The notes under the pieces are model-generated. The model saw only the letters and a list, made by a program, of their open reading frames with translations. It was not told where the DNA came from and made no database searches. Below are positions 1 through 52,287 of a DNA stretch of 52,287 bases, piece after piece. The stretch covers positions 1 through 52,287 of the IMG/VR virus record IMGVR_UViG_3300035156_000067. One strand, 5' to 3'. How positions within the stretch are numbered: the stretch's first letter is position 1; every line of letters starts with the position of its first letter. The position numbers and the translations under genes are program-made. This DNA is from a virus.

Positions 1-127
1 AGACGGCCACCTGCCCGGCCTTGAGGCCGCAATGGAAGAGTACGGGCGCCTGAGCGAGCAGGACGAAGACCCTGTCGAAGAAGCCGCTGCCCTAGGCGAT
101 CCGACCCTCGAACCCGACGAAGCCTAA
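1..127. repeat. Terminal direct repeat, left copy (circular closure overlap)
   Basis: Bases 1-127 are identical to 52161-52287. The repeat lies inside the portal coding sequence and does not coincide with any packaging signal. A length of exactly 127 is a common maximum k-mer for short-read assemblers, so the likely meaning is a circular contig whose ends overlap by k. A genuine 127-bp terminal redundancy is less likely because it would split the portal gene. Confidence 0.95.
2..127 (+). CDS. Portal protein, C-terminal fragment (duplicate of the end of 50938..52287)
   Basis: These 41 codons plus TAA repeat the C-terminus of the portal protein encoded at the other end of the window. The frame is open from base 2 and ends in an acidic Asp/Glu-rich tail. 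It is not a separate gene: once the circle is closed it becomes the last part of the portal gene, and the protease/scaffold gene follows 12 bp later. Confidence 0.9.
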   Translation, partial: DGHLPGLEAAMEEYGRLSEQDEDPVEEAAALGDPTLEPDEA

Positions 128-139
128 GCGGAGATCGCG

Positions 140-1288
140 ATGATCATCCAAGACAGCCTGACGCTCGACGCGTCCGGCCTCGCACTCACGCGTGACGGCT
201 TCCTCGTTGGCGAGGCCCGCGTCAGCCGCGCCGGAAACGTCCAGCAATACCTTGGCCGCGAACTTGGCCTCACCGGGGATCAAGCCGACCAGAGCTTTGG
301 CGTCTTCCGCGATCCTGACGTGGTGTTCGACACCGCGAGCATGATGTCTCTCGCCGGTCGCCCCGTCACCCGTGGCCACCCTGACGGCGGCGTCACCGCC
401 GACAACTGGAAGTCACTCGCCAAGGGCCAGATGGGCGGCATCGTGAAGCGCGATGGCGAACACGTCGTGGCCTCGATGGCGATCATGGACGTCGAGGCTG
501 TTCAGGAAGTCTCGGGCGGCGCTCGATCCCTCTCCGCTGGCTACACCGTCGACGTTATCCCCAGCGTCGGGACCGCCGCTGACGGCACCCCCTACCAGTT
601 CAAGCAGGCCGGGAAGCTCCGCTTCAACCACGTCGCTTACCTGCCCGACAACAACCCACGCGCCGGGAATACCCGCGTCGGTGACGAAACCCGCATCGGC
701 GATCGGGGCAAGCCTGATGCGGTCAATCAGCCCCTCAACCATGGAGACCGTCACATGACGCTCAAGACCATCACCGTGGACGGCCTCCCGGTCGAGACCA
801 CGGACGCGGGTGAAGCCGCGATCAACCTGTTGCGCGGGAAGCTGGCTGACGCCGCCACCGTGCTTCAGACCGCCAAGACCACAAACGACGCCGCCCTCGC
901 CGCCAAGGATGCCGAACTGGCAGCCAAGGACGCCGAGATCGCCACCCTGACCGCAAAGGTGCTGGATGCTGCCGCTCTGGACGTTTTGGTCGCCGACCGC
1001 GCCACGGTCGTGTCCAAGGCGAAAGCCCTGGTCTCCACGTTCGATGCCGCTGGCAAGTCCAATGCGGACATCAAACGCGCGGTCCTCGGCGACAGCGTCA
1101 AGGACAAGTCCGACGCCTACGTGGACGCCGCCTTCGACCTGAAGACGGCCGATCTGAAGGTTGCGGATCCGCTCCGTTCGGCCATCACCGACGCGGCGCC
1201 GCCCGCTGATCTGGTCAAGGCTCACACCGACGCCAAGGCCGCTCGTCTGTCGCGCTTCGCCGACAGCCACCTCGAAGCTGCAGCGTAA
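140..1288 (+). CDS. DUF2213 prohead protease fused to scaffold domain
   Basis: The 382-residue product has an N-terminal DUF2213-type domain (about residues 1-185). It shows the family pattern of VTRGHPDGG, a central GARSLSAGY block and NHVAYLPDN followed by an Arg-Ala-Gly; such proteins sit between portal and capsid genes and are believed to be prohead maturation proteases. The rest (about 206-382) is an Ala/Asp/Lys-rich coiled coil with repeated AAKDAE heptads, typical of a scaffold. The gene lies directly after portal and before the cement and capsid genes. An internal in-frame start at 755 probably yields the scaffold alone. The protease assignment is by family and position; catalytic residues are not proven here. 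Confidence 0.85.
   Translation: MIIQDSLTLDASGLALTRDGFLVGEARVSRAGNVQQYLGRELGLTGDQADQSFGVFRDPDVVFDTASMMSLAGRPVTRGHPDGGVTADNWKSLAKGQMGGIVKRDGEHVVASMAIMDVEAVQEVSGGARSLSAGYTVDVIPSVGTAADGTPYQFKQAGKLRFNHVAYLPDNNPRAGNTRVGDETRIGDRGKPDAVNQPLNHGDRHMTLKTITVDGLPVETTDAGEAAINLLRGKLADAATVLQTAKTTNDAALAAKDAELAAKDAEIATLTAKVLDAAALDVLVADRATVVSKAKALVSTFDAAGKSNADIKRAVLGDSVKDKSDAYVDAAFDLKTADLKVADPLRSAITDAAPPADLVKAHTDAKAARLSRFADSHLEAAA
755..1288 (+). CDS. Nested in-frame scaffold protein (internal start)
   Basis: ATG 755 is in frame with the 140..1288 gene (205 codons downstream). It is preceded by GGAG at 743-746 with 8 nt spacing, which is as good a ribosome-binding site as any in the head operon. The 177-residue product would contain the coiled-coil region without the protease domain. 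The arrangement matches the lambda C/Nu3 design, in which a scaffold is made in excess from an internal start of the protease gene. The start site is seen in the sequence; expression is inferred. Confidence 0.65.
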   Translation: MTLKTITVDGLPVETTDAGEAAINLLRGKLADAATVLQTAKTTNDAALAAKDAELAAKDAEIATLTAKVLDAAALDVLVADRATVVSKAKALVSTFDAAGKSNADIKRAVLGDSVKDKSDAYVDAAFDLKTADLKVADPLRSAITDAAPPADLVKAHTDAKAARLSRFADSHLEAAA

Positions 1289-1300
1289 GGAGCGCCAGAC

Positions 1301-1777
1301 ATGCCAGTTGTTCAATCCACCTACGGCACCGACTACGCCAAGGGATTCCCCGGTCAGGTCGCTAACGGCGAAACCTCGAACCGCATCTCACGCACCTGCG
1401 AAGACGCTGCCGGTATCGCTTTCGGAGCGCCGGTCTATCGCGGCGTCGGCGATCACGGCTGCACCGGCGTCATCGGCACGGCTGCGACCTTTCTCGGCTT
1501 CGCCATCGCTGACCACGGCATCCAGCCTCTGGTTGGCGGCGTCGCGGCCGACATTTACCCCCGCTACGAAAACGTCGCCATTCTGACCGGCGGCGTGATG
1601 TGGGTGACCGCTGGCGGCGCTGTCGCCGACGGTGCCGCTGTCACGGTCGGCAAGGCCGGCGGTGCGGCTGACGGTATCGGCCAGACCGCTGCTGACGCGA
1701 CCCATATCGCCGCCACCGGCTGGGTCTTCGACGACACCCTCGCTGCGACGGGCCTCGCCCGCGTGGCCAAGCGCTAA
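1301..1777 (+). CDS. Capsid cement/decoration protein
   Basis: This 158-residue protein is Gly/Ala/Val rich, with short beta-strand-like segments and no Cys pairs beyond two scattered residues. It lies between the scaffold and the major capsid gene. Both position and composition fit the structural cement (DUF2190/Gp24-like) proteins that trimerise on the outside of HK97-fold capsids. AGGAGCG precedes the ATG at good spacing. The same GGAGCGNCAGAC leader occurs before the next gene, so both are probably translated strongly. Confidence 0.7.
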   Translation: MPVVQSTYGTDYAKGFPGQVANGETSNRISRTCEDAAGIAFGAPVYRGVGDHGCTGVIGTAATFLGFAIADHGIQPLVGGVAADIYPRYENVAILTGGVMWVTAGGAVADGAAVTVGKAGGAADGIGQTAADATHIAATGWVFDDTLAATGLARVAKR

Positions 1778-1791
1778 AGGAGCGTCAGACC

Positions 1792-2736
1792 ATGCCAGAC
1801 ATCAACTTCACCGACGCCCAACAGGCGCTCGGCTTCATCAACCCGCAGCAACTGCGGATCGAGACCGAAGTCTATCAGATCAAGTATCCGAGCTTCGATT
1901 ACTCCCGCCTGATGCACGTCGATACCGACGGCGACATGTGGGACATCGGGTCGGTCTTCTTCTCCGGAGACATCGGCGGTAAGGCCGAGTTCCTGTCGTC
2001 CAAGGGCTTCGATATGCCCTTCGCCGACATCGCTCAGTCGCAGTACCTTCGCCAGAACCAACTGGCCGGTATCGGCTACGAGTGGTCGCTCGGGGAACTG
2101 CAACGCGCCGCTCGCCTCGGCCAGAATCTCAGTGCGTCGAAGGCCTCGGCCGCAAGCCGCATCGCTGAGCGCTTCATCTACGGCATCGCCATCTCTGGCC
2201 ATGCCGAGAAGGGCTGGACCGGCCTGATCAACGATCCCAACGTCCCCGTGGCCACTGCGGCTGCGGACGGCACCGGCTCGGCCACTGCATGGTCGACGAA
2301 GACCCCGGACCAGATCAACCGGGACTTCAACCTGGTCGTCGAGGGCGTCTACAACGCTTCCGGCGAAACCGAGATCGCCAACCGGGTTCTGCTGCCGACC
2401 TCGCGTTTGCAGTATCTGGCCCGCACGCGCATCGGCGACACGACCGACACGATCCTCAAGTTCGTGCGCGAGAACAACGCCTACACCGCCCAGACCGGCC
2501 AGCCGCTGGAAATCATCGGCACCCGCGAGTTGGCTGCGGCTGGCGCCGGCGGCACGGCCCGCATGATGGCCTACAACAACTCCAAGGACGTCGTGCAACT
2601 CCACCTGCCAGGCCCTCACGAGTTCCTGCCGGCCTTCCAGAAGTCGTCGATGACATGGGAAGTCGCCGGGATCATGAACGTCGGTGGCGTCGAAATCCGC
2701 CTGCCGAAGGGCGCTTCGTATCTGGACGGGATCTAG
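1792..2736 (+). CDS. Major capsid protein (DUF2184 / HK97-fold type)
   Basis: The 314-residue product has the layout of the DUF2184 major capsid family: an aromatic N-arm (about residues 25-60), an AGIGYEWSLGELQRAARLG-type spine helix near residues 84-105, the RFIYGI segment, and a C-terminal beta domain ending in GGVEIRLPKG. Length and place after protease, scaffold and cement genes are as expected. A GGAGCG ribosome site precedes the ATG. No delta domain is visible, in agreement with a separately encoded scaffold. Confidence 0.9.
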   Translation: MPDINFTDAQQALGFINPQQLRIETEVYQIKYPSFDYSRLMHVDTDGDMWDIGSVFFSGDIGGKAEFLSSKGFDMPFADIAQSQYLRQNQLAGIGYEWSLGELQRAARLGQNLSASKASAASRIAERFIYGIAISGHAEKGWTGLINDPNVPVATAAADGTGSATAWSTKTPDQINRDFNLVVEGVYNASGETEIANRVLLPTSRLQYLARTRIGDTTDTILKFVRENNAYTAQTGQPLEIIGTRELAAAGAGGTARMMAYNNSKDVVQLHLPGPHEFLPAFQKSSMTWEVAGIMNVGGVEIRLPKGASYLDGI

Positions 2737-2739
2737 TCG

Positions 2740-3033
2740 ATGGCCAAGTTCACCAACTACACCCAAGGGCCCAAGGGCCTGAACACCGCCGACGGCCTGG
2801 TGGTCTTCGTCGAACCCGGCAAGTCCGTGGACGTCGAGATCACCAAGGAAGAGGCGGCGTCGGCCAAAGGCACCGGCTGGTTCTCGCCTCCCAAGGCGGG
2901 CGAGGCGGAAGCGGCGCCTGAACTCTCGGACGCCGAGGTCATCGCGACCTTCAGCGAAGCCGAGAAGGCCGCCTACGACAAGGCTGACGCGGCCAAGAAG
3001 GCCGAACTGCTCGCCGACAAGCGGGCCGCCTAA
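2740..3033 (+). CDS. Small head-module protein, unknown
   Basis: This 97-residue protein begins 4 bp after the capsid stop. The first 50 residues look like a small beta domain (KGLNTADGLVVFVEPGKSVD), and the C-terminal half is Ala/Lys/Glu-rich helix. Small proteins of this style at this place are often annotated as head fibre or capsid-associated proteins. Nothing in the sequence fixes a function. It is translationally close to both neighbours, with the next start 2 bp after the stop. Confidence 0.75.
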   Translation: MAKFTNYTQGPKGLNTADGLVVFVEPGKSVDVEITKEEAASAKGTGWFSPPKAGEAEAAPELSDAEVIATFSEAEKAAYDKADAAKKAELLADKRAA

Positions 3034-3034
3034 G

Positions 3035-3508
3035 ATGGCCTTCGGCGCCGACGCTGGCTTCACGGCCTATCTCGTCGCCAATGGCCTAACGCTGCCCGCT
3101 GGCGCACCGGCTCCGGCCGTCCTGCGTCAGCGGGGTAGCGCCTACATCAACGGGCTGTACGGTCCTGATTTCTCCGGTGTCCCGACCGACGGGTTTGCGC
3201 AAGAGGACTCATGGCCCCGTGTCGGTGCTGAGGCATACGGCCAGGCCATCCCCTCCGACATGATCCCTGTCGCCGTGATCAACGCCAGCTATGCGGCGGG
3301 GTATCAGGAAGCGGTGTCGCCGGGTTCGCTGTCCATCGCAGCATCAGGCTCCAAGTCGGTGAAGCGAAAGAAGATCGACGTCATCGAGACCGAGTTCTTC
3401 GAGGGCTCTGGCGACGCGCTGAAAGACAGCACCATCCGCCTGCAGGTCGTCGAAGGCTTGCTTGCCCCGTTCTTCGCCGTCTCCCTTCCCGCAATCTTTG
3501 TGGTCTGA
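3035..3508 (+). CDS. Head-tail adaptor candidate, DnaT-like (DnaT_2) family
   Basis: The product is 157 residues. Its first 90 residues match the phage family often labelled 'putative DnaT-like ssDNA-binding protein', with the pattern AYINGLYGPDFSG, Gln-Glu-Asp, SWPRVGAEAYG, then Ile-Pro and a helix with ASYAAGYQEA. Despite that label, the gene lies among head-completion genes in siphophages, and a connector role is more likely than DNA replication. It starts 2 bp after the preceding stop. Confidence 0.7.
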   Translation: MAFGADAGFTAYLVANGLTLPAGAPAPAVLRQRGSAYINGLYGPDFSGVPTDGFAQEDSWPRVGAEAYGQAIPSDMIPVAVINASYAAGYQEAVSPGSLSIAASGSKSVKRKKIDVIETEFFEGSGDALKDSTIRLQVVEGLLAPFFAVSLPAIFVV

Positions 3509-3509
3509 C

Positions 3510-3776
3510 ATGCACACCTGTGTCATCGTCCCGCCCGTGACGAACTACATCGATCCCGAGGACCCGCGCGCGACCGCTCACCAGATGCCGATGGCTATGG
3601 CGACCGAGACCCTGCAGGACATCATCAGTTCGGCCGATCTGCTCCAGAAGGCGATTATCGACGACGCCTCCCATGCTGAGCAGGCCAAGATCCGCGAAAT
3701 CGGCATCGCTCAGTGCGAATCCTACTTTGACCTGATGGCCGAGGCCGCCCGTCACTCCCGGGCTCTGAAGCCCTAA
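3510..3776 (+). CDS. Small head-module protein, unknown
   Basis: The gene encodes 88 residues from ATG 3510, 2 bp after the preceding stop; an upstream ATG at 3462 would overlap the previous gene by 47 bp and is less likely. The C-terminal two thirds are predicted helical (ETLQDIISSADLLQKAI). No family is recognised. Context places it in head completion, between the DnaT-like protein and the minor head protein. Confidence 0.65.
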   Translation: MHTCVIVPPVTNYIDPEDPRATAHQMPMAMATETLQDIISSADLLQKAIIDDASHAEQAKIREIGIAQCESYFDLMAEAARHSRALKP

Positions 3777-3781
3777 ACCCG

Positions 3782-4804
3782 ATGGCCAAACGCCCTGTTC
3801 AACGACGGCTCTTCCGGGAGTTGGCGGCGAAGTTCGGCCAAGAGGTCGCGGATGCCTTCATGTCATCCATACGTGACCTGACAGACGGCGTTGAAATCCA
3901 ACGGCTCATCGCGGCCATCGCCAGAGGCGATCTTCAGGGTGCGATAGACGCGCTCCACATCGACCGGGCCGCGTTCCACCCATTCGAGGCCAAGCTCAAC
4001 GAGGCCTTCGTCGCAGGCGGTCAGGGCGCGGTCGCATCCATGCCGGCCAGCATATCGATCGGCTTCCGGTTCGACCCTGGCAACCAGCGCGCCGCCGAGA
4101 TCATCCGCGCTCGCGCTGGACGCTTCATCACCGGCCTCCTCGACACCGAACGTCAGGCTGCTCGCGACTTCATCGCCGACGGCATGGCGCGGGGCGCGCA
4201 TCCGAAGTCAGTGGCTCTCGATCTCGTCGGGCGCATCAACCGGGTCACCCAGAAGCGTGAAGGGCTCATCGGCCTGTCCAACCCCCAGCGCGCCGCCGTG
4301 GCCACAGCGAGGGCTGAGCTGGCATCTGTCGACCCGGCCGGACTGAACAACTACCTCACCCGCAAGCGTCGCAACCGCAGCCTCGACAGCGCCGTGCGCA
4401 CCGCCCTCAGGGACGGTAAGCGCATCAAGCCCGCAACGGCCCGCTACATGGCCACACAGTACGCCAACGGCCTGCTGAAGCTCCGGGGCGAGGTCATTGC
4501 CCGCACGGAAGGCCTACCCGCCATCCGGGCAGCAAAGCGCGAGGCCTATCAGCAACTCGTCGACGACGGCCGGGTCCAAGCTCAAGACATCACACGGGGC
4601 TGGCACGACACCGCCGACCAGCGCACCCGCGACACCCACGCTGCGATGGGCGGCCAGACGGTTCGCGGCCTCGACCGGCCGTTTGTCAGCCCGAGCGGCG
4701 CCATGATGCTCTTCCCCGGCGACACCAGTTTCGGCGCACCCGTGGAAGAGATCGTCGCCTGTCGCTGCGACGAAAGCATATCGATCACCCGCCGCGCCGC
4801 CTGA
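3782..4804 (+). CDS. Minor head protein, SPP1 gp7 / Mu F-like
   Basis: The product is 340 residues. Residues about 150-330 resemble the phage head morphogenesis domain (Mu gpF/SPP1 gp7), with an ARTEG motif, a WHDTADQRTRDTH segment and a closing region with paired cysteines (ACRCDESI), the usual end of this domain. Such proteins bind the portal and enter the procapsid during assembly. Here the gene is five genes downstream of the capsid gene, not directly after portal, a modest departure from the commonest order. Confidence 0.85.
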   Translation: MAKRPVQRRLFRELAAKFGQEVADAFMSSIRDLTDGVEIQRLIAAIARGDLQGAIDALHIDRAAFHPFEAKLNEAFVAGGQGAVASMPASISIGFRFDPGNQRAAEIIRARAGRFITGLLDTERQAARDFIADGMARGAHPKSVALDLVGRINRVTQKREGLIGLSNPQRAAVATARAELASVDPAGLNNYLTRKRRNRSLDSAVRTALRDGKRIKPATARYMATQYANGLLKLRGEVIARTEGLPAIRAAKREAYQQLVDDGRVQAQDITRGWHDTADQRTRDTHAAMGGQTVRGLDRPFVSPSGAMMLFPGDTSFGAPVEEIVACRCDESISITRRAA

Positions 4805-4812
4805 GGTGACCC

Positions 4813-5187
4813 ATGAGCATTCTGACCGGCGTCGCTGCTGACGCACTCCGGGACTTCGGCGACGACTTCGAAAACGGCACCCTGTTCGTGCCGGGCGTCC
4901 GCAACTCGGACGGTCAGGGCGGCTTCACCGCGGGACAGGCGACCCCGCATCCCTGCAAGGTGCTGCTGACCAGCTATTCCGACTACCGCCGCCTCGCTCT
5001 CGGCATTCCCGCCACCGACCGGCTGGTGCTGGTCCTCGGGGCGAGCCTTCTCGCTGGCGTCATCCCGGCCAAGGGGCATCAGGTCCGCGCTCCCGATCCT
5101 GCGGCCGGCGGAGCGCTCCAGACGTTCGACATCGTCGCGGTGACGGGTGATCCCGCCTCCGCGCTCTACAAGCTGCAGGCCCACTGA
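4813..5187 (+). CDS. Head-tail joining protein candidate
   Basis: This 124-residue protein is probably mostly beta, with internal repeats of hydrophobic strands (RLVLVLGASLLAGVIP). It occupies the head-closure slot just before a gp10-like neck protein, where siphophages encode stopper or adaptor proteins. The stop overlaps the next start as TGATG, indicating coupled translation. No signature motif is seen, so the role is inferred from position and size. Confidence 0.65.
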   Translation: MSILTGVAADALRDFGDDFENGTLFVPGVRNSDGQGGFTAGQATPHPCKVLLTSYSDYRRLALGIPATDRLVLVLGASLLAGVIPAKGHQVRAPDPAAGGALQTFDIVAVTGDPASALYKLQAH

Positions 5188-5585
5188 TGGCGAAGGTCAC
5201 GCTGGACATGAACGCCGTTGACGACCTGTCCTCACGCGCTGTCGAGGGTGGTGTTCGAGCAGTCCTCGGCAAGGCGGAGCGCCTGTTGAAAGAAGACATC
5301 CTCAACCGCCCCGGCACCGGTCGGCAGTACGGACTGCACCGGGCCTCTGCTCCCGGCCAGCCGCCAGCGCCTGACATTGGCAACCTGCGGGCCCAGACCA
5401 ACGCTGACCCCACTCTGCGCGAAGAGGGCGACGAGACGGTCGGGCAGATCACCGCCGACGCCGCCTACGCCGAGGCTCTGGAGAAGGGCACCGAGCGCAT
5501 CGCAGCCCGTCCGTTCTTCGGTTTGCTGGTCTCGGAACACTCTGACGATCTGGCGAGGGCGTTCAGCGAAGGTGCACTGCGATGA
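5187..5585 (+). CDS. HK97 gp10-like neck / tail completion protein
   Basis: The 132-residue product has the features of the HK97 gp10 family: an N-terminal helix, a central GRQYGLHRASAPGQPPAPD-type segment followed by 'GNLR', and a C-terminal ERIAARPFFG motif. These proteins join the tail tube to the neck. The gene starts in a TGATG overlap and ends in an ATGA overlap with its downstream neighbour. Confidence 0.8.
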   Translation: MAKVTLDMNAVDDLSSRAVEGGVRAVLGKAERLLKEDILNRPGTGRQYGLHRASAPGQPPAPDIGNLRAQTNADPTLREEGDETVGQITADAAYAEALEKGTERIAARPFFGLLVSEHSDDLARAFSEGALR

Positions 5586-6010
5586 ACAGCGCGCTTACGG
5601 TTTTCAATCGGTTGCAGTCCGACGCTCTGACCGCTTCCGAACTGGACACCTTCGACGGCCTGCCCGCTATCTTCGACGACAACGCGCCCGACGGCTTCGT
5701 ATTCGGCAGCGATCTGGTCATCATCATCGCGGCCCCGACCCGCAACGAGGCCGACCCGACCTTCTCGGAACAGGCTTGGACCGTTGAGCGGGACCTCAGG
5801 CTCTACATGAAGCACACCGGCTCCAACGCCCGCCTCGATGCTGTGGCCGAACACGTCCGCGACCTGTTCCACCTGAAACCGGAAGACCTCTACGTCGACG
5901 GCGGCACGGTCACGATCTGCACCGCCTCCGGTCCCGTCGCCTCCCCTGCCTCTGATCCATCCCTCTTAGGACGCCGCGTCTCGCTGCGTCTGACCATTCA
6001 GGAAACCTGA
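5582..6010 (+). CDS. Tail terminator-like protein
   Basis: This 142-residue protein lies between the gp10-like protein and the tail tube gene, the place of the tail terminator (DUF3168/gpU type) in siphophages. It has an alpha/beta composition with an N-terminal helix, a strand-rich middle (DLVIIIAAPTRN) and a C-terminal strand. Start ATGA overlaps the previous stop. Family assignment rests mainly on context. Confidence 0.65.
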   Translation: MNSALTVFNRLQSDALTASELDTFDGLPAIFDDNAPDGFVFGSDLVIIIAAPTRNEADPTFSEQAWTVERDLRLYMKHTGSNARLDAVAEHVRDLFHLKPEDLYVDGGTVTICTASGPVASPASDPSLLGRRVSLRLTIQET

Positions 6011-6012
6011 GC

Positions 6013-6201
6013 ATGATCCCGATGAACGCCTTGGTCGGTTTCTCCGATCGTGTCCTCGCCACCGAGCAGAACCCGTCCGGCTCCCAAGCTGCGGCGTCCC
6101 CGTTCAGCGCACCGTCTGCAGACGCCGCCAACCACCTCGAGCGGGAAGGCCTCGCCGAGCGGGTCAAGCCCGTCACCGCCTCGCCTGCCTCCAAGACCTG
6201 A
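6013..6201 (+). CDS. Small protein, unknown
   Basis: The gene is 62 codons long, rich in Ala/Ser/Pro, and starts 2 bp after the preceding stop. It fills the only space between tail terminator and tube gene. A strong ribosome site is not visible, so coupling to the upstream gene is likely. It is low in complexity and may be a small tail-associated protein or a non-essential insert. Confidence 0.5.
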   Translation: MIPMNALVGFSDRVLATEQNPSGSQAAASPFSAPSADAANHLEREGLAERVKPVTASPASKT

Positions 6202-6227
6202 ACCCCATCGAACCGGAGAACTGAACC

Positions 6228-6650
6228 ATGGCTGTACTTGCCCAAGGCCTGATGAAGGCCGAGATCGACACGTCGACGACCGGCGGCCCCACTTACACGA
6301 ACGTCTCTGGCGTCACGAACATTGCGGGCGGCGGTCGTCCCGCAAACGACATCGACGCAACCGACTTCGACACCGCCGCCGGCACGACCGAAACCATCCC
6401 GGGCCCGCGCGGCAACTCGCCATTCACGTTCGATCTGCAGTACGAACCCGGTGACGTCGGGCAAGAGGCGCTGTTCACCGCTGAGGCCGCGAACACGTCG
6501 AAGCTTTTCCGGATCAAGATGGGCACCAAGCAGATCACGTTCTCTGCCGTTCCCACGCTCAGCCTCTCGGCGCCCGTCGCCGGCAAGGTCACCTATTCGG
6601 TCTCGCTGACGCCTCTCGTCGCGGCGGTCCGCGGCGCGTACGCCGCCTAA
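6228..6650 (+). CDS. Major tail (tube) protein
   Basis: The product is 140 residues, mostly beta, with the style of siphophage tail tube proteins: a gentle N-terminus, a mid-region IDATDFDTAAGTTETIPGPRG typical of the tube loop, and strands to the end (VTYSVSLTPL). A GGAG ribosome site lies 9 bp before the ATG. Its position directly before the tail assembly chaperones confirms the assignment. Confidence 0.82.
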   Translation: MAVLAQGLMKAEIDTSTTGGPTYTNVSGVTNIAGGGRPANDIDATDFDTAAGTTETIPGPRGNSPFTFDLQYEPGDVGQEALFTAEAANTSKLFRIKMGTKQITFSAVPTLSLSAPVAGKVTYSVSLTPLVAAVRGAYAA

Positions 6651-6651
6651 G

Positions 6652-7032
6652 ATGAATGACGCCCGCCAAGGCGTCGTCCGCCTCGACCTTCCAGACGGGC
6701 GGTCACTGCCGCTCAGCGTCACCTATCAGCGACTTGATATGCTCGGCCATGGCTGGGTCATCGAGAAGCTGGAGGTGCTGCAAAAGGGCAAGGCCGGGGC
6801 GAACCAAGCGCTCGCCGATCTGATCGGCTTATTCACCAACGGCGCCGTGACCTCTGAGGAGGTCATGGAGTCGGAAGCGACGGTCTATCCGTTGGGCCCC
6901 TGCACCCGTTCCATCTGGGCCGCATGGGAACTGGCGTTTCACGGTCCTGCCGGGAGGCCAGCCACGGAAGGCCCGGCAAACCCTCAGATGCGCCGGCCGA
7001 CCCTGTTGAAGCGGCTCTTCGGAGCGCGCTGA
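6652..7032 (+). CDS. Tail assembly chaperone, upstream frame (gpG-like)
   Basis: This 126-residue product lies between tube and tape measure genes, where siphophages encode the gpG/gpGT chaperone pair. It starts 2 bp after the tube stop. The next open frame (to 7316) is shifted by -1 and overlaps the last 108 bp, which is the arrangement that allows a programmed -1 frameshift fusion. No canonical slippery heptamer is seen; the nearest candidate is G GCA AAC at 6975-6981. Confidence 0.75.
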   Translation: MNDARQGVVRLDLPDGRSLPLSVTYQRLDMLGHGWVIEKLEVLQKGKAGANQALADLIGLFTNGAVTSEEVMESEATVYPLGPCTRSIWAAWELAFHGPAGRPATEGPANPQMRRPTLLKRLFGAR

Positions 7033-7316
7033 AGGCAGGCGTACCGGCGGCGACCTTCTGGGCCTCTACACCCTACAACGTGGCGATGGAGATCAAGGAA
7101 CGGGCTCTTGCGCGGTTCGAGGCGGCCCTGTTCACCGGCTGGTTCGCCGAACGGTTCGCCCGAGAGAGCCAACTGCAGGGGCCACAACACTATCTCGCCG
7201 AGTTTACCGGCGAGCAGGACAGCCCAGCGATACAGCAGGCCACCGCCGAAGCTGAACTCGCCCGCATGGCGCTCACCTGGGGGCTAGACCTTGAGGACGT
7301 CGAGCAGGACGACTAG
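6924..7316 (+). CDS. Tail assembly chaperone, downstream (-1) frame (gpT-like)
   Basis: This frame is open from before 6924 to 7316. Its conserved-looking part begins around 7040 with TFWASTPYNVAMEIKERA, which resembles the FW-x-LTP motif of phage tail chaperones, followed by an acidic helix. The ATG at 6924 lies well inside the upstream gene and has a poor ribosome site. The product is therefore more likely made as a C-terminal extension by -1 frameshifting than as an independent protein. Confidence 0.7.
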   Translation: MGTGVSRSCREASHGRPGKPSDAPADPVEAALRSALKAGVPAATFWASTPYNVAMEIKERALARFEAALFTGWFAERFARESQLQGPQHYLAEFTGEQDSPAIQQATAEAELARMALTWGLDLEDVEQDD

Positions 7317-7339
7317 CGTTGGATCAACGGGAGTCGAAA

Positions 7340-7555
7340 ATGCGAACAATGCTGAACATCTTTGGCGCGGTGCTGGTCGGCCTCGGGCTGTTGGGCTTCG
7401 CCGTTTTCCTGATTGGGTATGGCGGGGAAGGCGCGGCGGCTTTGTCCGGCGGGGCCGTGCCGATGATGCTGATCCAGACCCAGGGCATGATCATCTCGGC
7501 GACGCTGCTGATTGTTGGCGTGGTAATCTGGTGCACTGGAACGAGGAAACCCTGA
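7340..7555 (+). CDS. Small two-helix membrane protein
   Basis: The product is 71 residues from ATG 7340, chosen because GGGAG at 7329-7333 gives ideal spacing; a TTG at 7319 in the same frame is weaker. Two hydrophobic segments (about residues 5-27 and 43-65) are separated by a Gly/Ala-rich turn. It is unusual to find a membrane protein between tail chaperone and tape measure. Holin or membrane-linked tail roles are possible but unsupported. It is followed by an intrinsic terminator. Confidence 0.65.
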   Translation: MRTMLNIFGAVLVGLGLLGFAVFLIGYGGEGAAALSGGAVPMMLIQTQGMIISATLLIVGVVIWCTGTRKP

Positions 7556-7590
7556 CGGGCGTCCGCGAAAACGACCAAACGGATTGATGA

Positions 7591-7615
7591 GGCGGTTCTT
7601 CGGGGCCGCCTTTTT
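7591..7615 (+). terminator. Intrinsic terminator with UUCG tetraloop inside the tail operon
   Basis: GGCGGTTC (7591-7598) pairs with GGGCCGCC (7603-7610) around a TTCG loop closed by C-G, the extra-stable tetraloop, and five T follow at 7611-7615. Two of the eight pairs are G-T. The structure lies 15 bp before the tape measure ATG, so it could reduce or time expression of the tape measure and distal tail genes, or be overridden by late antitermination. Confidence 0.8.
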
Positions 7616-7629
7616 CTATGGGGGCCATC

Positions 7630-9924
7630 ATGGCAGTTGTCGGCTCCGCTGAGTTTCAGGTGCGCGCTGACCGCGCTCAGATGAAAAAGGATCTCGAGCA
7701 GGCGAAGCGCGATGTCGCGGGCTTCACGGCAGATGCAGAGCGCGAGGTCGGAGGTTCTACCGGGCGCATCGGCGGCCTTTTGGGCAAAATCGGGTTCGCA
7801 GTTGCAGCCGTCAGCGCCATCATTGGCACGGGCATCGCTTTAGCGATCAAGTTCGGCGGCGCATCGCTGCAAATGGCCGAGACCATTGCCGACGGTGCAA
7901 AGCGCATCGGTATCGGCACCGAGGCCCTGCAAGAATATCAGTACGTTGCGCGGAAGACCGGACAGGACGCGGCAGCGGTTAGCAGCGACCTAGAAGCCTT
8001 TTCGAACAAGGCGGCTCAGGCCATGGCTGGGCTCTCGAAAGAGAGCGCCGACGCGTTCCGCGCCCTCGGCTTCAAACCTGACGACCTGAAGAAATTCAAG
8101 GACACCGAGGGGCTACTTGACGCTGTTCTTGACCGGATAGGCGAGTTGTCGAGCGCGGCGGACCGCGCTGCAATCACCGAGAAGCTGGGCCTCGGCTCCT
8201 TGGCGACAGCGGCTCGCGAAGGCTCAGACGAGATCGCAAAGCTGCGGGATGAAGCCCGCGCCCTCGGCTTTGTCATGGATGACGCCCTCATTCAGAAGGG
8301 GGCCGCCGCTCAGGATCAATTGGAGGACTTGTCTCAGGTTATCGGCATCCAAATGGCCGAGGCATTCATCGGCCTGTCCGATGAGGTTCTGGCGTTCACC
8401 GGACACATCGCTGATGCGATCCGGGGCCTGAACACTTTCATCGATCGGTTCAAGGATGTCCGCGCCCGCAACGACGCAATGTACGGTGCCGACTTTACTA
8501 AAAACGTGGCCTCGGGCAATTCATTCCAAGCGCTGCGGAGTGCCGTTGGCTCGGTTTTCTCAGGTCGCACAACCGGTGCCGCCCAGATCATTCGCAGTGG
8601 TGGCGACCTCGCTGTACCTGGCCCGATCGATCAAGCGGCGCTCGCTGCGATAGCGGAAGCGCCCCGTGACCCGCGGGTCCCCACCTTCAGCGGACGGACC
8701 AGTCTCACCCCCGTTCAGCCCCGCGGCCGCACCGACAATTCGGCCCAACGCAAGGCCGAACAGGAAGCTCGCCGTGCCGAACGGGTCGAGACCGAGATCA
8801 ACCGCGCCCGCGCCGAGATGCTGGGCATCGTCGACAACGAGCTGCAGACGGTTCAGCAGCGCTATGACACAGCCAAGGCTCAGACGGAGGCCGAGCGCGA
8901 AGCTGAAAAGACGCAGCTGGAGAGCCGCAAGGCCCGCAAGGACATCACCCAGGGCGAGCTCGACCAGCTCACGCTGATCAATCGCCAGACCGCAAATCTT
9001 GAGGACCGGGTCGCCGCCGATGTGCTGGCCCGTGACCTCAGCGACGAGCGGCTGGCGAAGGAACGGCTTCTGTCGGACCTCACTTCCGATCTGTTAACGC
9101 TGCAGGCCAGCGCCGCGCGGACTGCAGGCGAACGCCGCCAGATCGAACGTCACCTACTTGCTATCGCTCAGCAGCGCGCCCGCGAAGATCTGCTCAAGGA
9201 TCCGACCTACCTCAAACTCGACGCTGATGGACAAGCGCGTGCCGTCGCTTCTCAGGATCAGGTCTTCAAGGGCCAGCGGGACGCCACGAACCGCAACAAC
9301 ATGTCCCCGATGGACCAATGGCGCGACGCCTCGCTGAAATCGATTGGCGAGGTTGACGAGGCCTATCAAGCGATCGCCGCAAACGGCCTCGATGCCCTGA
9401 ACAGCGGCATCGTCGACGCGATCATGAACAGCAAGAGCTTGGGCGACGTGTTCTCGAACGTGGCCAAGGGCATCCTCGCCGACCTTCTGGCCATCTCGGT
9501 TCGCCGCGGCATCACCGAGCCGCTGGAACAGGTTCTGTTCGGCGGCGGTAACGCAGTGAAGGACACGGCAAGTGCGGTTCCAAGCCTTGTAAAGACGTTC
9601 CTCAACAGCTTCGGACGGCGTGCTGCCGGTGGACCCGTCTCTGCAGGCTCACCCTACATCGTCGGCGAGAACCGGGCCGAAATCTTCGTCCCGTCGGTCC
9701 CCGGCACGATCATGCCGAACCTCGGCGCCATGTCCGGGGGCGCGATGAGCAGGCAATCCGCGCCTATGCACTTCGACTTGAGGGGGGCTGTGATGACATC
9801 TGACCTTCTCCAGCAGATGCAGGGCATGGCCAGCACGACAGGCGGCGCAGCCTTTGGGGCCGCTCGGAAGGCCGTGCCGTCGGACATGGCGAAGTCCAGC
9901 CGATACAACCGGTCTCGCCCGTGA
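7630..9924 (+). CDS. Tail length tape measure protein
   Basis: The product is 764 residues from ATG 7630; a run of G at 7621-7625 serves as its ribosome site, and the ATG at 7618 lies too close to the terminator. The N-terminus has long helices with a hydrophobic segment (VAAVSAIIGTGIALAI, about residues 55-75), then IADGAKRIGIGTEALQEYQY as in many tape measures. A long Arg/Glu/Ala coiled coil follows (about 360-520). The C-terminus has the classic RRAAGGPVSAGSPYIVGE segment of the lambda H-like group. Length suggests a tail of roughly 110-120 nm at about 0.15 nm per residue. Confidence 0.92.
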   Translation: MAVVGSAEFQVRADRAQMKKDLEQAKRDVAGFTADAEREVGGSTGRIGGLLGKIGFAVAAVSAIIGTGIALAIKFGGASLQMAETIADGAKRIGIGTEALQEYQYVARKTGQDAAAVSSDLEAFSNKAAQAMAGLSKESADAFRALGFKPDDLKKFKDTEGLLDAVLDRIGELSSAADRAAITEKLGLGSLATAAREGSDEIAKLRDEARALGFVMDDALIQKGAAAQDQLEDLSQVIGIQMAEAFIGLSDEVLAFTGHIADAIRGLNTFIDRFKDVRARNDAMYGADFTKNVASGNSFQALRSAVGSVFSGRTTGAAQIIRSGGDLAVPGPIDQAALAAIAEAPRDPRVPTFSGRTSLTPVQPRGRTDNSAQRKAEQEARRAERVETEINRARAEMLGIVDNELQTVQQRYDTAKAQTEAEREAEKTQLESRKARKDITQGELDQLTLINRQTANLEDRVAADVLARDLSDERLAKERLLSDLTSDLLTLQASAARTAGERRQIERHLLAIAQQRAREDLLKDPTYLKLDADGQARAVASQDQVFKGQRDATNRNNMSPMDQWRDASLKSIGEVDEAYQAIAANGLDALNSGIVDAIMNSKSLGDVFSNVAKGILADLLAISVRRGITEPLEQVLFGGGNAVKDTASAVPSLVKTFLNSFGRRAAGGPVSAGSPYIVGENRAEIFVPSVPGTIMPNLGAMSGGAMSRQSAPMHFDLRGAVMTSDLLQQMQGMASTTGGAAFGAARKAVPSDMAKSSRYNRSRP

Positions 9925-10502
9925 GCCTGATCCTTCCGACGGAGCCCGCACCCAACAACATGGGCGTGGCGCTGATCTCCACCAAGAACACTCTCGTTCC
10001 AGCCACGGGTGGCGATGAGCAGGAGATCCGCCGCAAGGGCAGCAAGTACGCCCTGACCTATTCCATGCCGGTGATGACGTACTCGACCTCGATGGCCTGG
10101 GACGATCTCATGGCCGAAGGCGACACGGCAGTGATGCGGGTTTTTCAACCCGGTTTCGACACCGGCACGCCGGGCACGCCTCTGGTGAACGGAGCTGGTC
10201 AGATCGGATCGGCGATTGTCGTTGACGGCCTGACGCCCGGCTATGTCATCCGCAAGGGCCAGTTCCTGTCGATCGTCACTGGCGGCCAGCGGTTCCTCTA
10301 TCGCGCGCGGGCCGATGTGACCGCTACGGGCGGTTCGGCTACGATCCTGCTCCGCACCCTCCTGCGCCGCCCGCCGGCTGATAACGCCGTGGTCGAGATC
10401 GCTCAGCCCATGATCGAGGGCTTCGTGCGCGATCTGGGCGAATGGTCGGTCGGCATTGAGCGTCTGGTCGGGCTCAAGTTCACGATCCGTGAGCGCGAAT
10501 AA
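9921..10502 (+). CDS. Distal tail protein candidate
   Basis: This 193-residue protein is coded directly after the tape measure (ATGA-type overlap) and before a DUF2163-type protein. In the alphaproteobacterial siphophage/GTA order this slot holds a distal tail (Dit-like, often DUF2460) protein that caps the tube. The predicted content is mainly beta with a C-terminal GVERLVGLKFTIRERE-like strand pair. No diagnostic motif is visible, so the role is from synteny. Confidence 0.65.
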   Translation: MSLILPTEPAPNNMGVALISTKNTLVPATGGDEQEIRRKGSKYALTYSMPVMTYSTSMAWDDLMAEGDTAVMRVFQPGFDTGTPGTPLVNGAGQIGSAIVVDGLTPGYVIRKGQFLSIVTGGQRFLYRARADVTATGGSATILLRTLLRRPPADNAVVEIAQPMIEGFVRDLGEWSVGIERLVGLKFTIRERE

Positions 10503-11143
10503 TGGACGCCACCCATGTCGCTGCGCTCCAGCAGCCGTCCTTCATCAAGGCGACCCTTGTCCGTCTCGACATGCCGGGCGGCGCGATCTGCCTGACCGAC
10601 GGCGGGTTCGTCCCGTTTGATGCAGGTGAAGGAAACGGGGCCGAACTCTACATCGGTCGGCATCCTGTCTACGGCACGCTGAACAGCATCGGCGCGATCA
10701 AGGACGGAGCCGAAGCGCAGACGACGCGGCTCGACCTCAGCATCCTCCCGGCGTCCGATGTCGCCACTGCCGCCCTCGCATCCCCGACCACGCAGGGCGT
10801 TCGCGTCCAGTGGTGGGAAGGCGCAATCGATCCCGACGCAGGCACCCTGATCGGCCAGCCGGAACTCAAGTTTGACGGCGAGATCGACAAGGCCCGGTTT
10901 CAGGTCGGCGATAGCTGGCTGCTGACGCTGGAGTGCGGGACGCAGGCCGAACGTCAGCTCGAGCCGAATGCAGACTGGCGCCTCAACGACGCCTTCCAAC
11001 GCACCATCTGGACCGACGATCTGGGGCTGCAGTTCGTCGACGGGGTCTCTCGCAAGAAGGAATGGCGCTCGCGTCCGGAGAACCCGGGCCTGTTCAAGCG
11101 CCTGCTCAAGGTCTTCTCGCCGATCATCGGGAACCAATTCTGA
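10502..11143 (+). CDS. DUF2163-like baseplate hub protein
   Basis: The product is 213 residues. The features fit the DUF2163/BR0599 group found between Dit-like and peptidase-like genes in GTA-type tails: a beta-rich body with TLVRLDMPGG, then LTDGGFVPFDAG, a mid-region where RVQWWEGAID forms strands, and a C-terminal Trp/Arg segment. It begins 1 nt inside the previous stop (TAATGG) and ends in TGATG with the next gene, so the distal tail genes are tightly coupled. Confidence 0.75.
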   Translation: MDATHVAALQQPSFIKATLVRLDMPGGAICLTDGGFVPFDAGEGNGAELYIGRHPVYGTLNSIGAIKDGAEAQTTRLDLSILPASDVATAALASPTTQGVRVQWWEGAIDPDAGTLIGQPELKFDGEIDKARFQVGDSWLLTLECGTQAERQLEPNADWRLNDAFQRTIWTDDLGLQFVDGVSRKKEWRSRPENPGLFKRLLKVFSPIIGNQF

Positions 11144-11568
11144 TGCATCCAATGCTGAAGCGACAGGCCGCGACACAAGCCTGCATGGACCGGTTCGCGT
11201 TCAAGCCTGTCGTCCCCGGCGTCCGCGACTGCGGCAAACTGGCGGCGCATGCGATCCATAAGATGGGCCGCTCGGCAACACTGCTCACCGGTACGCGGCA
11301 CAAGACGTTCGCCGGCGCCGTGAAATACATCCGTGGCCTCGGCTTCAAGGATCTGGTCGAGTTGATGGACGCTCTGGGCCTCGACCGCATTCCGCCAGCC
11401 TCAGCCCTGCCCGGCGACATCATCGCCCTGCCCTCGGAGGAAGGCGACGGCTTCGGCTGCTCGCTCGCCATAGCGCTGGATAACGGCCGCATCCTCGGGC
11501 TGAACGCAGCCTCTGGCCTGATTGAACCCATGATCCCGCACCTGTTTGTCGCTGCCTGGAGGGTCTGA
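11143..11568 (+). CDS. DUF6950-like (NlpC/P60-like?) tail tip protein
   Basis: The product is 141 residues from ATG 11143, which overlaps the preceding TGA. A conserved Asp-Cys (VRDCGKLAAHAI) near residue 30 begins a helix as in papain-like NlpC/P60 folds, and LPGDIIALPSEEGDG corresponds to the strand that precedes the family's second active-site region. The expected catalytic His is not clear (a Gly/Cys-Ser pair is present), so enzymatic activity is uncertain. Position between hub and J-like protein is the usual slot for a cell-wall peptidase of the tail tip. Confidence 0.72.
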   Translation: MHPMLKRQAATQACMDRFAFKPVVPGVRDCGKLAAHAIHKMGRSATLLTGTRHKTFAGAVKYIRGLGFKDLVELMDALGLDRIPPASALPGDIIALPSEEGDGFGCSLAIALDNGRILGLNAASGLIEPMIPHLFVAAWRV

Positions 11569-14500
11569 ATGCCATTCGCCCTGCCCTTGGCTGCGACCGC
11601 TATGGCCGCTGCTGCGCCTGCCGTCGCCGCTTCTGCTGCGACGGCATCGATCACCGCGACATTGACGTCGGTTGCGACCAACATGCTGACCAACATCGCC
11701 ATCTCGGCGGTGATGGCGGCGCTTCAGCCTCAGGTCGGCGCGGCCGGACGCACGAACGAGTGGCTGCTGTCACCTGACGGCCCGATCCCGTTCGCTGCTG
11801 GCCGCATCGGCGTTCCCGGCTCTACGGTCCACAAGGACACGTTCGGCCCTGACCTGATGTACTACGGCATCCCGAGCGTGCTTTCCGGCGCCGGGCCTAT
11901 CGACGGCTTCGAGAGCTTCACGGCTGACGACGAGCCGGTGACGTTCGATGCGACAGGCAAGGCAACGTCCAGCCAGTACGCGGGCGAGCTCTGGTACAAG
12001 AACAGCCATGGCGCCCAGCCCGCCACGGCCATCACGTCCCCGACTGGCCTAAAGAACGGCGCGACGCTGCCGGGCTGGACCTCGGCGCACAAGCTGTCCG
12101 GCCTCGCCAGCTACATGATCGTCATGGGCGAGAACTCGAAAGGGTCCGCCTTCCCGACCGGCGAAATCAAGCCGATGGTCACCTTTCGGGGGCTGAAGGT
12201 CTACGATCCTCGCCTCGACAGCACCTACCCAGGCGGCAGCGGCGCGCATCGCCTCGCTACGCCCTCTACGTGGACCTTCTCCAGTAATCCGGCGCTGTGG
12301 GCGCTGAAGTGGACTCTGGGCCTGTGGGCCGGTCCTACGGGCAAGGGCGCGCCGCAGGTCGACTATCAGGTCGGCGGCATCGGCGCGAAGCTCTCAGGGA
12401 TCGACGTGCCGGCCTTCGTTGCCGCCGCCAATGTCTGTGACGCCAACTCGTGGACCGTCGCTGCCTATCCGACCACGGACGATGACAAGGCCCAGGTCCT
12501 CGACTCCTTCCTGCAAGCTGCCGGCGCGACCTACGCGCAACGTGCGGGCAAGGTCAGCCTCATCCAGCGCGCGGCGCCCCGTACGAGCATCGTCACCATT
12601 TCGGGCCGCGACACTGCCGGGCCTCTGGAGATCGACACGGCGGCCAGCCGCATCGACCGCATCAACACTATCCGTCCGCGCTATTGGGCAGAGTCCGCGC
12701 GCTGGCAGATGCTGGCCCTCCCCGAGGTCACCGCATCCGCCTACCAGACGCAGGACGGCGGCAAGCGGACCCGCGGCATCGATTACACCTACGTCAGCGA
12801 TCCGGTTCAGGCCGCTCAGCTGGCAGCTCTCCAGATCGCGAACACCCGTGAGGGCATCGCCGGGATCATCCCGCTCAAGCCGCATCTTCAGCGCATCCGG
12901 CCCGGCGACGCGTTCACGATCACCGAGGAAGACTTCGTCCTCAACGGAGTCAAATGCCTGTGCCTGAACACGGACTATGACCCTGAGACTGGCGTCGTCC
13001 GGGTGTCGTTCGTCAGCGAGACCGACGCCAAATATCCGTTCGCGATGGGGCAGTCGCCCGACGTGCCCGTCCCGCCGGTTTTGACGCCTGTCGACACGCG
13101 CTACGTCGGCGGCCCGCTGCCGGATGACTGGACCGTTACGCTTCGCCCGCCCGCGACCGGAGGAACCCAGCTCCCGGGTTTGGACCTGACGGGTCTGGTG
13201 AGCAACCTCACGGCCACTGCCATCTTGATCGAATATGGCCCGACCGGAACCGGCCCGTGGAAGCAGGCCTATCAAGGTCCGCCGACGGTGACGAACGTGC
13301 CCATCGACGGTCTGCAGCCCGGCGCGAGCTACTACATCGCCGTCAGCTATCAGCGCGACAGCAACTATTCGCAGCGTCAGGTCTATGGCCCCTTCACCGC
13401 TCCAGAGTTGGTCGCAGGCGACATCAGTCCCGGCGGATCGGCATGGGCCACGATCGTAGACCGGATCAACGAGGCTCTGGCCGAGTTCGACCCAGCGGGC
13501 GCTATCGGTGATCAGCTGAATGCACTGGAGGCCGCAGACGACGCCTTGCAGGCCTCGCTTGCCGCTATCGACACAGACCTCGACGGTCTGGCTTCCGTGG
13601 TCTCCAGCCACACGAGTCAGATCGCGGGCAAGGCCTTGATCACCGACCTGAACGCCCAGATCGCGCGGATCAACGGCGTCGAGGCCGTCAACGCGACCCA
13701 GAACACAGCGCTGGTCGACCTGAGCCTGAACAAGGCGGAGGCCTCCAGCCTGACCACAACTCAGGCCGAGATCGCCAATGCGCGTGACGGTCAATCGTCC
13801 CTGCTGGCGAAGCTGCAGGCGATGCGGACGGCGCAGGTCGGCGACGACTCTGCCCTCGCCACCCTGATCAGCAATGTGACGGCGCGCACGGCCAATACCG
13901 AAGCCGACATCGTCGATCTGGAGATTGCTCAGGCGAACGAAAGCCTGGCTCGGGCGCAGGCGATCCAGCAGGTAACGGCCCGGTCGGCTCACCGCGATAA
14001 TCTCTTGCCTAACGGAGGCTTCGAACGGGGAACCGAAGGCATCACGGCCGTCCGCATCAGTGACGGCGTGACGATATCCCTAGGCATCGGCATCGTCGAC
14101 GGCCCGAACGGTCGTTGCCTGAACATTGGTCCTTACGGCGCCGGTCTGTATGTCATCGAGTGGCCGGACTTCGTGGTCTATCCGGACGATGCCTACACCC
14201 TCACTGGCGACGCTGCCGTGTTCAGCATCGGGTCGGTTGACCAGACCTATTTCGATCTTCAAATGCGCGGGCCGTCTGGTGAAGACCTCGGGCCGGCGGG
14301 CGACGGCGGGCAGACAATACAGTTTGGGTCGCGTGACTTTGCGCTTGCCAATCGGGACGCCTACGCGGTCACGACCACGACGCCATCTGGTGCTGGCCGT
14401 GCCCGTGCCCGGTTCGTCATAAACTGCGCAACGGCGCCCACGTTGATCCAGCTTCGCCAGGTGAAGGCTGAGCGCGGCGCAGCGCCCCCGACGGCCTATT

Positions 14501-15345
14501 CCGCCGAACAAGCAGATCGGGCGCTTTCTGCGTCCGTCACCTCTCAGTCGCTTGCCGTCATCGATCTGGAGCTTCAGCAGGCCGTTGCGCGCTGGAACGT
14601 CCGAACGGCGGCGGTCGGGAGCAAGCCGACGGTCCTTGAGCTTCTGTCCGGCTATTACGGATCGGCCATCGCCATGACGGCGGAGCAGATCTACTTCGGC
14701 GACAACACTGTTTTCGACGATGCGACCGACACCCTGACCACGACCATCGGCTCGGTCCGCTACATTACCGCGTGGGGCGCCCCCTTCGGGTCGGACAGCC
14801 TGACCCATTGGGTCGGCCCTACGTCAGTCGGTCCTGCTGGCGCGACTAAGGCGAACGCCGAAGCTGTCGGCGGCCAGTGGCGCGACAACACCGGCGACTC
14901 CCTGTTCGGAGGTAAGACGTTAAGCGGCCCTTTTGACTCTGGGACGGCCAGCGCGACGGAAATCAATCTGCCGAAGAACGTCTGGACCACGGTCGCCACG
15001 GTCGATCGCGGCATGCAGACGGCGGGCTATCTCATGGGCCGCGTGCCGTTCGACATCCGGGTCACTGGAGCCTCAGGCGGCGACGACGACTACGGGTTCT
15101 CTTACAGGATCGCCGTCACCAATGCAGACGGGGCCGGGCTGGTCGAGATAGCGGGCAACTTCGCGACAGGCCTCCCGAATGCGTGGCTCGCCCAAGGCGG
15201 GGCGCAAGGCACGCTGCTCGAAGGTGCGGTCACCCTCGCCTCCCGCGGCATGAAGAAGATCATCCTGCAGATCAACCCGACCGGCGCGAACATCGCAACC
15301 GCGACTGCCCGCAACGGTCGCCTTCGCGGCCTCTACGGCGCCTGA
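11569..15345 (+). CDS. Central tail tip / host specificity protein (gpJ-like)
   Basis: The product is 1258 residues. An N-terminal hydrophobic Ala-rich segment is followed by a hub region (to about 500), as in J-like proteins of alphaproteobacterial siphophages. A fibronectin type III-like domain lies near residues 505-610 (TATAILIEYGPTGTGPW, then PGASYYIAVSYQR). A long helical stalk (about 620-800) contains TLISNVTARTANTEADI-type repeats, with beta receptor-binding modules to the end. A segment AVGSKPTVLELLSGYYGS resembles the DUF1983 region of lambda J. The protein is expected to sit at the tail tip and contact the host surface. Confidence 0.88.
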   Translation: MPFALPLAATAMAAAAPAVAASAATASITATLTSVATNMLTNIAISAVMAALQPQVGAAGRTNEWLLSPDGPIPFAAGRIGVPGSTVHKDTFGPDLMYYGIPSVLSGAGPIDGFESFTADDEPVTFDATGKATSSQYAGELWYKNSHGAQPATAITSPTGLKNGATLPGWTSAHKLSGLASYMIVMGENSKGSAFPTGEIKPMVTFRGLKVYDPRLDSTYPGGSGAHRLATPSTWTFSSNPALWALKWTLGLWAGPTGKGAPQVDYQVGGIGAKLSGIDVPAFVAAANVCDANSWTVAAYPTTDDDKAQVLDSFLQAAGATYAQRAGKVSLIQRAAPRTSIVTISGRDTAGPLEIDTAASRIDRINTIRPRYWAESARWQMLALPEVTASAYQTQDGGKRTRGIDYTYVSDPVQAAQLAALQIANTREGIAGIIPLKPHLQRIRPGDAFTITEEDFVLNGVKCLCLNTDYDPETGVVRVSFVSETDAKYPFAMGQSPDVPVPPVLTPVDTRYVGGPLPDDWTVTLRPPATGGTQLPGLDLTGLVSNLTATAILIEYGPTGTGPWKQAYQGPPTVTNVPIDGLQPGASYYIAVSYQRDSNYSQRQVYGPFTAPELVAGDISPGGSAWATIVDRINEALAEFDPAGAIGDQLNALEAADDALQASLAAIDTDLDGLASVVSSHTSQIAGKALITDLNAQIARINGVEAVNATQNTALVDLSLNKAEASSLTTTQAEIANARDGQSSLLAKLQAMRTAQVGDDSALATLISNVTARTANTEADIVDLEIAQANESLARAQAIQQVTARSAHRDNLLPNGGFERGTEGITAVRISDGVTISLGIGIVDGPNGRCLNIGPYGAGLYVIEWPDFVVYPDDAYTLTGDAAVFSIGSVDQTYFDLQMRGPSGEDLGPAGDGGQTIQFGSRDFALANRDAYAVTTTTPSGAGRARARFVINCATAPTLIQLRQVKAERGAAPPTAYSAEQADRALSASVTSQSLAVIDLELQQAVARWNVRTAAVGSKPTVLELLSGYYGSAIAMTAEQIYFGDNTVFDDATDTLTTTIGSVRYITAWGAPFGSDSLTHWVGPTSVGPAGATKANAEAVGGQWRDNTGDSLFGGKTLSGPFDSGTASATEINLPKNVWTTVATVDRGMQTAGYLMGRVPFDIRVTGASGGDDDYGFSYRIAVTNADGAGLVEIAGNFATGLPNAWLAQGGAQGTLLEGAVTLASRGMKKIILQINPTGANIATATARNGRLRGLYGA

Positions 15346-15375
15346 ACCAACCACCCTCAACCCGGAGCCTGAACC

Positions 15376-15513
15376 ATGTCTGATCCCATCGTCATCGGCG
15401 CGATCGTAGTCGCCGTTCTCATCGTCGCGTTCGTCATCCTCGCAAACCGCAAGCCCGGGTCGTCAAAGGGCGGCAAGTCGGCCGGCGGCAACGTCGACAG
15501 CCAGGAGCGCTAG
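15376..15513 (+). CDS. Small single-span membrane protein
   Basis: This 45-codon gene has one clear hydrophobic segment (IVIGAIVVAVLIVAFVILA, residues 5-23) followed by a basic, Gly/Ser-rich tail. CGGAG stands 11 bp before the ATG. It ends 3 bp before the next start. It lies between the tip protein and fibre genes, well ahead of the endolysin. A holin/antiholin-like role is possible but only by topology. Confidence 0.6.
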   Translation: MSDPIVIGAIVVAVLIVAFVILANRKPGSSKGGKSAGGNVDSQER

Positions 15514-15516
15514 GAT

Positions 15517-15861
15517 ATGACCGCCAAGACAAAAGCCGAGAAGCTGGCCGACGCCAACGCGGCAATTGCTGAGGCGCAGGGGCAAGCCAACGCATTGATG
15601 CTAGATAGCGCTCAGGCGGCGAAAGCGGCCCTGACCGGTCCGAAGGTCGAGGCATTCCTCGCCGACGTTCAGTCCGCTCTGGCCGACACGCTGGATGACC
15701 TTGCGCGGCCAGCTGGCCAGCCCAGCTCTGCAGAGGGTTCGAAGCAATCCCTTCAGCGCATCGTGTCCGCCATCGAGGCCGGTCGCGCGATGATCGATCA
15801 GCGCATTGAGAAGCTGTCGCCTCCAGTCACGCCTGCTGCAGCCCCAGAGCCTACGGCCTGA
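15517..15861 (+). CDS. Helical protein, unknown
   Basis: The product is 114 residues, almost wholly helical and Ala-rich, with charged heptads (KAEKLADANAAIAEAQGQA) and a Pro-rich end. It has no membrane segment. It begins 3 bp after the small membrane protein stop, so the two are probably made together. A tail-fibre accessory or membrane-partner role can be imagined, but nothing in the sequence decides. Confidence 0.65.
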   Translation: MTAKTKAEKLADANAAIAEAQGQANALMLDSAQAAKAALTGPKVEAFLADVQSALADTLDDLARPAGQPSSAEGSKQSLQRIVSAIEAGRAMIDQRIEKLSPPVTPAAAPEPTA

Positions 15862-15925
15862 TCTTCCTACCCGCGCCGCCTTCGCGTCGGCTGCCTCTCC
15901 ACACTAACGGCGCGGAGTATCGCCT

Positions 15926-16318
15926 ATGCCTGAACGCGCTCGCGACATTGTCGAGTTGGTCATTGCTGCCGGAGGCGGCGCCGGGATCACAGGCCTGTTC
16001 TCATGGCTGAACGGACGGAAACCGGGCGAGGCCTCCATTCTCGCGGCCACGGCCCAGCTGCAGGAAGCTCTGAACAAGGCTGCCGAGCATCAGATGTCTG
16101 GACTGCGGGGTGAAGTGGCCACGCTGAAAGCGGAGATGGCCACCCTGAGGGGCGAGCTGGCCAACGAACGGCAGAGGTCGAACAGCCTCGAAAGCATCCT
16201 TCGAAGGAACGGGTACGACCTATCCGCGGCGAAAGAGCCCGGCGCCTACACCGTCATCGATCCCGCCACTCAGACAGCGACCATCACGCCAGCGCCGAAG
16301 AATGGAGAACGGCCATGA
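15926..16318 (+). CDS. Coiled-coil protein with N-terminal hydrophobic segment
   Basis: The product is 130 residues. Residues about 9-27 (VELVIAAGGGAGITGLFSWL) are hydrophobic and Gly-rich. Residues 40-95 form a strong coiled coil with LRGEVATLKAEMATLRGEL. The layout recalls small phage membrane proteins with a periplasmic or cytoplasmic coiled coil. It overlaps the next gene by ATGA, and that neighbour has two membrane spans, so the pair may form a membrane complex, possibly holin-related. Confidence 0.65.
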   Translation: MPERARDIVELVIAAGGGAGITGLFSWLNGRKPGEASILAATAQLQEALNKAAEHQMSGLRGEVATLKAEMATLRGELANERQRSNSLESILRRNGYDLSAAKEPGAYTVIDPATQTATITPAPKNGERP

Positions 16319-16614
16319 ACCTTCCAATCATCATCCGTGTTCCGCCCCTCCCTCAGACCACGACTATCCTCGCGTTGATGCTGATGACGGGCGTCCTGCT
16401 CTACACGCCCATGCTGGCGTGGCTGGGCGATGCCGTGCCCGCCGCATTCACGGACGAGGTGATCTCGACTGGCAAGTTCTTCCGTGACGCGCTGTTGCTG
16501 GTCCTCGGGTTCTACTTCGCCAAGGTCGTCAACGCGGGTCAGCAGGACATGGCGAACCGGGCGATCGATGCCGCCGTTGCGTCCACGCCGCCAACCGCTC
16601 CGCCAGCCGAATAG
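16315..16614 (+). CDS. Two-span membrane protein, holin candidate
   Basis: The product is 99 residues with hydrophobic segments at about 17-37 (TTTILALMLMTGVLLY) and 57-75 (ALLLVLGFYFAKVV), followed by a polar Pro/Ala tail. Size and topology suit a class II holin, and no other clear holin exists in the window. The endolysin lies 3.2 kb downstream, so the assignment stays tentative. Translation is coupled to the upstream coiled-coil gene by ATGA. Confidence 0.62.
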   Translation: MNLPIIIRVPPLPQTTTILALMLMTGVLLYTPMLAWLGDAVPAAFTDEVISTGKFFRDALLLVLGFYFAKVVNAGQQDMANRAIDAAVASTPPTAPPAE

Positions 16615-16647
16615 CCCTCCCCTCAACCTGACCGAATGGAGGCCCGG

Positions 16648-17262
16648 ATGTCGGCTGCCCTTATCCCTGCCCAACTGGTTCCCATCGCGCGTACCGATGC
16701 GGACTGGGCGTTCGACATCGACTTTCAGGGTGAAGACTGGACGAGCTCGACGGTGAAGGTCGCGTTCGCGCGGCAGGGGCTTAGGGGCGATGGACCGCCA
16801 GAGCCCCTCTTCGAAATCGACGCCGTGACACCCTCGGCGGATATGGCCTGCGCTATCCGCCTGCCCGCGTCCGTCTTGGCCACCAAGGAACCCGGCACCT
16901 ACAGCGTCGAGGTCCGCCGGTTCGATGCCGACGCCATCGACGACGCGGCCGTGTTCAAGCTGATGCTGTATCGCGGGACCTCGGTTGAAGGGACCGTCGC
17001 TCCACCCGTTGGCGACGGCACGGCAACCGGCGGCGTGATCGTCAGTCGGGTCAGCACTGTGACCGTCGTTCGCAGTGGCGGGATCATGGGGCCTCCCGGC
17101 GCGACAGACGCCGACTTCATCGCCTTCGACCCGACCGGCACGGACCTTGTCTCCGTCACGCTGGGCAACGCCATCCGCGAGCTGGCGAACCGTGAGCCGA
17201 CCGGCCCAACCGATCCCCTTCCCTTCTGGACCACCAACCCCGGCCTTCTTGGAGCCATCTGA
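16648..17262 (+). CDS. Tail fibre-associated protein
   Basis: The product is 204 residues from ATG 16648, chosen because GGAGG at 16638-16642 is a perfect ribosome site; the ATG at 16636 overlaps that site and is unlikely. The first 110 residues form an immunoglobulin-like beta unit (WAFDIDFQGEDW, then GTYSVEVRRFD), like the N-terminal domain of baseplate upper proteins. A Gly-rich PPGATDADF linker follows. It overlaps the next gene by 1 nt (TGATG). Confidence 0.65.
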   Translation: MSAALIPAQLVPIARTDADWAFDIDFQGEDWTSSTVKVAFARQGLRGDGPPEPLFEIDAVTPSADMACAIRLPASVLATKEPGTYSVEVRRFDADAIDDAAVFKLMLYRGTSVEGTVAPPVGDGTATGGVIVSRVSTVTVVRSGGIMGPPGATDADFIAFDPTGTDLVSVTLGNAIRELANREPTGPTDPLPFWTTNPGLLGAI

Positions 17263-18002
17263 TGACCCTTTCGATCACCGCGCCGGGCTCGGCGAACCTC
17301 AAGTCCAACCTCGACGGCGGCGAACATGTCGTGGTCCATTCCGAGGACACGACGCAGCGCGCGGCGCTGTTGGCTGCTCTGGCCGCTCTCGACCCTGACG
17401 TGGGCTTGGCTGCCGTCGTTACGGCTCTGGGCGGCACCCTTGCCATATCGGCCTCTGCCCTTCCCCTCCCTGCCGGAGCTGCTACTCAGACCACCCTTGC
17501 CGCCCTGTTGGCCAAGATCATCGCCGCTCCCGCCACGGAAGCCAAACAGGACGCAGGGAACACCGCTCTCGGCCTGCTGGCGACCCAGACCACGGCGGCT
17601 GCCATCCTCGCCAAGCTGTCGGCCGATCCGGCGACGCAGACCACCCTCGCGGCGGTTCTGGCCAAGATGATTGCCGCCCCGGCGACTGAGGCAAAGCAGG
17701 ACACCAACACTGCTGCCGTCGCTCTGGTCGGCACCCGCGCTCACGGTACGCCAGCCGCCCGCGTCGCTGTCGCAGGAACCACGGCCTACTCCACCGCCAT
17801 CACGGCAACTGAGGTTCTACTACACGCATCGACCCGCTGTTTCGTTCAGGCTGTCGCCGGGACCGGGACGCCAGCCGTCACGACCGACGCCATCCCGCTC
17901 GAGATCGGCGAGAAGTTCTATCTGCGCATCACCTCGGGCCAGCGCATCGGCGTCATTCAGGACACCGCAGCCGGGTTCCTCAACGTCGTGCCGGTGGCCT
18001 AA
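17262..18002 (+). CDS. Repeat-containing tail fibre protein
   Basis: The 246-residue product carries imperfect repeats of the type TQTTLAALLAKIIAAPATEA followed by KQD (residues about 77-102 and 124-150), with a shorter version between. Repeats of the form 'ATQTTLA.LLAK...PATEAKQD' are common in phage fibre shafts. The C-terminal 80 residues are a separate beta domain (EVLLHASTRCFVQAV, ending FLNVVPVA). DNA repeats underlie the protein repeats (17497-17562 and 17638-17703), so unit number could change by recombination. Confidence 0.72.
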   Translation: MTLSITAPGSANLKSNLDGGEHVVVHSEDTTQRAALLAALAALDPDVGLAAVVTALGGTLAISASALPLPAGAATQTTLAALLAKIIAAPATEAKQDAGNTALGLLATQTTAAAILAKLSADPATQTTLAAVLAKMIAAPATEAKQDTNTAAVALVGTRAHGTPAARVAVAGTTAYSTAITATEVLLHASTRCFVQAVAGTGTPAVTTDAIPLEIGEKFYLRITSGQRIGVIQDTAAGFLNVVPVA

Positions 18003-18005
18003 GCC

Positions 18006-19715
18006 ATGCTTCTGCGTCCCGGCCGGGTAGGCAGACTAGGCGCCACCCGTAACAGGGGCGGGGGCGCTCCCGCTGGCGGACCGTTCGATTACAACCCGCT
18101 GACGGCGCGTTACGTCTGGACCGGGGACAGCATCGCTTCCCTTCAAGACATGACCGACTTCATTAACGGCGGGATCGGCGTCGCTGGCGGGGCCTCGCCT
18201 CGGCCGCCCTATGCCGGTCAGTCGGTGTCAGGCTCTGAGATCAATGAGGGCACTGTCGCCACAAACGTGAAAGACGTTCTGTACCCGACCCGCCTCCAGC
18301 TTTTCATCGATGCGATTCTGCCGGGTGACATCGCGGCGATCTATGTCGGCACGAACAGCTCCGGCACGGGCCAGAACACGACGGCTCAGATGATCGCTGG
18401 CTACACCGAACTAGCAGGCCGTGCGCTCGCTAAAGGCGCGTTTGTCGAAATCGGCACCATCCTGCCTTCAGCCTCGAACGCCAGCACAATGCTGGACGAG
18501 ACCAACGCATGGATAAGGAACCTCGAAACAACGGGCTTGACCTACGACGGCGTCACCTACCCCGGCACTAAGTTCCTCGTGGTAGACGGCTATACTGCGC
18601 TTGGCGAAACCTACGTCGGGAACACCGATAGCGGAAATCTGCACATCAACACGCTGGGCCGTCAGAAGATTTCCCGCAAGCGCCGCGATGCCTACAAGGC
18701 CAAGGGGCGCGCCTATGTGCCACGCATGTTCGGGGTGACGAACCCAGCCGACAACTTGATGACCAACTGGGCGCTGACGGGGACAGGCGGGACGTTGACG
18801 GGATCGGGGACGCTGACCAACAACGGCGTCCCGACCGGCCTCGCCATCGCCAACGCCATTGCGGGCCTCTCGATCACCGCCGAGACTGTGACCGGCTTCA
18901 CCGGTGTAGACAGCCTTTATTCCGGCGTTGCCCCTTGGCCGGTGTCCAAGATCACCGTCACGGGAACGAGCACGGAGGTCACCGACAAGGACATCACGCT
19001 CACGATGGCGCAGACCCTGACCAGCGAACCCGCTGGGTCGGCCTATGACTCGTCAGCCTATCTCCTGATGAAGGGTATCGGCGCGACGGAAGACCCAACC
19101 GGGCTGTTCGCTTACCAGTTCGGCTACGGATCGGTGACCCGCTTCTTTCAGACCAACAGCTCCAAGCTCACGAACTACGCGAAGGTGTCCCTGAGAGAAG
19201 AGGTGGTTGCGCGCGGGCGGATGATCCCGGCCGTTCAAGCGTTCGGCAACTCGTCCATCGTCGCCAGCTTCCGGGTCTTGGCTGGAGACACCGTCAGCTT
19301 TGAAATCTACTTCGGCCAACCTTACGCCAACAAGGCAGAGCGGGTCGCCTATGGCGTTCCAAAGTCCCTGAACACGGATCAGGACGGCATCGGCGGCATC
19401 CTCGCGACAGGTCCGCAAGTCGGCACGAGCAACACCAGCTTTCTTGTTGCGAACGGCACGGCCCTCACCGGTCGTCCGGGACTGGCGTGGTACGGCGGCG
19501 GGCTGACCTTCCAGTTCACGTGGGAGAAGCTGGCCGTTGACGGCGTGACGGTCTCAACCCTCGCAGGGCCAACCACGGTAACAACGGTTCTGGCCTCCAC
19601 GCAGTTCACCCCCTCGGGGTTGGTGACCGGCGAGAAGGTTCGACAGAAGGTCACGGCGACCAACTCCTTCGGCAGCGGCATCGCCTATTCCGTTTGGTCA
19701 AACGCCCACGCCTAG
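18006..19715 (+). CDS. Tail fibre/spike with SGNH-hydrolase-like domain
   Basis: The product is 569 residues. Residues about 35-225 resemble a GDSL/SGNH esterase: block I WTGDSIAS (Ser42 nucleophile), a Gly-Thr-Asn block III near 115-117 (YVGTNSSG), and block V with His213 in NLHINTLGRQ. The usual Asp three residues before that His is absent; Asp208 is five residues away. The remainder is beta-rich with Ig-like repeats, typical of receptor-binding fibres. A role in removing acetyl groups from surface polysaccharide is inferred. It is the last fibre gene before lysis. Confidence 0.72.
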   Translation: MLLRPGRVGRLGATRNRGGGAPAGGPFDYNPLTARYVWTGDSIASLQDMTDFINGGIGVAGGASPRPPYAGQSVSGSEINEGTVATNVKDVLYPTRLQLFIDAILPGDIAAIYVGTNSSGTGQNTTAQMIAGYTELAGRALAKGAFVEIGTILPSASNASTMLDETNAWIRNLETTGLTYDGVTYPGTKFLVVDGYTALGETYVGNTDSGNLHINTLGRQKISRKRRDAYKAKGRAYVPRMFGVTNPADNLMTNWALTGTGGTLTGSGTLTNNGVPTGLAIANAIAGLSITAETVTGFTGVDSLYSGVAPWPVSKITVTGTSTEVTDKDITLTMAQTLTSEPAGSAYDSSAYLLMKGIGATEDPTGLFAYQFGYGSVTRFFQTNSSKLTNYAKVSLREEVVARGRMIPAVQAFGNSSIVASFRVLAGDTVSFEIYFGQPYANKAERVAYGVPKSLNTDQDGIGGILATGPQVGTSNTSFLVANGTALTGRPGLAWYGGGLTFQFTWEKLAVDGVTVSTLAGPTTVTTVLASTQFTPSGLVTGEKVRQKVTATNSFGSGIAYSVWSNAHA

Positions 19716-19745
19716 ACCCCACGCGTCTACTCAGCCTGAAGGTGC

Positions 19746-19786
19746 GGCGACCCATCCCGCATCGCTTTGTCCGCAGGCGGGTCGCC
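19746..19786 (+). repeat. Inverted repeat between fibre and lysis genes
   Basis: GGCGACCC (19746-19753) and GGGTCGCC (19779-19786) are perfect inverted copies with a 25-nt loop. They lie in the 149-bp gap between the fibre gene and the endolysin gene. No T-run follows, so a simple intrinsic terminator is unlikely. The gap otherwise holds AT-richer sequence (TTAAATCAAATC near 19835) and a GGAG ribosome site for the endolysin. Confidence 0.55.
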
Positions 19787-19864
19787 TAAGAGCCGTTCGG
19801 TCGGTCCGACCCCTGCGCTGCTGAACGCACAGTTAAATCAAATCGACAACCTGGAGACTGCCCC

Positions 19865-20341
19865 ATGACCTATTCGCTAGGTGCGAAGTCGCGCGCCGAA
19901 CTCAAAGGCGTCGATCCCGATCTCATCCGCGTCGTTGAGCGCGCGATCCAGATCACTGCGCAGGATTTCAGCGTCCACGATGGCCTCCGGACTGCCGAGG
20001 AGCAAAAGCGGCTCGTCGCGGCGGGCGCGTCTCAGACCATGAACTCGATGCACCGGGCTCAGGCTGACGGCTTCGGCCATGCCGTGGACCTCGTCCCCTT
20101 CATCAATGGCAAGCTGCGTTGGGAATGGCCAGCCATCTACCCGATCGCCGCCGCCGTCTGGCAGGCCTCGCGCGAGTTGGGAGTGCCCATCCGTTGGGGC
20201 GGCGCCTGGATCAACATGGCGGACATTAAGATTGGGACGCCCGGCGCGATGAAGGCGGCCGTTGATGCCTACGGAGCCGCGCGCCGCAAGCTGGGCAAGG
20301 CCGCTTTCACGGACGGCCCGCATTTCGAGCTGGCCCGCTAA
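19865..20341 (+). CDS. Endolysin, M15-type L-alanyl-D-glutamate endopeptidase
   Basis: The 158-residue product has the VanY/M15 metallopeptidase signature: HDGLRTAEEQKRLVAAG (residues 38-54), then SMHRAQADGFGHAVDL with candidate zinc ligands His63 and Asp75, and a final GPHFEL with His153. It should cut peptidoglycan stem peptides. It has no signal peptide, so a holin or other export is needed. GGAG lies 8 bp before the ATG. It overlaps the i-spanin start by 1 nt (TAATG). Confidence 0.92.
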   Translation: MTYSLGAKSRAELKGVDPDLIRVVERAIQITAQDFSVHDGLRTAEEQKRLVAAGASQTMNSMHRAQADGFGHAVDLVPFINGKLRWEWPAIYPIAAAVWQASRELGVPIRWGGAWINMADIKIGTPGAMKAAVDAYGAARRKLGKAAFTDGPHFELAR

Positions 20342-20712
20342 TGCGTACCCTCACCCCCATCGGCTGGGCCATCGCAGGCGCCGGTCTCATCGCCCTCGCC
20401 GTCATCGTCTGGTTCGTCCTGACTGAACCGGGCCGTCAGAAGACCGTCGCCGCACAGGCCACGGGAACGGCAGTCGTAGCGTCCGCAGGCCAAGCCGCAG
20501 CTCACGACGCCATGAACGCCTCAGAAACAGCCGCTGAGGCCGCAAGCGCCTCTCAGGCCATCACGGAAGCCAACCATGCTGAAATCCTCTCTGCGCCCGG
20601 TGCTGATGTCCGCGTCGGCAATGTCTCTGACACTGGCCTGCGGAGCCTGTGCAAGCGGGCCGTCTATGCCGACCATCCTCGCTGCCGTGCAATGCGGTCC
20701 GCTGGTTCCTGA
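20341..20712 (+). CDS. i-spanin (Rz-like)
   Basis: The product is 123 residues. An N-terminal membrane anchor (about residues 8-27, GWAIAGAGLIALAVIVWFVL) is followed by an Ala-rich helical periplasmic part (40-80) and a short C-terminal domain with two Cys. Position after the endolysin and the overlapping out-of-frame lipoprotein gene (20576..20923) are the hallmarks of Rz/Rz1 pairs. Expected role: inner membrane half of the spanin complex that fuses membranes at lysis. Confidence 0.85.
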   Translation: MRTLTPIGWAIAGAGLIALAVIVWFVLTEPGRQKTVAAQATGTAVVASAGQAAAHDAMNASETAAEAASASQAITEANHAEILSAPGADVRVGNVSDTGLRSLCKRAVYADHPRCRAMRSAGS

Positions 20713-20923
20713 GAGCCTGCGCCGCGATGTTCCGGGCGCCGATCTCCCGGCAGACGATACGGCGGGCTCATGGGTGGCGTTCTCCGATGCCCAGACCGGG
20801 CGGCTCGACGTGGCCAACTCCAACAAGCGGGCCGTGGTCGAGATCGTGGACGCCTGCGATCGGCAACAGGCCGCGATACGTCAGGCACTGAAGCCGAAAC
20901 CGTGGTGGCGCTTCGGCCTCTGA
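20576..20923 (+). CDS. o-spanin (Rz1-like lipoprotein)
   Basis: The 115-residue product starts within the i-spanin gene in the +1 frame and overlaps it by 137 bp. Its N-terminus is a signal sequence ending near LTLACGACASG, so a lipidated Cys is likely at residue 22 or 25, although neither fits the lipobox consensus exactly. At 115 residues it is longer than lambda Rz1, and its C-terminal half extends beyond the i-spanin stop. It should be the outer-membrane partner. Confidence 0.8.
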   Translation: MLKSSLRPVLMSASAMSLTLACGACASGPSMPTILAAVQCGPLVPESLRRDVPGADLPADDTAGSWVAFSDAQTGRLDVANSNKRAVVEIVDACDRQQAAIRQALKPKPWWRFGL

Positions 20924-20957
20924 TTTCAGTTGTCCAAGAATCTAGGATAACTGAAAT
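20923..20957 (+). repeat. Perfect 9-bp inverted repeat after the o-spanin
   Basis: ATTTCAGTT (20923-20931) and AACTGAAAT (20949-20957) are perfect inverted copies, with an inner TCC/GGA pair extending the stem. The repeat starts on the last base of the o-spanin stop codon. It is AT-rich in a GC-rich genome. It lacks a T-tract, and the true terminator follows 36 bp later, so it may be a protein-binding site or an mRNA 3'-end stabiliser. Confidence 0.6.
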
Positions 20958-20992
20958 CGACCGATCATATTGGCGGCTCCATCCAAATGATC

Positions 20993-21030
20993 AGCCCGGG
21001 TCGGTCCTCACGGATCGGCTCGGGCTTTTT
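20993..21030 (+). terminator. Strong intrinsic terminator ending the late operon
   Basis: AGCCCG (20993-20998) pairs with CGGGCT (21021-21026), with further pairing of the inner GTCGGTCC/GGATCGGC parts around a TCAC loop. Five T follow at 21026-21030. It lies 70 bp after the o-spanin and is the natural end of the rightward late transcript. Confidence 0.9.
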
Positions 21031-21083
21031 GCGTTTTGGGCCCGTGCCGTGCAACGGTGCGGTCAATCGTAGGGAGCGCGTAG

Positions 21084-21320
21084 ATGGTTGAGCGGATGGC
21101 GGGCCAAAGGGCCGGAGTGCAGCAGACGGTCGACGAGTACCGTGACGAGCTACGGCAGGTTCAAGAGAACCTTCGCCTGCTTCGGAGCGGCGAGCCATTG
21201 CTTTTCCCGCTGAGCGCGGAAGACGCCGGGATCGAAGCCTACGAGACACGTGAGCGCAACTTGCTCGAGGTCATTGCAGGTCACGAGGCTGACATCGCAG
21301 CGGGCCGTTTCGTGGACTGA
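21084..21320 (+). CDS. Small helical protein, unknown
   Basis: The product is 78 residues, almost entirely helical and charged (QQTVDEYRDELRQVQENLRLL). AGGGAG lies 9 bp before the ATG. It stands alone between the late terminator and the leftward genes, so it needs its own promoter; a lysogenic-conversion gene is possible. No family is recognised. Confidence 0.65.
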   Translation: MVERMAGQRAGVQQTVDEYRDELRQVQENLRLLRSGEPLLFPLSAEDAGIEAYETRERNLLEVIAGHEADIAAGRFVD

Positions 21321-21329
21321 GGAACCTGA

Positions 21330-21377
21330 CACAACCGCGCCGGGTTGTGGAGTCGGTACCGGCCACGGGGAGGTGGC
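21330..21377. other. Convergent-gene gap with two hairpins
   Basis: Between the rightward gene ending at 21320 and the leftward gene ending at 21402 are two short hairpins: CACAACC/GGTTGTG (21330-21336, 21343-21349) and GCCAC/GTGGC (21362-21366, 21373-21377). Neither is followed by a T-tract on either strand. They may weakly block read-through between convergent transcripts. Confidence 0.4.
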
Positions 21378-21401
21378 TCCGGCCTTGCGCGCCTCCCCAC
21401 T

Positions 21402-21689
21402 TCACGACCGCATTCTCTCCGACCTCGCCACGTCGTGCCTGTTGGTCGAGATCATGGGCCGCTTGGGTGTCGATGGTCTGCGGGTGAACAGCAGGATCAG
21501 CTCACGCCCACACCGGTCACACGGAAACCGCCTGTCCCATAGCCAGTAGTCGACACCGTAGTCGCGGGCGAGGTCGAGCAGGCTAGGCGGCGAACGGTGC
21601 TGACACACCTCGCAGTACGTCGTCACGCTGACGCCGTTTTCCAACGCATCCCCGACCGTTTCGCACCAGGTGGGGATCAGGCACCCCAT
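21402..21689 (-). CDS. Zinc-ribbon-like small protein
   Basis: The 95-residue product has a CxxC pair (TYCEVCQHRSPP, about residues 25-28), a helix LLDLARDYGVD and a second CxxC (FPCDRCGREL, about 57-60), the pattern of small zinc-ribbon proteins common in alphaproteobacterial genomes. The start overlaps the stop of the 48-codon gene upstream (TGATG). The function is unknown; it lies between the lysis region and attP, where moron genes are often found. Confidence 0.65.
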   Translation of the reverse strand: MGCLIPTWCETVGDALENGVSVTTYCEVCQHRSPPSLLDLARDYGVDYWLWDRRFPCDRCGRELILLFTRRPSTPKRPMISTNRHDVARSERMRS

Positions 21690-21835
21690 CAGCGCCGAGC
21701 AAACGCCGGAAGTCCCCGCGCTATAGCGGCGATCATAGCTTGGCTCTGGGCCTCAGAGCAGACGACGTTGGACTGGTCGGGCTGGCCGTTCGGCAGGAGT
21801 CGGGGCGGGGCGGATTTCGTGGGGCGCGGGGTCAT
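21689..21835 (-). CDS. Small protein upstream of zinc-ribbon gene
   Basis: This 48-codon gene ends in TGATG with the zinc-ribbon gene, which supports real coupled translation. The product is Pro/Arg-rich at the start and has a C-terminal helix (QAMIAAIARGLPAFARR). No clear ribosome site precedes the ATG. It begins about 40 bp from the first attP arm repeat. Confidence 0.45.
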   Translation of the reverse strand: MTPRPTKSAPPRLLPNGQPDQSNVVCSEAQSQAMIAAIARGLPAFARR

Positions 21836-21876
21836 GCCGAAGTGGTAGCGCGGCGTGAACGGAAAGGGTACAAACA

Positions 21877-21938
21877 GTTTGCAGCCGCGCTTCCGATCCA
21901 GTGCGCCCGTGGGGATAACCCGCGCCGGTTTGCAGCCG
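21877..21938. repeat. attP arm direct repeats, P side
   Basis: GTTTGCAGCCG occurs twice, at 21877-21887 and 21928-21938, 51 bp apart (about five helical turns). The first copy overlaps a palindrome CAAACAGTTTG (21871-21881). The shared core GTTTGCA recurs at 22063-22069 and 22075-22081 on the other side of the tRNA-like core. This is what arm-type integrase binding sites look like. Confidence 0.65.
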
Positions 21939-21970
21939 TATCATTGAAAACAGCCAACAAGTCACGGCCT

Positions 21971-22012
21971 GCAAATCCTTGCACCCCGGTTCGATTCCGG
22001 GTCAGGCCTCCA
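21971..22012 (+). other. attP core: 3' half of a tRNA-Cys(GCA) gene
   Basis: From the GCA anticodon (21971-21973) the sequence reads as the 3' half of a tRNA. It has a perfect T-arm CCCGG-TTCGATT-CCGGG (21985-22001), the acceptor strand TCAGGCC (22002-22008), a discriminator T and CCA (22010-22012). No 5' half precedes it, so it is not a functional tRNA gene. Phages that integrate into tRNA genes carry such copies to rebuild the host gene. The integrase gene ends 17 bp away, as expected. Confidence 0.88.
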
Positions 22013-22021
22013 TCGCGGATT

Positions 22022-22055
22022 CAAGGGGTTAGGTCGATTTCTGCCTAACCCCTTG
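22022..22055. repeat. 12-bp perfect inverted repeat at the integrase 3' end
   Basis: CAAGGGGTTAGG (22022-22033) and CCTAACCCCTTG (22044-22055) are perfect inverted copies with a 10-nt loop. The integrase stop codon lies inside the repeat. Neither strand has a following T-tract. It may be part of attP or may protect the end of the leftward mRNA. Confidence 0.65.
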
Positions 22056-23129
22056 GTCTCCGGTTTGCATAGGAGTTTGCAAACTCCGTTCCCGCTTTGG
22101 CCTGTAGAACCGCGCCCAGAGGCGAGTCGCGTTCTTGATCGCAACAGCTAGGCGATCGACATAGACGCCTTGCGCCCCCCTCTCGTCGGCTATTGGGTGA
22201 CCGCTGCAATAAGCCGTTTCCTCAGCCGTCCAGCCCATCCCCCGGCGGCTGGTGATGAAGGTTCCGCGTAGGTCGTTGAAGGTCCGGTCCTCAACCCCGG
22301 CCTTGGCCGTCATAAGCTGGAAGTCGGAGCGGAGCCCGTTGCCGTTCGGGTTGAAGGGCCGCTCGCGGGGCGTCGAGAGTATGGTCGTGCATACCCGAGG
22401 CGCATCAGCCAACATCGCAGCGAGGGTCGGAGAGATTGGGATCGCGACCGGGACGCCGGTTTTCAGGCGCTTGGACACGATGACGTTGGACTGGATGGCG
22501 GACCACGGCAGGACGAGAAGGTCTTCCTGCGAAAGGCCAGTCTCGAGCGCGAGGATGACGGCCCGCTGGATCGCCGGCGATGACGCGGCGAGGATGGCCT
22601 TCACCATTTCAGGCGTCCACACCTTCTCAGTCCGATCAGCCTTGTAAACATCCTCGATGCCGCTGGCCCGGTTGTGCGTCACCAGCCCGCGCTTGCCGCA
22701 CCACGTCAGCATGGCGCCCAGAACCGAGATTGCGTAGTCCGCCTGCCGGGGCGAGGTCTCGGCCATCTTGTCCCGCCACTCGTAAAGGACGCCCGCGATC
22801 TTCGGCGACTGGATGGCGGCGATGGAGAGCTTGGCGAACCGGGCATGGATCTTGTCGAGTTGCCGGTGATAGTCGCGCTGGGTCAGGGGGCGCAGCTTTT
22901 TGAACTCGGGCGAGGACTTGTAGCGCCAGATCAGGTGCGAGACCTTCCCCTCCTCCGGGGCCCGCCTCAGGACCTCGGCAAGGTTGAAGTGGAAGTCGGG
23001 ACCGCCTTCGCGGCCAAGCGCCTCCATGCCCTCCCCACGGCCATAGTAGCCGTATCGAATGACCTCCCCGCTCGCGAGGGTCTTCTTCTGAAACCAGACG
23101 CCTTTAGGCAGCGTCGTTCTGGATTTCAC
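22029..23129 (-). CDS. int: Tyrosine-type integrase
   Basis: The product is 366 residues from GTG 23129, chosen because GAGG lies 9 nt upstream and longer starts (23153, 23174) overlap the preceding gene more. Residues about 60-150 look like a core-binding SAM-like domain. The catalytic domain shows a Lys hairpin (SKRLKTG, near 223), NDLR (285-288), GH (310-311) and the nucleophile Tyr323 in QGVYVDR. The first catalytic Arg expected in 'TGLR' is Ser200 here, and the usual His of HxxR is Asn285, so two of the canonical residues differ. It is the last gene of the leftward operon, next to attP. Confidence 0.9.
   Translation of the reverse strand: MKSRTTLPKGVWFQKKTLASGEVIRYGYYGRGEGMEALGREGGPDFHFNLAEVLRRAPEEGKVSHLIWRYKSSPEFKKLRPLTQRDYHRQLDKIHARFAKLSIAAIQSPKIAGVLYEWRDKMAETSPRQADYAISVLGAMLTWCGKRGLVTHNRASGIEDVYKADRTEKVWTPEMVKAILAASSPAIQRAVILALETGLSQEDLLVLPWSAIQSNVIVSKRLKTGVPVAIPISPTLAAMLADAPRVCTTILSTPRERPFNPNGNGLRSDFQLMTAKAGVEDRTFNDLRGTFITSRRGMGWTAEETAYCSGHPIADERGAQGVYVDRLAVAIKNATRLWARFYRPKRERSLQTPMQTGDQGVRQKST
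22063..22087. repeat. attP arm repeats, P' side, with 16-bp perfect palindrome
   Basis: GTTTGCA occurs at 22063-22069 and 22075-22081. The second copy is inside GGAGTTTGCAAACTCC (22072-22087), a perfect 16-bp palindrome. Both lie within the last codons of the integrase gene. With the P-side copies they flank the tRNA core and are the likely arm sites. Confidence 0.6.
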
Positions 23130-23310
23130 AGCGTAGTGCCTCGATCTCAGCATCAATGCTGTCTGGCGTATCATTGGCGGCGGTCGGGCGCACGGTGACG
23201 ATGGGCTTGCCTTCGCCGTCGAACCTAATGTCGTAGCTCTCTACGCCAGCCAGTCGCATGGCGGATGCAACGCGGGCGAGCTCTACCTTGCGAAACCGGG
23301 CCGCGCTCAT
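23104..23310 (-). CDS. Small protein upstream of integrase, unknown (possible excisionase slot)
   Basis: The product is 68 residues. The N-terminal half is a basic helix (SAARFRKVELARVASAMRLAG) followed by two strands and an acidic helix. It overlaps integrase by 26 bp and starts in an ATGA overlap with the upstream gene. The position just before int and the basic start would suit an excisionase. This is only a possibility, since no winged-helix signature is evident. Confidence 0.65.
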   Translation of the reverse strand: MSAARFRKVELARVASAMRLAGVESYDIRFDGEGKPIVTVRPTAANDTPDSIDAEIEALRCEIQNDAA

Positions 23311-23513
23311 CTCGTGTCCTTGGTGGCGAGATTTGGTTTCACTCCGCCTGACGGTTTATCCGGTTCTTCGTACCAGCCCGCCCTTACGGCCTGCTTTGAC
23401 AGGTTTCCGCTCGCATCGAATACGTCCACGCCATTGATGTGAAACGACCCATTTCGCATTCCCATGCAATCGGACAGGCGCTGAGATCCGTCCTTACTTA
23501 CGAAGGTCGTCAT
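23307..23513 (-). CDS. Small protein, unknown; ends in a palindromic element
   Basis: The 68-residue product is mostly beta (SFHINGVDVFDASGNLSKQA). AAGGAG lies 7 nt before the ATG. The C-terminus (KPSGGVKPNLA) is encoded by dispersed palindromic element E1 (23331-23366). The upstream gap of 79 bp holds element E2. Confidence 0.65.
   Translation of the reverse strand: MTTFVSKDGSQRLSDCMGMRNGSFHINGVDVFDASGNLSKQAVRAGWYEEPDKPSGGVKPNLATKDTR
23331..23366 (-). repeat. Dispersed palindromic element E1 (transcript-sense)
   Basis: Read on the minus strand it contains AACCGTCAGGCGGAGTGAA then ACC, with CCG/CGG stem ends and the family's right flank GTGAAACC. It is translated at the C-terminus of the 23307..23513 gene. 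The left flank (GGATAAA) is less conserved. Confidence 0.55.
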
Positions 23514-23533
23514 GACGACGCTCCTTCATCGGA

Positions 23534-23570
23534 ATTGTTAGCTCCGCCTGACGGCTGCGTACCTAGCGGG
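23534..23570 (-). repeat. Dispersed palindromic element E2 (transcript-sense, intergenic)
   Basis: On the minus strand it reads CTAGGTACGCAGCCGTCAGG then CGGAGCTAAC, so it shares AGCCGTCAGGCGGAG with E1 and GGTACG with E6 and E8. It lies in the gap after the stop of 23593..23847 and is not translated. It is the only clearly intergenic copy. Confidence 0.6.
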
Positions 23571-23592
23571 TCTGGTGAGGGGGTCCGGGTCA

Positions 23593-23847
23593 TCACTCGC
23601 CCTCGTGTTCGATGCGGCGCATGGCCAGCGGTTCGTCGGCGTCGAGCGTGAACATCCAATAGTGGAACTCAACGGCATCAGCGATTTGTTGGACCGGGAC
23701 GCGCAGGGCCGAAGCGGCGTCACCGAACGTGGGCGCGGTCCATTTGCCGGTGTCGGCATAGCGCTTCTCACCGGCATTGATGGCCCATTTCTGAACCTTG
23801 TTGGCGAAGTCGGCCATTGCGTAATCAAAGTCGGAAGCGGCGGTCAT
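23593..23847 (-). CDS. Hypothetical protein
   Basis: The 84-residue product is helical with several aromatics (FANKVQKWAINAGEKRY, VEFHYWMF). It is linked upstream by ATGA, and an untranslated palindromic element follows its stop. The region WTAPTFGDAASALRVPVQQI has the rhythm of a helix-turn-helix, but this is weak evidence. Confidence 0.65.
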   Translation of the reverse strand: MTAASDFDYAMADFANKVQKWAINAGEKRYADTGKWTAPTFGDAASALRVPVQQIADAVEFHYWMFTLDADEPLAMRRIEHEGE

Positions 23848-24176
23848 TCGCCCGCTCCTTCAGACAGGATGGCGTCGATGATGGCGGTGAAGGATGAGCG
23901 AACATGGTCGGGTGTCGTCTGCATGTACGGGAGCTCGTCACGCCCCGCGCAGACCATCTCGACGTCAGGCTCTCGGATTGCCAGTAGGCCGGCGCGGGCG
24001 AGGTCGAGATAGAGATCGGGATTATTGTCGTAGAGCGTCGCGCCCTTGAAACGATCGCCATCACGTTGAGCAATGGCCCGGCCCATTCTCTCGAGCATGG
24101 TGGCGGGCGTGTCCGATTGCTCGGTAGGTATGAGCCCGTCGGGCGAATGAAACCCTGACCCTGATCCGCTAGTCAT
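23844..24176 (-). CDS. Hypothetical protein with palindromic-element N-terminus
   Basis: The product is 110 residues. The first 20 (GSGFHSPDGLIPTEQ) are encoded by element E3 and look like a disordered linker. The rest is helical (ATMLERMGRAIAQRDGDRF, then a C-terminal helix). Similar N-terminal 'GF-S/T-P...PTEQ' peptides occur in two other unrelated proteins of this operon. ATGA overlaps at both ends. Confidence 0.65.
   Translation of the reverse strand: MTSGSGSGFHSPDGLIPTEQSDTPATMLERMGRAIAQRDGDRFKGATLYDNNPDLYLDLARAGLLAIREPDVEMVCAGRDELPYMQTTPDHVRSSFTAIIDAILSEGAGE
24118..24157 (+). repeat. Dispersed palindromic element E3 (antisense, at gene start)
   Basis: On the plus strand it reads TGCTCGGTAGGTATGAGCCC, then GTCGGGCGAATGAAACC. 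The stem is GCCC-GTC-GGGC between the conserved flanks GGTA and TGAAACC. It lies in the first codons of the minus-strand gene 23844..24176. Confidence 0.7.
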
Positions 24177-24472
24177 GATGCAACTCCGAGGGCTTGGTCT
24201 CGGGCTTGGTCGAACGAAACGTCGAACAGCGTTTCCATGTCGTCCACCAGCGTGAAAGCCGCGCTGTTTCCGTTCTGACGATTGATCAGGGCCGTGTGGT
24301 ACTTGGTCAGCGCCGCTCTACAATCTGCTAGAGCTTCGAGAAGGGCGGTGGCGTCGGCGGTGCTGACCAGCGTCAGGGAGCCTTCAGGGTCGCCCGCGTA
24401 GTGTCCGAACGGGCTAGACAGGCTTTCCTTCAGCCTCTCAATCAGCTCTGCGGTGTTGGCGGGGACGGTCAT
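24173..24472 (-). CDS. Hypothetical protein
   Basis: The 99-residue product has an N-terminal helix (TAELIERLKESL), an acidic middle and a helix ALLEALADCRAALTKYH. The style resembles small phage early proteins that are often annotated only as hypothetical. ATGA couples it to both neighbours. Confidence 0.65.
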   Translation of the reverse strand: MTVPANTAELIERLKESLSSPFGHYAGDPEGSLTLVSTADATALLEALADCRAALTKYHTALINRQNGNSAAFTLVDDMETLFDVSFDQARDQALGVAS

Positions 24473-24639
24473 GCCTTACCACCGGATTGCTGAACACGAT
24501 CGAACGCCTCTTGTAGCTCTGCGAGGACGCTGGGGCTGATGACGTAATCTTCGTTGTCAGGCGTCACCGCGCCGACCGGCTCAGCGTTCTCCAGAACTGC
24601 AAAAACCGCAGCTTGCAGATCGTTCATTGCATCACCCAT
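24469..24639 (-). CDS. Small acidic protein, unknown
   Basis: This 56-codon gene fills the space between two ATGA-linked genes. It is acidic with two helices (LQAAVFAVLENA, VLAELQEAFDRVQQ). AAGG lies 7 nt before the ATG at 24639; a second in-frame ATG at 24627 is possible. It overlaps the upstream gene by 8 bp and ends in ATGA with the next gene. Confidence 0.6.
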   Translation of the reverse strand: MGDAMNDLQAAVFAVLENAEPVGAVTPDNEDYVISPSVLAELQEAFDRVQQSGGKA

Positions 24640-25081
24640 TGGTCTTGCCTTCTTTGTTGGAGGTTATGGTTTCATTTGCTTCGCAAATACCGCAGGTGCT
24701 GGAGGAAACGCTCTGATTTACCTTTGGTTTGGCCACCTTGATCTTTGCCGATCCAAGCTTAGTCAGTTTTGCCCTGCTCGCGCTGTCTGGATGAATGCCG
24801 AGAAGGCCCAGACCGCATAGGTGCGCCACCGTTTCCACTGGCCACGGCCCACCTTTTTCGGAATCTGCCTGAAACTCCGACCAGTTCGCCCGCGCCCACC
24901 ATCCTAGATCGGTCTCCCGGCTAAGGGGGCAAACCTTGCTGGCCTGCTTTCGGATCAGACCATAGCCCTTCGCTGCACTTAGGCAGGCCATCAGCACAGG
25001 TGGCAGTTGACTGGAAACTCCCGCCTCCCGCTCGGTGGGCATGGAGCCGCTTGGCGGAATAATCCCAGAATACTCGGTCAT
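24632..25081 (-). CDS. Hypothetical protein flanked by palindromic elements
   Basis: The product is 149 residues. Element E5 encodes its N-terminus (IIPPSGSMPTER) and E4 its C-terminus (SSSTCGICEANETIT), the two in opposite orientation. The middle (LMACLSAAKGYGLIRKQ, TDLGWWARANWSEF) is unrecognised. It is the clearest case of one gene bracketed by inverted element copies. Confidence 0.65.
   Translation of the reverse strand: MTEYSGIIPPSGSMPTEREAGVSSQLPPVLMACLSAAKGYGLIRKQASKVCPLSRETDLGWWARANWSEFQADSEKGGPWPVETVAHLCGLGLLGIHPDSASRAKLTKLGSAKIKVAKPKVNQSVSSSTCGICEANETITSNKEGKTNG
24662..24700 (-). repeat. Dispersed palindromic element E4 (transcript-sense, at gene end)
   Basis: The minus strand reads CACCTGCGGTATTTGCGAAG then CAAATGAAACC. 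The stem ATTTGC-gaa-GCAAAT is quite different in sequence from the GC-rich stems of other copies, yet fully paired. The flanks GGTA and TGAAACC are the same. The CACCTGCGGTA prefix matches E6. Confidence 0.65.
25029..25066 (+). repeat. Dispersed palindromic element E5 (antisense, at gene start)
   Basis: The plus strand reads CGCTCGGTGGGCATGGAGCC, then GCTTGGCGGAATAATCCC. The stem is CCGC-TTG-GCGG. It encodes the N-terminus of 24632..25081. Confidence 0.6.
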
Positions 25082-25266
25082 GCAGGGGTCTCTGGGTTGG
25101 TGCGGAGAGACGCGAAGTAGGCGTATTCGTCACGGACACAGCGCGCCACAGATCGAGAGTTCCAGTACCAGCCTTCGCCGTATACGTTCCGGTTCAGAGC
25201 GTCTTTGACTTGCCAGCCGCCGTCATCCACGACGCGAAAAGGCGCCACGAAAACTATCTCGTTCAC
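25078..25266 (-). CDS. Small aromatic-rich protein, unknown
   Basis: The 62-residue product starts at GTG 25266 with AGAGG 7 nt upstream. It is rich in Trp/Tyr/Phe (GEGWYWNSRSVARC, EYAYF). Its ribosome site lies in a 17-bp sequence that is repeated before 26589..26870. It is coupled to the next gene by ATGA. Confidence 0.62.
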   Translation of the reverse strand: MNEIVFVAPFRVVDDGGWQVKDALNRNVYGEGWYWNSRSVARCVRDEYAYFASLRTNPETPA

Positions 25267-25703
25267 TTCGTCACCTCTTCATTCGGGAGAGGGGGAAGGG
25301 CTGCGAACTTGAGCGGGCGAACAAGGCGGATGCGGGGGCCGCCATCAGGGCGCTCGTGCGTCAGGCGATTATGCCAGATGCCCATGAACTGTTGTTCGAA
25401 AGCCCAAGCGTCAGCGTCTCCGGAAGAGGTGGCTAGGGCGGCTACGACCACCTTGTGGATGTCCGTCTTCTTGGCTGCCGAGAGAGACAGGAAGCCCTCG
25501 ATGCCCGCGACGCAGCGATCGTATGCGTCCTTTTTGACAGCCTCCCCGCCCCCTTCCGGTGCGGATTGAACGGGGGATGCTGCGTAAAGGGGTGTTCCGA
25601 TTGGCACGTCAGCGGACCTGAAAGCCGCCATCGTGAAGCCGTCCGTTCCGGGCATTGAGCCCGCGACGCCGACCGGCACGACTTTATAGGGGTGGGCGGT
25701 CAT
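25263..25703 (-). CDS. Hypothetical protein
   Basis: The product is 146 residues from ATG 25703, which overlaps the upstream stop as ATGA; an in-frame ATG at 25775 lies inside the upstream gene and is rejected. It has a Pro/Gly/Val start (PVGVAGSMPGTDGFTMAAF), a helical centre (KKDAYDRCVAGIEGFLSLS), and a C-terminus LPNEEVTK that is nearly the same as that of the 26867..27778 protein. Confidence 0.65.
   Translation of the reverse strand: MTAHPYKVVPVGVAGSMPGTDGFTMAAFRSADVPIGTPLYAASPVQSAPEGGGEAVKKDAYDRCVAGIEGFLSLSAAKKTDIHKVVVAALATSSGDADAWAFEQQFMGIWHNRLTHERPDGGPRIRLVRPLKFAALPPLPNEEVTK
25273..25289 (-). repeat. 17-bp gene-end/ribosome-site repeat, copy 1
   Basis: ACCTCTTCATTCGGGAG is identical at 25273-25289 and 26877-26893. 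On the transcript it encodes the Pro-Asn-Glu-Glu end of the upstream protein and supplies GAAGAGG as the ribosome site of the next gene in both places. Confidence 0.65.
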
Positions 25704-25936
25704 TTCGAATATCCGAGTGCTGGAGTGATTGAGACGCGGGCCAGTCGCCAGCCCTTGCGGTAGGCGCGCTGCCACACCTTTGAGGTCGTGAGGCCGTCGT
25801 GTCCGCCATGCCGCCAGTCAGCCACAAATCTGGCCATAGACCCGGCGCGGGTTCCTGAGACGGAGTAGATGTCCACCTCGACAAAGCCCCATTCTGGCGG
25901 CGTCAGAACCGCCCATGCGAAGGTCACGGCCCTCAC
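25700..25936 (-). CDS. Small basic protein, unknown
   Basis: The 78-residue product is beta-rich at the start (VTFAWAVLTPPEWGFVEVDIY) with a basic Trp-containing C-terminal half (SKVWQRAYRKGWRLARVSI). That half resembles the nucleic-acid-facing side of small folds, but no family is clear. It is linked to both neighbours by ATGA. Confidence 0.62.
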   Translation of the reverse strand: MRAVTFAWAVLTPPEWGFVEVDIYSVSGTRAGSMARFVADWRHGGHDGLTTSKVWQRAYRKGWRLARVSITPALGYSK

Positions 25937-26592
25937 GCCCCCTCTCCGCGCTTCGTATCGAGGAGGGCTCGCCGGGCGTTAATCTGCTCGACGGTCGCCC
26001 ATTCGTCAGGGGCCTTGGCGTTATCCCATCCGCCGTGTTCGTTCATGGCCTGCCAGCGACCCTTGATGCCGCGTCGGAACTGCTCGCTGGAGGGCTTGTA
26101 TGCCTGCCAGCGATACGGCGACCACGTATGCCCGTAGATCGGTTCGGCGGACCTCGGAGGTGCATCGGACCGCCATTCGATTTGAGCCTCCAGCTCCTTC
26201 ACCCGCTGGTCGTCAGGCGCGGCTAGCGTGGCTTTACGGTACGCGGCCCACGGCGTGTCAGGCGCACGCTCCCCCCGTTCGTCATCAGCTATTGATGGGG
26301 TGAGGGCGCCGCTCAGGGCGAGGATGGCGCGGAGGTCCAGAGCATTGACAACGACCGTGTCGCCCTCACGCCAATCGAACTCGTTGGCGGCGGAAGTCAG
26401 CCGCTCGACAGCCTCCCGCATCCCTCCGACATCACCCGCCTGCAAGGGAGGGGGTGGATAGACGGAGTTCATGCTGTTGGCGAAAGAGGTCGCGTCTCTC
26501 TTTTTGGAGAACCGCGCTATCGTCTGTCCGTCGCTCTCGATGGCCCATCCATCAGGATCGCCTTGAACGACTACGACACCCACGCCGCTCAC
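25933..26592 (-). CDS. Hypothetical protein
   Basis: The product is 219 residues. The N-terminal 45 form a small strand-helix unit (VVVVQGDPDGWAIESDGQTI). The rest is helical with a mid linker, and the C-terminal half is rich in Trp (WSPYRWQAYKPSSEQF). No catalytic motif is seen. ATGA links at both ends make it part of the long early operon. Confidence 0.65.
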   Translation of the reverse strand: MSGVGVVVVQGDPDGWAIESDGQTIARFSKKRDATSFANSMNSVYPPPPLQAGDVGGMREAVERLTSAANEFDWREGDTVVVNALDLRAILALSGALTPSIADDERGERAPDTPWAAYRKATLAAPDDQRVKELEAQIEWRSDAPPRSAEPIYGHTWSPYRWQAYKPSSEQFRRGIKGRWQAMNEHGGWDNAKAPDEWATVEQINARRALLDTKRGEGA

Positions 26593-26870
26593 GCCTTCAC
26601 CTGTTGAGCTTGGTTTACTTCGCCAAGAGGCTCCGTACCGCAGGTGCTTGGGGATGCGGCGGGACCAATGATCTTGATCGTGCAGATGGTCTCGCCCTCA
26701 GATACGATGTCGGCCTGCATGCCGATGCCGATGTGATCCATGACGGCCTTGAGAGCGTCGCTCGTTAAGTCGTAGCGAGGTTCCTTGAACCCCATCCCAT
26801 CCTTGGTTGGTCGTCCGGCGAAGATGCGACCCGAAAGCGCGGCGGTCGCGAGGCGGATGGGATTGCTCAT
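26589..26870 (-). CDS. DUF7446-like small protein with element-encoded tail
   Basis: The product is 93 residues. The first 68 (RLATAALSGRIFAGR, DVT-like DLTSDALKAVMDHIG) resemble a small phage family seen near DNA-modification genes (DUF7446-like; recognition is tentative). The C-terminal tail (PSTCGTEPLGEVNQ) is encoded by element E6. The ribosome site lies in the 17-bp repeat at 26877-26893. Confidence 0.65.
   Translation of the reverse strand: MSNPIRLATAALSGRIFAGRPTKDGMGFKEPRYDLTSDALKAVMDHIGIGMQADIVSEGETICTIKIIGPAASPSTCGTEPLGEVNQAQQVKA
26607..26648 (-). repeat. Dispersed palindromic element E6 (transcript-sense, at gene end)
   Basis: The minus strand reads AGCACCTGCGGTACGGAGCC, then TCTTGGCGAAGTAAACC. 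Stem GCC-tctt-GGC. The downstream peptide TCGTEPLGEVNQ parallels TAGTEPSSASKP of E8. Confidence 0.65.
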
Positions 26871-27778
26871 TTTGAGACCTCTTCATTCGGGAGTTCCCAC
26901 CCGGCAGTCGCCGCAGCGAGGTTTTCTACGTGGCTCTCCCGCGTCCCGGTCCAGAGCGCTGGAACAGCCTTGACCTCAGGACCAATAGCGTTTGCTCGAT
27001 CCGACCATTCGACGGCAGTTTCGTAGTTCGGAGCCGGATAGATGTCGTCCGGGCCGCGAGCATGCATCATCCAGAGCAGGTAACGAGCGGTATCCCATTG
27101 ACCGGCGGTCTCGTCCGCCTGCTCGGTGGGTACGAAGCCCGTCTCGGGCGTAGTGAAACCCTTATCCTTCTCAGTAGGGAGTGAAGAGCTTGGCTTACTC
27201 GCCGAAGACGGCTCCGTACCCGCCGTCGATGGGGATGCAGCGCCACTCAGACGGAAGGCGATGATGCAGCAAGGGCCGCTCGGCACGTTCCACGATGCGG
27301 CGTCGGACGGCCTGTTCATCCACGACCGCTTCCAATCATCGACATAGTCCACCATCAGCCCCGGAACCGGGTTCTCCCCTCCGCTCCACGGGATCCAGCC
27401 TTCTGCGTCAGGACGACCGATGAAGGCGAATGACTTCGGCGATGAGTTTCCGAACGACGTGCCGTTCAGGTAATCGCCCGACCAGCCGTCGCCGTGGATG
27501 AAACGAAGCCATGCGACCCGCCCGTCTCGATGGCGGATAAGGTCACCCGCCTCGCCAACCGGCGGCATGGCCTGACCGGAAGCATCAGCCACAGTCTCGG
27601 TGGGGATTTCCAAGTCGCTCAGCGTCGGTCCGGGGTCCTGACCCATCGCTATCAGCTTGGCGGCATCATCTTGCAGGGCCGCGTCCATGACGGGATCGGT
27701 GCTGTAGATGCCGGTCCCGGTGGGGATTTCCTGCAAGGAAATAGAACCAAAATCTTCCATGGGGTGGTCGGTGTTCAT
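26867..27778 (-). CDS. Apparent fusion of two small-protein modules joined at element pair E7/E8
   Basis: The product is 303 residues from ATG 27778 (ATGA with the upstream gene). Residues about 1-175 form one module with element-type N-terminus (GSISLQEIPTGTG) and an SGAASPSTAGTEP end like a gene terminus. About 175-205 is translated from two elements in opposite orientation, 24 bp apart. Residues 205-303 form a second module starting GFVPTEQADETAG like the start of 23844..24176 and ending LPNEEVSK like 25263..25703. It looks like an old gene boundary whose stop and start were lost. Confidence 0.65.
   Translation of the reverse strand: MNTDHPMEDFGSISLQEIPTGTGIYSTDPVMDAALQDDAAKLIAMGQDPGPTLSDLEIPTETVADASGQAMPPVGEAGDLIRHRDGRVAWLRFIHGDGWSGDYLNGTSFGNSSPKSFAFIGRPDAEGWIPWSGGENPVPGLMVDYVDDWKRSWMNRPSDAASWNVPSGPCCIIAFRLSGAASPSTAGTEPSSASKPSSSLPTEKDKGFTTPETGFVPTEQADETAGQWDTARYLLWMMHARGPDDIYPAPNYETAVEWSDRANAIGPEVKAVPALWTGTRESHVENLAAATAGWELPNEEVSK
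26877..26893 (-). repeat. 17-bp gene-end/ribosome-site repeat, copy 2
   Basis: Identical to 25273-25289. Here it ends the 26867..27778 gene and provides AGAGG 8 nt before the ATG at 26870. Confidence 0.65.
27120..27162 (+). repeat. Dispersed palindromic element E7 (antisense)
   Basis: The plus strand reads TGCTCGGTGGGTACGAAGCC, then CGTCTCGGGCGTAGTGAAACC. The stem is GCCCG-TCT-CGGGC. It is translated inside the fused protein 26867..27778, 24 bp from E8. Confidence 0.7.
27187..27229 (-). repeat. Dispersed palindromic element E8 (transcript-sense)
   Basis: The minus strand reads GGCGGGTACGGAGCCGTCTT, then CGGCGAGTAAGCCAAGCT. The stem is GCCG-TCTT-CGGC. It faces E7 and marks the end of the first module of the fused protein. 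Confidence 0.7.
27594..27615 (+). repeat. Dispersed palindromic element E9 (partial)
   Basis: GTCTCGGTGGGGATTTCC is shared with E10 and, in reverse, E11 (GGTGGGGATTTC), but the second arm and the AGAACC flank are missing. It appears to be a truncated copy translated as DLEIPTE. Confidence 0.5.
27711..27755 (+). repeat. Dispersed palindromic element E10 (antisense, at gene start)
   Basis: The plus strand reads CCGGTCCCGGTGGGGATTTC, then CTGCAAGGAAATAGAACCAAAATC. The stem is ATTTCC-TGCAA-GGAAAT. It encodes GSISLQEIPTG near the N-terminus of 26867..27778 and is the same subtype as E11. Confidence 0.65.
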
Positions 27779-28140
27779 GCTTGCACCTGAGCTTTGCGTT
27801 CGCGACGTTCGCGGTTGCGACGTTGTTCGCGAGATTCCGGCCGAATGTTCTGGACCTTCATGCGAAGGGTGCGCGGCATCCACGTCACGTCAGAGGACAG
27901 AAGCCCTCTGCCCATGATTTGACACTGGCCAGCCGCAGCGCCGATCCGCATCCCCTCCGAGCGCGAGACAAAGCGGCCTTCCGACGTCCAAAACCCGTAA
28001 GTGTCGCTCATGTCCTTCTGATAAGGATCGGGGCGACCAAGGCTCGCGCGTAGCTCCCAATGCTCTCGAAAGCCGTGATGCGTGACGCCATCGCCATCGA
28101 TCAATGCAACCTCGACAAGTCGTTCTGTTGGTTTCGTCAT
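27775..28140 (-). CDS. Hypothetical protein
   Basis: The product is 121 residues with a beta-rich N-terminal part (VEVALIDGDGVTHHGF), a motif YGFWTSEGRFVSRSEGMRIG, and a strongly basic C-terminal helix (SREQRRNRERRERKAQ), which suggests nucleic acid contact. The start follows the upstream stop directly (TGAATG), and the end overlaps the next start by ATGA. Confidence 0.65.
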   Translation of the reverse strand: MTKPTERLVEVALIDGDGVTHHGFREHWELRASLGRPDPYQKDMSDTYGFWTSEGRFVSRSEGMRIGAAAGQCQIMGRGLLSSDVTWMPRTLRMKVQNIRPESREQRRNRERRERKAQVQA

Positions 28141-28311
28141 TCAGAAAAGCTCCATCTGTTGAGAGTTGGCGCGATCAGCCTCAAGGGCTCGGCGCTCTGC
28201 GTTGGCGGCCCAGGTATCGAGGACCGAGGCGAAGGCACGATCGCAGCGCATGTCCGACTGCCGGCGCACATCGGCCTCAGTGCGGAGAACAGCGGCGGTG
28301 TGGCGGCTCAT
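28141..28311 (-). CDS. Small helical protein, unknown
   Basis: The 56-codon gene starts in an ATGA overlap with the cytosine methyltransferase stop. The product is one long helix rich in Arg/Ala/Glu (LRTEADVRRQSDMRCDRAF). It may be a partner of the methyltransferase, but only position supports this. Confidence 0.6.
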   Translation of the reverse strand: MSRHTAAVLRTEADVRRQSDMRCDRAFASVLDTWAANAERRALEADRANSQQMELF

Positions 28312-29321
28312 GCGGCGAGCCTTTCGGCTGGGGCCGCGTCCATGTAGGCACCGATCAGGTTCGTGAACGCCTCGACGTCGATCGCGTCACCGAACCCTGA
28401 CAGGAGGCCCATATTTTTGGGATCCGCATCAGCGAGCGGGCTAAGTCCGGGTTCAACCGGGCGCCAGAGTCCATCACGGCCGAGGAGCCAGTCAGGGCCG
28501 CCGCCATATTCAGGGTCTGGTTCGGCCCGAATGGATCGCCACCCTGCCCCCGATGACCATCCGTCACAGTCGGAGTAGGCCAGACGGACAGAAGGGCCTG
28601 ATCGCCCAGATAGAGCGGCACCGTGCTCTGGTTGGCGTTGCGCTTCCGGAAGTCCGCGCACTTCGCCATAGTCTCGTCCGAGCGCGGGCGATCCGTCACG
28701 GCTGGGGTCGCCCAACCGGATGCCCGTGCCGCCATATCCAAGGTCACCTGAGCTTTCGACCCGTCCGGTTTTCGGCCAGTGACCGTCGTGCCATGGGGCA
28801 CGGTCTGACCACCACTCGGCGTTGTCGGCGTCGGCCACGAAGCCAAAGCGCTGGCGTCGGTGCGCGCCTCCGAAGCCCGCAGCCGGTATATCAGGCGTCC
28901 CGATGGCGTAACGCTCGCCCTCCAGGTCACCTGAAACAAGATCGAGCCACTCGATCGCGTTCGCAGATTGCTCACCAAAGATGCAGACAGGCCGGCGCTG
29001 GCGGATGAGCCGAAACCATTCCGGCCATAGGTGGCGCGGGTCGTCAAATCCGAGGCCGAGCCCGGCTTCCGAGAAGGGGCCGCAGGGGCAAGAGCCTGTC
29101 CAAACAGGTCGGTCATCTGGCCATCCGGCACGACGCAGGCAGAGGCTCCAGAGACCGATCCCGGCGAAGAAATGATGCTGGTCGAAACCGGAGAGGTCGT
29201 CGGGTTGGACTTCCTCGATCGAGCGCTCGTCAACGATGCCATGAGCGATCTCGCCCTCCTCTATGAGATTGCGAAGCCACGCGGCCTTCTTGCGGTCGAA
29301 CTCGTTGTAATAGGCGGCCAC
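28308..29321 (-). CDS. DNA cytosine-5 methyltransferase
   Basis: The product is 337 residues from GTG 29321. Motif I is FAGIG (52-56), motif IV SCPCGPFS with the catalytic Cys80 (79-80 PC), motif VI GEQ (116-118, in place of the usual ENV), and motif VIII RRQRF (155-159). The C-terminal LLSGFGDAIDVEAFTNLIG fits motifs IX-X. The target-recognition region (about 170-290) is compositionally odd (Asp/Gly/Trp/Arg-rich) because it shares its DNA with a second long open frame. There is no restriction enzyme gene alongside, so it is an orphan enzyme, probably protecting phage DNA. Confidence 0.88.
   Translation of the reverse strand: MAAYYNEFDRKKAAWLRNLIEEGEIAHGIVDERSIEEVQPDDLSGFDQHHFFAGIGLWSLCLRRAGWPDDRPVWTGSCPCGPFSEAGLGLGFDDPRHLWPEWFRLIRQRRPVCIFGEQSANAIEWLDLVSGDLEGERYAIGTPDIPAAGFGGAHRRQRFGFVADADNAEWWSDRAPWHDGHWPKTGRVESSGDLGYGGTGIRLGDPSRDGSPALGRDYGEVRGLPEAQRQPEHGAALSGRSGPSVRLAYSDCDGWSSGAGWRSIRAEPDPEYGGGPDWLLGRDGLWRPVEPGLSPLADADPKNMGLLSGFGDAIDVEAFTNLIGAYMDAAPAERLAA
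28355..29242 (-). CDS. Alternate-frame overlapping gene inside the cytosine methyltransferase
   Basis: On the same strand, shifted by +1, 295 codons are open from ATG 29242. The predicted protein has non-random motifs that I recognise from many phage proteins: a segment ILFQVTWRASVTPSGRLIYR, then repeated SWPTPTTPSGG, GWATPAVTD and VWPTPTVTDG blocks, and a C-terminal LNPDLARSLMRIPKIW. AGGAGGG stands about 12 nt before the ATG. Similar frames accompany Dcm-type genes in other phages (from memory), so it may be a true overlapping gene or a by-product of the methyltransferase coding pattern. Confidence 0.5.
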   Translation of the reverse strand: MASLTSARSRKSNPTTSPVSTSIISSPGSVSGASACVVPDGQMTDLFGQALAPAAPSRKPGSASDLTTRATYGRNGFGSSASAGLSASLVSNLRTRSSGSILFQVTWRASVTPSGRLIYRLRASEARTDASALASWPTPTTPSGGQTVPHGTTVTGRKPDGSKAQVTLDMAARASGWATPAVTDRPRSDETMAKCADFRKRNANQSTVPLYLGDQALLSVWPTPTVTDGHRGQGGDPFGPNQTLNMAAALTGSSAVMDSGARLNPDLARSLMRIPKIWASCQGSVTRSTSRRSRT

Positions 29322-29355
29322 GGTCAGCCCTCCCCTTGCGTAACGGAGGGGGTCT

Positions 29356-29535
29356 TCATCCTTCTGCTCCGGGATTTTGATGGTCTATTTCGCGTTGCGA
29401 AATCCCCACCGAGAGCGTGTCGGCGTTATCGCTTACTGGACGCATCACCTCGGGAAGCCGGTCTAGGCCGACGAGATGGATGCCGATGGCCACGGCCTGA
29501 AGCTCAGCGGCAAGGCGGGCGTTGGAGACGGTCAT
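29356..29535 (-). CDS. Small protein with element-encoded C-terminus
   Basis: This 59-codon gene sits between the two methyltransferase genes. It starts in an ATGA overlap with the upstream gene. The N-terminal two thirds are helical (ARLAAELQAVAIGIHLVG), and the C-terminus (LSVGISQREIDHQN) is encoded by element E11. The 34-bp gap to the next gene holds no other gene. Confidence 0.6.
   Translation of the reverse strand: MTVSNARLAAELQAVAIGIHLVGLDRLPEVMRPVSDNADTLSVGISQREIDHQNPGAEG
29373..29415 (-). repeat. Dispersed palindromic element E11 (transcript-sense, at gene end)
   Basis: The minus strand reads CTCTCGGTGGGGATTTCGC, then AACGCGAAATAGACC and ATCAAAATC. The stem ATTTCGC-aac-GCGAAAT differs from E10's by compensating changes while the flanks agree. 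Confidence 0.65.
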
Positions 29536-30422
29536 GCGGCCACGCTGACGTTGGCGAACATGCCCTGCTCATCGCTGATGCGACGGCGAGCGATCTCGGC
29601 ATATTCGGGGTTCAGCTCGATCAGGACGGCACTGCGTCCGAGACGATCAGCGACAAGTCCGGTCGTGCCAGCGCCGCCAAATGGGTCAAGTATCGTGTCG
29701 CCCTCGCTACTCGAGCAGACGATGCAGCGCCTTGCTATTTCGGGCGTCATTGGCGCGGGATGCTCAGTCGCGCCCGATGGCGAGACCCTCCAAACACTTG
29801 AGCTAAACCAGTCCTCGCCCGGATTGCGGACGCGGCTTGGGCCATTAGGGGTCAGCAGAAAAATGTAAGAATGTGAGACGGACGGGCGGTCCTGCCGAGG
29901 CGGTTCGGTGGCCGTGCCTTTATCCCAGATGATCGTCTTGCGGAGATACCACCCATCGGCCCGGAGGCGGTCGGCGACCTGAAACGGAGTCAGCGAGAGG
30001 TCGCGAACCTTGTACCCCTTCGGCGGCGACCGCCATCCCGTGCGCTGTTGCAGGCTGGTCAGTTTATGGCGCTTGGCGGCCCTGCTCCCGCCGCCGCCGT
30101 TTCCGCCGGCGGCATAGGTATCGCCCAGCTCGATCCACAGCGATCCGTCTTGCGCAAGCGTCCGCCGTACCTCTCGCATGACTTCAACCAGAGAGTCGGC
30201 GAAGTCTGCCGGACACCCCTCCGTGCCAAGCTGTCCGTCCGCTTCGTAGTCACGTTGCCGCCAGAACGGTGGGCTGGTTACACAGGCCGTCACGCTTCCC
30301 GTGGCGACGTCAGCGAGCCGGTCCCGACAGTTGCCCGTGAGGAGTGACAGTGACGTCTGCTCGGTAGGTACTCGACGGTCTTCCGGCGAGTGAAACCCAA
30401 CCTTTCCATCAGGATATGTCAT
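29532..30422 (-). CDS. DNA methyltransferase, beta-type (N4-cytosine or N6-adenine)
   Basis: The product is 296 residues. Motif IV is TSPPFW (49-53), and the SAM-binding motif I is DPFGGAGTTG (246-255). The order IV before I defines the beta class. SPPF favours N4-cytosine, but N6-adenine enzymes with SPPY/F exist. GSLWIELGDTY lies between and is typical of the family. The first 24 residues (GFHSPEDRRVPTEQ) come from element E12 and look like an added linker. There is no partner nuclease. Start ATGA overlaps the upstream gene. Confidence 0.88.
   Translation of the reverse strand: MTYPDGKVGFHSPEDRRVPTEQTSLSLLTGNCRDRLADVATGSVTACVTSPPFWRQRDYEADGQLGTEGCPADFADSLVEVMREVRRTLAQDGSLWIELGDTYAAGGNGGGGSRAAKRHKLTSLQQRTGWRSPPKGYKVRDLSLTPFQVADRLRADGWYLRKTIIWDKGTATEPPRQDRPSVSHSYIFLLTPNGPSRVRNPGEDWFSSSVWRVSPSGATEHPAPMTPEIARRCIVCSSSEGDTILDPFGGAGTTGLVADRLGRSAVLIELNPEYAEIARRRISDEQGMFANVSVAA
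30358..30400 (+). repeat. Dispersed palindromic element E12 (antisense, at gene start)
   Basis: The plus strand reads TGCTCGGTAGGTACTCGACG, then GTCTTCCGGCGAGTGAAACCC. The stem CG-A-CGG/CCG-G-CG has one mismatch around loop TCTT. It encodes the N-terminus of the beta-type methyltransferase. Confidence 0.68.
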
Positions 30423-30787
30423 AGCGTGGGCTCCGAAGCTTTGGCGGCAGCTCGGAGAGCCTGAACGACTTCAGATTGGGTGCGCTTGGGGGCGTCGTTG
30501 AAGCCCATAGGGGAGCAGCCGTGCACGGCTATGAACGCGGCTTGCAGGTTAGCGCGTAGATCACCATGCTCCACATATCTGCGGCCCAGAACCTTCTCAA
30601 AGGCCCCGTCTGCGCACCAGCAGGCAGCCTTCGGTTCGTCGCCGAAGTCCACGATACGTCCCGCCGAGTCGCGGGCCCACGCATGCTGTATCCAAGCACC
30701 CGGCTTATCCAGCAGATCAGCAGCAGCGTTCAGAACACCCGCCACACCCTCGCCAGACCCTGAAGCCTCTAGGCTGGAGTTATCCAT
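30419..30787 (-). CDS. DUF6197-like protein
   Basis: The product is 122 residues from ATG 30787, whose GGAG ribosome site and start lie in a 16-bp repeat. The pattern VLNAAADLLDKPGAWIQHAW, then RDSAGRIV, and ACWCADGAFEKVLG matches a small phage family (DUF6197-like) of unknown function. It overlaps the upstream gene by 8 bp. Confidence 0.7.
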   Translation of the reverse strand: MDNSSLEASGSGEGVAGVLNAAADLLDKPGAWIQHAWARDSAGRIVDFGDEPKAACWCADGAFEKVLGRRYVEHGDLRANLQAAFIAVHGCSPMGFNDAPKRTQSEVVQALRAAAKASEPTL

Positions 30788-31019
30788 TAGTTTTGCTCCG
30801 GGGCTGCTTCTTGGCTGCAGGGCTCGGACGGGCATGCACCCGGTCGACGACGAACTCCTGACCGCTCAACGGCGCGGTGTGTCCGCCCCGGAACAGGGCG
30901 GCAGCGACCAAGTCTCGGTTGGCGACGAGCTTTGACCAGACCTCCTCAACCTCGGCGGACGTCGGGAACGTCTCGCGACTGTGGATGCCGATGATCGTGA
31001 CGAGTTTGTAGTCGGCCAT
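30780..31019 (-). CDS. Hypothetical protein bounded by direct repeats
   Basis: The 79-residue product has an N-terminal beta part (KLVTIIGIHSRETFP), a helix and a basic Pro/Lys end. A 16-bp direct repeat lies exactly at its start junction (31016-31031) and at the next gene's start junction (30784-30799), so the gene looks like an exchangeable cassette. Confidence 0.62.
   Translation of the reverse strand: MADYKLVTIIGIHSRETFPTSAEVEEVWSKLVANRDLVAAALFRGGHTAPLSGQEFVVDRVHARPSPAAKKQPRSKTNG
30784..30799 (-). repeat. 16-bp ribosome-site/start repeat, copy 1
   Basis: The minus strand reads GGAGCAAAACTAATGG, identical to 31016-31031. It contains GGAG, an 8-nt spacer and ATG, so the repeat is a ready-made translation start. 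Confidence 0.7.
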
Positions 31020-31031
31020 TAGTTTTGCTCC
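31016..31031 (-). repeat. 16-bp ribosome-site/start repeat, copy 2
   Basis: Identical to 30784-30799. Here TAATG joins the stop of 31019..31570 to the start of 30780..31019. Confidence 0.7.
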
Positions 31032-31570
31032 CCGAGGAGGCGCGAGGAGAGACCCAGCGCGGCGAACTTTCGAATGATCGGCATGGCGGGCGAACCGTCA
31101 CGGAAGGCGGCGACCAGCTCCGAGGCGAAGTCGGCGACGGCGTCACGAAGCCCAAGGCGATCCCAGAACTTGCGCTGACCGTTGTCGCAGGCGTTCGGCA
31201 GGCCAGTGTGATGCAGAGTGCATAGCGGGACGCAGCGGGCGTCATGGATCCGCTTGCCCCCTCCCCGTTCCCGCCACCCCTTGGCCGCGATGGCCAGGTT
31301 CTGGTGAGCGGCCTCAATGGTCGACTGCAGGCCGTGCGGGTTCGGCGCCGGGCCTTCGATGAGGCAGGCGATGCAGGCGACGTCCACGTGGAGCCATGAC
31401 ACATAGGCGGCGTCGAGCTGGCGCGGGTTGCGCTGGCCTTCGCCCTCAGGCTTGAAGGTGCGGCTCCGTATGCCCGGCGCAAACGCACGGCCCGATCGCG
31501 CAGCCTTCTTCTCCTGCCGAAGTCGGGTCAGGTCGTTCTGGATTTCCCAGAGGGGGCGGGTCTCGGTCAA
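31019..31570 (-). CDS. HNH-like zinc protein (DUF968-like)
   Basis: The 183-residue product starts at TTG 31570 with GGAGGG about 5 nt upstream. A CxxC-type pair (DVACIACLIEG) is followed by an IEAAHQN helix and CVPLCTLHHTGLPNACDNG, then the RKFWDRLGL segment. This matches the zinc-bound HNH-like layout of DUF968 proteins in phage recombination regions. A nuclease role in recombination is plausible, but the catalytic residues are not certain. Confidence 0.72.
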   Translation of the reverse strand: MTETRPLWEIQNDLTRLRQEKKAARSGRAFAPGIRSRTFKPEGEGQRNPRQLDAAYVSWLHVDVACIACLIEGPAPNPHGLQSTIEAAHQNLAIAAKGWRERGGGKRIHDARCVPLCTLHHTGLPNACDNGQRKFWDRLGLRDAVADFASELVAAFRDGSPAMPIIRKFAALGLSSRLLGEQN

Positions 31571-32274
31571 TGCGCCCTCCGTCGGTCAATCTCGCGCTGG
31601 GCGTTCCATTTCAGGTCGGCTTCCATGGTCGGCTGGGCGATCATCCACGACAGGAACCCGGCCTCGACGTCGGCCCACGCCTTGCCGCGGAACTTGCCGA
31701 TCGGGCACGTCGGGAGCAGCCGGGGCTCACGGGTCCACGCGACCATCTGCTTGCCCGTCGCGCCGGTCAGGAGCAGCGCCTTGAGGATGTGGGCGGTGAC
31801 ATAGGCGTCCGGCCCGGCGCGGTGCGGCGGCATGGCCGTGTCGTGGTCTAGGGTCAGCAGACCCCGGTCCTCGAGCCAGTAGCGCAGGACGCCGTTGGAA
31901 TGGGCCGGAGCATCAGGCCAGACCCGGAGAGCGGCCTTCAGGGTGCAGATCGCGGGCATGATCCCTTCGACCTGCAGCCACTGCTCCTCGAAGGCGTAGT
32001 TGTGGGCGGCGAGGACGGCGCAGTGATCGCTGCTCTCAATGAGCTTGATCGCGTCGTAGGGCTCCGCGCCGCGCACCTCGGTCATGGTGATGTGGTGGAC
32101 AGCGCGGGTCTCCGGTGAGATCGCTTGGACCCCGCACAGATAGGTGACGGGCTCCTCGACGATCCAGCCGCCGTGCGGGTCCTGCCGGAGATCGCAGTAG
32201 CCGACCTCGACCACCTCTGCGGCCGGCGGCTCAAAGCCCGTCGTTTCGAAGTCGATGACGCGGATGACGGTCAT
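31567..32274 (-). CDS. DnaQ-like 3'-5' exonuclease (ExoX-like)
   Basis: The product is 235 residues. Exo I is DFETTG (8-13), Exo II lies in AHNYAFEEQWL (90-100), where the usual Asp is Glu96/97, and Exo III is HRAGPDAYVTA with His151 and Asp156. The C-terminal 45 residues (PIGKFRGKAWADVEAGFLSW) match the DUF3820-type extension of exodeoxyribonuclease X. It sits in the recombination module and probably trims single-stranded DNA ends. The Asp-to-Glu change in Exo II is unusual. Confidence 0.85.
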   Translation of the reverse strand: MTVIRVIDFETTGFEPPAAEVVEVGYCDLRQDPHGGWIVEEPVTYLCGVQAISPETRAVHHITMTEVRGAEPYDAIKLIESSDHCAVLAAHNYAFEEQWLQVEGIMPAICTLKAALRVWPDAPAHSNGVLRYWLEDRGLLTLDHDTAMPPHRAGPDAYVTAHILKALLLTGATGKQMVAWTREPRLLPTCPIGKFRGKAWADVEAGFLSWMIAQPTMEADLKWNAQREIDRRRAH

Positions 32275-32278
32275 GATC

Positions 32279-33163
32279 TCAGCCCGCCGCTTTGATGGCG
32301 GCCTCGAGCGCCTTCGCCTTGTCGAGGTCGGTCGCCATCAGGACCGCGAACGTCGCCTTGGTCTTCCGGTCGGACTCGAGGAACGCGATCTGCTCCGGCG
32401 TGAAGAACGGCAGGTCAGAGATCAGCTTGTCCGCCCATCCGATGACATCGACAGCCAGGCCCGACCCTTCCGAGGTCTCAGCGGGCCCAGCTGCCGCGTC
32501 TTCACCGGCGCTCGGGGGGCGGTCACCGGGGGAGGTCGTGTCGATCACTTCGCCCGTGTCGGGGTCATGGTCGGTTTCATCGAAAGCGGATTGGTCAGCC
32601 TTGGTAGCGGCGGCCTTCAACTCGGCGTCGAGCGTGGGCTTGGCGGCGACCTTCTCTTCGCGACCGAGGCCGGTCCACCACGCGGTCAGTTCGGCCGATC
32701 CTCGGGCTGCGGCGGCGCGGCCAGCGATCAGGATGGGGCGCAGGTCGATCGTCGAGGCCCCGCCCTTCACCGACGGCAGGGGCTTCACGGTGAACGGCGC
32801 CCGCTTCCCGCGAGTGACCATGAGCGCCATCGTGGCCTCACGATCGATGCCGGACATGTGGGAGATGCGGACGCCGCCGACCGCGTCGCTGCCGAAGCGG
32901 ACCTTGTCATCGCGATAGACGGTCATGCGCTGGCCGATGAAAGCCTTGCCGTCCTCGCCCCAGACCTTGGCCATGACGCGGCGCATCGACTTGCAGGGCT
33001 TGTAGGGCCGACCGTCCCCGCCTTCCCAATGGACTGCGACGGGTTGATCGGCGGCATCCAGAAGGCGCACATCGGTGATGGTGATGGTCATCGGCCCGCC
33101 GATTAGGTCGTCGGCGTTGAGCTGGTCGCTCTTGGCGATGATGGTGGGACGTAGATCGATCAT
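32279..33163 (-). CDS. Recombination-module protein, putative ssDNA-binding/annealing
   Basis: The product is 294 residues from ATG 33163 (ATGA with the exonuclease gene); the frame is open further upstream, but that part overlaps the exonuclease gene. It has a beta-rich N-terminal domain (MTITITDVRLLDAADQPV, MRRVMAKVWGEDGKAFIG, MTVYRDDKVRFG, GGVRISHMSGID) with OB-fold rhythm, and a C-terminal acidic region ending in a helical domain (LISDLPFFTPEQIAFLESD). Its place after a YqaJ exonuclease is where phages encode an annealing or single-strand-binding partner. The role is inferred. Confidence 0.75.
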   Translation of the reverse strand: MIDLRPTIIAKSDQLNADDLIGGPMTITITDVRLLDAADQPVAVHWEGGDGRPYKPCKSMRRVMAKVWGEDGKAFIGQRMTVYRDDKVRFGSDAVGGVRISHMSGIDREATMALMVTRGKRAPFTVKPLPSVKGGASTIDLRPILIAGRAAAARGSAELTAWWTGLGREEKVAAKPTLDAELKAAATKADQSAFDETDHDPDTGEVIDTTSPGDRPPSAGEDAAAGPAETSEGSGLAVDVIGWADKLISDLPFFTPEQIAFLESDRKTKATFAVLMATDLDKAKALEAAIKAAG

Positions 33164-33855
33164 ATCGTGATCTCCTGTTCGTACCGGCGCTCGGTCGGGA
33201 TCAGGCGGACGCCCGATTTGCAGACGCGCTGGAACTCGGCGTGCATCTGGTTGATCTTGATTTCGGCGTCGGTCGCGATGGACACGATCGCCTCTTGGAT
33301 GGTCGGGTCGGGGTGGACGCGAACCGTCGCCATCGGCAGCCCGGCGCTGTAGCTGATGAAGTCCAGCCACTTCCGCTCGCTGACCAGAAGGCCGGTCTGG
33401 CACTGGATCAGGAACTCGGCAGGCACCTTGTCTTCGGCTACCGACTTGAGGATCGTCTCGACCTGGAACTTGTGCTTGCGGGACTTGCACTCGATCAGCC
33501 CGTCGTCGCCGACCAGTCCATCCGGCGAATAGCCGATGGTGAAGCCCCAGCGGTCGTTCGTGATGAAGCCGCAATCCTGAACCGGCTCGTAGTGCTCGGC
33601 ATAGGCAATGCGGGCGTCGATCTCGTCTTCGTGGCCGCGAAGCATATCGAAGCCGGTGTAGGTCTCCTCGACGTAGCCAGCGATGCGCTGCGACACGAGC
33701 GTGAAGAGGTGGGCGCGCTGGTTGTCGTTCGCGGCCGCCTTCATCGTGGCGGGCGTGACCAGCAAGCGCATCTCGCTCGCCGTGAGGACGCCCCGGCGGA
33801 TTTCGAGCCAGTCGCCGGAGCCCTGAGCGAGGTCGTGGTGATATTTGACGGCCAT
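33160..33855 (-). CDS. YqaJ-type phage recombination exonuclease
   Basis: The product is 231 residues from ATG 33855; longer starts overlap the upstream gene. The lambda-exonuclease/YqaJ layout is clear: GSGDWLEIRRGVLTASEM (12-29), GHEDEIDARIAYAE (74-87), then GYSPDGLVGDDGLIECKSRK with Asp112 and the Glu122-Cys-Lys124 metal site, and an IQCQTGLLVSERKWLDF helix-strand. It should resect double-stranded ends for homologous recombination. Confidence 0.9.
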   Translation of the reverse strand: MAVKYHHDLAQGSGDWLEIRRGVLTASEMRLLVTPATMKAAANDNQRAHLFTLVSQRIAGYVEETYTGFDMLRGHEDEIDARIAYAEHYEPVQDCGFITNDRWGFTIGYSPDGLVGDDGLIECKSRKHKFQVETILKSVAEDKVPAEFLIQCQTGLLVSERKWLDFISYSAGLPMATVRVHPDPTIQEAIVSIATDAEIKINQMHAEFQRVCKSGVRLIPTERRYEQEITI

Positions 33856-33859
33856 CGGC

Positions 33860-35038
33860 TCAGAACCTGATGCTGACGGCCGGCACGTCACCGGCGGCGA
33901 TGGCTAGGACGACGGATTTCGCGGCGGCTTCACCGATGCCGAGCGCCATGATCGCGGACTTGGCGGCGCCCATGATCTTGCCACGGTGCGCCACGTCAGC
34001 GGCGCGAGCCTCAGCGGCAGCCTGAACACGGGCGGCCTCGGCGGCGACGCTGCGGGCCTCAGCCTCACGGGCAGCGGCTTCCTTGGCGATGCGGGCCGTC
34101 TCAGCCGCGCGAGCCGCTTCCGCCTCGTCCGCCCGGCGCTTCTCAGCGGCAAGGGCCTCGGCGTGGACCCGTTCAGCAGCAACCCGATCCTCGTTCGCCT
34201 TGGCTTCGGCAGCCTGACGCGCGGCGTCCTCGGCAGCCTTGGCGGCGGCGGCGATACGATCCTCAGCGGCAGCAGCCTCGGCGGCGGCGCGAGCCTCGGC
34301 TTCGGCACGGTGGCGCTCAGCGGCCTCCGCAGCGGCCTTGGCTTCCGCTTCCGCCCGTTCCCGCTCGGCGCGTTCTGCAGCTTCGGCCCGCAGCCGGTCG
34401 AGTTCGGCTCGGTCAGCAGCTTCGCGTTGCAGCCGGGTCAGGGCCGTTTCGAGCGACTGGATGGCGTTGCCCCGCGCCGTGGCGGCGAGAGGGGCCCAAT
34501 CCTGGAACACGTCGGCGTCGAAGGTCAGGGCGCGGAGATAACCGAGACGGCTCTCGACATCAGCCACTGTTTCGTCAGCCGACACAATGCCGTCGTGCTG
34601 CAGCCGGTCCATCGCTTCCTTCACGGTAGCGAGGCGGGTTTCCTCGGCGGCTTCCCATGCCGTCAGCGGCTTGCGGACCTCGACGGCCAGATCTTCCAAC
34701 CGACCCTTGATCTCGCGCCGGGCCGCATCGACCTTGTTGACCGTGGCCTGAGCCTCTTCCTTCAGGAGCTTCCCGGCGGCGTCGATGGCGGTCTTGGTCT
34801 TGGTGACCTTGAACGCCATCGCCTTGATCGCCGCTCTGCCCTTCTCCGAGGTCGTGTCAGGGACCAGCTTGTCGGTCTCTTCCTTGATGGCCTCGTAGAA
34901 CTGGTCAAAACGCTGGCGATCCAGCAGCACGAGGCCGGGATCGGCGTTGACCGCGACGACGATGTCTGTGGTCCGGGGCGTGTTGTCGTTCGTCTCGTCA
35001 GCAGGAGCCGTGTCTAGGGCGCGAAGGGGCTGGGCCAT
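33860..35038 (-). CDS. Long coiled-coil protein of the recombination module
   Basis: The product is 392 residues. Residues 30-205 are a helical domain (FDQFYEAIKEETDKLVPD, LTAWEAAEETRLATVKEA) like DUF1351-type proteins found before phage recombinases. Residues about 205-350 are an Ala/Glu/Arg coiled coil of AAAEAAERHRAEAEA type, with a compact C-terminal domain (IMALGIGEAAAKSVVLAIA). GAGGAG precedes the ATG. A structural or regulatory partner of the exonuclease and annealing proteins is likely. Confidence 0.75.
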   Translation of the reverse strand: MAQPLRALDTAPADETNDNTPRTTDIVVAVNADPGLVLLDRQRFDQFYEAIKEETDKLVPDTTSEKGRAAIKAMAFKVTKTKTAIDAAGKLLKEEAQATVNKVDAARREIKGRLEDLAVEVRKPLTAWEAAEETRLATVKEAMDRLQHDGIVSADETVADVESRLGYLRALTFDADVFQDWAPLAATARGNAIQSLETALTRLQREAADRAELDRLRAEAAERAERERAEAEAKAAAEAAERHRAEAEARAAAEAAAAEDRIAAAAKAAEDAARQAAEAKANEDRVAAERVHAEALAAEKRRADEAEAARAAETARIAKEAAAREAEARSVAAEAARVQAAAEARAADVAHRGKIMGAAKSAIMALGIGEAAAKSVVLAIAAGDVPAVSIRF

Positions 35039-35047
35039 GATGGCTCC

Positions 35048-35305
35048 TCAGTTCAGGATTGCGGGAAGAATGACGGCCATCAGGGCGGCGAGCCCGAGCG
35101 CGAGGGCGATGGCGAACGGGACGAACGACGGGCGGAACCCGGCCTCGGGAATGTCGTCGTGGTCGTCGTCGGCCTCGATGTCGGCAGGGTCAGCGACGAA
35201 CTGAGCGAGCCATAGGGCGTCGCGGATTTGCCGGACCCGTTCCCATTCGGGGTTCGGGGCGTCGGCGGGCGTGGTCAGGCCCAAGGGGTGCAGGACGTCG
35301 GTCAT
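35048..35305 (-). CDS. C-terminal membrane-anchored small protein
   Basis: The product is 85 residues. A soluble, acidic N-terminal part (ADIEADDDHDDIPEAG) is followed by one C-terminal membrane span (FVPFAIALALGLAALMAVIL, about 62-82). Tail-anchored proteins in early operons can act on host membranes or exclude other phages; no evidence decides. ATGA overlaps the upstream gene. Confidence 0.65.
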   Translation of the reverse strand: MTDVLHPLGLTTPADAPNPEWERVRQIRDALWLAQFVADPADIEADDDHDDIPEAGFRPSFVPFAIALALGLAALMAVILPAILN

Positions 35306-35463
35306 GCCTCGTCCCCGTCTTCGACAACCGCGCCCTCAGGCAGGGTGACATCGACGATCTCAATGCCTTCGGCCTCAAGCATCCCGATAACGATGGCCTC
35401 AATCTCGCTGATGGGCTTCATCGTGAGTTCGACCTTGAAGGTGACCGGGCTTTTGCGGGGCAT
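35302..35463 (-). CDS. Small protein, unknown
   Basis: The gene has 53 codons from ATG 35463, which overlaps the upstream stop (TGATG). The product has a strand-helix-strand style (VTFKVELTMKPISEIEAIV, then IEIVDVTLPEG). An upstream in-frame ATG exists but lies inside the previous gene. Confidence 0.6.
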   Translation of the reverse strand: MPRKSPVTFKVELTMKPISEIEAIVIGMLEAEGIEIVDVTLPEGAVVEDGDEA

Positions 35464-35771
35464 CAGGCAGCCCTCGCCAAGACGACGCCGCCGGTGATGG
35501 CTTCGATGTTGGCCCGGCACTCAGACGCCCAGCCGCGATGTTCGTTGGCGCTGAATGTCTCGCCGCTGGCCTCGTACTCGGCGAGCATCCGCTCGTGCCA
35601 AGCCAGCTGCGAGACCATCGTGTCGAGGTCCGTCGCTTCGGCTGCGCGCATGTTGGCGTGAGCGGCCTTGATGGTGGCGTCGAGGTCGTCAACCGGGCCG
35701 GAGTTGTCCAGCCAGATCAGGGCCTCGCGGGCCTTGGCGATGGCCGAACCGTTGTCATTCACGGCGCCCAT
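35463..35771 (-). CDS. Helical protein, unknown
   Basis: The product is 102 residues, mostly helical (AIAKAREALIWLDNSG, ATIKAAHANMRAAEA, QLAWHERMLAEYEAS). No family is recognised. It begins just after the 35773..36135 gene and is joined to the next one by TGATG. Confidence 0.65.
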   Translation of the reverse strand: MGAVNDNGSAIAKAREALIWLDNSGPVDDLDATIKAAHANMRAAEATDLDTMVSQLAWHERMLAEYEASGETFSANEHRGWASECRANIEAITGGVVLARAA

Positions 35772-35772
35772 C

Positions 35773-36135
35773 TCAAGCAGCCTCAGCCAGAGCAGCAGGA
35801 GGCGTCGGGTCTTTGCCCTCGGCAGCCCGGATCGCGCGGATCAGGTGTGCGATGTGGATGATGTCGATGTCGACCAGATCGGAGTGGCGGGTCTCCAGCG
35901 CGTCGTCGACATAATGCCCAAGCGCTTCACGGGCCTGCAGGACAGTCTGTGACCGACCCGAGGTGACCGAGACGATCCTTCCGTCTCGCACAAAGTACCG
36001 GGGCTCGAAGCTTGTCATCCGGGCGAACAGGTCACCGATGATGGTCGGCAGGATCGCGCTGACCGGACGGAGGCCGTGATCATTGGCGCCGCGATGCGTG
36101 TCCGTGATGTCTTGGAAAATCGGGTGCAGGCCCAT
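35773..36135 (-). CDS. Hypothetical protein
   Basis: The product is 120 residues with a Pro/Ile-rich N-terminal part, a strand pair (FEPRYFVRDGRIVSVTSG), and two helices (TVLQAREALGHYVDDAL, IIHIAHLIRAIRAAEG). It is the second gene of the leftward operon. No known motif. Confidence 0.65.
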   Translation of the reverse strand: MGLHPIFQDITDTHRGANDHGLRPVSAILPTIIGDLFARMTSFEPRYFVRDGRIVSVTSGRSQTVLQAREALGHYVDDALETRHSDLVDIDIIHIAHLIRAIRAAEGKDPTPPAALAEAA

Positions 36136-36137
36136 GA

Positions 36138-36260
36138 TCAGAAGCCCTCCGACATAGCGGCAGCTTCTGCGGCGACGGTCTGGCGTTGCAGCTCAACGGC
36201 GGCGTCCAGCTCAGCGAGAGCGGCGGCGTAGGCTGCGGTCTTGGTGGTGGTGACAGGCAT
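36138..36260 (-). CDS. Leader small protein of the leftward operon
   Basis: This 40-codon gene has the best ribosome site of the operon, GAGGAG with 6 nt to the ATG. The product is one Ala-rich helix (AAYAAALAELDAAVELQRQ). It is the first gene after the leftward promoter and its stop is 2 bp before the next start, so it may set translation of the operon. Confidence 0.6.
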   Translation of the reverse strand: MPVTTTKTAAYAAALAELDAAVELQRQTVAAEAAAMSEGF

Positions 36261-36286
36261 CTGTGTCTCCTCGGTTCAGGAGAACA

Positions 36287-36315
36287 GCAGTACTACGGTA
36301 TTCCGTAGGTCGCAA
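36287..36315 (-). promoter_or_regulatory. Leftward early promoter PL-like with operator in the spacer
   Basis: On the minus strand TTGCGA (36315-36310) and TACTGC (36292-36287) are 17 bp apart, and the 16-bp operator at 36293-36308 fills 16 of the 17 spacer bases. Repressor binding would block the polymerase directly. The -10 match is only moderate. The first gene starts at 36260. Confidence 0.6.
36293..36308. promoter_or_regulatory. Repressor operator OL1
   Basis: CTACGGTATTCCGTAG is a palindrome with perfect 6-bp arms around TATT. An identical copy lies at 37966-37981 in the cI-cro interval, so both regions are controlled by the same protein. Confidence 0.85.
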
Positions 36316-36322
36316 CACCTTT

Positions 36323-36338
36323 CTACGATTTTCCGTAG
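36323..36338. promoter_or_regulatory. Repressor operator OL2
   Basis: CTACGATTTTCCGTAG has one arm mismatch against OL1. Its centre is 30 bp from the centre of OL1, close to three helical turns, so the two dimers would bind on the same face of the DNA. Confidence 0.8.
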
Positions 36339-36379
36339 CGACCGGTTGCGTCAGGTTTGGACGTGGGCGTTGAGGCGGG

Positions 36380-36409
36380 GACTCGACTCCGGGCTCGATC
36401 CGGCGATTC
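36380..36409. promoter_or_regulatory. Cluster of three GANTC (CcrM-type) sites upstream of 36432
   Basis: GACTC at 36380-36384, GACTC at 36385-36389 and GATTC at 36405-36409 lie in the 171-bp non-coding control region, directly ahead of the rightward gene at 36432. GANTC is rare elsewhere (about one per 1.2 kb by my count). Such sites are where CcrM methylation and GcrA act in Caulobacterales promoters. Binding is inferred. Confidence 0.6.
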
Positions 36410-36431
36410 GTTAACGGGAGAGGAGGCGTAG

Positions 36432-36683
36432 ATGGCCAGAAAGACGATCTACTGCGCACAAGCGTTTTGGCGGCGGGACGGACGGTTGACCGGCGGCGTC
36501 GTGCATCAGTTCCACACGGAGGAGCGGGCTCGGGCTGGCGGCGAGATCCTTGCGGGATCAGCGGACGGCGTAGCCGTATTTAGACTGACGGGAGAAGCGG
36601 ACGTCGACTTCTGGGATGAGCCCGTGCTGATCGTGACCTTTGGCGCGACCCCCGGTCATGGGGACGAAGCCGACGCGGCGTAG
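36432..36683 (+). CDS. Hypothetical protein under GANTC-rich control region
   Basis: The product is 83 residues with a strand-rich layout (KTIYCAQAFWRRDGRL, then ILAGSADGVAVFRLTG, and VLIVTFGATPG). GGAGG with 7 nt spacing precedes the ATG. It is transcribed alone, divergent from the leftward operon and convergent with the membrane gene ending at 36685. The position between the two operator regions suggests a control or lysogeny function. Confidence 0.7.
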   Translation: MARKTIYCAQAFWRRDGRLTGGVVHQFHTEERARAGGEILAGSADGVAVFRLTGEADVDFWDEPVLIVTFGATPGHGDEADAA

Positions 36684-36684
36684 G

Positions 36685-37083
36685 CTACCAGGCCCGTTCC
36701 CAAGGCTTGCAATCGGGCTTGCCTGTTTCGCAGGGCGGCATCGCGGGCTTTTCCGCCAAGCGGGCGCCTTCAACCTTTGAAACGGACTGCTGGACGGCCG
36801 ATACGTCCCGGGAAACACCATCAATCTTCGCCGCAAGCGTCGATGTCTGTTGGATTATAAGGCCAGCCAATACCAAGAAACCCGCCGAGAAGGCGAGCAG
36901 TAGCCACTTGAGGTGGCTATCGAGACGATCGTCTAGCCGCCCTAGTCGATCCTCAACCGATTGTTGCCAACCATCCATGTCGGGAGGAATAGGCCCCCCA
37001 CCGTGCGGCGGCAAGTCCGGCGGCTGAAACGCCGGACCGGGCGGGCCCTTTGCCCGAAGGGGAATTACGTTGTCAGACGGCAT
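36685..37083 (-). CDS. Membrane protein in the repressor operon (immunity/exclusion candidate)
   Basis: The product is 132 residues from ATG 37083. The N-terminal part is Pro-rich and soluble, with an amphipathic helix (WQQSVEDRLGRLDDRLDSH). One membrane span follows (LLLAFSAGFLVLAGLII, about 72-92), then a coiled coil (IDGVSRDVSAVQQSVSKVE) and a C-terminal end with two Cys. Being cotranscribed with the repressor, it should be made in lysogens, where such proteins often exclude other phages. Confidence 0.68.
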   Translation of the reverse strand: MPSDNVIPLRAKGPPGPAFQPPDLPPHGGGPIPPDMDGWQQSVEDRLGRLDDRLDSHLKWLLLAFSAGFLVLAGLIIQQTSTLAAKIDGVSRDVSAVQQSVSKVEGARLAEKPAMPPCETGKPDCKPWERAW

Positions 37084-37366
37084 CCGTGCGATCCTCGCCG
37101 ACGAAGACCTCGTTGTTAAGGCGGTCCGCAAATCGTTTGACGGTGTCCCTGGCCAACGACTGGTATGGGGCTAGGGAAGGGTCGAAATTGGCGGCCTGAG
37201 AGAAGATCAAGCTTTCGACGTACTGCTTCATGATCCAGCTTGCGCGGCTGACATAGGACTGAGCGACCAAGGGGTCGTCACGGCTATCGACCATCCGGGC
37301 AACGGCTTCCAGATAGGCCACCCTTATTTCCAGTGCTGCGATGCGCTCGTCTTTGTCGTCAGTCAT
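37073..37366 (-). CDS. Hypothetical protein in the repressor operon
   Basis: The product is 97 residues from ATG 37366 (ATGA with the repressor stop). The N-terminus is a coiled coil (DERIAALEIRVAYLEAVARM) and the rest is helical. It overlaps the membrane protein gene by 11 bp. It is probably expressed in the prophage state together with the repressor. Confidence 0.65.
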   Translation of the reverse strand: MTDDKDERIAALEIRVAYLEAVARMVDSRDDPLVAQSYVSRASWIMKQYVESLIFSQAANFDPSLAPYQSLARDTVKRFADRLNNEVFVGEDRTDAV

Positions 37367-37896
37367 CCGCCCGTCCCACTCTTCACGCCAGACCATGTAG
37401 GCGCCGGCGCGATCTTGGTGCTGGGTTTAGCTAAGACCGCCTCAAGCGCGCCGGTGTCCACCTCGTTCGGATTGAATTCGCGAAGGAAACCAGGCCGGGT
37501 TTGAAGCGGCGGAGCTAGACGGCGCAGCCACTTGTCGGACGGCGGCCCGGGTTGTTCCTCGAGAAGCTCGATGGTGGCCGGAGGAACCTCGACCCGAGCG
37601 GCCAGCTCGTCGACGGTGAGAAAGCGAAACTCGCGCCACGCACGGATGTTGTTCCGCTCACCTTCTTCCGGATCCGGACCGCCGAAAATGTCCTCGACCG
37701 TCAGCCTATAGGCAGCGGCGATCTTGGCCTCATTCACGCCGGTTAGGCTGGCGGTCCGCTTACCATTGGTCTCGACCATGTAGGAGCGGATGGTGTTGTA
37801 CTGGACACCAGAATGCTCGGCGACTTGGTTCATGTTTAAGCCGCTCGCCTTCATCCAGGCGTCGAAATTCTCGCGGCGAAGGTCCTGCAGGGTCAT
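37363..37896 (-). CDS. Phage repressor with two HTH domains (CI-like)
   Basis: The product is 177 residues from ATG 37896. Residues about 8-60 are an HTH_3-type domain (LNMNQVAEHSGVQYNTIRSY). Residues about 82-145 look like a second HTH (WREFRFLTVDELAARVEVPP, then ATIELLE). No LexA/S24-type Ala-Gly cleavage site or Ser-Lys dyad is visible, so induction is unlikely to be by RecA-stimulated self-cleavage. It is divergent from the Cro-like gene, with operators between. Confidence 0.82.
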   Translation of the reverse strand: MTLQDLRRENFDAWMKASGLNMNQVAEHSGVQYNTIRSYMVETNGKRTASLTGVNEAKIAAAYRLTVEDIFGGPDPEEGERNNIRAWREFRFLTVDELAARVEVPPATIELLEEQPGPPSDKWLRRLAPPLQTRPGFLREFNPNEVDTGALEAVLAKPSTKIAPAPTWSGVKSGTGG

Positions 37897-37911
37897 CGCC
37901 TGCCATTGTCG

Positions 37912-37940
37912 CAATACATACGGATTTTCGTAACCGCGAA
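37912..37940 (-). promoter_or_regulatory. Repressor promoter PRM-like with operator in the spacer
   Basis: On the minus strand TTCGCG (37940-37935) and GTATTG (37917-37912) are 17 bp apart with the imperfect operator 37918-37933 in the spacer, the same geometry as the PL-like promoter. Both hexamers are weak. The repressor start is 16 bp downstream, leaving room for a very short leader. Confidence 0.45.
37918..37933. promoter_or_regulatory. Repressor operator OR3-like
   Basis: ATACGGATTTTCGTAA keeps the TACG/CGTA arms of the operator consensus but is weaker than the other copies. It is nearest to the repressor gene, as an autoregulatory site would be. Confidence 0.7.
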
Positions 37941-37949
37941 GTTCCGTAG
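37934..37949. promoter_or_regulatory. Repressor operator half-site OR2-like
   Basis: CCGCGAAGTTCCGTAG keeps the right arm TTCCGTAG exactly, while the left arm is degenerate. It adjoins OR3-like directly (centres 16 bp apart). Confidence 0.5.
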
Positions 37950-37955
37950 ACGGGC

Positions 37956-37991
37956 TTGCCAACATCTACGGTATTCCGTAGTCTGCGCACA
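37956..37991 (+). promoter_or_regulatory. PR-like promoter, possibly giving a leaderless cro mRNA
   Basis: TTGCCA (37956-37961) and TAGTCT (37979-37984) are 17 bp apart. Transcription would start near 37991, the A of the Cro-like ATG. No ribosome-binding site precedes that ATG, which supports a leaderless message. The -10 match is weak. Confidence 0.5.
37966..37981. promoter_or_regulatory. Repressor operator OR1
   Basis: CTACGGTATTCCGTAG is identical to OL1. It overlaps the proposed -10 region of the Cro-like gene and ends 9 bp before its ATG. Confidence 0.85.
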
Positions 37992-38209
37992 TGACCGATC
38001 TCGCCAGCATTATCCGCGCAATCGAAACCGCTGCCGAGGCTGAGGGGCTTCCCTCGCTGTCGAAGCGAAGTGGTGTTCCATACACCACCTTGCGCGATTG
38101 GCAGAAGGACGGCTGGCGTCCCAAGGCGGTCCAGACCTTTGAGCGAGTTGCGCGAGCTGCAGCCTCCCTCCCCGCAAACGACACCGCCGCCCAAGCCGAG
38201 GCGGCCTGA
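37991..38209 (+). CDS. Cro-like HTH regulator
   Basis: The 72-residue product has a helix-turn-helix (IIRAIETAAEAEGLPSLSKR, then SGVPYTTLRDWQKDG) followed by a helical end. It is the first gene of the rightward early operon, divergent from the repressor, with the shared operator just upstream. It probably competes with the repressor to commit to lytic growth. No ribosome site is visible (see the PR-like promoter). Confidence 0.8.
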   Translation: MTDLASIIRAIETAAEAEGLPSLSKRSGVPYTTLRDWQKDGWRPKAVQTFERVARAAASLPANDTAAQAEAA

Positions 38210-38243
38210 CCGATGGCTCCCTCAGCCCTCACGCGAGGCGCCC

Positions 38244-38516
38244 ATGTCGATCTGTGACCGGGTGATGGAACTGTCGGATGGTCTCGCGGACCTGCTGCTG
38301 GCTGCGGACGCCGCCACCGACGAGGGCGACGCGCTGAGGTTTCTCCGCAAGGCCGTCGACGCCGCCGAGGCCGTCAAGTTCGGCAACAAGTGCGCACGGA
38401 CAATCCTCACGATGGCAGCGGCCGACGTCCGCAAACAGCGCCTCGCGCCTGACCTTCCCGTTCCGGCCAATGATCATCTGCCTGACTCCTCTCCACATGA
38501 CCCCATCGTCGCCTGA
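38244..38516 (+). CDS. Small helical early protein
   Basis: The product is 90 residues from ATG 38244, preceded by GAGGCG. The N-terminal 70 residues are helical (VMELSDGLADLLLAADAAT, FLRKAVDAAEAVKFG). It lies between the Cro-like and CII-like genes. No DNA-binding motif is evident; the function is unknown. Confidence 0.65.
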   Translation: MSICDRVMELSDGLADLLLAADAATDEGDALRFLRKAVDAAEAVKFGNKCARTILTMAAADVRKQRLAPDLPVPANDHLPDSSPHDPIVA

Positions 38517-38558
38517 CCGCAGGCCCTCCGTCATCCGAACTTTCGCAAGGTCTAAACC

Positions 38559-39014
38559 GTGAACAAACTCAGTCATCGTGAACACGCCCGGTTAGCCGAA
38601 GACTTGATCGACGAGTGCGGCGGTCAAGCCGAAGCCGCGAAGGTCTGCCGGGTCGGCAAGTCCACGCTCTCGACCTACGCCAACCCGCATGAAGCGGCCA
38701 CGATGCCCGCCGATGTCATCGCCGACCTCGAATGGCACTGCCGGAAAGCCATCTATTCGACTGCCCTGGCTGAGTTGTTCGCCATGGCGCCGGCCGTCGG
38801 CGACCTTGCTGCTGCCGCCTGTGACCTGACCGAACACACGACTGCGGTTCAGGGCGTTGTTCGCCGCAGCCTTGCGGATGGCGATCTGACCCCTCGCGAG
38901 ATCGATGCCATTGCCGACGCTGAGCGCGACGCTGAGGACGCCCTCGCCCGGCTCAAATCTACCCGCCGCGCCATCGAAGCCGGGACCGACCGCAAGCTCC
39001 GGACGGTGTCCTGA
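38559..39014 (+). CDS. CII-like phage regulatory protein (CP76 family)
   Basis: The product is 151 residues. The N-terminal region (GGQAEAAKVCRVGKSTLSTY, then ANPHEAATMPADVIADLEW) matches the phage regulatory CII/CP76 family, with an HTH in which serine/threonine-rich turns precede a 'P-x-x-V-I-x-x-L-E' helix. The C-terminal helices could give oligomers. It is third in the rightward operon, as lambda cII. It overlaps the next gene as TGATG. Confidence 0.78.
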   Translation: MNKLSHREHARLAEDLIDECGGQAEAAKVCRVGKSTLSTYANPHEAATMPADVIADLEWHCRKAIYSTALAELFAMAPAVGDLAAAACDLTEHTTAVQGVVRRSLADGDLTPREIDAIADAERDAEDALARLKSTRRAIEAGTDRKLRTVS

Positions 39015-39337
39015 TGTGCGACTTCAAGCCCGGTGACGAGGTGGTTTGCATCATTGCAGGCATGTTGCCTTGGCAAGGGCGCGACCCTGCCCTTCCGACC
39101 GCTGGACTGACCGAGGGCGCGACCTACAGCGTGCACTACGTCGGGCTCGACGATGATGATGAGATCACTGTCTGGCTCAACGAGACGGGCAACTTCTGCG
39201 ATGACGGTATCGATTGGGGATACTGCCCGATCCGCTTCCGCAAGGTCGAGCGCCGCGACTGGTCCGTCTGGCTCGCCGCCGAGAACACCATCGAAAATCC
39301 CAATCCTGTCCACCGCCGAAAGCGCGAGACGGCCTGA
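39014..39337 (+). CDS. Hypothetical protein (SH3-like phage family)
   Basis: The 107-residue product begins FKPGDEVVCIIAGMLPW and has LTEGATYSVHYVGLDDDDEI, the pattern of small SH3-like phage proteins with a GDxV(V)C start. It has a long, basic C-terminal tail. The function is unknown; such proteins are common in early phage operons. Confidence 0.7.
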   Translation: MCDFKPGDEVVCIIAGMLPWQGRDPALPTAGLTEGATYSVHYVGLDDDDEITVWLNETGNFCDDGIDWGYCPIRFRKVERRDWSVWLAAENTIENPNPVHRRKRETA

Positions 39338-39387
39338 CCACCAAACGGGACCGACCGGCCCGTTGACCGGTCGAACAGGAGGGCCAG

Positions 39388-39978
39388 ATGGCCAAGACGC
39401 TTACAGCAGATGCCGCACCGCCCGCCGGGTCGTCGGCTTCCATCCCGAACGCCAGTGAAGAGGCCAACTTCCTCTCTCACATCGGCAAGCTTCGTATTCA
39501 GGACAACAAGGTCGCCATCGCGAAGGCCGCTCTGGATGCCGAACGTGCCGTGCTGAACGACCTGTTCGGCGAGGCCAAGCGCGACAAGTTCAGCCGCAAG
39601 GAACTCCGCGCGATCCTCGACGACGGCAAGGCCATCCGTCGCGATCTGGTCGCCGAGGAAGAACGCCGCGCCAAGCTCCGCATCTGGGCGGGACTGCCAG
39701 CCGGCGCCCAACCTGATCTGTTCGGTCTGGGCGACACCGCCCGGGACGCGGTCGACGCCGACGCTCATGGCTACGCGATGGGCCGTCGTGGTGAGGACGA
39801 GTTTGCGCCGGACTGGATCGGGCCGAACAATCTTCCGGACTTCTCGGGCGGCTGGCGCCGGGCGCAGGCTGAACTGCTCGCTCAGGTCGGCACGGCTGAC
39901 GCCCCAAAGGCGAAAGGCCCCAAGCTGGTCGCCGACAATGACGCCAAGGCCGACGAACCGAAGACGGACGCGGCATAG
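39388..39978 (+). CDS. Early protein, unknown (coiled-coil N-terminal part)
   Basis: The product is 196 residues with an N-terminal helix set (FLSHIGKLRIQDNKVAIAKA, LNDLFGEAKRDKFSRKELR) and a Gly/Asp/Trp region (AYAMGRRGEDEFAPDWIG), ending in a Lys/Ala/Asp tail. The segment HAYGYAMGRRGED-like also occurs in phage proteins near replication genes. GGAGG precedes the ATG by 7 nt. Stop and next start adjoin (TAGATG). Confidence 0.65.
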   Translation: MAKTLTADAAPPAGSSASIPNASEEANFLSHIGKLRIQDNKVAIAKAALDAERAVLNDLFGEAKRDKFSRKELRAILDDGKAIRRDLVAEEERRAKLRIWAGLPAGAQPDLFGLGDTARDAVDADAHGYAMGRRGEDEFAPDWIGPNNLPDFSGGWRRAQAELLAQVGTADAPKAKGPKLVADNDAKADEPKTDAA

Positions 39979-40515
39979 ATGTACCTCGCGCTCGACCTCG
40001 CAACCGAGACCGGCTTCTGCGTCGGGGCTGCCGACACCGGCGAAGTCCCGACGCTGGGTCACGTCCGCATGCCGTCCACTGGCCCAGATGTGGGTCAGTT
40101 CCTGGCTGCGTGGCAGGACTGGCTGGACGCAAAGGTCTGCGAGGTCGAGCCGACCCTCATCATTTTCGAGGCCCCGATCCTTCCGTCTGAGACCCAGATG
40201 TCGACGACCCGGAAGCTTCAGGGCCTCGCAGGGGTCACTGAAATGGTCTGCCACCGCGCCGGTATCGAAGTCGCGGAGCTGACGACCAGCACCGTGAAGA
40301 AGGGCCTCACCGGCAACGGCAGGGCCAGCAAGTCGGACATGGTCCGCGCCTGCCGCGCCTACGGCTTCAACCCCCACACCTACATCAAGAAGGGCGAAGA
40401 ATCGTCCGACGAGGCTGACGCCTTTGGCATCTGGCTCTGCGCCTTACGCCTTCGCCACCCGACCCATGCCGGACGCTGGGACCCCATGAATTTCACACCG
40501 AGGACCGCCGCATGA
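39979..40515 (+). CDS. RuvC-like Holliday junction resolvase
   Basis: The 178-residue product has an RNase H-like fold signature: LALDLATETGFC (first acidic Asp5), LIIFEAPIL (Glu59-type acidic), VKKGLTGNGRASKSDMVRAC as in RuvC, and SSDEADAFGIWLCAL with the last acidic pair. It should cut junctions in replicated phage DNA before packaging. It is joined to the GcrA-like gene by ATGA. Confidence 0.85.
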   Translation: MYLALDLATETGFCVGAADTGEVPTLGHVRMPSTGPDVGQFLAAWQDWLDAKVCEVEPTLIIFEAPILPSETQMSTTRKLQGLAGVTEMVCHRAGIEVAELTTSTVKKGLTGNGRASKSDMVRACRAYGFNPHTYIKKGEESSDEADAFGIWLCALRLRHPTHAGRWDPMNFTPRTAA

Positions 40516-41306
40516 GGTACTTACAAACCCGAGACGAACAGCGCGAGTTCTGTGCCGAATGGCGCGCTGGCGTTCCTATCACCGAGCTGACCGCCCGATA
40601 CGGTATCAGCCGCAGCGCCATGAATGCGCATCGCCGGAAGCTGAACCTTCCAGAGCGCGGCGAAGTGGCTGGATGGACCCCTGCCCGCCTTGCCCTCGCC
40701 CAGCGCCTCTATCAAGTCGAAGGCCGTTCCGCCTCTCAGGTCGCGGCTGTTCTGGGTCTCGGATGCACCCGCAACGCCGTCATCGGCAAGGCGCACCGGA
40801 TGGGATGGGCTAAGGCTCGCAATCAGCAGCCGTCCGACCCGTCCGTGCTGACGGTTCGCGCCCATAGGGTCGTCCGGTCGCGCGTGAAACCTCCAAAGCC
40901 CGGCCCCGGCGCCAAGACCCCCGGCACGTTCAGCCTCATGTCTCAGGCGACATCAACGGCAACCGAATCCGTTCGCAAGGAACGCGCCGCCGAGGGTCAG
41001 AAGGCCATCGCCCGGGCTAGCGTTTCGGATGTCCTGAGCCCTAACGCCGTGCCGTTCCTCGACGCCCAACACGGCTGCAAGTGGCCGATTGGCGAGGGGA
41101 TGGCGATGATGTCGTGCTGCAACAAGATCGCGCGCGGCGTTTATTGCGAAGGTCACGCAGCCGTCGCGTTCTCAGCTTTCCAGCCTGCCGAACGTGACCG
41201 CGCCGACCGACGGACCTCAAGCTTCACCCGCCATGACCGTATCGCGACCCCGCGCAAACAGGCGGCCACTGACGGCCTGTGGGACGAGATCAGGAACGCG
41301 GCGTGA
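40512..41306 (+). CDS. gcrA-like: GcrA-family cell-cycle regulator with extra N-terminal HTH
   Basis: The product is 264 residues. The GcrA DNA-binding domain is at about 52-100 (GWTPARLALAQRLYQVEGRS, then CTRNAVIGKAHRMGW), and the conserved C-terminal zinc-like end is at about 188-222 (GCKWPIGEG, CCNK, YCEGHAAVAF). In Caulobacter GcrA binds sigma70 and stimulates promoters with methylated GANTC. An additional HTH-like unit (ITELTARYGISRSAMNAHRR) lies ahead of it, which standard GcrA lacks. The phage copy may redirect host or phage transcription by methylation state. Confidence 0.88.
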   Translation: MRYLQTRDEQREFCAEWRAGVPITELTARYGISRSAMNAHRRKLNLPERGEVAGWTPARLALAQRLYQVEGRSASQVAAVLGLGCTRNAVIGKAHRMGWAKARNQQPSDPSVLTVRAHRVVRSRVKPPKPGPGAKTPGTFSLMSQATSTATESVRKERAAEGQKAIARASVSDVLSPNAVPFLDAQHGCKWPIGEGMAMMSCCNKIARGVYCEGHAAVAFSAFQPAERDRADRRTSSFTRHDRIATPRKQAATDGLWDEIRNAA

Positions 41307-42754
41307 TGGCAGGGCACCGCACCAGCGTCCGGCGCTTCGCTTCCGCCGAGATCGACACCTCCCGCTCCACTGGCTTGAAAGCCGATCACCCCGCCCTGTC
41401 TGAAGGCCGGACTATCTTTCCCACGACCGTCAGCAGCAGCAAGGCCAGCCCCAGGTTCCTCGTCTCGGGCCATAACAACCCGAAGCTCGGCAAGGCTGTC
41501 CTGAAGGGGCCTCGCACCGGCTGGCCGATCTATCAGCTCTCGCTCGAGGAGCGCGCCACCTGTCCCCGGACCTGCGCTCAATGGGCGGACTGCTACGGCA
41601 ACGCCATGCCGTTCGCCCGGCGCCATACCCCGGATGTCGACTTCGAGCGGTTCCTTGTCGCCGAGATCATTACCCTGTGCCGCGCGCACCCTGAGGGCCT
41701 CTTGGTCCGACTGCATGCCCTCGGCGACTTCTACTCTGTCGAGTACGTCTACATCTGGGCCCGGCTCATCACCGACTTTCCTCAGCTTCACGTCTTCGGC
41801 TACACGGCCCGCAAGGTCGATGATGCTGACCCGGATAGCGCCCGCATTGCCCGCGCCATCTACCTGCTGACCGAGTCGGCATGGGATCGGTTCTCGATCC
41901 GCACGTCGGGAGTGTCGACGGCCCGCTCGCGCTCTGTCGTGGTCGACGAAAACCCGATGCTGGCCGACACGATCGTCTGCCCTGCTCAGACCTCCGACAC
42001 CGAGGCCTGCGCTTCCTGCGGGCTGTGCTGGGCATCAGCGGCGCGGGACAAGACTATCGCCTTCCTGAGGCACGGCATGAAGACGCGAGGCCCGAAGGCC
42101 GCGAATGATGTCGTGGCTGTCCCTGCCGCCAAGATCGTCGCTGTCGCCGCACCCGCACCTAAGGCGCCGCCCGCCACAAAAGCCCCGGCGACCGACCGCC
42201 CCCTGTCGCCGGGATGCGCGAAGGCGTTCGCCTACCTCACTGACGCCGCCGATGCGGACGGCAAGGTCTCCGCAACATGGGCCGAGATTTGCAAGGGTTC
42301 GGGCGTTCCGTCGGGATCTATGGGCTACACGATGGAGACCCTCGTCAAGCGGGGCGTGATCTCAATCGCCATCAAGGGCAACGGGCGTGGTGACCCGGTC
42401 ACCTATCAGATCGGAAAGACCAGCGCGGCTCCGGTGACAGCAGCTCCGGCCGCTACCAGGCCCGCCTACGTCTCTCCGATCAAGCTGACGACCAAGGTCA
42501 CGCCCCGGATGGTGACGCGTGGACCCGCTGCCCCATCGGCTGACGACCTGTCCGACATCCCGGCCAACGATGCGAAACCTCGCGGTCTGGTGGCCCGTAA
42601 GGCTGGCCAATGCGCCTACCCGACCAACTCACCCGCCATCGGTCGGGGCGAGGACACCACGTTCTGCTGCGAGCCGTCCGTCGGGCGCCTCTCGTACTGC
42701 AAAGAACACACCGCCCTGATGTTCAGCCGTCCGGCCAAGAAGGTGGCGGCATGA
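41306..42754 (+). CDS. GP88-type domain, winged-helix and GcrA-like tail fusion
   Basis: The product is 482 residues from ATG 41306 (TGATG). Residues about 50-245 match phage GP88-type proteins: LVSGHNNPKLGKAVLKG, the Cys set TCPRTCAQWADCYGNAMPF, RLHALGDFYSVEYVYIW, HVFGYTARK, and a CxxC-type close (CASCGLCW). A linker leads to a winged-helix-like part at about 300-375 (FAYLTDAADADGKVSATWAE). The end (QCAYPTN, TFCCEPS, SYCKEHTALMF) is the same cysteine/His pattern as the GcrA C-terminus next door. The GP88 function is unknown. Confidence 0.75.
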   Translation: MAGHRTSVRRFASAEIDTSRSTGLKADHPALSEGRTIFPTTVSSSKASPRFLVSGHNNPKLGKAVLKGPRTGWPIYQLSLEERATCPRTCAQWADCYGNAMPFARRHTPDVDFERFLVAEIITLCRAHPEGLLVRLHALGDFYSVEYVYIWARLITDFPQLHVFGYTARKVDDADPDSARIARAIYLLTESAWDRFSIRTSGVSTARSRSVVVDENPMLADTIVCPAQTSDTEACASCGLCWASAARDKTIAFLRHGMKTRGPKAANDVVAVPAAKIVAVAAPAPKAPPATKAPATDRPLSPGCAKAFAYLTDAADADGKVSATWAEICKGSGVPSGSMGYTMETLVKRGVISIAIKGNGRGDPVTYQIGKTSAAPVTAAPAATRPAYVSPIKLTTKVTPRMVTRGPAAPSADDLSDIPANDAKPRGLVARKAGQCAYPTNSPAIGRGEDTTFCCEPSVGRLSYCKEHTALMFSRPAKKVAA

Positions 42755-42939
42755 ACCGCGCTGACCTGATCCACGCGCGCCAGAAGGCCGACCTCGTCAT
42801 GACCGAGACCGTGAAGATCGAAGGCTGCCTCCGCGCAATCAAGGACGTCGCCGGTTTTCAGGGAGCCGAGACCGCCGCCCGCGTCGCACTTCAACGAGTC
42901 TGCCGCGCCAGCAACGACAACGACGGATGGGTGGCATGA
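42751..42939 (+). CDS. Small helical protein, unknown
   Basis: The gene has 62 codons from ATG 42751 (ATGA). The product is two helices (LIHARQKADLVMTETVKIEG, AARVALQRVCRASN). It is part of the ATGA-linked chain leading to the helicase gene. No function is assigned. Confidence 0.62.
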   Translation: MNRADLIHARQKADLVMTETVKIEGCLRAIKDVAGFQGAETAARVALQRVCRASNDNDGWVA

Positions 42940-43286
42940 CCAACTCCAAAGAGAACTACATGGTCGACCGCATCGATCGGAAGCGCGAGGAGCCCGCCGC
43001 TAAGGCCCTCCGCCTGCGCCGGAACATGTATCTGCTGATGCAGGCCCGCCGGTCCGTCACCTCCCTTCTCGCCGATCTGACCAGTCCCGACGAGCAAGGC
43101 GCGATCCTGGGTCACCTGATCGACATCGCCGCCGAGCAACGCCACCCGCTCATTGGCAGGGTCGAGACGGCAACGGCACTCAACAGCGTCGCCGCCGACG
43201 TCTGCGCCGTGTTCAGGCTCGACCGGGGCGTGAAGTTCGCCCGTGCCGAGCAGTTGTTCGCGGCGAACGATGGGGATCAGACGTGA
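42936..43286 (+). CDS. Hypothetical protein upstream of helicase
   Basis: The product is 116 residues from ATG 42936, helical and basic (LRLRRNMYLLMQARRSVTSL). Its position two genes before DnaB-like helicase could suit a helicase loader or replication accessory, but no ATPase motif is present. It is coupled by ATGA at the start and GTGA at the end. Confidence 0.65.
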   Translation: MTNSKENYMVDRIDRKREEPAAKALRLRRNMYLLMQARRSVTSLLADLTSPDEQGAILGHLIDIAAEQRHPLIGRVETATALNSVAADVCAVFRLDRGVKFARAEQLFAANDGDQT

Positions 43287-43465
43287 ATCGGAAGGATCTG
43301 GTCGCGCTAGAACTCCACTACGCCGGGATGCTGCGCCGTGAGGCCAAGTCTCGCGCCAAGCGATACCCCAAGATCGCCGAGCAGCTGACCAAATGGGCGG
43401 ACAACGCCGTTGCACGGGCTGAGACAGTTCGCTGCGGGCCGCTGTTTTCGGGAGCGGCCGAATGA
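43283..43465 (+). CDS. Small basic protein, unknown
   Basis: The gene has 60 codons from GTG 43283, overlapping the upstream stop as GTGA. The product is one basic helix set (MLRREAKSRAKRYPKIAEQL). It overlaps the helicase start by ATGA. No family is recognised. Confidence 0.6.
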   Translation: MNRKDLVALELHYAGMLRREAKSRAKRYPKIAEQLTKWADNAVARAETVRCGPLFSGAAE

Positions 43466-44892
43466 TGGATCCCCGCGACTTCGAACAGGCCGCCGACCCG
43501 CTGACGGCCAACATGGAAGCCGAGACGGCGCTGCTGGGGATCCTGCTCTATGAGCCGACCGCGCACCGTGACGTGCAGGACCGGGTGACGGCTGAGGACT
43601 TCTCCGAGCCGTTCTTCCAACGCCTGTATGCCGCCATCGTCGAGAGTATCGCCGCCCACGGGCTGGCCGATACCGCCCTGCTGAGCGGTCGCCTGTCGTC
43701 CGATCCCGCATGGCAGGACTTTGGCGGCGCGAGCGGCCTCGGCGATATGATTGAGAAGGCCGGTAATCCGAAGCTGGCCGCCGACTACGCCCTGCAGATC
43801 GCTGATGCCGCACTGCGTCGCCGTTTGATCCGCATGGGGCAGGAGGCTATCGTCAGGGCTCGTTCCGACGAGCTGAGCGCCTTCGACGCCGTGGCGGCCA
43901 CCCGAACAGCCCTAGAGGATGCGGAGCGCGGCTCGGCGCCGGAAGACGCCCTGTTCGTCAATGCCCATGACGCAGCCCTGTCCCGTATGGACCGGCTAGA
44001 GATGGAAGTCGCGACCGGGAAGCCGAAGGGCATTCAGACGGGCATGTCCTGCTTCGACAAGCGGCTCGGCGGGTTCATGCCGGGTTCGGTCCTGATCCTT
44101 GCCGGTCGGCCAGGTATGGGAAAGACGGCGCTTCTCGGCAACGCCCTCTACGGCGCCGCAATCCGTAACCCGAACAAGCTGTTCGCGGGCTTCTCGCTCG
44201 AGATGGACACCGACCAGTTGAATGACCGCGCCCTATCGCGCCTCACCGAGAGCGAGTCGCAGCCGGTTTCATTCTCCGACATCGCCAAGGTGCTACCGCT
44301 CACGTCATTCGACATGCAGGCACTGCACCGGGCGAAGGGCTTCATACCCAAAAACCTGTGGCTACGAGACCGGGCGGGCGTGTCCGTGGAGGACGTGGCT
44401 CGCGCTGTCTGGGCCATGAAGCGCCGAGGGGACTTGGGCGCCATTGGCATCGACTATCTGCAGCTTATGCGCCGCCCTGCCCTCGCGGGCCGGAATGAGG
44501 CCAGCGCCATCGCCGAGATGACCGGCGCCCTGAAGAACCTCGCCCGCGAAGCCAAGATCACGATCCTGCTGCTGAGCCAGCTCAACCGATCGGTCGAGAG
44601 CCGGGACGATAAGCGGCCCATGCTGAGCGACCTGCGGGAGTCGGGCTCCATTGAGCAGGATGCCGACGCCGTCCTCTTCCCCTTCCGCGAGGTCTACTAC
44701 CTCCAGAAGGCCGAACCCAAGCCTGACCTCACCGGAATGAACGGCCCTCACTTCGAGTGGGAGATGCAGGTCGCGAACCTGCGCCGGCACATGGACGTCA
44801 TCATCGCCAAGAACCGCCATGGCTCCGAGGGCTCCGAGCCCATGGACTACCAGGCCGAAATCGACCTCATCATGGATCGGAGGGCCGCGTGA
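43462..44892 (+). CDS. dnaB-like: Replicative DNA helicase, DnaB-like
   Basis: The product is 476 residues. An N-terminal DnaB domain (AETALLGILLYEPTAHRDVQ) is followed by the RecA-like helicase core. Walker A is GRPGMGKT (about 213-220), Walker B lies in IGIDYLQLM, and the DnaB-type LSQLNRSVESRDDKRPMLSD then LRESGSIEQDAD segment carries the arginine finger region. Size is typical. It probably acts with the DUF1376 protein next to it at the phage origin. Confidence 0.92.
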   Translation: MMDPRDFEQAADPLTANMEAETALLGILLYEPTAHRDVQDRVTAEDFSEPFFQRLYAAIVESIAAHGLADTALLSGRLSSDPAWQDFGGASGLGDMIEKAGNPKLAADYALQIADAALRRRLIRMGQEAIVRARSDELSAFDAVAATRTALEDAERGSAPEDALFVNAHDAALSRMDRLEMEVATGKPKGIQTGMSCFDKRLGGFMPGSVLILAGRPGMGKTALLGNALYGAAIRNPNKLFAGFSLEMDTDQLNDRALSRLTESESQPVSFSDIAKVLPLTSFDMQALHRAKGFIPKNLWLRDRAGVSVEDVARAVWAMKRRGDLGAIGIDYLQLMRRPALAGRNEASAIAEMTGALKNLAREAKITILLLSQLNRSVESRDDKRPMLSDLRESGSIEQDADAVLFPFREVYYLQKAEPKPDLTGMNGPHFEWEMQVANLRRHMDVIIAKNRHGSEGSEPMDYQAEIDLIMDRRAA

Positions 44893-45818
44893 AGAAGGGC
44901 CAGAACTTTTACCGCCGTGATCCGTCCAAGGCGCTGTCAGGCATGATCGGTCTGAGCCTAGAGGAACGCGGCGTCTACAACACCGTCCTCGACCTGCTGT
45001 ACATGACATGGCGTCCCGTCGAAGACGACCGGCGCTTCATCGCCAACTGGTGCGGCTGCGCTGTCCAGAAACTGAACCCGGTCATCGTTCGCCTGATCGA
45101 GAAAGGGCGCCTCATCACCTTCGTCGAGGGCGGACGGACGTACCTGTCAGACGAGGCCTTCGAAGCCGAGCGCACGACCGTGAAAGGCGCTGCGACGACC
45201 CGCTCCGGAAGGGCTCAGGTCGAGGAGAAGTCAGAAGAAGTCGAGGAGAAGTCGGCAGGTGTCAGCCTAAACCCCGCAGTTCTCGATACCGAAACCGCCG
45301 AAAATCAATCGGTTACGCCCCTAGAGAAGAGTAGAGTAGAGAAGAATATACCCCCTAACCCCCAAGGGGGAAAACAGCGACGCCCCGAAACACCCATCCC
45401 CGATGGCTGCCCTAGCGCCGAGATCGTTGCCGCAATGCAGGCTGAGGCCCGGCAGGCTGGGGCAAACATCGATCTGACCCATGAGGGCCGACAGTTCCAC
45501 GACTGGTGGCTGGCCAAGGACGGGAGAAACCGGGATTGGGACGCCTGCTGGCGAACCTGGGCTCGCCGAGCGATCAAGGCCGCCCCCAAAACCGCTGCCG
45601 CAAACCTCACAAAGCCCTGTTCCGCTGGACAGGACGAGGTCTGGCGGCGACGCATTCGGGAGTTCAAGGCCAACCGCTTCTGGCCCGTCGACGATCTCGG
45701 TCCGCGCCCCGGCCACCCCGGCTGCAAGGCCCCCGTCCACGTCCTCAGCGACCTTGGCTTCAAGCCCGAACACGCCAACGACACCCCGCCCCTTCTCGCC
45801 AAGGATCAAGCCGCATGA
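44889..45818 (+). CDS. DUF1376 replication initiator-like protein
   Basis: The product is 309 residues from GTG 44889 (GTGA). The DUF1376 domain is residues 1-95 (NFYRRDPSKALSGMIGLSLE, then ERGVYNTVLDLLYMTWRPVE). A linker (100-185) is rich in Glu/Lys/Ser with a VEKNIPPNPQGGK end, and the C-terminal part (FHDWWLAKDGRNRDWDACW) is the helicase-binding-type domain of phage replication proteins. An AG-rich stretch and GC hairpin in the linker DNA may mark the origin. Confidence 0.82.
   Translation: MKKGQNFYRRDPSKALSGMIGLSLEERGVYNTVLDLLYMTWRPVEDDRRFIANWCGCAVQKLNPVIVRLIEKGRLITFVEGGRTYLSDEAFEAERTTVKGAATTRSGRAQVEEKSEEVEEKSAGVSLNPAVLDTETAENQSVTPLEKSRVEKNIPPNPQGGKQRRPETPIPDGCPSAEIVAAMQAEARQAGANIDLTHEGRQFHDWWLAKDGRNRDWDACWRTWARRAIKAAPKTAAANLTKPCSAGQDEVWRRRIREFKANRFWPVDDLGPRPGHPGCKAPVHVLSDLGFKPEHANDTPPLLAKDQAA
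45318..45376. other. Candidate replication origin inside the DUF1376 gene
   Basis: A purine-rich, AT-richer tract (45321-45350: AGAGAAGAGTAGAGTAGAG then AAGAATATA) is followed by CCCCC and GGGGG runs that can pair (45351-45355 with 45366-45370). Local composition is very different from the rest of the gene. Origins inside the initiator gene are known from lambda O. Recognition is by analogy only. Confidence 0.4.
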
Positions 45819-47236
45819 CCGCGATCATTCCCCGTTCGACAGTCGTCGAGTTGGAAGCGCACCGCGCTCGTGCGCTCGAGCTATACGCCACCGCATGGGA
45901 GGCGCTGGAAGCGGCAGGCCGGGCCCATGGTCAGGCCACCGTGAAGGGCGGAACAGGCGGAATGATCTTCTCGACCGGCCGCTATGGCGACGCGAAGCAC
46001 TACAGCGCCCTCGCCGACCGCGAGCCGTTCCTCGATGAGGCCCGCAAGCAGATCGATCGCGGCATGTGGGATCACCTGATCTTGTCGACGGGCATTGAGC
46101 GACTGATGGACAAGACCGAGCGGGACGCCTTCCGCGATCAGCTATCTAAGGATCCGCCACCCGCCACCGCCGACAACGTCTTGGCCACCTTCGAGCGGCT
46201 GGCTGGGGAAGCGGGCATGATCTTCGCCCGAGGTTTGGCGCTGGCGTTCAGCAAGCTCGACCGCCGGTTCCGCTCCCACGATGGGTTCAAGATCGGTGCC
46301 CGGGTCGTCTTCAACAGCGGGTTCTCCGATGGTCGCTGGAACTACTATTCGAAGCGGGACGAGCATCTGCGTGACGTCGAACGGTGCTTCTACGTCCTCG
46401 ACGGCAAGGTGCAGCCGGACCGCTCAGCGGGCATCGTCGGCACTGTGGACCTCGCCCGCCCCGCGCTCTGGGGGCCCCAGGCCTTTGAAGCTGAGGACGA
46501 ATACTTTCGGGTGAGGGTGTTCAAGAACGGCAACGTCCACGTCTGGTTCAAGCGCGACGATCTGGTGGAGAAGGTCAACCTCGTCCTCGCCGACCACTAC
46601 GGCGCCGTCTTGGGCGCAGGCTCCGATGCTGCCGAACGAACGCACGAACCGACACGCGAAATGGCGAAGAACTTCGGGTTCTTCGAGACGCCGCCCGCCG
46701 TCGTGGCCCGGGTGATCGAGGAGGCGTATCTGCAGTCGGGCATGACCGTGCTTGAGCCAAGCGCCGGAAAGGGCGCGCTCGCGATCCCCGCTGGCCGGGT
46801 GACGGGACATGTGGTCTGCGTCGAAGTTCAGCCTGATCTCTGCCTCGCACATTGCGGCATCCTCAGCCCCGACGTCCTGTCGTCCATTCATGCGGACTTC
46901 CTCGACATGACGCCCGAACGGCTGGGCTGGTTTGACCGGATCGTCATGAATCCTCCGTTCGACCGAGGGCGCGACGTCGACCATGTCACCCACGCCATGC
47001 GGTTCTTGAAGCCCGGCGGACGCCTCGTGTCGGTGATGTCGTCAGGCACCGAGTTTCGGGAAGACCGGAAGACGCAGGACTTCCGCGCCACGGTCGAGCG
47101 GTTTCGCGGCAGCTTCCGCGACCTGCCGCCGCTGTCGTTCGCCGAGAGCGGAACGAACGTGAACACCGTGATGGTGACAATCAACGCCCCACTCGCCGCC
47201 GCCAACGATCAGACCAGCCAAAAGGAAGCCGCATGA
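45815..47236 (+). CDS. DUF4942 domain adenine-type DNA methyltransferase
   Basis: The product is 473 residues from ATG 45815 (ATGA). The N-terminal half is a DUF4942-like domain (LALAFSKLDRRFRSHDGFKI, RCFYVLDGK, RVFKNGNVHVWFKRDDL). The C-terminal half is a Rossmann-type methyltransferase with motif I VLEPSAGKGAL (about residues 312-322) and motif IV NPPF (about 378-381). NPPF plus this order is typical of N6-adenine enzymes. It lies in the replication operon, so it is made early and could mark replicating phage DNA. Confidence 0.85.
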   Translation: MTAIIPRSTVVELEAHRARALELYATAWEALEAAGRAHGQATVKGGTGGMIFSTGRYGDAKHYSALADREPFLDEARKQIDRGMWDHLILSTGIERLMDKTERDAFRDQLSKDPPPATADNVLATFERLAGEAGMIFARGLALAFSKLDRRFRSHDGFKIGARVVFNSGFSDGRWNYYSKRDEHLRDVERCFYVLDGKVQPDRSAGIVGTVDLARPALWGPQAFEAEDEYFRVRVFKNGNVHVWFKRDDLVEKVNLVLADHYGAVLGAGSDAAERTHEPTREMAKNFGFFETPPAVVARVIEEAYLQSGMTVLEPSAGKGALAIPAGRVTGHVVCVEVQPDLCLAHCGILSPDVLSSIHADFLDMTPERLGWFDRIVMNPPFDRGRDVDHVTHAMRFLKPGGRLVSVMSSGTEFREDRKTQDFRATVERFRGSFRDLPPLSFAESGTNVNTVMVTINAPLAAANDQTSQKEAA

Positions 47237-48039
47237 CCTCCGCCCGCATCCGCCGCAAACGTCAGAACAAGCCGTCCGCACCCCGTCAGATCGGGGCGAA
47301 CGACAACGCCAGCCTGATCGCGAATGACAACGGGACGCCCCAGGTCATCCGAGGCGTGAAGCTGACCGACAACCAGCGCCACCGGATGAGTGTCGCCGAG
47401 GCCCGGCTCGCCACTGACGACCTCGGAAACCGGCGCCTTGGCCAGCGGATGATGGAATCACTCGAGGAGGAGATCGCGGCCAAGGGCGTGGCCAACGATG
47501 TCGAGAAGGCGCTCACCGAACGGCGCGGGCTCGAGGCGCTGCGGGGTTATGAGATCGGCGCGTCTCAGGTCGAGGGCGCAGTCGGGACGCCGAAGGTTAG
47601 CCGCGACGGGCTGGAGACCCTGCTGACGGCCAATGCGATCGACCGGAACCAGCATGCGGCCGGGCTCCGATACCGGAACGACTACGAGGCCATCGACCCC
47701 GAAAAGGGCCTGACCCCGCCTTCCATCGACCAGACCCGCAACATCGTCAGGGGAGGTGACGGCTATGCGCAGAAGCGCCGGGAGATCGAGGAGCGAGTGT
47801 TCGGCATCCACTGCATGATCTTCGGGATAGAGCCGCCGACGTCGAAGGAAGATCGGAGATCGCTCCCGGCCCTGCCCGCCGGACACCCTGCCATGAGGGC
47901 GATCCATGCCCTGAACCACATCGCTGGGCGTGGGGACAACCTCGGCGACATGACCACGTCAGGGTCGGTTAAGGCCCGGATCCGCGAGGACTTGATCTTC
48001 GGGCTCGATGCGTGCGCTATCGTCTACGGGCTGGAGTGA
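47233..48039 (+). CDS. Early-operon terminal protein, unknown (late regulator candidate)
   Basis: The product is 268 residues. A basic N-terminus (ARIRRKRQNKPSAPRQ) is followed by helices and a central SRDGLETLLTANAIDRNQHA then AGLRYRNDYEAI segment. That segment resembles an 'xxGL..L...G.I...Q..AGxRYR' motif seen in phage and host regulators. The C-terminus is helical. As the last gene of the early operon and ahead of terminase it is in the place of a late activator, but this is inference from position. Confidence 0.68.
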   Translation: MTSARIRRKRQNKPSAPRQIGANDNASLIANDNGTPQVIRGVKLTDNQRHRMSVAEARLATDDLGNRRLGQRMMESLEEEIAAKGVANDVEKALTERRGLEALRGYEIGASQVEGAVGTPKVSRDGLETLLTANAIDRNQHAAGLRYRNDYEAIDPEKGLTPPSIDQTRNIVRGGDGYAQKRREIEERVFGIHCMIFGIEPPTSKEDRRSLPALPAGHPAMRAIHALNHIAGRGDNLGDMTTSGSVKARIREDLIFGLDACAIVYGLE

Positions 48040-48042
48040 GCA

Positions 48043-48756
48043 ATGGTGAAGCGCTGCCGGATTTGTGGAGCACAGCCCACGGTGCGGGCCCACCTATTCC
48101 CACGCGCGCTCTCCAGCGACATCAGAGCTGGAGCCAAGCACGTCGTCGCGATCATGCCAGGGGCGCCTCGGCCAAAGTTCCACCAGTCGGGAGAGTGGAG
48201 CGACGAGATACTCTGCAGAGAGCACGAAGATGTCGCTCATGATTGGGAGGAATATGCGATCGAGTTTTCCCGTCGGTACAGAGCGTTCGCTCCGCCGCCA
48301 GGGGCTAATCTGAGCGTATCTGTTGCAAACCCCGACCCGGTGGCCCTCACGATGTTCGCCCACATCGTGGTCTGGCGTCACGCTGCCGCCTACTCCCACA
48401 TTGCGCGAGGCTTGGGACCATACTTCCTGCGTATCCAAGACGCGATATTCAGCGGTAAGCCACCCTTGGAAGTGGTTTTGATCGACCCTGGACACACTAA
48501 GGACGGAGCACGCGCGCGACTTGCAATCTGTCCAAGCCCTGGCCGACTGGCAGGCCGCCGCATCTTCCGCTTCGATATCGGAGGTCTCGGCTTCATCCTA
48601 CGGACCACCAATAAGCCGTTCGAGTGGCCTTTTGACGAAGGGTTCTCTGCCTCGCTCAACCCGCTTGTAGTTATCCAAAAGGACCCCCTCGATATCGGCC
48701 AGAACAAGTCCATCCGGAAATCAGTTCAGCAGGGTCGCTTGACACCGGAACGGTAA
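48043..48756 (+). CDS. Accessory protein with HNH-like zinc domain
   Basis: The product is 237 residues. The N-terminal CRICGAQPTVRAHLFPRAL (Cys5, Cys8, His-Leu-Phe-Pro-Arg) and later ILCREHEDVAHDW form a zinc-type domain resembling HNH proteins. The rest (about 95-237) is alpha/beta without motif. GGAG lies 7 nt before the ATG. The gene appears lower in G+C than its neighbours, breaks the ATGA chain and is followed by a 156-bp gap, so it may be a later insertion, perhaps an exclusion or defence gene. Confidence 0.65.
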   Translation: MVKRCRICGAQPTVRAHLFPRALSSDIRAGAKHVVAIMPGAPRPKFHQSGEWSDEILCREHEDVAHDWEEYAIEFSRRYRAFAPPPGANLSVSVANPDPVALTMFAHIVVWRHAAAYSHIARGLGPYFLRIQDAIFSGKPPLEVVLIDPGHTKDGARARLAICPSPGRLAGRRIFRFDIGGLGFILRTTNKPFEWPFDEGFSASLNPLVVIQKDPLDIGQNKSIRKSVQQGRLTPER

Positions 48757-48912
48757 CATGCGCACAAGCCCATAGCGCAAGACGCGCCCCAGACCGGCCC
48801 CAGCCCTCGCGGCGGGGTCGTTTCTCGTTCTAGACCCCGTCCATACTCGGCGCTTCGGCAATGGTTGGCTCGGGAGGATGGAGCGCGAAAGCCCGTATAA
48901 GCCGGAGGCCCG
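48757..48912 (+). other. Pre-terminase intergenic region
   Basis: This gap holds a GC-rich hairpin (CCCC-A-GCC pairing with GGC-GGGG at about 48798-48817) followed by a short TCGTTTC stretch, possibly a weak terminator. The last 60 bp must contain the late promoter or packaging start. No direct repeats like pac or cos recognition boxes are obvious. CCGGAGG provides the ribosome site of the small terminase gene. Confidence 0.45.
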
Positions 48913-49362
48913 ATGACCCGAGAGATCGAGTTTGATCAGGTCGTGGCAGACTACATCTGCGAACACATCGCCGACGGTCGCAGCCTCCGCTCCATCTGCG
49001 GCGATACCGGGATGCCCGCCAAGTCGACGGTCTTCAAGTGGCTCGGTGCGGTCAAGGACTTCTCGGACCAGTACGCCCGCGCCCGCGAGGCCCAGGCTGA
49101 CAGCTACGCCGACGACATCGCCGACATCGCCGACGACAAGGCCCTCGAGCCCAATGACCGCAAGGTTCGCATCGATGCTCGGAAGTGGCTGGCCGGAAAG
49201 CTGCGCCCCAAGGTGTACGGCGACCGGCAGCAGCACGAACACGCTGGCCCCAACGGCGGCGCTATCCCCTTCGCCAACATGACCCGCGAAGAACGTCAGG
49301 CCCGGATCCGAGAGTTGCAGGAGCGACGCGAACGTGGCGCTGACGGATCAGGAGGAAGTTGA
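48913..49362 (+). CDS. terS: Terminase small subunit
   Basis: The 149-residue product has an N-terminal HTH (ADGRSLRSICGDTGMPAKST, then VFKWLG), a helical oligomerisation part (YARAREAQADSYADDIADIA) and a KVYGDRQQHEHAGPNGG end typical of this family. It should bind phage DNA at the packaging start. GGAGG precedes the ATG. It overlaps the large subunit gene by 29 bp. Confidence 0.9.
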   Translation: MTREIEFDQVVADYICEHIADGRSLRSICGDTGMPAKSTVFKWLGAVKDFSDQYARAREAQADSYADDIADIADDKALEPNDRKVRIDARKWLAGKLRPKVYGDRQQHEHAGPNGGAIPFANMTREERQARIRELQERRERGADGSGGS

Positions 49363-50938
49363 GCTACTCGCCCTCCTAGAGGCCCAGACAGAAGACGACC
49401 ATCGCGAGGCCGAGCGCGAACGCATCGAAGCCGAGGCTGGAGGATGGGAAGCCGAGAAGGCAAAATGTGCTGCCGATCCGCTCTACTGGTTCGACCGCTA
49501 CGCATGGACCTACGACCCTCGCCTCGTCGGTAAGCCCGGCGGCGCATTCGTCCCCTTCAAGCTCTGGCCTCGGCAGCGTGACTTCATCCTGTGGCTGAAG
49601 GCCCGGGTAGACGCCGCTGAGGAAGGCCTCGGGGAAAAGAGCCGGGACGTCGGGGTCACCTACCTATGCGGCGGGTTCGCGCTCTGGGCCTGGCTGTTCG
49701 TCCCCGGGTTCAAGTCCACCTTCGGCAGTCGCAAGGTCGATTACGTCGACAAGAAAGACGACCCCGACAGCATCTTCGCCAAGGTGCGGATCATGCTGTA
49801 CCGGCAGCCGGCGCAGTTCCTTCCAGCGGGCTTTAACCGGACCCAGCACGACAACTACATGCGGATCACCAACCCGGAGACGGGCTCGGTCATCACGGGT
49901 GAAGGCGGCGAGGACATGGGCCGGGGCGGTCGCTCCTCCATGTACGTGGTCGATGAGGCGGCCTTCGTCGCCAACGCCGAAACGGTCGAGAAGGCACTTT
50001 CCGGCAACACCGATTGCGTGATCTGGGTCTCGTCGGTCAACGGGATGGGCAACCTGTTCGCCCGCAAGCGTCACTCAATCCTCAAGCCCCACCAGATATT
50101 CCGCCTTCACTGGCGCGACGACCCCCGCAAGACCGAGGAATGGGCCGCCGCCAAGCAGGCCAGCTTCTCAGACCCGACGACATGGGCCTCGGAATACGAC
50201 ATCGACTACAGCGCCTCGGTCGAGGGCATCTGCATACCGGCCATATGGGTCGAGAGCGCGAAACGGCTGGCGGCTCTGGAGCCACGGCTTACCCCGTCGA
50301 ACCAAGGCGTCACCGGCCTCGACGTCGGCGCGGGCAAGTCCAAGTCGGTCGCCATCACGCGGCGGGGCCCGTTTGTCGAAACACCCCGTTCACGCGGCGA
50401 GCCGGACACGACAGAGACTGCCCATTGGGGTCTTGAGACGGCGAAGGATCACGGGGCCGCCTTCCTCAACTTCGATGCCCCGGGCGTCGGCGCTGGTGTG
50501 GCCTCGGCTCTGAAGCACAACCCGGTCGCGGGCCTCACAGTTTCGGCGGTCAACACCGGCCTGCCCCCGACCAAACGAATCTGGCCCGATGGCCGGACCT
50601 CGGAAGAGATGTTCGGCAACTCCAAGGCCGAAGTCTGGTGGCTCTGCCGCACGGCACTCCAGCGGACACACGAACACGTCGCCTTCCTCGATGGCAAAGC
50701 CAACGGCGTCGAACACAGCGTCACCGATCTGCTGGCCCTCACCTCAGGTGACCGGGAAAGCGACGCCCTCAACCTCCAGCTCTCGCTGGTGAAGTGGGGC
50801 CGCAACGAGAAGGGCAAGATCGTGATCGAAACGAAAGACGCCCTGAAGCGCCGCGGCATCGCATCGCCTGACTATGCGGACGCGCTGATGCTGACGTACG
50901 TCGACACGAAGCCCACCTACAGCCTGGCCAACGTCTGA
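49334..50938 (+). CDS. terL: Terminase large subunit
   Basis: The product is 534 residues from GTG 49334. The ATPase part has a variant Walker A (GEKSRDVGVT, about 96-105) and Walker B (MYVVDEAAF, about 198-206). The nuclease part has GLDVGAGKSKS, an LNFDAPGVGAG strand and a SPDYADALML close with the last acidic residues. The KSRxxGxT form of Walker A is common in this branch. It is coupled to the portal gene by TGATG. Confidence 0.93.
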   Translation: MALTDQEEVELLALLEAQTEDDHREAERERIEAEAGGWEAEKAKCAADPLYWFDRYAWTYDPRLVGKPGGAFVPFKLWPRQRDFILWLKARVDAAEEGLGEKSRDVGVTYLCGGFALWAWLFVPGFKSTFGSRKVDYVDKKDDPDSIFAKVRIMLYRQPAQFLPAGFNRTQHDNYMRITNPETGSVITGEGGEDMGRGGRSSMYVVDEAAFVANAETVEKALSGNTDCVIWVSSVNGMGNLFARKRHSILKPHQIFRLHWRDDPRKTEEWAAAKQASFSDPTTWASEYDIDYSASVEGICIPAIWVESAKRLAALEPRLTPSNQGVTGLDVGAGKSKSVAITRRGPFVETPRSRGEPDTTETAHWGLETAKDHGAAFLNFDAPGVGAGVASALKHNPVAGLTVSAVNTGLPPTKRIWPDGRTSEEMFGNSKAEVWWLCRTALQRTHEHVAFLDGKANGVEHSVTDLLALTSGDRESDALNLQLSLVKWGRNEKGKIVIETKDALKRRGIASPDYADALMLTYVDTKPTYSLANV

Positions 50939-52287
50939 TGTGGTTCCAGGACCGGCTTCAGAACCTCGTCAGCCAAATGGGCACGGCGAAGGATAAGCTG
51001 ACCGCATCGACGTATTTCGTTCAGGAGCTGACGCAGCAACAGGCTCTGGCCGCGTACCGCTCGGACTGGATCGCCCGTAAGGTCGTCGACATCCCTGCCT
51101 TCGACATGATCCGTGAGGGTCGAGACTGGCAGGCCGAGGCCCCGAAGATCGAACTGCTCGAGGCAGAGGAAGCCCGCCTGCAACTCTGGCCCAAGATGGC
51201 CAAGGCGCTAAAGCTGGCTCGGCTCTACGGCGGTTCGGCCATCATCCTCGGCACCGGTGACGCCAATCCTGCCCTCCCGCTCGAACCCGACAGGATCGGC
51301 AAGGGCGGGCTGGCCTACATCCACGTCGCCAGCCGCTATGACATCACGGCAGGTGCGATCAACAAGGACGCCGCTTCGCCGGGGTGGGGCGAGCCCATCG
51401 AATACACGATGGCGACCAACAACGGCGGAGGCCTCAAGCTTCACCCCTCGCGCGTCATCCCGTTCATCGGGGCCGAAGTGCCGGACATCAGTTATTCGCA
51501 GGGCTGGGGCGACTCGATTCTGCAGGCCGTCGACGAGGCAGTGAAGAACGCGGGGCTCGCCGCGACATCGATCGCCCAGCTTCTGCAAGAGGCCAAGATC
51601 GACGTCTTCAAGATCCCCGACTTCATGGCCAACGTGGGCGATGCCGCCTATCGCCAGAAGGTCGTCGACCGGTTCAGCCTCGCCCAGCAGGCCAAGTCGA
51701 TCACGAACGGCCTGCTGATGGATGCGGCCGAGGAGTACATCCAGAAGCAGATCAGCTTCGCCCAGCTGCCCGAGGTGCTGCGGCTCTACCTCCAGATCGC
51801 CGCCGGCGCGGCCGACATCCCGGCCACCCGGCTTCTGGGCCAGTCCCCCGACGGCATGAACGCCACGGGCGAGGGCGATCTCAGGAACTATTACGACCGC
51901 CTCGCCGCCGAGCAGGAAGTCTACCTCCGCCCCCGCATCGAGAAGCTGGACGAGGTCATGATCCGGTCCGCCTTGGGCTCCCGTCCGTCCGAGGTTCACT
52001 TCGCCTTCGCCCCGCTGTGGCAGATCAGCGAGAAGGAAAAGGCCGACATCTTCAGCACCAAGGCGACCGCCGCCCGCACCATCGCAGGCACAGGCGGCAC
52101 GTCCCCGGCTCTGATGCCCATCGAGGCCCTGTCGGACGCCCTGGTCAACGCCTTGGTCGAAGACGGCCACCTGCCCGGCCTTGAGGCCGCAATGGAAGAG
52201 TACGGGCGCCTGAGCGAGCAGGACGAAGACCCTGTCGAAGAAGCCGCTGCCCTAGGCGATCCGACCCTCGAACCCGACGAAGCCTAA
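50938..52287 (+). CDS. Portal protein, DUF1073 type
   Basis: The product is 449 residues. DUF1073/HI1409-like features include DWIARKVVDIPAFDMIREGR (about 41-60), KALKLARLYGGSAIILG (about 87-103), HPSRVIPFIGAEVPD, and TRLLGQSPDGMNATGEGDLR (about 299-318), the conserved hallmark. The acidic C-terminus runs to the window end and is repeated at bases 2-127. The portal forms the DNA channel at a capsid vertex. Proteins with this fold have also been linked by domain databases to an anti-CBASS family, but context here is clearly structural. Confidence 0.92.
   Translation: MWFQDRLQNLVSQMGTAKDKLTASTYFVQELTQQQALAAYRSDWIARKVVDIPAFDMIREGRDWQAEAPKIELLEAEEARLQLWPKMAKALKLARLYGGSAIILGTGDANPALPLEPDRIGKGGLAYIHVASRYDITAGAINKDAASPGWGEPIEYTMATNNGGGLKLHPSRVIPFIGAEVPDISYSQGWGDSILQAVDEAVKNAGLAATSIAQLLQEAKIDVFKIPDFMANVGDAAYRQKVVDRFSLAQQAKSITNGLLMDAAEEYIQKQISFAQLPEVLRLYLQIAAGAADIPATRLLGQSPDGMNATGEGDLRNYYDRLAAEQEVYLRPRIEKLDEVMIRSALGSRPSEVHFAFAPLWQISEKEKADIFSTKATAARTIAGTGGTSPALMPIEALSDALVNALVEDGHLPGLEAAMEEYGRLSEQDEDPVEEAAALGDPTLEPDEA
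52161..52287. repeat. Terminal direct repeat, right copy
   Basis: Identical to bases 1-127 (see the left copy). Removing one copy gives a circular sequence of 52,160 bp in which the portal gene is followed 12 bp later by the protease/scaffold gene. Confidence 0.95.

Follow-up and report, generated by a model that had tools for sequence, protein, structure and literature searches.

Why should unrelated genes of one phage begin and end with variants of a single short palindrome? Phage genomes are mosaic, and what places the joints between their parts is mostly unknown. The window (the whole stretch of DNA analysed, 52,287 bp, a 52-kb IMG/VR virus record) contains 12 candidate elements on its minus-strand early region. 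This region is bounded by an integrase gene (22029-23129), found by PHROG and missed by Pfam, and by genes for recombination and replication. In a preliminary description the elements were taken for a family of twelve hairpins with compensating stem changes, most of them inside genes.

Hairpin elements in the window and their relatives

A covariance model (R2) was trained on 86 elements taken from prophages and from phages other than this one, with all window sequence left out, and was run unfiltered over the whole window. Its 11 top matches were 11 of the 12 candidate copies, with E values from 2e-8 to 0.63 and all within 23.3-30.4 kb; background matches started from E~3. The independence of R2 is good but not total, because its seeds were collected with a model of 20 sequences (R1) that included two window copies.

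Four sense copies on the minus strand were located at gene ends. Element a (23334..23380) lies in gene 23307-23513, with a CCG/CGG stem and its 5' flank gone (R2 14.7 bits, E=0.088; stop codon 27 nt downstream). Element d (24662..24695) lies in gene 24632-25081 and has the stem ATTTGC-GAA-GCAAAT (14.5 bits, E=0.1). Its 24-nt core is also present, in an identical copy at a gene end, in viral contig L017, which was the sole match in a search with the exact ATTTGC core pattern. Element f (26610..26641) ends gene 26589-26870 (15.5 bits, E=0.056; stop codon ~21 nt downstream), and element k (29380..29415), with stem ATTTCGC/GCGAAAT, ends the small gene 29356-29535 (18.2 bits, E=0.013; stop codon 28 nt downstream). 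A fifth sense copy, element h (27190..27227, minus strand; stem GCCG/CGGC; 24.2 bits, E=5e-4), is situated within the fused gene 26867-27883, after its first domain.

The antisense copies are on the plus strand. Element c (24118..24155) is at the start of gene 23844-24176, with stem GCCCG/CGGGC (R2 36.1 bits, E=6.7e-7; ATG 21 nt upstream), element e (25029..25067) at the start of gene 24632-25081, with stem CCGC/GCGG (28.2 bits, E=5e-5), and element l (30358..30398) at the start of the methylase gene 29532-30422 (21.2 bits, E=0.0024; ATG 24 nt upstream). Element j (27714..27750), at the start of the first domain of 26867-27883, has a perfect 6-bp stem, ATTTCC/GGAAAT (11.2 bits, E=0.63). Element g (27120..27161; stem GCCCG/CGGGC; 42.5 bits, E=2e-8) precedes the second domain of the same gene.

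Two candidates differed from the others. Element i (27594..27613, plus strand) consists of the 5' flank alone, without a stem (11.9 bits, E=0.41). Element b (23534..23572, minus strand), an intergenic sense copy and doubtful remnant, was not significant (6.2 bits, E=9.8) and is indistinguishable from noise. Eleven of the twelve copies thus stand, including the stemless one at 27594, and the copy at 23534 is unsupported. The stems quoted in the preliminary description were present and paired (27120, 27190, 25029, 24667, 27714 and 29380). The flanks said to be shared by all copies were overstated: only 3 copies have CTCGGTRGGTA without any change, and a minority have GTGAAACC. Flank matching alone over the window gave 21 matches at up to 2 mismatches, against 16 expected, which was not significant, and therefore the case rests on structure and relatives.

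An exact-pattern search of IMG/VR found the same element in many contigs, and an exact scan of 84,980 genomes gave one match, in a Brevundimonas prophage. Altogether, besides the window, over 25 viral contigs carry the family, as do Brevundimonas prophages; it is real and more general than had been claimed. R1 detected copies in 20 of the 20 records tested and 105 copies in the fetched loci; this search of phages and genomes showed placement at gene boundaries and stems that are paired and divergent. Matches were obtained in 10 of 131 Brevundimonas genomes, with 1-2 copies each, and wider sampling gave matches in 2 of 398 genomes of the order and 1 of 385 of the class. The four Brevundimonas loci checked were all in or near prophage genes; three had integrases and two had RecT, Bet or exonuclease genes nearby. 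The element is phage-borne. A host genomic repeat was rejected, given the 10 of 131 Brevundimonas genomes and almost none in the order and class samples. Annotated phages and plasmids gave no useful match, and the literature searched, which included little from subscription journals, held no description of such tags.

The consensus of the 105 copies is CTCGGTR-GGTAY-(GGA)-stem-loop-stem-(GNA)-RTGMACC. In a 20-copy alignment ten pairs were found, with a base formed by GGT/ACC, A/T and Y/R plus a two-base bulge. Above the base comes an internal loop, GGA/GNA and asymmetric, followed by 2-7 bp of stem; the hairpin is closed by a short loop, which in many copies is GAA. In 96 distinct rows, aligned by fitting to R1, which favours pairing, 92.6% of stem cells were paired, compared to 71.9% after shuffling; a plain MAFFT alignment (A2) gave the same pairing. 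Both sides had changed in each of the stem pairs, and the basal Y/R pair was C-G in 51 rows and T-A in 43. The covariation score of the 105 copies was 0.397, versus 0.121 when shuffled, and sliding the stem partners by 1-3 columns reduced pairing to at most 40% of cells. As had been proposed, compensating changes conserve the hairpin: in this family the shape is kept and the sequence is not. Resemblance by chance or codon usage, with no covariation in relatives, was not what we found; it is ruled out by the relatives (105 copies, their covariation and the R2 ranking).

Covariation can also arise by mutation. Template switching in a quasi-palindrome copies one arm from the other and yields compensating changes without selection. 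It is an unlikely source here because the mismatched GGA/GNA internal loop is preserved: of 76 full-length copies, 65 retain G..A on the 5' side and 67 retain it on the 3' side. The Y-R pair beyond this loop still covaries, and we regard template switching as very improbable.

The better hairpin was formed by the forward strand of the element in both orientations, with RNA energies (41 of 47 sense and 42 of 50 antisense copies) as well as DNA energies (42 sense and 40 antisense copies), which points to DNA. Pyrimidine-rich loops were more frequent in antisense copies (10/21) than in sense copies (3/29; p=0.007, counted by script and by hand), a hint that selection acts on the mRNA strand. This dependence of loop type on orientation weakens a strict DNA-strand reading of the loops and, together with the intergenic sense copies described below, points to RNA.

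Position relative to genes and reading frames

The preliminary rule that copies reading with the transcript lie at gene ends, and those reading against it at gene starts, also holds in the relatives. Genes were called with a simple custom hexamer-based caller, so that the placement counts are approximate: 44 of 50 sense copies were at gene ends, 32 within the end of an ORF (stop codon no more than 60 nt away) and 12 in the spacer directly after a gene, while 27 of 47 antisense copies were within 45 nt after a start codon and 11 within long ORFs. The ACC end of the tag, as we call the element from here on, is turned toward the gene junction. Genes bracketed by inverted copies were more frequent than expected (8 versus 3.3, p=0.009); in the window, gene 24632..25081 (minus strand) is flanked in this way by elements e (start) and d (end). 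A clean pairing on every gene was not seen, and genes with a single tag are common.

It had been stated that most copies are translated. This is correct, although some copies, all sense and mainly in one phage record, are intergenic and lie directly after stop codons, upstream of the following start. The translated copies are read in at least two frames, giving SVGTE and LGGYE types at gene ends and IPTEQ and AHTQ types at starts; therefore the nucleic acid is conserved and not the peptide. The like terminal peptides are a by-product of this conservation, and the implied selection at the peptide level was rejected on account of the mixed frames. In the window region, promoter-like and terminator-like sites were as numerous as in shuffled sequences, with no excess, and a promoter or terminator role in the window was rejected.

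Breakpoints and gene exchange

Homology blocks between contigs ended within 10 nt of an element in 14.8% of cases, 3.7 times the frequency at random positions (4.0%; maximum of 500 draws 6.4%). At these block ends the shared side was mostly the junction (55 versus 26). Breakpoints were present at 46 of 84 tagged gene boundaries, compared to 133 of 376 untagged ones (odds ratio 2.2, p=0.001).

Six non-redundant contigs have exact copies of two junctions, J1 and J2, and the genes that these enclose are unlike (inserts of 181-424 nt); a seventh (L047) has a one-base variant of J2 and an insert of 1058 nt. Between inserts, nucleotide similarity is confined to about the first 30 nt and the last 20-60 nt, tags included, and the end tags at the same site carry different stems. 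Recent exchanges were also seen: L079 and L086 share 99.6% identity over 494 nt and diverge at the end tag, and L079 and L084 share 100% identity over 123 nt and diverge inside the start tag. Block ends fell in tags in 8 of 40 cases, versus 3.5% at random. It counts against the exchange reading that a conserved tag can, through its own similarity, pull HSP ends into itself.

The fused gene (26867..27883, minus strand) consists of two cassettes joined in frame, with elements h (sense) and g (antisense) at the join. Its second domain recurs in L018 behind another linker, and the homology to L018 starts directly past element g. In the N6/N4 DNA methylase gene (29532..30422, minus strand; Pfam PF01555, E=4e-34) the element forms an N-terminal extension that its relatives in L031 and L082 lack. 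The adjacent DUF6197 gene (30419..30835, minus strand; Pfam PF19698) has no elements in the window; relatives in L076, L063 and L080 have them at both ends, and in L067 the coding end is untagged and an intergenic copy follows the stop codon. Homologues of both genes thus exist with and without tags.

J2 also contains CCTCCC and GGGAGG, which are complementary and enclose the likely ribosome site. This would fit an element of the polycistronic mRNA: a local hairpin next to every ribosome site would insulate, couple or process the junction and so keep exchanged genes from misfolding the start region, and the breakpoints at tags would be a by-product of conservation. The position of tags on both sides of junctions, the intergenic sense copies between stop codons and next starts, and the variation of loop type with orientation agree with it as well. 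However, because start copies are reverse complements, their RNA has no G.A internal loop and folds more weakly, and still the same letters are conserved. Rfam models gave 0 matches to the element, which argues against this explanation, and membership of a known RNA family was rejected. We give the mRNA explanation a modest chance.

A search at nucleotide level for empty sites of single insertions yielded two weak candidates, neither of them clean; the tags therefore probably came in along with exchanged pieces and not through simple insertion. No Y1_Tnp domain was detected in 19 phage records, and the one host Y1 ORF found had no element nearby. The mobile element suggested earlier was thus not supported, whereas the gene-cassette boundary offered beside it became the favoured guess, on the breakpoints, the swaps between J1 and J2 and the two L079 pairs.

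The same results bear on a phage-borne REP- or REPIN-like palindrome, whose spread would depend on an HUH (RAYT-type) transposase that acts on the ssDNA hairpin, the dimer being end tag, junction and start tag. GTAG REPs and REPINs (PMC3733652, PMC8266576) are likewise 20-40 bp palindromes with a GTRG-like tag, in opposed pairs, often near gene ends and sometimes within ORFs (PMC3733652). REPs have their GTAG-type tag unpaired at one end; in our set GTRG is common 5' of the palindrome, although its last G can pair and the variants GTCG and GCGG occur. The phage tags face outwards in pairs around a junction whose length is REPIN-like. The phage tags differ in being phage-confined, in few copies, with stems all different even within one genome, and their orientation tracks genes and not one replication strand. 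REPs are high-copy extragenic chromosomal repeats, whereas our copies occur in few genomes and mostly inside ORFs. No RAYT was found in the 19 phage records, the host Y1 ORF is not flanked by an element, and no clean empty site was seen. By two features, the lack of a RAYT in these records and the non-chromosomal location, the set is not a REP family, and spread of this type is unlikely.

Proposed role and comparison with known systems

Tags with a covarying fold and gene-polar orientation, translated in several frames, sit at breakpoints and at recent exchanges. We consider it probable that they are structured boundary tags for the exchange of gene or domain cassettes in temperate Brevundimonas phages. 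An accessory gene or domain would carry an inverted tag just past its start codon and a direct tag at its end, so that in every case the conserved ACC end points to the gene junction. Together with the conserved junction, which holds the ribosome site and the stop and start codons, the tag would supply a short stretch of common sequence where entire genes, or domains in fused genes, could be swapped in frame between co-infecting phages and prophages. Ordinary homologous recombination of the phage, by exonuclease and annealing protein, may carry out the exchange. Such proteins suffice for exchange via short homologies. Related work is given in PMC3945230 and PMC2327257.

The window phage encodes a RecE-like exonuclease, genes for RecT, Bet and exonuclease VIII lie next to the tags in element-bearing prophages, and several of the element-bearing phages encode exonuclease and annealing proteins. 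A recombination protein common to all records, several of which are fragments, was not found, which counts against the proposal. No integron-type or other universal recombinase was found, and no protein is shared among the records; the Phage_integrase family was detected by Pfam in 7 of 20 records, which may be fragments.

The weakest step is the fold, which may be kept for a role of the folded nucleic acid, most simply a forward-strand ssDNA hairpin during this exchange. Plain homology-driven exchange does not require a covarying stem, a further point against the proposal. For us the boundary role carries more weight than either account of the fold (ssDNA or mRNA). It is rather doubtful that a phage or host enzyme recognises the ssDNA hairpin by its fold instead of its sequence and cuts or joins DNA at the tag; if true, this would be integron-like, in-frame and two-sided swapping of genes and protein domains.

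On the boundary-tag reading, the joints of these mosaic genomes bear a recognisable, structurally conserved sign, so that exchange at defined points can be tested in a host genus that is small and can be cultivated. The tags offer a way to delimit cassettes of uncharacterised early genes, such as methylases, HNH nucleases, DUF6197 and small proteins, the last possibly aimed at host defences. They would also be a naturally occurring case of genes being swapped in frame through a standard prefix and suffix.

The set had been thought to differ from rickettsial elements and from the start-associated sequences of mycobacteriophages, and it does, in size and frame from the former and in sequence and place from the latter. 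SAS and ESAS of Cluster K mycobacteriophages are likewise short repeats at many non-structural genes of different families and rare in the host; ESAS has inverted repeats, and the function of both is unknown (PMC3203893). SAS is, however, a fixed 13-bp sequence, GGGATAGGAGCCC, at translation initiation sites and not within the gene, with no inverted partner at the gene end and no reported stem covariation (PMC3203893); our consensus differs, and the tags are inside genes at both ends. Rickettsia palindromic elements (review, PMC10969869) are also palindromic repeats translated in unrelated proteins, but measure ~150 bp, are inserted in frame, encode a conserved peptide and lie inside host genes, whereas the tags are 30-45 bp, in several frames, at gene termini and in phages. 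With a tag of ~40 bp read in at least two frames, membership of this group was rejected.

Integron attC sites resemble the tags in being recognised by shape, with variable stems, and in flanking gene cassettes; they occur as one site per cassette, with a cognate tyrosine integrase encoded alongside the cassettes, and in our set no core boxes were seen by eye and no integrase family was present in all records. Lambdoid boundary sequences and T4-type PeSL cassettes, in which the PeSL includes a stem-loop, are reportedly the subject of Arbiol et al. 2010. Both are short conserved intergenic anchors for module exchange. The tags, in contrast, are mostly coding, inverted on both sides of the junction and have covarying stems, with no promoter-like or terminator-like excess. 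The T4 PeSL combines an intergenic stem-loop with an early promoter, whereas promoter-like sites in the window region did not exceed those in shuffles. As with phage boundary sequences, homology between mosaic genomes starts and stops at the tags. It is to these that the tags are nearest, the new feature being a structured, coding and two-sided tag.

Gene junctions J1 and J2

At J1 and J2, two gene junctions that are exact in six contigs with unlike genes between them (L026 5668-5696 and 6118-6149, and relatives), complementary CCTCCC/GGGAGG segments flank the likely ribosome site, and the stop and start codons overlap or nearly touch. This layout suggests translational coupling.

HNH endonuclease genes and intergenic copies

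Interspersed with the genes that carry the hairpin tag are HNH endonuclease genes in two other viral contigs (L024 4841-5299 and L070 415-1029), a single HNH family being present in 10 of the 23 records. Neighbouring cassettes may spread with the help of homing nucleases. A single phage record (L067 3807-11346) contains five intergenic copies of the tag, all in the sense orientation, i.e. reading with the transcript; this subset may give a view of the ancestral or RNA role of the tag.

Other repeats and a short phage match

A further gene-end repeat in the window is CTCCCGAATGAAGAGGT, read on the minus strand. Gene 25263-25775 has a copy at its end (25270-25289), and so does gene 26867-27883 (26874-26893). 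In the large early gene at L018 8840-10270, a different linker peptide, of APEARE type, is repeated between domains. This repeat is not palindromic; it is perhaps a second linker family serving the same use.

In Pseudomonas phage JBD44 and its relatives, the exonuclease region is 94-96% identical to 48 nt of the window (33491-33538), the surrounding DNA being otherwise unlike.
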